Of a stretch of DNA of 11,471 bases, positions 1 through 11,471 are shown in pieces. How positions within the stretch are numbered: the stretch's first letter is position 1; every line of letters starts with the position of its first letter. Origin of the DNA: Bryobacterales bacterium (GTDB lineage Bacteria > Acidobacteriota > Terriglobia > Bryobacterales > Bryobacteraceae); assembly GCA_025353235.1 (NCBI GenBank), contig JANXQZ010000811.1, positions 1 to 11,471 on the forward strand, given 5' to 3'. The notes under the pieces were generated by a model, which saw only the letters and a program-made list of their open reading frames with translations, did not search any database and was not told the DNA's origin. The position numbers were made by a program, and so were the translations under genes.

Positions 1-417
1 CAGCGTGGCGGTCATCGTGACTTTAGCATTGAATAGCTTTGACACGGGACAGCCTGTCTTAGCCTCCGCCGCCGCTTTATCGAACGCAGCCTGATCTGCT
101 CCTGGTATTTTCGCCTTCACCTCAAGGTGGCTTTCGGTGATGGCGAAGCCACCTTCTACCTTATCGAGCGTCACGGTGGCGGTAGCATCAATCCGTTGGG
201 CGGTCATTCCGGCAGCCCCAAGCTGGGCCGAAAGGGCCATAGCAAAGCAGCCTGCATGCGCCGCTGCAAGCAGCTCCTCCGGGTTCGTTCCTACTCCGTT
301 TTCAAACCGCGTGCTGAACGAATATTGGGTGTCCTTCAGAGTCCCGCTCGCGGTGGATAATGACCCCTTGCCATCCTTGATGCCGCCCTGCCAGATCGCC
401 GATGCGTTTCGTTTCAT
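1..417 (-). CDS. osmC: OsmC family peroxiredoxin (organic hydroperoxide resistance), 3' end cut by window
   Basis: Thiol peroxidase that reduces organic hydroperoxides in the cytoplasm using a peroxidatic and a resolving cysteine. Read on the minus strand from an ATG at 415-417, 139 codons are visible before the window edge; E. coli OsmC is about 143 residues, so only a few C-terminal residues are missing. The sequence follows OsmC throughout: an N-terminal W-x-G-G-I-K-D-G-K-G segment, a central TNPEELLAAAHAGCF motif with Cys57, and a C-terminal GCPVSKLFNAK motif with Cys123. These match the known reactive cysteine pair of OsmC (59 and 125 in E. coli) and the OsmC rather than the Ohr branch. 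A good ribosome binding site (AGGAG, reading the minus strand) lies about 7 nt upstream of the ATG. The gene is divergent from the DUF336 gene at 583, so 418-582 should hold its promoter, but I could not assign clear boxes. The family is very secure. Confidence 0.95.
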   Translation of the reverse strand, partial: MKRNASAIWQGGIKDGKGSLSTASGTLKDTQYSFSTRFENGVGTNPEELLAAAHAGCFAMALSAQLGAAGMTAQRIDATATVTLDKVEGGFAITESHLEVKAKIPGADQAAFDKAAAEAKTGCPVSKLFNAKVTMTATL

Positions 418-582
418 GAACTTTCTCCTACATCCAATGTATCGCCGGTGCGAGTGACCTACTGATTTTCCCGTCATTCGATTCGTGGGATTTCGATCCT
501 GGGCGGTAACGGTCGAAGGAACCCATAAGCTCTTGGCCTATCGCAGGCAATCTCGTACAGATGTCTAAAAGCTGTTAGTATA

Positions 583-1056
583 ATGCCCATGTTCAAGCTG
601 TTCCCACTACTGCTGATTCTTATGCCCTCCTTCACAACCGCCGCCGATCTTCCGACCAAGCGCTATATAAACCTTTCTGCCATCAAGACGATGGTTGCCG
701 CAGCGGAGGCGGAAGCCCTCAAGCGCAACGTTCAGGTGACCATCTGCATAGTAGATGAGAGCGGAAACCTGCTCTATCTTCAAAAGGGCGACGGCGCGGG
801 CCTCAACACGATTCAGTTCGCTCAGAAGAAAGCGCGTCACTCCGCGTTCTTCAAGAAGCCATCCAAGAGCGCGGCCGATCAGCTCAAAAGCGGCGACCTT
901 CAGGTCCTCGCTTTCCCTAATGCTTTTCCAAATCAAGGCGGGCTGCCGATTCAAGTGGAAGGCCAGACCATAGGTGCCATCGGCGTGAGCGGAGCGCCTT
1001 CGGAAGTAGACGAGGCCATCGGGCAGACGGCGATCAACGCTCTTCTGAAGCCATGA
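583..1056 (+). CDS. Secreted GlcG/HbpS-type heme-binding family protein (DUF336)
   Basis: A 157-residue protein. Residues 1-21 form a signal peptide (short charged start, then FPLLLILMPSFTTAA), so the mature protein should be exported. The remainder, about residues 29-157, matches the GlcG/HbpS fold: a first helix (IKTMVAAAEAEALKRN), a V-x-I-C-I-V-D-E-S-G strand-turn, then LKSGDLQVLAFPNAFPNQGG and a terminal IGAIGVSGAPSEVDE motif, all typical of DUF336 proteins. In Streptomyces HbpS this fold binds heme and senses redox stress through a partner kinase; GlcG itself has no settled function. No sensor kinase is next to it here, so its role is not assigned. Two ATGs (583 and 589) can both start the signal peptide and neither has a clear Shine-Dalgarno sequence. 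A TATAAT string overlaps the first ATG and is probably coincidental. It reads away from osmC, which hints at an oxidative-stress setting only by proximity. Confidence 0.85.
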   Translation: MPMFKLFPLLLILMPSFTTAADLPTKRYINLSAIKTMVAAAEAEALKRNVQVTICIVDESGNLLYLQKGDGAGLNTIQFAQKKARHSAFFKKPSKSAADQLKSGDLQVLAFPNAFPNQGGLPIQVEGQTIGAIGVSGAPSEVDEAIGQTAINALLKP

Positions 1057-1200
1057 ACATCCGTTCTGCTGCCTACACAGAAAAGAAAATAGCAGGAATT
1101 GCTCCACTTATTCTCTTAAACTTTTAATTCTCACTTAATAACTCCCCAAAAACTCTATTATGCCAGAGTAACTTGCCTTACTAAATTCGCTTGCCGGACT

Positions 1201-1209
1201 TGCTATAAT
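1201..1209 (+). promoter_or_regulatory. Extended -10 promoter for the sigma/anti-sigma/CHAT operon
   Basis: The string TGCTATAAT at 1201-1209 is a perfect extended -10 element (TGn plus TATAAT). No good -35 hexamer lies 16-18 nt upstream, as is usual when the extended -10 carries recognition. Transcription would begin near 1216, leaving a leader of about 28 nt before the ATG at 1244. About 100 bases upstream (1080-1180) are clearly richer in A and T than the neighbouring genes, which could help promoter opening. This suggests housekeeping-sigma transcription of the operon; a GTAACTT string at 1168-1174 is only a weak hint of an additional ECF-type site. Confidence 0.55.
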
Positions 1210-1243
1210 CGCGACTGGCTTGAATGCCAGAAGACCCCAAGCA

Positions 1244-1819
1244 ATGAGCGCCTTCTCCTTCGACGAGAGTTACATCCAGAAACTTGCAGCCGGCGATCAG
1301 TCCGTAGTGGATCACTTCACGGCGTACTTCGGCACGCTCTTGCGCATTAAGCTCCGAACCAAACTGCGCTCTCATCAGATGATTGAAGATATCCGCCAGG
1401 ACACGTTCTTGCGGGTTCTCAGTTCTATCCGGAAGCGGGATGGGCTGCATAATCCGGAGCGCTTAGGCGGGTTTGTGAATTCAGTCTGCAATAACGTGAT
1501 GATGGAGCACTTCCGCGCCTCCACTCGACATCCGCAGATTCCAGAAGACGCGCCAGAGGTCGTCGATGAAGACGCCGATCCCACGCGAAACCTGGTCTCC
1601 GAAGAGAGAAAGCGTCTGGTGGAGCAGGTTCTCGATTCCATGCCTGTGAAAGATCGCGAGCTGCTTCGAATGGTGTATCTCGAGGAAAGAGGTAAGGATT
1701 TTATTTGCCGGGAATTAAGGGTAACGCCTGAGTACTACCGCGTACTCATACATCGGGCTAAGATGCGCTTTCGCGAAGTGCTCGGCAATGTTGGCCCGGA
1801 TGGCTCACCGAAATCTTAG
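1244..1819 (+). CDS. RNA polymerase sigma factor, sigma-70 family, ECF-like
   Basis: A 191-residue two-domain sigma factor. Region sigma-2 spans about residues 20-92, with the core-binding motif MIEDIRQDTFLRVLSSI at 46-62, and an acidic linker (about 99-118) follows. Region sigma-4 spans about 122-180, with a helix-turn-helix in the FICRELRVTPEYYRVLIHRA stretch. There is no sigma-3 or region 1.1, which fits the ECF group. The ATG at 1244 is preferred over one at 1220 because 1220 falls almost at the predicted transcription start of the extended -10 at 1201-1209, and the family usually starts just before the FDExYI-x-L segment. No strong Shine-Dalgarno is seen for either. The next gene encodes a zinc-motif membrane anti-sigma factor, so this sigma factor is presumably held inactive at the membrane until a signal arrives. 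Its target promoters are unknown. It leads a four-gene unit ending in a TPR-CHAT protease. Confidence 0.92.
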   Translation: MSAFSFDESYIQKLAAGDQSVVDHFTAYFGTLLRIKLRTKLRSHQMIEDIRQDTFLRVLSSIRKRDGLHNPERLGGFVNSVCNNVMMEHFRASTRHPQIPEDAPEVVDEDADPTRNLVSEERKRLVEQVLDSMPVKDRELLRMVYLEERGKDFICRELRVTPEYYRVLIHRAKMRFREVLGNVGPDGSPKS

Positions 1820-1882
1820 AATAAACAATTAAAATGAAACGGAATGGCTCCCGAAAACACAAGTACAAATGAGGGGATGAAG

Positions 1883-2560
1883 ATGGAACACGAAGATGCC
1901 ATTCGAATGCAGGCGATCTCGCGGTACCCTGCGGGCGACCTGTCCAAGGTGGAAGCCGAGGCTTTCGAACAGCATTTTTTTTCCTGCCAGCAATGCTCGG
2001 AGGAACTGGCCACGGGCGAAATCTTCGATGAGAACGTCCGTGCGGTATTTCATGACCGGGCTCGTGTTCCCGAAGCTGTCAGCGCGCCGCTCGTCCTTAC
2101 CGGACCGAGCTGGCTCGATCGGTTTCGTGCTTCGTTCGCGTTGCCCTTAACCGCCATGGCCGGCTTGCTGCTCGGCCTGGTGGTTTACCAGAACGCGTTC
2201 ATGCTTCCCGGCTTGCGCAAGGAGGTGGCGTCACTGGGTGAACCCCAGCCATTGACGGCCTTTCCGCTCAAGATTGCTCGCGAAAACAACTCCTTCCATC
2301 TCTCCAACCGGAGTCCGTTCTGGGTAGCTTACTTTTGGCTGCCCGATGCTTCCAGCTTTCCAAGCTATACCTGCGGCATCGAAAAAAGCGGAGGAGCTTC
2401 ACTTAAGACGGTGGCTCTGCCTAAACCAACTGCGGGGCAGCCGTTTAGCATTCTCTTGCGCCGCTCGGAATTTCCGTCCGGCACTTATGTGTTCAAAGTT
2501 CGCGGCCAAGATTCCAGCACCGTTATTGCAACTTACACAATCGACCTTAGCAGCTATTAG
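1883..2560 (+). CDS. Membrane-anchored zinc-motif anti-sigma factor
   Basis: A 225-residue protein with the usual anti-sigma layout. The N-terminal cytoplasmic domain (about residues 1-60) carries H31-x3-C35-x2-C38 (HFFSCQQC), the signature of the zinc-containing anti-sigma domain (zf-HC2/ZAS) that wraps the ECF sigma factor. One transmembrane segment lies at about residues 86-108 (LPLTAMAGLLLGLVVYQNAF). The remaining 115 or so residues should be periplasmic and look like a beta-sandwich (many alternating strands, ending GTYVFKVRG...YTIDLSSY); I do not recognise this domain. The start at 1883 is chosen because GAGGGG at 1871-1876 sits 6 nt upstream; in-frame ATGs at 1844 and 1877 are alternatives that only lengthen the N-terminus. 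The gene follows the sigma gene by 63 nt and its stop codon TAG forms part of the next gene's ribosome binding site. A periplasmic domain facing a CHAT lipoprotein of the same operon makes it a candidate protease target. Confidence 0.87.
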   Translation: MEHEDAIRMQAISRYPAGDLSKVEAEAFEQHFFSCQQCSEELATGEIFDENVRAVFHDRARVPEAVSAPLVLTGPSWLDRFRASFALPLTAMAGLLLGLVVYQNAFMLPGLRKEVASLGEPQPLTAFPLKIARENNSFHLSNRSPFWVAYFWLPDASSFPSYTCGIEKSGGASLKTVALPKPTAGQPFSILLRRSEFPSGTYVFKVRGQDSSTVIATYTIDLSSY

Positions 2561-2568
2561 GAGCCTTT

Positions 2569-2913
2569 ATGCAGCAGAGCGCGCCGGCATTCGGCAGACG
2601 CAACATCTTGATGAAGTATCCGCCCGCCTCGAATTCTTCTTGGCGGGTTCTTTTTTTTCCTCCGACTTTGTGCGGCGGGAGCGCCTCTTTCGCCTTTGAA
2701 GCGTCGACAGCCAACTGGCTGCGGACCTTAACTCCTAACCACCCGGCGATGCAGCTGAAAAGCGAGCCCACGCCTGGCAGTTCCCCGCCTCCAATTGGCG
2801 GAGGTGCCCAGAAGCCAAGTATCCCCCCGCCACCCGCAGATAATCCCTCATTCGACGATCCCGGCTTAAGTGAGCCCACTCCGGGTAGCTCGCCGCCTCC
2901 TACTGGTCCGTAA
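2569..2913 (+). CDS. Short proline-rich protein with an SEPTPGSSPPP repeat, function unknown
   Basis: An open frame of 114 codons, not a family I recognise. A Shine-Dalgarno AGGAG overlapping the stop of the anti-sigma gene lies 6 nt before its ATG, and its own stop is only 5 nt before the CHAT gene, so it fits the operon tightly. The first 60 residues are irregular. The last 54 are rich in proline, serine and glycine and contain two copies of SEPTPGSSPPP(I/T)G, at residues 65-77 and 101-113, with a PSIPPPPADNPSFDDPG linker between. The two copies differ at eight synonymous codon positions and one non-synonymous one, which is good evidence that the C-terminal part is selected as protein. The N-terminal part is less certain: it overlaps a terminator-like hairpin and T-run at 2623-2658 and has no clear signal peptide. 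Translation might instead start near the ATG at 2749. A flexible tail like this could be a linker, a protease substrate or a cell-wall-facing segment. Confidence 0.6.
   Translation: MQQSAPAFGRRNILMKYPPASNSSWRVLFFPPTLCGGSASFAFEASTANWLRTLTPNHPAMQLKSEPTPGSSPPPIGGGAQKPSIPPPPADNPSFDDPGLSEPTPGSSPPPTGP
2623..2658 (+). terminator. Intrinsic terminator-like hairpin inside the Pro-rich gene
   Basis: CCCGCC at 2623-2628 pairs perfectly with GGCGGG at 2642-2647 across a 13-nt loop, and is followed at once by TTCTTTTTTTT (2648-2658). This has the form of a Rho-independent terminator, with a rather large loop. It lies 63 nt after the anti-sigma stop codon and inside the third open frame. It could end most sigma/anti-sigma transcripts, or act as an attenuator that is opened when ribosomes translate the third gene. 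A chance run encoding Phe-Phe-Pro-Pro is the alternative. Confidence 0.5.
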
Positions 2914-2918
2914 ACAGA

Positions 2919-5402
2919 GTGAGTTCGATCCGCATACGTTCTTGGGCAGCGTCCCGACCTGCCCAAGGTCTCCTCCTGGCGGCGTTGATCAGCGCTTGCA
3001 CTCCCGGTCCATCCCTCGATTCCCGTTACAACCAGGCGCTGGCCCTCCGGAAAGAAGGCAAGCCCGAAGCCGCTCTCCGAATCATTGATAAAGCTTTGCC
3101 CGAAGCCGCGAGAAAATCGCCCGATCTTTACTGGAAATTGTATTTAAGAAAAGCGGAGCTTGTTCAACAGAACCTCGGTGGAGGACCGGCTTTGTCGTTC
3201 CTTCAGAAAGAACCGCCCCCAGGGGCTGAGTTCGCGAGTTTGCGTGGACAGGCAAAACAATTGCAAGGGTATGCGGAATTCACTCTTTCTAACTATGGCC
3301 AAGCGGAAGAGCGGCTGAAGGAGGCCAAGGTACTCGCTCAAACAGCGAACGACACCGGTCTTCTCACCAGTGTCGAGTTTCTGCAAGCTCGATTGTTGAG
3401 CCGCAGTGGAAAAGCTGCGGAAGCCGAAGCTCTGATCAACCATGCCGATCGGCTCGCAGTGGCCAATCATGATCGGGCACGAGAGAGTTACGGCCTGACA
3501 ACGCTGGCCCATCTGCTGATTACCCAGTCCCGTTACGAAGAGGCGGCGCTTTCGCTCGAGCGTGCGCTGTCCCGAATGGCCGACGCCGGAGATCGACCGC
3601 CACAAGCAGCGGCTTTGAACAGCCTTGGCATGTGTCTTTTTCGCCTGGGCGAGCTGGATCGCGCGCTCCTGACGTTCCAAAAAGCCCGCGATCTCGCGAC
3701 CCAAACGGGCGACACCCACAATCTGCAAGTCGCCCTTGGCAATACCGGAAATATTTATCTTGAGCGAAATGACTATCGAACAGCCGGGAGCTACTTCGAG
3801 CAGGCCCTCGCGCTCTCTGAGAAGCTGAACTCGCCGCTGACTACCGCGATCTGGCTGAGCAACCTTGCCACGGTCTCGATTGAAACCAAAGAGTGGGACC
3901 GGGCTTCCGCCTACAACCTCAGAGCGCTAAGCATGAAACAGCGCCTGCATGAACCGGATGGCGAGCTACATTCGCTAGTAAATTCTGCGCGAATCCTAGA
4001 AGGCCAGAAAAAAGAGGCGGAGGCGGAAGGTATCTTTCTAAAAGTCATGAATAGTCCCTCGAAGGATGCCGCCCCGTCGCTCTACGCGCATTCCGGACTG
4101 GCAAAGATGTACGCCAACCAGGGTCGGGATGCCCAGGCGGCGAAGGAGTTCGAGGCTGCTCTCCATGTGGTGGAGCAGACCCGCTCTACTCTCCACGCCG
4201 ACGAAACGAAAATGAATTTCCTGTCCAACCTGATGAATGTCTACGGAGATTACGTGGATTTTCTCATGGCGCGCGGGAAGACCGAACGAGCCCAGGAGGT
4301 GGCTGAAGCGAGCAGGAGCCGAAGCCTGCAGGAACGTCTTGGAGGGAGCGACGTAATTCGTCCCGTCAGCTCCGCCGAGTATCGCCAAGTTGCGCGCAGC
4401 ACTGGAGCGACGCTCATCTCTTATTGGCTGGGAGAGAAGCGCTCGTATGTGTGGTTAACAACCCCCGGGCAAGTGATCGCCTATCCCCTGCCACCTCGCG
4501 AAAAGCTGCGCCCGCTGATTGAAACTTATCGGGCGATGATCGAGAACCTGCACGATCCGCTGGACGTGGAAGATCCCACGGGACGCGAACTTTACGATGC
4601 TCTTTTGGGACCGGTAGCCGAACGCATACCCGCAGGGTGCAGACTCTACATCGTTCCAGACGGCGCGCTGCACGCGCTCAATTTCGAGACTCTTCCGGTA
4701 GCCTCGCCGAAGCTGCATTACTTCCTGGAAGACGCCACGATATCGGTTGTTCCGTCGCTGAATATGCTGGTAAAAAGAAATTCTGCGGTCAACCGTTCGG
4801 GGAAACTGCTCCTGATTGGCGATCCTAGCTTTACGAGCGATCGCTATCCGAAGCTGCCCTTTGCCGAGAACGAGATTGACCGGATCGAGAGTCATTTCGA
4901 GCGTTCCAAAGTTGCGGCGTATCGCAAAGCGGAAGCCGTTCCCGCTGTGTATCGGAAGGCTGCAGGCGATGAATACGCGTACGTTCACTTCACCGCGCAT
5001 GCAACTGCGAATCACGACGTTCCACTCGATTCCGCAATCATCCTGTCGGGCTTGAGCGGTCAGAACGAGCTTACGGCGCGGGACGTTCTTAAGAATCCTA
5101 TGCGGGCCAACCTGGTAACCATTTCAGCGTGCCGCGGAGCGGGCGCCAAGACCCTCGCCGGCGAAGGCTTGGTCGGCTTTATGTGGGCCTTCTTCGAGGC
5201 AGGCGCGCGGAACGTCGTCGCCGGATTGTGGGACGTGAGCGATGAATCCACTCCGCGGTTGATGGACCGGCTCTATGCAGGTCTTACCAGCAACGAATCT
5301 CCTGCAGAGGCTTTGCATGCCGCGAAGCTCGAGCTCATGAAGGCGAATCATACTTACAGGCTTCCCTACTATTGGGGGGCTTTTCAGTTGTATATCCGCT
5401 AG
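2919..5402 (+). CDS. TPR-CHAT caspase-like protease, predicted lipoprotein
   Basis: An 827-residue protein in three parts. Residues 1-27 are a lipoprotein signal: a basic start (SSIRIRSWAASR), a hydrophobic core (LLLAALISA) and the lipidation Cys27 (ISAC lipobox). Residues about 35-450 are tetratricopeptide repeats; clear units include ALNSLGMCLFRLGELDRALL (near 232) and LGNTGNIYLERNDYRTAGSY (near 273). Residues about 550-827 are a CHAT domain, starting near RLYIVPDGALHALNFETLP, with catalytic His694 in HFTAHA and Cys738 in TISACRGAGA, 44 residues apart as usual for the family, and a final LPYYWGAFQLYI motif. Both dyad residues are present, so it should be an active cysteine protease, tethered outside the cytoplasm; TPRs usually bind the trigger or substrate. 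The start is a GTG 5 nt after the preceding stop, chosen because it gives the complete signal; no strong Shine-Dalgarno is seen, so translational coupling is likely. Its substrate is unknown; the operon's anti-sigma factor and Pro-rich protein are the obvious candidates. Confidence 0.92.
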   Translation: MSSIRIRSWAASRPAQGLLLAALISACTPGPSLDSRYNQALALRKEGKPEAALRIIDKALPEAARKSPDLYWKLYLRKAELVQQNLGGGPALSFLQKEPPPGAEFASLRGQAKQLQGYAEFTLSNYGQAEERLKEAKVLAQTANDTGLLTSVEFLQARLLSRSGKAAEAEALINHADRLAVANHDRARESYGLTTLAHLLITQSRYEEAALSLERALSRMADAGDRPPQAAALNSLGMCLFRLGELDRALLTFQKARDLATQTGDTHNLQVALGNTGNIYLERNDYRTAGSYFEQALALSEKLNSPLTTAIWLSNLATVSIETKEWDRASAYNLRALSMKQRLHEPDGELHSLVNSARILEGQKKEAEAEGIFLKVMNSPSKDAAPSLYAHSGLAKMYANQGRDAQAAKEFEAALHVVEQTRSTLHADETKMNFLSNLMNVYGDYVDFLMARGKTERAQEVAEASRSRSLQERLGGSDVIRPVSSAEYRQVARSTGATLISYWLGEKRSYVWLTTPGQVIAYPLPPREKLRPLIETYRAMIENLHDPLDVEDPTGRELYDALLGPVAERIPAGCRLYIVPDGALHALNFETLPVASPKLHYFLEDATISVVPSLNMLVKRNSAVNRSGKLLLIGDPSFTSDRYPKLPFAENEIDRIESHFERSKVAAYRKAEAVPAVYRKAAGDEYAYVHFTAHATANHDVPLDSAIILSGLSGQNELTARDVLKNPMRANLVTISACRGAGAKTLAGEGLVGFMWAFFEAGARNVVAGLWDVSDESTPRLMDRLYAGLTSNESPAEALHAAKLELMKANHTYRLPYYWGAFQLYIR

Positions 5403-5435
5403 CATTGATGGCCCTGTACGGCTATTTGGCAAATT

Positions 5436-5543
5436 GTGGGGCAGTCAATCTGGGCTGCAGCCGGCTTTCAGCCGGCTTTCTCAGGGTACAAATGCCCGGA
5501 AAGCCGCCTAAAAGGCGGCTGCAGGCAAGATTGCCTGCCCCAC
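5436..5543. repeat. 108-bp palindromic element with 44-nt inverted arms
   Basis: The left arm 5436-5479 and the reverse complement of the right arm 5500-5543 agree at 38 of 44 positions, beginning GTGGGGCAG and ending CGGCTTT, around a 20-nt centre. Each arm is itself made of smaller hairpin units: AGCCGCCT-AAA-AGGCGGCT at 5502-5520 and GCAGGCAA-GA-TTGCCTGC at 5521-5538 on the right, and two AGCCGGCT palindromes (5459-5466 and 5470-5477) on the left. It sits between two converging genes (CHAT and xerC) and could end transcription from both sides. The form resembles REP/BIME-type interspersed palindromes rather than an insertion sequence; no open frame lies inside it. Confidence 0.85.
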
Positions 5544-5586
5544 GATCAATGCCGAATCCCGATCGCAGGGAAAACTAGTGACATTG

Positions 5587-5619
5587 GGCAATCTTGCTTG
5601 CAGCCGGCTTCGGGCGGCT
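5587..5619. repeat. Degenerate third copy of the palindromic element's arm
   Basis: The stretch 5587-5619 repeats the arm core in the orientation of the left arm: GGCAATCTTGC, then TTGCAGCCG, then GCTTCGGGCGGCT. It matches the reverse complement of the right arm of the 5436-5543 element except for a few substitutions and a one-base deletion. Its last base is the first base of the xerC stop codon (5619-5621 on the minus strand), so it directly abuts the gene. This makes three related arms within about 185 bases. Confidence 0.7.
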
Positions 5620-6518
5620 CATCGTGCCTTCGGGTGGGCGTTGTCATACACCCTCATCAAGTCCATCAGCGAAACCTGCGTGTACTTCTGAGTCGTCGAG
5701 AGCTGGCCGTGTCCAAGCAGCTCCTGAATCGAGCGCAGGTCGGCTCCATCGGAGAGAAGGTGCGTGGCATAGGCATGCCGAAGGCTGTGCGGATGCAGGC
5801 TCGAATCGCCGGTCAGCATGCTCGCATAGAACTTCACGATTTTTTGGGTTCCGCGAACCGTCAAGCGACCGCCTAGATGATTCAGCAGCAGCGCGTGCTC
5901 CTCGCTCGTTCGCCTGCGCGTTTGCAGATACCGAGTCAACGCGGATGCAGCTTTCGACCCAAATGGAATCTGCCGCTCTTTCCTGCCTTTGCCAAGCACC
6001 CGAATCCAGCGCTCCGAGTAATCGAAATCCTCTAGATTCAGCCCGACCAGTTCGCTGACGCGCACTCCGCAACCATACAGCAATTCGAAGATCAGCAGAT
6101 CGCGCTCCGGGTAGGGGCGTTCGAGTTTGTCTTCCGCCACCTGATCCACTAAGGAATTAGTTTGTTCCGCCGTGAGCACGCGCGGGAGCTTCTGCGGGGC
6201 TTTGGGAGTGCGCAGCAGCTTTGCGACATTCGTCGAAAAATCCCCCTCCCGCGTCAGAAACTTGCTGAAAGACCTGACAGCAGCCAGCTTCCGCCGCATC
6301 GAAACAGCGGAAAGATTTTGCTTGTAGAGATACCCCAGCCATTCCCGCAAAGCGAGAGTATCGATCTGGCCCATGGAAGGAGTCTCACCGCCGGGAGGGG
6401 AAAAATATTCGCGAAACTGCCCGAGATCGGAGGCATAATTCCGGATCGTGTGGGGGGACGCGTTCTCGCGCCGCAGTTGATCGAGGTAACGCTCGATCTG
6501 TCCCACGAGCTCAGGCAT
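5619..6518 (-). CDS. xerC: Tyrosine recombinase XerC
   Basis: Site-specific tyrosine recombinase; the family partner role is resolution of chromosome dimers at dif with XerD and FtsK. From the ATG at 6516-6518 it has 299 residues, the normal XerC length. An N-terminal SAM-like core-binding domain (about residues 1-90) precedes the catalytic domain (about 110-299). All catalytic residues are visible: Arg153 in GVRVSEL, Lys177 in GKGRKE, His244 and Arg247 in HSLRHAYATHL, His270 in LLGHGQLSTTQ, and the nucleophile Tyr279 in KYTQV. The frame stays open to an ATG at 6602, but the start at 6518 is preferred because it restores the usual length and overlaps the trmFO stop as ATGCCTGA, which suggests translational coupling. 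Linkage of trmFO and a xerC-like gene is also known from Bacillus (gid-codV), supporting a housekeeping role rather than a phage or island integrase. XerC and XerD are hard to separate by sequence alone. Confidence 0.93.
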   Translation of the reverse strand: MPELVGQIERYLDQLRRENASPHTIRNYASDLGQFREYFSPPGGETPSMGQIDTLALREWLGYLYKQNLSAVSMRRKLAAVRSFSKFLTREGDFSTNVAKLLRTPKAPQKLPRVLTAEQTNSLVDQVAEDKLERPYPERDLLIFELLYGCGVRVSELVGLNLEDFDYSERWIRVLGKGRKERQIPFGSKAASALTRYLQTRRRTSEEHALLLNHLGGRLTVRGTQKIVKFYASMLTGDSSLHPHSLRHAYATHLLSDGADLRSIQELLGHGQLSTTQKYTQVSLMDLMRVYDNAHPKAR

Positions 6519-7857
6519 GGGCTTCGGCGCGAGCTTCCAGATATCCGGCAAGTCCTGCCAGCGCGCGTCGGCAGACCTCGGCATGGCGGGCCTTCTTGTC
6601 ATGCCGGAATTTGCGGCGGGTTTCTTCGTCCAAGGCTGGCAGGAGATCGAAAGTGATGTTGGCGGGCTGATAATCGCGTGGGTCGGCGCATGAGACGTAC
6701 TCGCATAGCGAACCCAAGGCCGTCTCTCGCGGAAATGGCCGGACTGCTTCGCCGCGCGCTAGCGACACCGCATGACGGCCCGCCGTCAGCCCCGTCGCGA
6801 TCGACTCAACGTAGCCTTCCACCCCGCAAATCTGGCCTGCAAAAAACACCTGCGGTCGATTCCGCAAGTGCAAGGCGCGGCTCAACAGCATCGGCCCATT
6901 GATATAAGTGTTGCGGTGAATCTGCCCATAGCGGAGAAACTCGGCTTTTTCAAGCCCGGGAATCAGGCGTAGGATGCGCTGCTGCTCGCCGAAGCGCATG
7001 TGATTCTGAAACCCGACCAGGTTGTAGCTGTCGGCCCGCAGGTTCTCTTGTCTTAGTTGCACCGCCGCATACGGCCAGCGACCCGTGCGCGGATCCGTGA
7101 GCCCCACTGGTTTCATCGGTCCGAATCGCAGCGTGTCGCGTCCCCGCCGTGCGATCTCTTCAATGGGCAAACACGCTTCGAAGAACGGAGTTTGATCTTC
7201 TGGAATGTGGGCGGGCACGCTTTGGCCGCCGAGCAACTCATCCACGAAGCGCTCGTACTCTGCCTTGTTGAAGGGGCAGTTCAAGTAATCGTCGCTGCCG
7301 TCCAGCGACTTGCCATAGCGTGAGGCGCGAAAGGCGATAGACGTATCGATGCTTTCGGCGTCCACGATAGGGCTGATGCTGTCATAGAAAAACAGGCGGT
7401 CCGATCCGGTGATGCGCGCGATTTCGGCCGCGAGGCTGCCGCTGGTGAGCGGACCGGTGGCGATGATGCAGATGCCGTCGTTCGGGAGCGTTTTCACCTC
7501 CTCGCGGCGCAGATCGATCATTGGGTTCGTTTTGCAAAAACGCGTAATCTCCTGGGCGAAGACTTCCCGATCAACCGTGAGAGCGTGGCCACCGGGGACC
7601 CTTGCCGTTCGCGCGGCCTCCAGCAAAAACGAACCCAAACGCCTCAGTTCCTCTTTTAATAACCAGGGGGCGCTGTTCTCCGATTCGCTCTTGAGGGAAT
7701 TGCTGCAAACCAATTCGCCTAGCTGGTCGGTCTTGTGCGCGGCGGTCTGAACCGCGGGACGCATTTCATAGAGGCGGCAGGGAATACCGGCTCGCGCGAC
7801 CTGGAGCGCAGCTTCGCAACCTGCCAATCCGCCGCCAATGATGTGAATAGGAACCAC
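6511..7857 (-). CDS. trmFO: Methylenetetrahydrofolate-tRNA-(uracil-5-)-methyltransferase TrmFO
   Basis: Folate- and FAD-dependent enzyme that makes 5-methyluridine at position 54 in the T-loop of tRNA, using methylenetetrahydrofolate instead of S-adenosylmethionine. From the GTG at 7855-7857 it has 448 residues, as usual for the family. The FAD-binding GGGLAGCEAA lies at residues 8-17, followed by LYEMRP, ELVCSNSLKSE with Cys51, YLNCPFNKAEYERF, FFEACLPIEEIARRG with Cys229, and the C-terminal GQICGVEGYVESIATGL FAD motif. Cys51 and Cys229 correspond to the two essential cysteines known in Bacillus TrmFO (53 and 226). The frame stays open back to 8172, but that extension runs through the divergent cyclotransferase gene and has no family similarity; GAAGG just before the GTG supports the chosen start. 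It is the first gene of a two-gene unit with xerC. Confidence 0.95.
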   Translation of the reverse strand: MVPIHIIGGGLAGCEAALQVARAGIPCRLYEMRPAVQTAAHKTDQLGELVCSNSLKSESENSAPWLLKEELRRLGSFLLEAARTARVPGGHALTVDREVFAQEITRFCKTNPMIDLRREEVKTLPNDGICIIATGPLTSGSLAAEIARITGSDRLFFYDSISPIVDAESIDTSIAFRASRYGKSLDGSDDYLNCPFNKAEYERFVDELLGGQSVPAHIPEDQTPFFEACLPIEEIARRGRDTLRFGPMKPVGLTDPRTGRWPYAAVQLRQENLRADSYNLVGFQNHMRFGEQQRILRLIPGLEKAEFLRYGQIHRNTYINGPMLLSRALHLRNRPQVFFAGQICGVEGYVESIATGLTAGRHAVSLARGEAVRPFPRETALGSLCEYVSCADPRDYQPANITFDLLPALDEETRRKFRHDKKARHAEVCRRALAGLAGYLEARAEAHA

Positions 7858-7898
7858 TACCTTCAGGATAAAGGATTCGCGCCGCAGGACAGCTTCTG

Positions 7899-7904
7899 TA
7901 AAAT
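7899..7904 (+). promoter_or_regulatory. Candidate -10 box upstream of the cyclotransferase operon
   Basis: TAAAAT at 7899-7904 matches the -10 consensus at five of six positions and lies in the 66-nt gap between the divergent starts of trmFO (7857) and the cyclotransferase lipoprotein (7924). Transcription would begin near 7911, just before the ATG at 7924. No convincing -35 box is visible at the right distance, so support is modest. Confidence 0.3.
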
Positions 7905-7923
7905 AGGCAAGGTGACCTTCAGC

Positions 7924-8706
7924 ATGCTTCCGCTTCCGAAACATTTGTTCTTTGCGGCGGCGGCTCTTTTGCTGGCGGCTTGCAGCCCATCGCAACCGCA
8001 GGAAATCCCCCAATACTTCTACGACGTCGTGCATACCTATCCTCACGACCCCGCTGCGTTCACCGAAGGTCTTTTCTATCTGGATGGGTTCCTCTATGAA
8101 AGCACCGGGCTCGAAGGGCAATCTTCGATTCGCAAGGTGCGCCTGGAGACAGGCGAGATCGTCCAAGAGCACCAGATCCCCGGACAGTACTTCGGCGAAG
8201 GAATCATCAACTGGAAGGATCGCCTCATCGAACTAACCTATAAAACGCAGGTTGGTTTTGTCTACGATCTCGCGGGCCTCGGCTTGCAGCGCCAATTCAC
8301 GTATCAGGGCGAGGGTTGGGCGCTTACTCAAGACGGCAAGCGCATCATCATGAGCGACGGCACGCCGGAACTGCGCTTCTGGGACCCCGAAACTTTAAAA
8401 GAACTGGGACGCATTACCGTCACCGACGAAGGCGTTCCCGTAAAGAACGTCAATGAATTGGAGTGGATTAGAGGGGAAATATACGCGAATATCTGGACTA
8501 CGAATCGCATAGCCCGCATCGACCCTGAGAGCGGCAAAGTAACCGGCTGGATCGACCTTACAGGGCTGCTGGCCGACACGGATCGAGTGGCAGGCCAGAC
8601 CGACGTCCTGAATGGAATCGCCTACGATGCGAAGAGCGACCGCATTTTCGTCACGGGTAAGCGCTGGCCAAAACTGTTCGAGATTCGCCTAATTAAAAAG
8701 ACTTGA
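7924..8706 (+). CDS. Glutaminyl-peptide cyclotransferase, lipoprotein
   Basis: A 260-residue protein of the glutamine cyclotransferase family (the plant/bacterial type, a five-bladed beta-propeller), which turns N-terminal glutamine of peptides into pyroglutamate. Residues 1-20 are a lipoprotein signal (KHLFFAAAALLLAAC) with lipidation Cys20, so it should sit on a membrane facing outward. The family pattern is clear: VVHTYPHDPAAFTEGLFYLDGFLYESTG near the start, then IPGQYFGEGI, LTQDGKRIIMSDGT, a propeller strand-turn series including VNELEWIRGEIYANIWTTNRIARIDP, and the closing LNGIAYDAKSDRIFVTGKRWPKLFEI. The frame is open from 7735, but the chosen ATG begins exactly at the lipoprotein signal and avoids overlap with trmFO. 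It is followed after 27 nt by sthA, probably in one operon; I see no functional link between the two. The natural substrate is unknown. Confidence 0.9.
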   Translation: MLPLPKHLFFAAAALLLAACSPSQPQEIPQYFYDVVHTYPHDPAAFTEGLFYLDGFLYESTGLEGQSSIRKVRLETGEIVQEHQIPGQYFGEGIINWKDRLIELTYKTQVGFVYDLAGLGLQRQFTYQGEGWALTQDGKRIIMSDGTPELRFWDPETLKELGRITVTDEGVPVKNVNELEWIRGEIYANIWTTNRIARIDPESGKVTGWIDLTGLLADTDRVAGQTDVLNGIAYDAKSDRIFVTGKRWPKLFEIRLIKKT

Positions 8707-8733
8707 TGCGCATTGCGTTAAAGTAGGAGCAAG

Positions 8734-10122
8734 TTGCAGACCTACGATCTTATCGTCATCGGTTCCGGTCCCGCCGGTCAGCGCGCGGCCATCCAGGGAG
8801 CCAAGTCCGGCAAGCGCGTGGCCGTGATCGAACGGCGGGAGGTAGTGGGCGGTGCTTGTATCAACACCGGCACCATTCCCAGCAAGACCATCCGCGAAGC
8901 CGTCCTTCATCTATCCGGCTATCTCTATCAAAACGTCTACGGCATCAACTACCGCGTGAAAGAACGGATCACGATGGCTGACCTGGCCTTTCGGGTTCAG
9001 CACGTAATCAAGACGGAGATTGACGTCACCCAGGCCCAGCTCTCTAGAAACAATATCGACCTGCTTACCGGCATCGCCTGTTTCGTGGACCCCCACACGA
9101 TTACGGTGGAAAACGTTCGCGGCAAGGTGGATTATCACGGCGAAATCATCATCATCGCCACTGGAACCAAGCCCGCCACCTCGCCCCGCATTCACATCAA
9201 CGACAAGAACATCATCAACAGCGACATGATCCTGCAGATGCCGGAGATCCCGAAGACGCTCATCGTGGTGGGCGGCGGGGTCATCGGCGTGGAGTACACC
9301 TGCATCTTCGCGACGCTTGGAGTGCGTGTCATCCTGATCGAGAAGCGGCCGCGGCTGCTCGAGTTTGCCGACTCCGAGATGGTGGAAGCGCTCTCGTATC
9401 ACTTGCGCGATCATCGCGTCACCATGCGGCTGGGCGAGGAAGTATCCACGGTGGAAGAGGCGGGCGAAGGCAATGTGGTGGCCTACCTTGAGAGCAAGAA
9501 GAGAATCTCGGGAGACGCGCTGCTGTACGCGGTGGGCCGTCAGGGAAACGTGGACGAGATGAATCTCGCCGCAGCGGGGGTAGAGGCCGACAGTCGGGGC
9601 CGCATTCCGGTGGACGCAGAGTACCGGACCAAACAGCCTCACATCTTTGCGGTGGGCGACGTGATCGGGTTTCCGAGTCTTGCGTCGGTATCGATGGAGC
9701 AAGGCCGGATCGCGGCCGCGGCCGCCTTTGGAAAAACCATACACTCGAATCCCGACCTGTACCCGTATGGGATCTACACCATTCCAGAGATCTCTTTCAT
9801 CGGGAAGACGGAAGAGCAACTCACGGACGAGGACGTGCCGTACGAGGTGGGAGTGGCGTTCTATCGTGAAATCGCGCGCGGTCAGATCCGCGGCGACACC
9901 ACTGGCCGCCTCAAGCTGATTTTCCATCGGGAAACGAAGCAAATCCTGGGAGTACACATTATTGGCGAGGGCGCATCCGAACTGCTGCACATCGGGCAGG
10001 CGGTGATGATTCTGGGCGGCACCGTCGAGTATTTCGTGGACACGGTATTCAATTACCCTACGCTCGCGGAATGTTACAAGGCGGCGGCCTTCAACGGTTT
10101 GAACAAGTTGTCCAAGTTTTGA
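8734..10122 (+). CDS. sthA: Soluble (Si-specific) NAD(P)+ transhydrogenase
   Basis: Soluble flavoprotein that exchanges reducing equivalents between NADPH and NAD+. It has 462 residues, in the family's normal range. The FAD-binding GSGPAG is at residues 10-15, followed by GGACINTGTIPSK at 39-51. Here Cys42 is kept but the second redox cysteine of dihydrolipoamide dehydrogenases is Thr47, as in SthA. The NAD(P)-binding GGGVIGVEY comes next, then the second FAD motif FAVGDVIGFPSLASV, and near the end FNYPTLAECYKAAAFNGLNKL. The His of the His-Glu pair of disulfide reductases is Tyr in that motif, again exactly as in E. coli SthA (FNYPTMAE). These substitutions separate it from lipoamide and mercuric reductases. 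The start codon is TTG, chosen because AGGAG lies 5 nt upstream and the frame then begins at the FAD motif. It lies between the cyclotransferase and a ROK-family gene, in a likely operon. Confidence 0.93.
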   Translation: MQTYDLIVIGSGPAGQRAAIQGAKSGKRVAVIERREVVGGACINTGTIPSKTIREAVLHLSGYLYQNVYGINYRVKERITMADLAFRVQHVIKTEIDVTQAQLSRNNIDLLTGIACFVDPHTITVENVRGKVDYHGEIIIIATGTKPATSPRIHINDKNIINSDMILQMPEIPKTLIVVGGGVIGVEYTCIFATLGVRVILIEKRPRLLEFADSEMVEALSYHLRDHRVTMRLGEEVSTVEEAGEGNVVAYLESKKRISGDALLYAVGRQGNVDEMNLAAAGVEADSRGRIPVDAEYRTKQPHIFAVGDVIGFPSLASVSMEQGRIAAAAAFGKTIHSNPDLYPYGIYTIPEISFIGKTEEQLTDEDVPYEVGVAFYREIARGQIRGDTTGRLKLIFHRETKQILGVHIIGEGASELLHIGQAVMILGGTVEYFVDTVFNYPTLAECYKAAAFNGLNKLSKF

Positions 10123-10154
10123 CAAGCGGGGTGCTACCCTCGCGGGAGAGCTAC

Positions 10155-11048
10155 ATGCGGCGGACCATCGGAGTAACCACGGCGGAACACGTCGTTGTGG
10201 GCGTGGTGGAGGACAGGAAGCTGGTGGGTTCGCTCCGGCTGTTTCCAGACGAGAGCTCGTCCGAAACATTCATGGGCGCGCCCTCCGACGTGATTGCTCA
10301 AACCATCTGCCAGGAGATCGTGGCGGCAGCTAAAGGCAGCAAGATCGAGGCGATTGGCGTCGGGTTTCCCGGAATCATTCGGAACGGCATCATCGAGGAA
10401 TCGCCTAATCTCCAGCAGTTGAAAGGCTGCCGCATGCAGGACACGCTGAGCGCGGCGTTGCGTTCGGCCGGGATCGATTGTCCGGTGTCGCTCTACAACG
10501 ACGCCGACATCGTGGCAGCCGGACTTGCCGCCACACGGGGGCACCTGGACCGCTTGATCCGCGTATGGACGTTGAGCAACGGCATCGGCTTCGGGAGATA
10601 CCCGTTCGCCGAAGGCATTTGGGAAGGCGGACACATGGTGGTCTCGCTTGACCCTGCGGATCGCTTTTGCGGCTGCGGCGGACGCGGCCACCTGGAAGGC
10701 TTCATGGGCCATCGCGCGATGCGGCTGCGCTTTCTGGACATGGAACCCGATGAAATTTTCGAGAATGCTGAAAAGGGCGATCAGCGCTGCCTGGATTTCG
10801 TGCGTCTCTGGCATCGAGCCTTGGCGGCAGCAACCGCGAACTCGATCCACATGGACGGTCCAGGCAAATTCTATATTGCGGGACACAATGCCAAACATTT
10901 GGATCTGCCGCTGCTCAACCAGTACCTGGACGAAATGGTGAAGATGAGTCCGCTGCGGGGCTACGTTTTTGAGATTGTGCCCGGAGGCGACGAGATCGCC
11001 GTCATCGGCGCTGGCGTCAATGCGGAATTGGCTGCCTTTCCCGCGTGA
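10155..11048 (+). CDS. ROK-family protein (sugar kinase fold) with eroded ATP-binding loop
   Basis: A 297-residue protein of the ROK (repressor/ORF/kinase) family; ROK kinases phosphorylate hexoses such as glucose or N-acetylglucosamine. Seen: the sugar-site catalytic Asp116 in SLYNDADIVAAGLA, the zinc-site His160 in EGGHM, and the FCGCGGRGHLEGFMG motif at 171-185. That last motif has Cys172 and Cys174 but His179 in place of the third Cys; His can still bind zinc. Odd: the N-terminal phosphate loop, usually D-x-G-G-T, reads VTTAEHVVVG (residues 7-16) and has lost all its key residues. The second phosphate motif is also changed (TLSNGIGFG). There is no DNA-binding domain, so it is not a ROK repressor. 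It may be a kinase with an unusual nucleotide site or a non-catalytic sugar-binding protein. The ATG at 10155 is chosen for the GGGAG about 6 nt upstream. It starts 32 nt after sthA and overlaps the next gene by 4 nt. Confidence 0.8.
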   Translation: MRRTIGVTTAEHVVVGVVEDRKLVGSLRLFPDESSSETFMGAPSDVIAQTICQEIVAAAKGSKIEAIGVGFPGIIRNGIIEESPNLQQLKGCRMQDTLSAALRSAGIDCPVSLYNDADIVAAGLAATRGHLDRLIRVWTLSNGIGFGRYPFAEGIWEGGHMVVSLDPADRFCGCGGRGHLEGFMGHRAMRLRFLDMEPDEIFENAEKGDQRCLDFVRLWHRALAAATANSIHMDGPGKFYIAGHNAKHLDLPLLNQYLDEMVKMSPLRGYVFEIVPGGDEIAVIGAGVNAELAAFPA

Positions 11049-11471
11049 GAATTTCGGCCATCCAGTTTGACGTTCTGATTATAGGCGGAGGGCAGGCCGG
11101 CATTCCGCTCGCATGGGCCTTGGCCAAAGCTGGACGCAGTGTTGCGTTGGCTGAACAGAAATACCTGGGCGGATCGTGCGTCAACTTTGGATGTACGCCG
11201 ACCAAGGCTGCAATCGCATCGGCTCGCGTGGCCCATCTTGCGAGGCGCGGGAAAGAGTTCGGACTGCGGATTCCAACGGTGGAAGTCGATTTTCCGGCCG
11301 TAATCGAACGGGCTCGCGGGGTGGCGCTCGAATCTCGTCGCGGGTTGGATAAGGGACTCGAAGGATCTGAAAACCCCAGGCTGTTCCGAGCCCACGCGCA
11401 GTTGAAAGGGCGTAACGGCCAGGGCTTTCGCGTGATGCTGGGCGACCAGGAGATCACGGCTTCCCAGGTAG
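11045..11471 (+). CDS. Class I pyridine nucleotide-disulfide oxidoreductase (mercuric reductase/lipoamide dehydrogenase-like), 5' part
   Basis: A gene running off the right edge, with 142 codons visible and no stop. It begins at a GTG that overlaps the ROK stop codon as GTGA, a typical coupled junction. The protein starts MRISAIQFDVLIIGGGQAG, with the FAD-binding GGGQAG at residues 14-19, and continues with LGGSCVNFGCTPTK, where Cys45 and Cys50 form the CxxxxC redox disulfide. This is the family's active-site motif, so unlike the SthA two genes upstream this enzyme should pass electrons through a dithiol. The CTPTK variant occurs in flavoproteins often labelled mercuric reductase or FAD-containing oxidoreductase; the substrate-defining C-terminal region is not in the window, so mercury, lipoamide or other disulfide substrates cannot be separated. 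The operon context with sthA suggests a role in redox balance. Confidence 0.88.
   Translation, partial: MRISAIQFDVLIIGGGQAGIPLAWALAKAGRSVALAEQKYLGGSCVNFGCTPTKAAIASARVAHLARRGKEFGLRIPTVEVDFPAVIERARGVALESRRGLDKGLEGSENPRLFRAHAQLKGRNGQGFRVMLGDQEITASQV

Follow-up and report, generated by a model that had tools for sequence, protein, structure and literature searches.

The window analyzed here, a stretch of 11,471 nucleotides from a Bryobacterales bacterium (assembly GCA_025353235.1, contig JANXQZ010000811.1), carries four open reading frames in close succession on the forward strand, separated by gaps of 63, 8 and 5 nt if the anti-sigma factor begins at 1883, just as an earlier note on this DNA had described.

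1201..1209, + strand: extended -10-like element (TG-C-TATAAT), 34 nt 5' of the sigma start codon
1244..1819, + strand: ECF sigma factor, 191 aa, with an NCBIfam TIGR02937 match and orthologues in relatives
1883..2560, + strand: anti-sigma factor with a ZAS domain, one membrane helix and an Ig-like outer domain; alternative longer start at 1844
1973..1996, + strand: HxxxCxxC zinc motif of the ZAS domain, from the anti-sigma alignment
2279..2281, + strand: Arg146 codon of the anti-sigma factor (numbered from 1844), likely equivalent of a conserved Arg-Gly element, reading Arg-Glu here
2569..2913, + strand: small Pro-rich ORF, 114 aa, in the usual place of the middle gene
2623..2658, + strand: terminator-like hairpin and T-run inside the Pro-rich ORF, from folding against shuffles and a pattern search
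2919..5402, + strand: TPR-CHAT lipoprotein, 827 aa, with CHAT and TPR_12 matches, aligned with 19 orthologous relatives
2988..2999, + strand: lipobox ISAC with predicted lipidated Cys27, from the aligned Cys column
4575..5393, + strand: CHAT protease domain (Pfam PF12770), residues 553-825
4998..5000, + strand: catalytic His694, kept in 78/79 CHAT proteins
5130..5132, + strand: catalytic Cys738, kept in 79/79 CHAT proteins

The assignment of the first gene as an ECF-like sigma factor is borne out by a score of 60.8 bits against the NCBIfam sigma70-ECF superfamily (cut-off 42.9), with Pfam matches to regions 2 and 4 slightly below their cut-offs. A promoter scan of the window called no promoter in front of this gene. 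Across loci, TATAAT or TATACT is found within 100 nt upstream of the start of the sigma profile match in 33 of 88 cases, versus 1.28 expected from shuffling, and with a slightly wider hexamer set 53 of 58 hexamers are placed 15-44 nt upstream of that start. Autoregulation by the ECF sigma factor itself was considered and rejected, the housekeeping-type -10 being the sole strongly enriched element upstream of sigma in a test confined to hexamers, from which a two-part ECF promoter could escape. The vegetative-type promoter element in front of sigma suggests a switch that is armed in advance.

The second gene encodes the one-pass membrane anti-sigma factor that had been claimed, with the canonical architecture of membrane ZAS proteins: an HxxxCxxC domain, a single membrane helix and an outer domain, the last an Ig-like beta-sandwich in the AlphaFold2 model. 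While the Pfam zf-HC2 match, at 21.7 bits, lies just below the 22.2 cut-off, the His and both Cys residues of the motif are kept in 105/105 aligned full-length anti-sigma factors (57/58 in an earlier set). The start at 1883 is supported because 91% of the 105 homologues have Met in that column. At the Arg-Gly position, a turn bordering the Ig-like domain, Arg is present in 88/105 and Gly in 87/105. The element occurs in 18 of 21 anti-sigma factors of CHAT-linked loci outside the first-type set, as against 2 of 7 full-span anti-sigma factors with no CHAT gene nearby (both at contig edges), in a comparison devised after the motif had been noticed and with an unlinked group of mixed architectures. 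We rejected the Arg-Gly element as a proven cleavage site; it is a candidate for cleavage or docking, and a structural turn is equally possible.

The identity of the fourth gene product is unambiguous, with a CHAT domain match of 189 bits (cut-off 24) and a TPR_12 match of 89 bits. The His694/Cys738 dyad had been numbered correctly and is intact here as in the CHAT relatives; the single exception at His694 is a gap in one locus (L117) whose gene is split over two frames. The lipoprotein signal proposed earlier also holds, and predicted export is kept among relatives: counted by aligned column with every N-terminus listed, the lipobox Cys is present in 75 of 79 CHAT proteins, the other four having a hydrophobic N-terminus and no Cys in that column (a regular expression, which recovered 31/59, was too strict). 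TPR-CHAT-type matches number up to 21 in single genomes examined. A structure deposited as a CHAT domain-containing protein (PDB 8rot_B, 991 aa) has an N-terminal ZAS-TM stretch that matches the anti-sigma profile (E 0.0049), and it would be a natural anti-sigma/CHAT fusion, provided that the protein was named correctly on deposition.

The earlier note had staked its reading on the CHAT gene being linked to sigma and anti-sigma genes in related genomes, a check fixed beforehand, and the linkage came through by a wide margin. Sigma, anti-sigma, middle gene and CHAT are collinear in 81 of 97 relatives carrying the middle gene, and this order extends over five families within the class and to four genomes beyond it. 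In a sample of 22 loci anchored on CHAT, the 19 closest (E <1e-85, two being paralogues in one genome) have anti-sigma adjoining CHAT in 19/19 and sigma in 16/19; by the same test, neither gene accompanies the three weaker matches (L062-L064, E 2.5e-58 to 2.5e-40). Locus L062 is broken, at a contig start. When the anti-sigma factor is instead the query, CHAT adjoins 32 of 39 full-span matches in 41 genomes, or 16 of 23 once the 16 first-type loci, of the kind that built the profile, are set aside; two of the seven without CHAT nearby are at contig edges. Of 32 distinct further CHAT loci in the same genomes, 21 have no same-strand sigma or anti-sigma gene, the flanking DNA being limited to 1.5 kb for some of them. 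Anti-sigma and CHAT are also found together in the absence of the middle gene, in the window and at L216. An independent second gene order, CHAT-sigma-anti-sigma, is seen repeatedly with an anti-sigma factor of the same Ig type, and the CHAT proteins of this order keep the catalytic His in 18/19 and Cys in 19/19, with a hydrophobic N-terminus in 12/13 full-length proteins. A scan of named genomes with the CHAT protein as query found no relative, and one with a middle protein found four loci, titled Candidatus Sulfopaludibacter, Acidobacteriales or Acidobacteria. The CHAT/sigma/anti-sigma linkage is deeply conserved and their coupling well supported; the locus in the window is best explained as belonging to a signalling unit conserved in Acidobacteriota.

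The third position is where the window departs from its relatives. The unrecognized Pro-rich gene of the earlier note is indeed an open reading frame with a good Shine-Dalgarno sequence (AGGAG at 2559-2563, ATG at 2569) and without a hit in Pfam, NCBIfam or PADLOC at E 0.1, but its standing as an important fourth component did not survive: among 149 other genomes of the family, 9 give matches to it, all weak and of low complexity and most of them stop-interrupted, and it stands where nearly all relatives carry a different, conserved gene. The hairpin within it (MFE -16.3 kcal/mol, z -2.2) is equalled by 9 of 200 shuffles and was not listed by a terminator scanner with a loop limit of 8; no such hairpin and T-run pattern lies between anti-sigma and CHAT at any of 87 other loci. 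The usual middle protein is 240-290 aa and all-beta, with a conserved Gly-rich C-terminal tail (NG within the last 14 residues in 83/111). At L216/L238 a different small ORF, with a Gly-rich repeat tail, occupies the same place; common descent of its tail and that of the window's ORF (LKSEPTPGSSPPP vs LKAEEGGGSSGGGG) was rejected, the match being short and of low complexity and the losses independent.

How might these parts work together? A caspase-like exported lipoprotease encoded with a sigma factor and its membrane restraint may sense a cue outside and cut that restraint. The sigma factor would be held at the membrane by the ZAS anti-sigma factor, whose Ig-like domain would lie outside the inner membrane, in the same compartment as the exported TPR-CHAT cysteine lipoprotein. 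A cue would be sensed by the TPR array, and the CHAT protein would then cut, or otherwise gate, the anti-sigma factor outside the membrane in a site-1 role, after which intramembrane and cytoplasmic proteolysis of the ordinary type would release sigma; the window's genome has matches above cut-off to site-2-type M50 proteases, among which RseP is not told apart from other M50 members. Of the two substrates put forward in the earlier note, the anti-sigma factor remains the best candidate for a putative cut, and the small protein is improbable in an obligate role. The third gene is unlikely to encode an obligate CHAT substrate: the Pro-rich protein is found in the window only; in its middle counterpart no signal peptide, anchor or other export signal is seen, unlike in the exported protease; and the middle gene is absent from the window, from one further locus among the 64 readable orthologous ones (independent losses on the tree) and from the CHAT-sigma-anti-sigma units. 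The middle gene could instead be a modulator, cue carrier or output. To this mechanism, with the TPR-CHAT protein as cue reader and site-1 protease and the middle gene dispensable as substrate, we give roughly an even chance.

The conserved operon could also mean that CHAT is the regulated product. ECF operons frequently contain their own effectors, and the sigma/anti-sigma pair may simply control an exported protease acting on cell-surface or foreign proteins, co-transcription accounting for the linkage. Predicted CHAT export and the operon structure are in keeping with this; the recurrence of one anti-sigma type in two gene orders, one of which places CHAT upstream of sigma, and the retention of anti-sigma and CHAT together where sigma was not found (L054, L056, L154) count against it, and we consider it unlikely, if a serious contender.

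Cleavage of the middle (or small Pro-rich) protein in the manner of Csx30 or gasdermin, with a product that signals or forms pores, draws on the position of the middle gene directly 5' of CHAT in 62 of the 64 family loci with readable upstream DNA and on its conserved tail; we judge this quite improbable. TPR arrays bind proteins, and CHAT could be a non-proteolytic sensor or scaffold for the Ig-like domain; one account describes a TPR-CHAT protein as a regulator binding Cas7-11 (PMC11089037). The near-invariant catalytic residues in both arrangements speak against such a non-proteolytic role, which appears very improbable.

If the cleavage mechanism is right, caspase-family proteases would initiate sigma release from outside the inner membrane, a role that to our knowledge belongs only to other protease classes (e.g., the serine protease DegS). 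Bacterial TPR-CHAT proteins would gain a testable job, for which the Ig-type anti-sigma factors, the conserved dyad and the Arg-Gly turn are direct mutation targets. The wider proposal, held more tentatively and at somewhat under even chances, is of a CRISPR-independent transmembrane transcription switch, in two arrangements and at least four copies in the window's genome, with the lipoprotease as first cutter of Ig-type ZAS anti-sigma factors, perhaps at the Arg-Gly turn; Craspase would be its cytoplasmic parallel, and its pairing of CHAT protease and sigma inhibitor one case of a broader design.

No description of this CHAT/sigma/anti-sigma unit turned up in the literature searched, and several known systems resemble parts of it. 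Bacterial gasdermins with a CHAT-type protease are proteins of ~250 residues encoded beside that protease, as the relatives' middle gene adjoins CHAT. Choice-of-anchor P proteins (NF040603, cut-off 27 bits) are matched above cut-off by two of six relatives' middle proteins, with three below and one unmatched, and differ in that neither a signal peptide nor an anchor is seen in the middle proteins; the window is without the gene. Regulated intramembrane proteolysis is familiar from RseA/DegS/RseP and RsiW. In these systems, covered in part by PMC10028731, a membrane anti-sigma factor is cut by an outer-side protease, then by an M50 protease and then by cytoplasmic proteases, whereas the site-1 candidate here would be a TPR-bearing cysteine lipoprotein of clan CD rather than a PDZ serine protease. 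For Craspase (Cas7-11, Csx29, Csx30 and CASP-sigma), PMC10028731 proposes that inhibitor cleavage releases sigma. The earlier parallel stands in its logic, with an ECF-like sigma factor and its inhibitor linked genetically to a TPR-CHAT protease, and fails in its parts: the window's CHAT scores 13 bits against the Csx29 profile (NF041237, cut-off 300), is a predicted exported lipoprotein and thus in another compartment, and is paired with an ordinary ZAS membrane anti-sigma factor rather than Csx30. That these parts occur without CRISPR agrees with a window containing no CRISPR-like repeat array and a genome in which no Cas1 was found, an absence that at 89.5% completeness is not proof. ECF54 genes lie near genes for CHAT, subtilase or carboxypeptidase domains, and a review proposes proteolytic control and presents ECF54 as needing no anti-sigma factor (PMC8999054); by that description it is set apart from the locus here, where an adjacent ZAS anti-sigma factor is CHAT's most constant partner. 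On these comparisons the unit is not Craspase and probably not canonical ECF54.

The gene set and linkage claimed in the earlier note are real and strongly conserved: sigma factor, anti-sigma factor, a "middle gene" and the CHAT gene are collinear on a single strand in 81 of 97 loci, a set that includes near-copies from sister species. Nineteen of these loci were anchored on CHAT and 78 were found via a profile of the middle gene, matches in G312:C98 and G235 being left out of the fetched loci. Since the first loci supplied the profiles for sigma, anti-sigma and CHAT, those loci match by construction, while the other 78 do not. The CHAT-anchored search itself gave 22 loci, 19 with E below 1e-85 and three weaker (L062-L064), for which tblastn detected neither sigma nor anti-sigma. 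In all 19 stronger loci the anti-sigma gene adjoins CHAT, each time with an additional gene separating the two, and the sigma gene is present in 16, the others being L051, where a contig end cuts it, and L054 and L056, where none was found.

The incomplete arrangements among the 97 comprise seven without sigma alone, five without the upstream sigma and anti-sigma, three with the middle gene alone in that arrangement, and one without CHAT. Contig ends truncate seven of these 16 (L051, L115, L132, L149, L159, L165 and L170). Anti-sigma, middle gene and CHAT are retained in L054, L056 and L154 with no detectable adjacent sigma. The anti-sigma gene lies downstream of CHAT in L104 and L106 and on the opposite strand in L113, as do both anti-sigma and CHAT in L164, and in none of these four did the profile detect sigma; L163 has middle gene and CHAT alone, L174 only the middle gene. 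Five families within the class have complete units, as do four genomes beyond it (G344, G392, G486 and G586). In the window's own assembly (5.3 Mb, 89.5% complete), contigs C211 and C1240 carry two further such copies, with middle gene, and C1076 bears a CHAT-sigma-anti-sigma unit (L015). Another carrier of the four-gene unit, G004, encodes a middle protein identical to one in a Candidatus Sulfopaludibacter MAG; three other named loci come from Acidobacteriales or Acidobacteria MAGs, and on this basis the window was assigned to the phylum Acidobacteriota. Also in the window's genome, a same-type sigma (L247 on C311, E 5e-75) adjoins an anti-sigma gene at about 5001-5294 whose reading frame ends shortly past the membrane segment; this copy may be decayed or frame-broken.

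The middle proteins, 240-290 aa long, form a family related to choice-of-anchor P, and two of the six tested passed its cut-off. By profile search, 76 of the 299 class genomes and 18 of the 297 genomes in a phylum sample carry the gene; seven of the 18 lie beyond the class. L046 has two in tandem (6218-6778, apparently truncated, and 7047-7793, reverse-complement orientation), and in L216 (= L238) a 72-aa ORF with two GGGSSGGGG repeats replaces it (L238 3103-3321, reverse-complement orientation). The window's Pro-rich protein, which the earlier note proposed as one possible substrate of the protease, is a local peculiarity and not the conserved partner. A terminator-like hairpin with T8 lies within its ORF at 2623-2658, and might dampen expression of CHAT if the ORF is not being translated; a pattern search of 87 relatives found no similar hairpin.

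A second arrangement, CHAT-sigma-anti-sigma, emerges from the anti-sigma profile, which gave 93 matches in 41 genomes, 39 covering at least 150 of 224 positions. CHAT lies inside the fetched stretch for 32 of these 39, namely 16 first-type loci and 16 of the 23 others, all of the latter in this second order and without the middle gene. Among the seven unlinked, L243 and L258 sit at contig edges, and in L245, L257 and L278 the region past the membrane helix is not Ig-like in appearance. Of 54 shorter matches 18 were fetched, and the three with same-strand CHAT, L272, L273 and L274 (about 1.8 kb off), had been chosen for an already-known nearby CHAT; L259 has a weak, opposite-strand CHAT match. 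The conserved unit without middle gene (L015, L039, L040, L044, L241, L242, L261-L272, L275) shares the Ig-type anti-sigma of the first type, L266 being more divergent. As controls, 36 other CHAT loci (32 distinct after four repeats, seven with just 1.5 kb flank) gave same-strand sigma or anti-sigma in 11 of 32, several via weak matches and four being the second arrangement, opposite-strand genes solely in three, and none in 18. The association is thus specific to particular CHAT lineages.

TATAAT or TATACT occurs within 100 nt 5' of the sigma profile-match start in 33 of 88 loci, versus 1.28 expected, with -10-type hexamers clustering 15-44 nt upstream. The window's own element is

1201-1209, window: -10-like element, TGCTATAAT

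This enrichment suggests basal vegetative transcription, with control post-translational.

All 79 CHAT proteins retain the catalytic Cys; 75 have the lipobox Cys and 78 the catalytic His, the one exception, L117, being a split gene with a gap at that position. Second-arrangement CHATs keep Cys in 19 of 19 and His in 18, the remaining one truncated, and 12 of 13 full-length proteins have a hydrophobic N-terminal stretch. The solved proteins closest to the CHAT part by sequence are separases, at a non-significant E of about 0.35. The anti-sigma segment between membrane helix and Ig-like domain is variable apart from a few prolines and an Arg-Gly (R in 88 and G in 87 of 105; Arg-Glu in the window), present in 18 of 21 anti-sigmas from other CHAT-linked loci versus two of seven unlinked. 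We regard it as a candidate contact site; as it lies in a turn close to the Ig-like domain's first strand, a structural role is equally likely as a cleavage site. We hold with high confidence that the exported TPR-CHAT protein is functionally coupled to the Ig-type ZAS anti-sigma, and give even odds that the switch is anti-sigma proteolysis.

Residues 15-117 of PDB 8rot_B, among them HLADCEKC and a membrane-like stretch, align to the anti-sigma profile; this chain has 991 aa, and its deposited name is CHAT domain-containing protein. By this match and the deposited name, 8rot_B / 8rw5, resembling a ZAS-TM anti-sigma over its first 117 residues, is a possible natural anti-sigma-CHAT fusion; ZAS-TM-CHAT fusions number 0 of 231 distinct CHAT frames in the loci examined. 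In searches of open-licence papers on CHAT or caspase-like proteins with sigma or anti-sigma factors, we found no description of this unit. The Craspase logic is as set out in PMC10028731. For ECF54 sigma factors, PMC8999054 describes adjacent CHAT genes and presumes anti-sigma-independent action. In L014 and L192, CHAT lies immediately 3' of a different ECF-like sigma with no anti-sigma between, and these two loci resemble the ECF54 loci as described there.
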